This document shows, piece after piece, positions 1 through 5,521 of a stretch of 5,521 nt of DNA. The stretch is taken from positions 1-5,521 of the forward strand of contig DFIB01000041.1 in the NCBI GenBank assembly GCA_002371375.1, in the 5' to 3' direction. Under the pieces are notes generated by a model. It had not been told where the DNA came from. It worked only from the letters and a program-made list of their open reading frames with translations, and made no database searches. This DNA is from Mageeibacillus sp. UBA3708 (GTDB lineage: Bacteria > Bacillota > Clostridia > Saccharofermentanales > Saccharofermentanaceae). Positions within the stretch are counted from its first letter, which is position 1, and the number at the start of each line of letters is the position of its first letter. A program made the translations under genes and the position numbers.

Positions 1-1082
1 ACCATACCGACCATCAGCTTGGCCGTGTACTGGCCGCATCACTGAATCTGGATGTCATTGCGGTCGTCAGTCTGCGCAGCGACAAGGTAGTCAGATACGC
101 TTCCGAAGGCTTCACCGTCGAACCGGTGGATCTCTCTGATCTTTCCATCAGGGAAAAGGAAATCAATACAACGGAAGCGCTGATCCGGGGAACGGCAGCG
201 GGACTGGAGAAGCTGGGTTACAGAAGCGGCGGTTTTGACTGCTATGCGGAAAGTGATGTAATCCCCGGCGGCGGCATGTCCAGCAGCGCGGCATTTGAAG
301 TACTGCTCGGAACAATCATGAGTGAACTGTTCAATGACGGTAAGGTCAGCGCGGAGACAATTGCGAAAAACGGTCAGTATGCCGAAAACGTATATTTCGG
401 CAAACCGTGCGGACTGCTTGATCAGATGGCATGTTCAGTCGGAAGCTTTGCGGCAATTGATTTTGCGGATAAGGAAAACCCCGTTGTTGAAAAGATCGAT
501 TTCAATCCGGCAGACTACGGCTACAAGCTGATCCTGACCGATGTCAGAGCGAGCCATGCCGAACTGAGCGGTGAATACGGAGCGGTTCCGGCAGAGATGA
601 AGTGTGTTGCCAAAGTACTCGGTTATGAAGTTCTGTCTGAGACAAACGAAGCTGAACTGACAGCCAATGTCGGAAAGATCCGTGAGGCATGCGGTGACAG
701 AGCGTTCCTGCGCGCATATCATTTCGTCAAGGAGACCGAACGGGCAAAACTCCAGGCTGAAGCGCTGAAAAACAAGGATATCGATACATTCCTGAATCTG
801 ATCAAAGAATCCGGTCATTCTTCCTATATGTATCTTCAGAACATCAACGTTCCCGGTGCCATAAAGGATCAGCCGGTTGCGCTTGCGCTTGCGCTGAGTG
901 ATTCCGTTCTTGCGGGCAAAGGCGCGTACCGTGTTCACGGCGGCGGATTTGCCGGAACAATACAGGCTTTCGTTGACAACGGTGCCGTAATTGGTTATAA
1001 AGATAGTATGGACCACGTATTCGGTGAAGGTTCATGCAGTGTACTCAAGATACGCAGGTATGGTGGAATAAGGGTTGTTTGA
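1..1082 (+). CDS. galK: Galactokinase, 5' end outside window
   Basis: GHMP-family kinase that phosphorylates galactose with ATP to galactose-1-phosphate, the first committed step of the cytoplasmic Leloir pathway. The frame is open from the left edge (first full codon at base 3) and begins with HTDHQLGR, the downstream half of the galactokinase signature GNHTDHQ, so about 60-70 N-terminal residues, including the usual catalytic Arg region, are missing. The 359 visible residues contain the phosphate-binding loop PGGGMSSSAAFEV (about bases 264-302), the catalytic-Asp segment GLLDQMA (Asp codon 420-422) and the third GHMP motif RVHGGGFAG (about 933-956). The C-terminus (GEGSCSVLKIR) is complete, ending in TGA. 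Reading RVHGGGFAG rather than RMTGGGFGG is, as I recall, typical of the clostridial branch. It lies 21 bases upstream of galT in the same direction, so the two are almost certainly cotranscribed. No promoter is visible. Family assignment is near certain. Confidence 0.96.
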   Translation, partial: HTDHQLGRVLAASLNLDVIAVVSLRSDKVVRYASEGFTVEPVDLSDLSIREKEINTTEALIRGTAAGLEKLGYRSGGFDCYAESDVIPGGGMSSSAAFEVLLGTIMSELFNDGKVSAETIAKNGQYAENVYFGKPCGLLDQMACSVGSFAAIDFADKENPVVEKIDFNPADYGYKLILTDVRASHAELSGEYGAVPAEMKCVAKVLGYEVLSETNEAELTANVGKIREACGDRAFLRAYHFVKETERAKLQAEALKNKDIDTFLNLIKESGHSSYMYLQNINVPGAIKDQPVALALALSDSVLAGKGAYRVHGGGFAGTIQAFVDNGAVIGYKDSMDHVFGEGSCSVLKIRRYGGIRVV

Positions 1083-1103
1083 GTCTTACACTGGAGGTCT
1101 CTT

Positions 1104-2600
1104 ATGATCGATTCATACATTACTGAGCTTGTTAACTATGCCATAGATTCCGGACTCATCTGCGAAGATGACCGCATTTATTCTGTCAACAGATTGCTTG
1201 AATTATTCGGACTTAATGATTACACGACGCCTGATGATGCGGCCGCACTCCCCGCGCGGCCTGTCGCGGAGATCTTAAAGGACATGACCGACTACGCGGC
1301 AGAGAAGGGGCTTCTGGAGTCAGATACGATAACTAACCGCGACCTGTTCGATACGAAGATAATGGGTCTTGTCACAGCACCGCCGTCAGAAGTAAGGCGA
1401 AGATTCTCAGAGCTTTATAATACTTCACCGGGAGCTGCAACCTCCTGGTATTACAGTTTTGCATCAAGTTCCAATTACATCCGTACGGACCGCACGGCCA
1501 GAGATGAGAGATGGCAGACTGATACAGAATACGGAACGCTTGATATCACCATTAATCTCAGCAAGCCGGAGAAGGATCCGCGCGATATTGCGGCTGCCGG
1601 CAAAGCAAAGAGATCCGGCTATCCGGCATGCCTTCTGTGCTGTGAGAATGAGGGGTACGCAGGTTCGATCAACCACCCTGCAAGACAGAATCACAGGGTC
1701 ATCCCGATCACTTTGGACGGCACAGATTATTTCCTGCAGTATTCGCCTTACATCTACTACAACGAGCACTGTATCGTATTCAACAGGAAGCATACGCCGA
1801 TGGTGATCGACAGGGCCGTATTCGGCAAACTCCTTGACTTTGTCAGACAATTCCCGCATTACATAATCGGGTCTAATGCGGACCTTCCTATCGTGGGCGG
1901 ATCGATATTGAGCCACGACCATTTCCAGGGGGGAAGATATGAATTTCCGATGGCAAGGGCACCCATCGAGAAGAAGATAGAATTCGAAGGCTATCCGCAG
2001 GTATCAGCCGGCATTGTCAGGTGGCCTCTGTCTGTCATCAGGCTTAACAGCGCCGACAAGGACGCGGTCGTTGACCTGTCTGATAAGATTCTTAAGAAAT
2101 GGCGTTCATATACTGATGAATCCGCCTTCATCCTCGCGGAGACTGACGGCATTCCACATAATACGATTACGCCTATCGCCAGAATGCGGGATGGTCATTA
2201 CGAACTGGATCTCGTACTTCGCAATAACATCACAACAGAGGAGTGTCCGCTCGGATATTATCACCCTCATTCGCAGTACCATCACATCAAGAAAGAGAAC
2301 ATCGGCCTGATCGAAGTCATGGGTCTTGCAGTCCTCCCTTCACGCCTCAAGAACGAACTGTCGATGCTGTCAGATGCAATACTCGAAGGCAGGAATCTCC
2401 GTGCTGAAGAGGCCCTCGCCAAGCACGCTGACTGGGCATACGGATGGATCGGGAATTACGACATAAACGCCGGCAATATCGGTGATATTATCCGGCGTGA
2501 GGTTGGAGTTGTTTTCGCGCATGTCCTTGAAGACGCAGGTGTGTACAAATGCGATGACAAGGGGCGCGCGGACTTCATGAGATTTATCGATTCCGTGTGA
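1104..2600 (+). CDS. galT: UDP-glucose--hexose-1-phosphate uridylyltransferase, class II
   Basis: Transfers UMP from UDP-glucose to galactose-1-phosphate, giving UDP-galactose and glucose-1-phosphate, the second Leloir-pathway reaction. At 498 residues it has the usual length of the Firmicutes-type (class II) enzyme, which is longer than the ~350-residue E. coli type. Characteristic blocks appear in order: YPACLLCCENEGYAGS (about 173-188), HPARQNHR (191-198), the His-rich block GGSILSHDHFQGG (265-277), and HPHSQYHHIKKENIGLIEV followed by MGLAVLPSRL (387-415). The start is the ATG at 1104, preceded by GGAGG at 1093-1097 with a 6-base gap. The HPHSQ string superficially resembles the class I catalytic HPHxQ motif, but it sits in the class II HPHxxxHHIKKENIGL block, so I do not read it as a class I active site. 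It follows galK by 21 bases. The last 17 bases overlap the end of the convergent phosphoesterase gene. Confidence 0.97.
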   Translation: MIDSYITELVNYAIDSGLICEDDRIYSVNRLLELFGLNDYTTPDDAAALPARPVAEILKDMTDYAAEKGLLESDTITNRDLFDTKIMGLVTAPPSEVRRRFSELYNTSPGAATSWYYSFASSSNYIRTDRTARDERWQTDTEYGTLDITINLSKPEKDPRDIAAAGKAKRSGYPACLLCCENEGYAGSINHPARQNHRVIPITLDGTDYFLQYSPYIYYNEHCIVFNRKHTPMVIDRAVFGKLLDFVRQFPHYIIGSNADLPIVGGSILSHDHFQGGRYEFPMARAPIEKKIEFEGYPQVSAGIVRWPLSVIRLNSADKDAVVDLSDKILKKWRSYTDESAFILAETDGIPHNTITPIARMRDGHYELDLVLRNNITTEECPLGYYHPHSQYHHIKKENIGLIEVMGLAVLPSRLKNELSMLSDAILEGRNLRAEEALAKHADWAYGWIGNYDINAGNIGDIIRREVGVVFAHVLEDAGVYKCDDKGRADFMRFIDSV

Positions 2601-2609
2601 TTATCTCAT
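2577..2609. repeat. Short inverted repeat at convergent gene ends
   Basis: ATGAGAT (2577-2583) and ATCTCAT (2603-2609) form a perfect 7-base inverted repeat whose 19-base loop covers the 17-base overlap between galT and the phosphoesterase gene. The stem is AT-rich and is not followed by a T-run on either strand, so it is not a standard intrinsic terminator. It may be chance, or a weak bidirectional transcript-end structure. Confidence 0.3.
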
Positions 2610-3105
2610 CGATCGTCCGGGGGGTGAATCCGAGGAGATCCGCTCCGACGTTGTACGCCTTCTCCAGCCCCTCCATGAACATGCAGGCCTCGTTCCTTGT
2701 TTTGTGGATATGCCCAAAAAAGTGGTAGAACCCGTCATAATAACCGGGCCATTCCGCCACGGGATAATGGCACAGGAATATTGTGTGTCCGTGATCCCTT
2801 ACGACCTCCATCTGCGATATGCTCACGAAGTATGACGATGCCTCCGGATCAGCAGTTATTATCTTGTCGTGGTTCCCGGCGATGAGGCGCTTGCGCCCCT
2901 TGAGCTGCTTCAGATAACCGGTGACCGGCTTCCCGGCTTTGTGACTGAAATCCCCGACGATATACACGTCGTCATTGTCATTAACAACGCTGTTCCAGTT
3001 CTCTATGATCACCCTGTCCATCTCCTCCGCATCCGCGAAAGGACGGCCGCACAATTTGATTATATTCTCATGCCCGAAATGCGTATCAGCTATATAGTAC
3101 TTCAT
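2584..3105 (-). CDS. Calcineurin-like metallophosphoesterase (COG4186-like)
   Basis: A 173-residue single-domain, probably cytoplasmic, dinuclear-metal phosphoesterase. The metal-binding motifs are all present and in order: DTH (D7, H9), GDF (D52), GNHD (77-80), CHYP (H113) and GHIH (131-134). The NVGAD near the C-terminus (152-156) and the EWPGYYDG stretch after HYP match, as I recall, the compact phosphoesterase group COG4186, whose physiological substrate is unknown. No signal peptide or membrane segment is visible. Its ATG overlaps the stop of the upstream sigma-factor gene as ATGA (3102-3105). No well-placed ribosome binding site precedes it: the nearest purine run, AGGGAG (3120-3125), is 14 bases from the start. 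Translation is therefore probably coupled to the sigma-factor gene. The 3' end runs 17 bases into galT on the opposite strand. The fold is very secure, but the substrate cannot be told from sequence. Confidence 0.93.
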   Translation of the reverse strand: MKYYIADTHFGHENIIKLCGRPFADAEEMDRVIIENWNSVVNDNDDVYIVGDFSHKAGKPVTGYLKQLKGRKRLIAGNHDKIITADPEASSYFVSISQMEVVRDHGHTIFLCHYPVAEWPGYYDGFYHFFGHIHKTRNEACMFMEGLEKAYNVGADLLGFTPRTIDEIITRNR

Positions 3106-5162
3106 CTTACCAGCTTGATCTCCCTCTCATAATAATCAGCTCCGCCTGCACCTGTTATCTCACCGATAAAACTTATATCCCCGTTGGCGTCATAGTACGG
3201 TATCGCGGCCTTGACGGCCTCATCCCTGAGGTTATATTCATAAGGTTTGAACCCGGCCATATCTGTCTGGTAATACTGCTTGCCTTCCGAGTCCATATAT
3301 TGCTTGACCGAGTCATATACAGCCTTATCGAATCCGTCTTTGCTCATGCCGTTTACTTCAATGAACTCATCCTTGGTCAGGATGTGGCCGTCCTCCAGCG
3401 AGATATTGTAAACAGCATAAGAATCACCATCAATATCATCGAGATACACCACGACCAGACTCAGAATGCTGTCACCTATGAAGTACTTATAATCCGTTCC
3501 TCCCAGGTACTGTGCCTCCTCGTTATACGACGCGGCACACCCGCTGATATCCTTGCGGATCTCCGAATTGAATCCCGACATATCGACGCCGTCGATCACC
3601 ACCTCAGGGATCTTGTATTCGCATCCGCCCGCCTTTACCGTCTCTGCAAGCCTTACCTCTGCCGCCTTCTCCTCTGCAGCGGGTCCGGAGCCACCGACAA
3701 CATATTCCTTGCTGTCCCTGGACAGGATAAAGCTTGGCTCATCGCTCGTAACCGTTACAGTCACAACATCACCCTCACTGAGGAGTGAACACTTATCAAG
3801 TTTGTATGTAACACTTCCGCCGGGATTATACGGAAGTCCCAGCGATTCGACTCTCGCCGTGATCTTAGGCGACTGCCCCTCAAAAACAACCCTTACATAA
3901 TCGAAAGGATCGATCACCTCTTTATCCTTCAATCCGTCAACCTTGTACACGATATCCTTCAGTTCAAACTCAACATTATTCTCTTCCTCGACAGCCTTGA
4001 TCTCCTCAGCTTTATACCACTTAAAGACTATCTCTTCGCCGTTCGCAAGCAGCTCACGCTTGTTCCAGCTGCCGCCGATCATCTTCTGCAGCTCCGCACG
4101 GCTCACACTGCCAAGTTCAGGATAATCCTGCTTCATTCTGTCGTAATCCAGCGAATAATCAAGTATACCGCGCGGACTGTATCCGTTAACAGAATAAGTA
4201 ACATAATCGCTGACCGGTATCACCTTAGGCTCAGTTTTCTTGTCGCTTCCGAAGATCAGCAATCCGCCGACGATCGCCGAGCCCGTCAGAGCCAATGCCA
4301 GTGCGCCCGTTATCACCTTGCCGGATGTCGTAGACAGGAACCCGGACTTGGCAGGCTTCATCCTGCCGGCGGATTTGGCGGTTTTGGAGGCGGTGTTTGC
4401 TGCGCCTGCAGCGGCGCCGCCTGCTGCAGCATTAGTTACGGCATTTGCGGCACCCTGAGCGGCGCCGGCCGTGAGATCGATCCCCGCTTTCAAAGCGGGA
4501 ACGGCCAGCATCGGCTGCGGTATGCTGATCTTTGCCATCTGCGAATTAAAGAGCCTCGTGAAGAAAGGTGCCGCCGCCAGCACGAGCTTGTTCTCATCAA
4601 CATAAGAACCGAGCGCACTCTTGAACTTGTTGCGCGCCGACATTAGCCTCGTCTTCACCGTCCCCTCGGAACAGTCCATCGCCCTTGCGATCTCGGAGAT
4701 CTTCATGTCATCATAATAGTGCATAAACAGCGTCTGATACTGGACAGCCGACAGCGACTCACGCAAAACCTTATTGATAATGTCCGCCTTTTCCTTCTCC
4801 TCGATGAAAGAGTCCGGCAGCATGTCAACTTCCTCCCAATCCTCTGCCAGCGCATCCAGCTCTGCATCACTGTCGCTGAACACAACATTTCTTCTCTTCC
4901 TGTAGAAATCAATCGACTTCAGAGATGCGATCCTCACCATCCACGCCGAATACGCCTCGGGCGACTCCAGCTTATCCAGCGACTGATACACCGCCAGATA
5001 CACCTCCTGCGTCACATCCTCGGCATCCTCCGCCGAGTTCAGATGCCCGTAGCAAGTCGAGTAGACCAGCCTGTACGTCTCCTTATAAAACTCATCGAAA
5101 ACATCCCTCTCTCCGGCCTGGAACTTCCTGATCAATCCGATTACGTTTTCTTTGTCTGCCAT
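3102..5162 (-). CDS. Membrane-anchored ECF sigma factor with C-terminal extracytoplasmic domain
   Basis: A ~686-residue protein, far longer than a normal ECF sigma factor (~180-200). Sigma region 2 lies at about residues 17-88 (includes AEDAEDVTQEVYLAVYQSL and the DFYRKRR end). Sigma region 4 lies at about 125-183, with the helix-turn-helix KISEIARAMDCSEGTVKTRL. Next come a hydrophobic stretch (LVLAAAPFFTRLF, ~193-205), an Ala/Gly-rich linker (15 Ala in 27 residues, ~232-258), a Lys/Arg-rich stretch and one transmembrane helix (~282-304). The positive charge before the helix puts the sigma part in the cytoplasm and the last ~380 residues outside. The outer part shows two similar beta-rich modules (beginning VSDYVTYSVNGYSP ~317 and FDYVRVVFEGQSP ~420). 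A C-terminal domain (~502-686, with KIPEVVIDG and YNISLEDGHILTKDEF) resembles RsiV-like DUF4163/DUF3298 sensors, which I assign only tentatively. I infer that the sigma domain is held at the membrane until released or activated. The ATG at 5162 is chosen because GGAGG lies 8 bases upstream. Earlier in-frame TTG (5183) and ATG (5177) lack a ribosome site and sit at or near the predicted transcript start. Its stop overlaps the phosphoesterase start. Confidence 0.92.
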   Translation of the reverse strand: MADKENVIGLIRKFQAGERDVFDEFYKETYRLVYSTCYGHLNSAEDAEDVTQEVYLAVYQSLDKLESPEAYSAWMVRIASLKSIDFYRKRRNVVFSDSDAELDALAEDWEEVDMLPDSFIEEKEKADIINKVLRESLSAVQYQTLFMHYYDDMKISEIARAMDCSEGTVKTRLMSARNKFKSALGSYVDENKLVLAAAPFFTRLFNSQMAKISIPQPMLAVPALKAGIDLTAGAAQGAANAVTNAAAGGAAAGAANTASKTAKSAGRMKPAKSGFLSTTSGKVITGALALALTGSAIVGGLLIFGSDKKTEPKVIPVSDYVTYSVNGYSPRGILDYSLDYDRMKQDYPELGSVSRAELQKMIGGSWNKRELLANGEEIVFKWYKAEEIKAVEEENNVEFELKDIVYKVDGLKDKEVIDPFDYVRVVFEGQSPKITARVESLGLPYNPGGSVTYKLDKCSLLSEGDVVTVTVTSDEPSFILSRDSKEYVVGGSGPAAEEKAAEVRLAETVKAGGCEYKIPEVVIDGVDMSGFNSEIRKDISGCAASYNEEAQYLGGTDYKYFIGDSILSLVVVYLDDIDGDSYAVYNISLEDGHILTKDEFIEVNGMSKDGFDKAVYDSVKQYMDSEGKQYYQTDMAGFKPYEYNLRDEAVKAAIPYYDANGDISFIGEITGAGGADYYEREIKLVR

Positions 5163-5170
5163 GTCCTTAT

Positions 5171-5175
5171 CCTCC
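5171..5175 (-). promoter_or_regulatory. Ribosome binding site fixing the sigma-factor start
   Basis: On the minus strand this reads GGAGG, 8 bases before the ATG at 5162-5160. It lies inside any reading frame begun at the upstream TTG (5183) or ATG (5177), neither of which has a Shine-Dalgarno sequence. The ATG at 5162 is therefore the preferred start. Confidence 0.85.
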
Positions 5176-5188
5176 ATCAGCAATTTGT

Positions 5189-5197
5189 ATTATACCA
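5189..5197 (-). promoter_or_regulatory. Extended -10 promoter for the sigma-factor operon
   Basis: The minus strand reads TGGTATAAT, a perfect TATAAT hexamer with the TGn extension. The hexamer at the expected 17-base distance (5212-5217, CAATCC) is a poor -35 match, which extended -10 promoters tolerate. Transcription would begin near 5182, giving a leader of about 20 bases that includes the GGAGG site. Confidence 0.65.
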
Positions 5198-5201
5198 ATT
5201 A

Positions 5202-5227
5202 GTCGCAGACAGGATTGATTTGGTTCA
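5202..5227 (-). promoter_or_regulatory. Possible ECF-type promoter (autoregulation)
   Basis: The minus strand reads TGAACC (5227-5222), 16 bases, then CGAC (5205-5202). Bacillus ECF sigma factors recognise TGAAAC-like -35 elements 16-17 bases from CGTC, CGTA or CGAC -10 elements, and often transcribe their own genes. The match, spacing and location immediately upstream of an ECF sigma gene make autoregulation plausible. The motif is short, so chance is not excluded. Confidence 0.4.
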
Positions 5228-5430
5228 TTGTTGGAAGGATATTTTTTGAGAATGTCGAAAAAGTGGTCATATAGTATCTTTTGAACACGTCCGGATGGGG
5301 TGAACGCAGCGTTTTGGTACCGGTTATTTGAATATCCATAATCCCCCATATAATCATGATTCTGTGAGTGGCATTAACCTCAGTTGACAGTATGGAATAG
5401 ACGCAGCAATCTGAATTCGCATGACCCACA

Positions 5431-5521
5431 CCGTTTCCGCAGAAAAACGGCATCTCTTCCGCAGAAAATGCGGAAAAAATCTTAAATCTCGCGGATTCCG
5501 CAAGAATCAGAAATCTTTCCG
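5431..5521. repeat. Cluster of TTCCGCA repeats in both orientations
   Basis: TTCCGCA occurs at 5435-5441, 5457-5463 and 5496-5502. A further TTCCG at 5517-5521 is cut by the window edge, and an inverted copy TGCGGAA lies at 5469-5475. The first two copies share the longer unit TTCCGCAGAAAA and begin 22 bases apart; the third and fourth begin 21 bases apart. The third copy is also part of the small palindrome GCGGATTCCGC (5491-5501). The first sits in the loop side of CCGTTT/AAACGG (5431-5436 with 5445-5450). This could be a regulator-binding array or part of an element that continues beyond the window. Confidence 0.6.
5457..5475. repeat. Hairpin TTCCGCA-GAAAA-TGCGGAA
   Basis: A perfect 7-base stem with a 5-base loop, formed by two oppositely oriented members of the TTCCGCA cluster. 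On the plus strand it is followed by an A-run. On the minus strand the T-run comes before, not after, the stem. It therefore does not look like an intrinsic terminator in either direction. Confidence 0.5.

Follow-up and report, generated by a model that had tools for sequence, protein, structure and literature searches.

The fusion gene at 3102..5162 of the window, that is the whole stretch of 5,521 nucleotides analysed here, encodes an ECF sigma factor, a linker, a predicted membrane helix and an outer part in one chain of 686 amino acids, and many relatives with interchangeable outer modules form a large family with it (this and all window features located below lie on the minus strand). We slightly favour the view that the one chain works as sigma factor, membrane anchor and receptor, and that the sigma part would be freed by proteolysis upon an outer signal. 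This view builds on what the sequences show, namely how the domains are ordered, that the sigma motifs are intact, that paralogues form a family and that four of the six have a promoter motif, and on an RsiV fold that modelling predicts for the outer end. Membrane signalling by ECF sigma factors usually involves two proteins, the sigma factor and a membrane anti-sigma factor. As the initial annotation had stated, no anti-sigma gene is visible in the operon; the next gene (2584..3105) encodes a calcineurin-like phosphoesterase (PF12850, E 2.6e-5, just under the cut-off) and overlaps the sigma stop codon by ATGA, an overlap that is preserved in a close relative (L018). The search against Rfam at gathering scores gave no match.

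The open reading frame of the fusion starts with ATG at 5162 behind a GGAGG ribosome site and ends with the stop codon at 3104-3102. Region 2 (4890..5087, residues 26-91; Pfam Sigma70_r2, PF04542, E 1.1e-14) and region 4 (4626..4757, residues 136-179; Sigma70_r4_2, PF08281, E 5.7e-10) both exceed their Pfam cut-offs, the ECF profile TIGR02937 matches above its cut-off as well (E 5.9e-27), and the best relative with a solved structure is SigW of B. subtilis (residues 11-182, E 1.3e-16). The presence of both regions, together with the fold and the core- and DNA-binding motifs of a working sigma factor, places the window protein among the ECF (group 4) sigma factors. A loss of core- or DNA-binding residues, which the initial annotation had named as a refutation of its proposal, was not found: both GTVKTRLMSAR, the recognition motif of region 4, and DAEDVTQEVYLAVY of region 2 are preserved, the 11 relatives that were aligned all agree at many motif positions, for example D46, D49, Q52, W74, G167, T168, K170 and R172, and four of the six paralogues stand behind an ECF-type promoter motif.

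Behind region 4 follows a hydrophobic segment, ENKLVLAAAPFFTRLFNSQMAKISIP (4518..4595, residues 190-215), which is conserved in family alignments and modelled with low confidence; in the N-terminal structure model its pLDDT is about 57, and the model does not settle whether this segment masks the sigma part and is autoinhibitory. The linker behind it (4317..4517, residues 216-282) varies in length within the family and ends in a conserved GFLSTxxGK. Its description as flexible and Ala/Gly-rich agrees with the composition of residues 185-286, where 25 Ala and 11 Gly were counted among 102 positions. The predicted membrane helix (4248..4316, residues 283-305) is the single hydrophobic segment, with a best 19-residue Kyte-Doolittle mean of 2.06 and a net charge of +2 in the N-side flank; since there is one such segment with a positive N-side flank, the last 381 residues should lie outside. 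This topology, read from hydropathy alone, predicts a sigma part inside and 381 residues outside, in line with the one helix, positive inside flank and about 380 outer residues described before. Collecting homologues with the same domain order led to a similar picture, as the order sigma, linker, membrane segment is kept, with over 45 residues separating the region-4 motif from the segment, in 107 of the 109 database relatives, those in which the motif was located. Exactly one membrane segment was found in 105 of the 109 and a net positive N-side flank in 103, and the distance from the region-4 motif to the helix ranges from 50 to 174 residues in the 107. Many of the 109 sequences are near-identical and form 48 groups at less than 80% ungapped identity over the first 190 residues; in the retrieved loci, all 48 non-identical fusions carry a membrane segment at positions 190-560. 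Pfam, TIGR02937 and hydropathy, the last for a predicted topology, bear out one part of the earlier proposal, namely that a single polypeptide combines an ECF sigma factor with an outer part anchored in the membrane.

The outer part begins with two beta modules (3687..4226, residues 313-492), FN3/Ig-like by weak fold matches, and ends in a domain (3105..3665, residues 500-686) that is predicted to lie outside and to have an RsiV (DUF4163+DUF3298-like) fold. RsiV is the anti-sigma factor and lysozyme receptor of sigma-V in Bacillus subtilis (PDB 5JEN), and the structural match of residues 500-686 to it has an identity of 9%. Further structural neighbours are 3CYG, 4E72, 3S5T and 2HHI, and the same four are named in the RsiV crystal paper (PMC5014341). 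The kinship was found by fold search with the predicted structure only, while the sequence routes gave none: the PF11738 profile had no match in the genome, none of 13 homologous outer domains matched DUF3298 or DUF4163 in Pfam, NCBIfam gave nothing useful for these 13, and a PDB profile search with the outer domain did not return RsiV (best E 0.094, unrelated). Hence, the comparison with RsiV, DUF3298 and DUF4163 suggested by the initial annotation succeeded for the predicted fold and failed for the sequence profiles.

In the SigI/RsgI systems of Clostridium thermocellum, which resemble the present family as a clostridial set of membrane sensors, sigma and anti-sigma factor are separate proteins. 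The literature describes RsgI sensors for different substrates that control cellulosome genes, and RseP as cutting RsgI in the membrane helix. RsiV and the window protein have in common a single membrane helix before the receptor domain, a cytoplasmic N-terminus and the ECF sigma context, but the RsiV family consists of separate proteins with a sigma-binding N-terminus and an adjoining sigma gene, whereas the cytoplasmic part of the window protein is the sigma factor itself, and two FN3/Ig-like modules precede its receptor domain. According to the crystal paper, RsiV is cut by signal peptidase and then by RasP once lysozyme is bound (PMC5014341). As for known fusions, a review on non-canonical ECF factors (PMC8999054) lists the actinobacterial groups ECF48, ECF52 and ECF53 as containing sigma factors fused to membrane parts, for which, as with SCO4117, activation by proteolysis is expected, and mentions N-terminal helices in some ECF36. 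SCO4117 likewise combines an ECF sigma factor, a C-terminal membrane helix and an outer binding domain, and of the one or two membrane helices behind the sigma part that mark this type the window protein has one predicted helix. However, its outer domain differs from the carbohydrate-binding one of SCO4117, and ECF52/53/48 are described with a zinc-finger domain, whereas the window protein has no zinc-finger match in Pfam and no Cys in residues 165-457. A Bacillus example in the same review is ECF115 with a C-terminal extension of 70 residues (PMC8999054); with about 500 residues behind region 4 and a predicted helix, the window protein falls outside this group. In IutY of Pseudomonas putida (ECF243), the sigma factor is fused to a membrane anti-sigma part, and of the fusions named in the review it is the only one with shown proteolytic activation (PMC8999054). 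IutY serves iron cell-surface signalling and answers aerobactin, whereas Pfam finds no such domain in the window protein and its outer end has a predicted RsiV fold.

For the window protein, activation by proteolysis might proceed as follows. At rest, the sigma part would be held at the membrane, and the conserved PFLTRFF...IP segment that follows region 4 would perhaps mask it as well. Binding of a ligand, or a change of the cell wall, at the outer module would expose the chain to a first cut, and a second cut could be made within the Gly/Ala/Ser-rich membrane helix by the M50 site-2 protease of the genome (E 6e-56), after which the freed sigma part would switch on members of its own gene family as well as genes whose products are exported. 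The genome also has four signal peptidase matches, three above cut-off; no AxA-type signal peptidase site was seen by eye directly behind the helix, and the first cut may therefore differ from that of RsiV. The main rival of this release is a sigma factor that is active while tethered, bringing RNA polymerase to promoters at the membrane where genes for exported proteins would be transcribed and their products exported together, with the outer part acting as a switch of the sigma part, either through its dimerisation or through a shift of the segment that follows region 4. The long linkers of the 107 relatives could let a tethered sigma reach core polymerase, and the predicted targets (see below) look exported; the case of IutY speaks for proteolysis, and we regard tethered action as the rather less probable reading.

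The window makes up all of contig 113 in a genome of 2.4 Mb that is 86% complete. In this genome, a PF04542 search returned nine sigma frames. One of them is a housekeeping-type fragment located where a contig ends, two belong to short ECF genes, and the remaining six are long fusions (window, C28, C137, C148 and two in tandem on C155). Unlike the fusions, which lack a recurrent partner (see below), the two short ECF genes each overlap a gene whose product has, by eye, a single hydrophobic stretch near its N-terminus (L014, L015). The six fusions share the sigma part and a DNKLVLAAxPFLTRFF...IP-like segment behind region 4, their linkers differ greatly in length, GFLSTxxGK before the helix is mostly conserved, and the outer parts are of three kinds: beta modules with an RsiV-like domain (window, C28, C137), DUF6273 domains (both C155 copies), and DUF6273 followed by an RsiV-like domain (C148). 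DUF6273 matched five of 11 aligned proteins. A third C155 copy (L012:4983-6533) has lost the sigma domain in frame and kept the start, the linker, the helix and DUF6273. Among 14 genomes of the genus (our own and 13 of at least 90% completeness), 97 of 111 region-2 matches were of non-housekeeping type, and 22 of these 97 (one below cut-off) lay in frames of at least 430 amino acids, selected by length alone, in 11 of the 14 genomes. Relatives in public genomes come from Saccharofermentans sp., 'Ruminococcaceae', Clostridiales and Clostridia assemblies, several with sample names such as rumen, omasum, reticulum or horse faeces, and from these we infer the kinship of the window's own organism; among the best 80 of 181 confirmed loci, the first 14 are fusions of this kind, and the other 66, nearly all from other phyla, match within or near the sigma part only. 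Database relatives carry precomputed Pfam accessions for varied outer domains, which we take to be DUF6273, LRR, RCC1, PQQ, RHS, Big_2 and lipase domains. A recurrent partner gene was not found among 49 same-strand neighbours of 43 fusions, the top Pfam match being a zinc ribbon in three of the 49 (best 25 of 71 families); these are 49 of 57 distinct neighbours, and the remainder comprises sigma fusions, the copy that lacks sigma, one protein of 1223 amino acids and one frame of 84. A conserved anti-sigma neighbour was thus not recurrent among these best 25 of 71 families, where single cases are possible and many loci end short of the neighbours.

The same outer modules occur without a sigma part, and hence they look like exchangeable surface modules. 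By reading the sequences, RsiV-like domains were recognised in proteins whose export signals are lipoprotein-like or of another type (L127, L128, L129, L139, L140), in a protein with an export signal and PASTA-like repeats (L138), and in a membrane protein (L133) that has a zinc ribbon, shares the juxtamembrane motif and is encoded beside a zinc-ribbon sigma fusion; the FN3-like pair was found in lipoprotein-like proteins (L130, L131). Such sigma-less proteins, and the sigma-less tandem copy behind the same promoter motif, could also mean that the gene chiefly serves to make the outer part as a binding protein of the cell surface, and that the fused sigma part just ties the expression of this protein to its own amount and senses little. 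We consider this unlikely, because the sigma motifs stay intact throughout the aligned family and the promoter motif also precedes other genes for exported proteins.

The upstream regions of the paralogues share TGAAC, 17-19 bases, GTCnTA and (A/T)(A/G)G, and the ECF-type motif TGAAC-N17..19-GTCnTAwrG defined upon their inspection stands ahead of four of the six fusions. In a wider sample, TGAAC-15..18-[CT]GTC, a pattern suggested by members from the own genome that also count among the 48, occurred within 150 bases upstream of nine of the 48 non-identical fusions (200 dinucleotide shuffles: mean 0.145, max 2). Genome-wide, the motif had 11 matches vs one of the reversed pattern: four before sigma fusions (C28, C148, C155 twice), one before the sigma-less copy, and six before single genes or operons whose products look exported. 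Five of these six lie 29-83 bases ahead of an open reading frame with an export signal, encoding a CHAP/ricin-lectin protein (L142), a protein that by eye resembles CAP and has cell-wall repeats (L143), a lipoprotein (L145) whose gene stands ahead of another lipoprotein gene, DUF6273-like by eye, and two further secreted proteins (L146, L152); for L142 and L145, where the open frame also extends back through the motif, the start with a ribosome site was used. The sixth (L151) precedes an 86-aa open reading frame and then a secreted protein with cell-wall-type repeats. Across 59 genomes, an excess of the motif was confined to those that have fusions near to this type: in 15 genomes with close fusions (best_E 1e-39 or lower, a cut-off chosen after the tables were seen), 41 matches stood against 17 reversed, whereas the other 44 genomes had 28 matches and 50 reversed ones (match counts compared by Mann-Whitney, p 0.003); minus the own genome, the group of 15 had 30 against 16. 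Seven fusion-rich genomes, picked after the motif counts, had 32 distinct matches, of which 12 stood before an export-signal frame (including the doubtful 86-aa frame of L151), five before a sigma fusion, four before another frame and 11 before none. The corresponding figures for 32 distinct matches in other genomes, a set that includes G011, G028 and G033, also with close fusions, were 1 (in G011), 0, 11 and 20 (Fisher p 6e-4 for export-signal frames). Scored were the 69 matches minus three (G035:C68 and G022:C23, both before fusions, and the repeat sequence G039:C7), with identical sequences taken once. From these sequence patterns, window-type fusions are predicted to drive a self-regulated envelope regulon.

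The window gene itself has a weak promoter-like site of this type, TGAACC-N17-GACTAATTG (5196..5227), with TGAACC and the right spacing but GAC in place of GTC; as 107 of 1000 shuffles of the upstream region score as high, the gene is not supported as a strong target of the family motif. The site upstream of C137 is also weak (122 of 300 shuffles as good). An extended -10-like TGGTATAAT of housekeeping type (5189..5197) was noted by eye, overlapping the end of the ECF-type site; it is absent from the output of the promoter scan, which requires a -35 too. An inactive or vestigial sigma domain in the window protein, to which this degenerate site and the tandem paralogue copy without a sigma domain might point, is very improbable in view of the conserved core- and DNA-binding motifs and of full-length relatives that are 56-97% identical.

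A second fusion type in the genus, with a start like MTEKELEKIYNEAYRAVYW, has CGAAC-N18-GTCTATAG or variants before many of its genes. For the strict form CGAAC...GTCTATAR, 59 genomes yielded 22 matches and the reversed control yielded more, and a genome-wide regulon of this type was thus rejected; six of the 22 lie directly ahead of sigma-fusion genes by their coordinates, which suggests self-regulation only. Upstream of some relatives, an observation with no direct bearing on the window gene and made at none of the six fusions of its genome, we found a short open reading frame of 37-53 codons that ends at most 160 bases before the sigma start or overlaps it (10 of 48 fusions). It encodes a FLTRFFxAVAEDxxIP-like segment, often with an acidic tail, and four of the ten start with GTG or TTG. 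Searching 300 bases upstream and 30 into the gene, the motif was counted at 10 of 48 fusions, compared with a mean of 0.01 and a maximum of 1 in 100 shuffles and none on the other strand. Of the ten fusions behind such frames, seven still carry the segment in cis and three (L019, L031, L058) have a degenerate form of it, and both exact FLTRFF matches in the own genome are in cis. The two closest micro-protein copies differ by four synonymous and five non-synonymous codon changes, too few to prove coding. The arrangement suggests that the copy in trans may compete with the segment in cis for one binding site.

Sigma-membrane fusions as a kind are already known, since ECF48, ECF52, ECF53 and IutY are named in the review, in which the word Firmicutes is absent (PMC8999054). 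Among the literature matches listed, with the 2021 ECF re-classification outside this scope, there was no sigma fusion of RsiV type and no such fusion in Clostridia, and the search for DUF6273 with sigma factors or for membrane-tethered sigma factors returned nothing relevant. What is new, as far as these listings go, is an RsiV-fold receptor in the sigma chain, together with the predicted regulon and with how such fusions have spread and swapped modules among Clostridia. Taken further, it is conceivable, though we put it forward tentatively, that gut Clostridia possess an unrecognised modular class of one-component transmembrane sigma factors, in which a self-regulated sigma part is tethered to freely exchanged receptors (RsiV fold, DUF6273, LRR, RCC1, PQQ, RHS, Big_2 and others) and upon its release turns on the production of exported proteins with the same kinds of surface modules, and in which some members have an upstream micro-protein that copies the PFLTRFF...IP segment and competes in trans. 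If true, sensor and sigma factor would be one gene that is multiplied in the genome and refitted with outer modules, similar to one-component receptors. With the predicted promoter and regulon, swaps of outer domains on one sigma factor could read out outer signals of uncultured gut Clostridia. Finally, the RsiV fold in a sigma chain suggests how anti-sigma receptors and sigma factors may join or split in evolution.

The operon of the sigma fusion gene continues in the window with a gene for a calcineurin-like phosphoesterase (2584-3105, minus strand), the start of which overlaps the sigma fusion stop in an ATGA, an arrangement also found in the close relative L018. Convergent to this operon are two ordinary genes on the plus strand, coding for a galactokinase-like protein (3-1082) and a galactose-1-phosphate uridylyltransferase (1104-2600). 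The region 5' of the fusion gene (5400-5521) contains several CCGCA/TGCGG inverted repeats, one of which forms a terminator-like stem of 12 pairs according to the promoter/terminator scan (5480-5452, minus strand). The product of the gene 5' of the paralogue on contig C137 of the same genome (L011:1294-3294) is 667 aa long, contains a TIR domain and gives weak matches to TPR.

At ten other loci (L049, L050, L023, L028, L053, L131, L027, L019, L031 and L058), a short ORF of 37-53 codons is situated immediately 5' of the sigma fusion gene, overlapping the sigma start in half of them. All ten encode a FLTRFFxAVAEDxxIP-like segment, often with an acidic tail; this segment is an in-trans copy of the one behind region 4 of the fusions.

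Short sigma frames, each interrupted by one in-frame TAA, were found in G018:C125, G056:C50 and G039:C26. The third tandem copy of a fusion gene on contig C155 of the window's genome (L012:4983-6533) has lost the sigma domain in frame. Its start is retained, as are the linker, the membrane helix and DUF6273, and it has the same promoter motif in front. Finally, a zinc-ribbon sigma fusion (L133:2195-3502) adjoins a sigma-less zinc-ribbon membrane protein carrying a beta module and an RsiV-like domain (L133:214-2109); the cytoplasmic module seems to be exchangeable.
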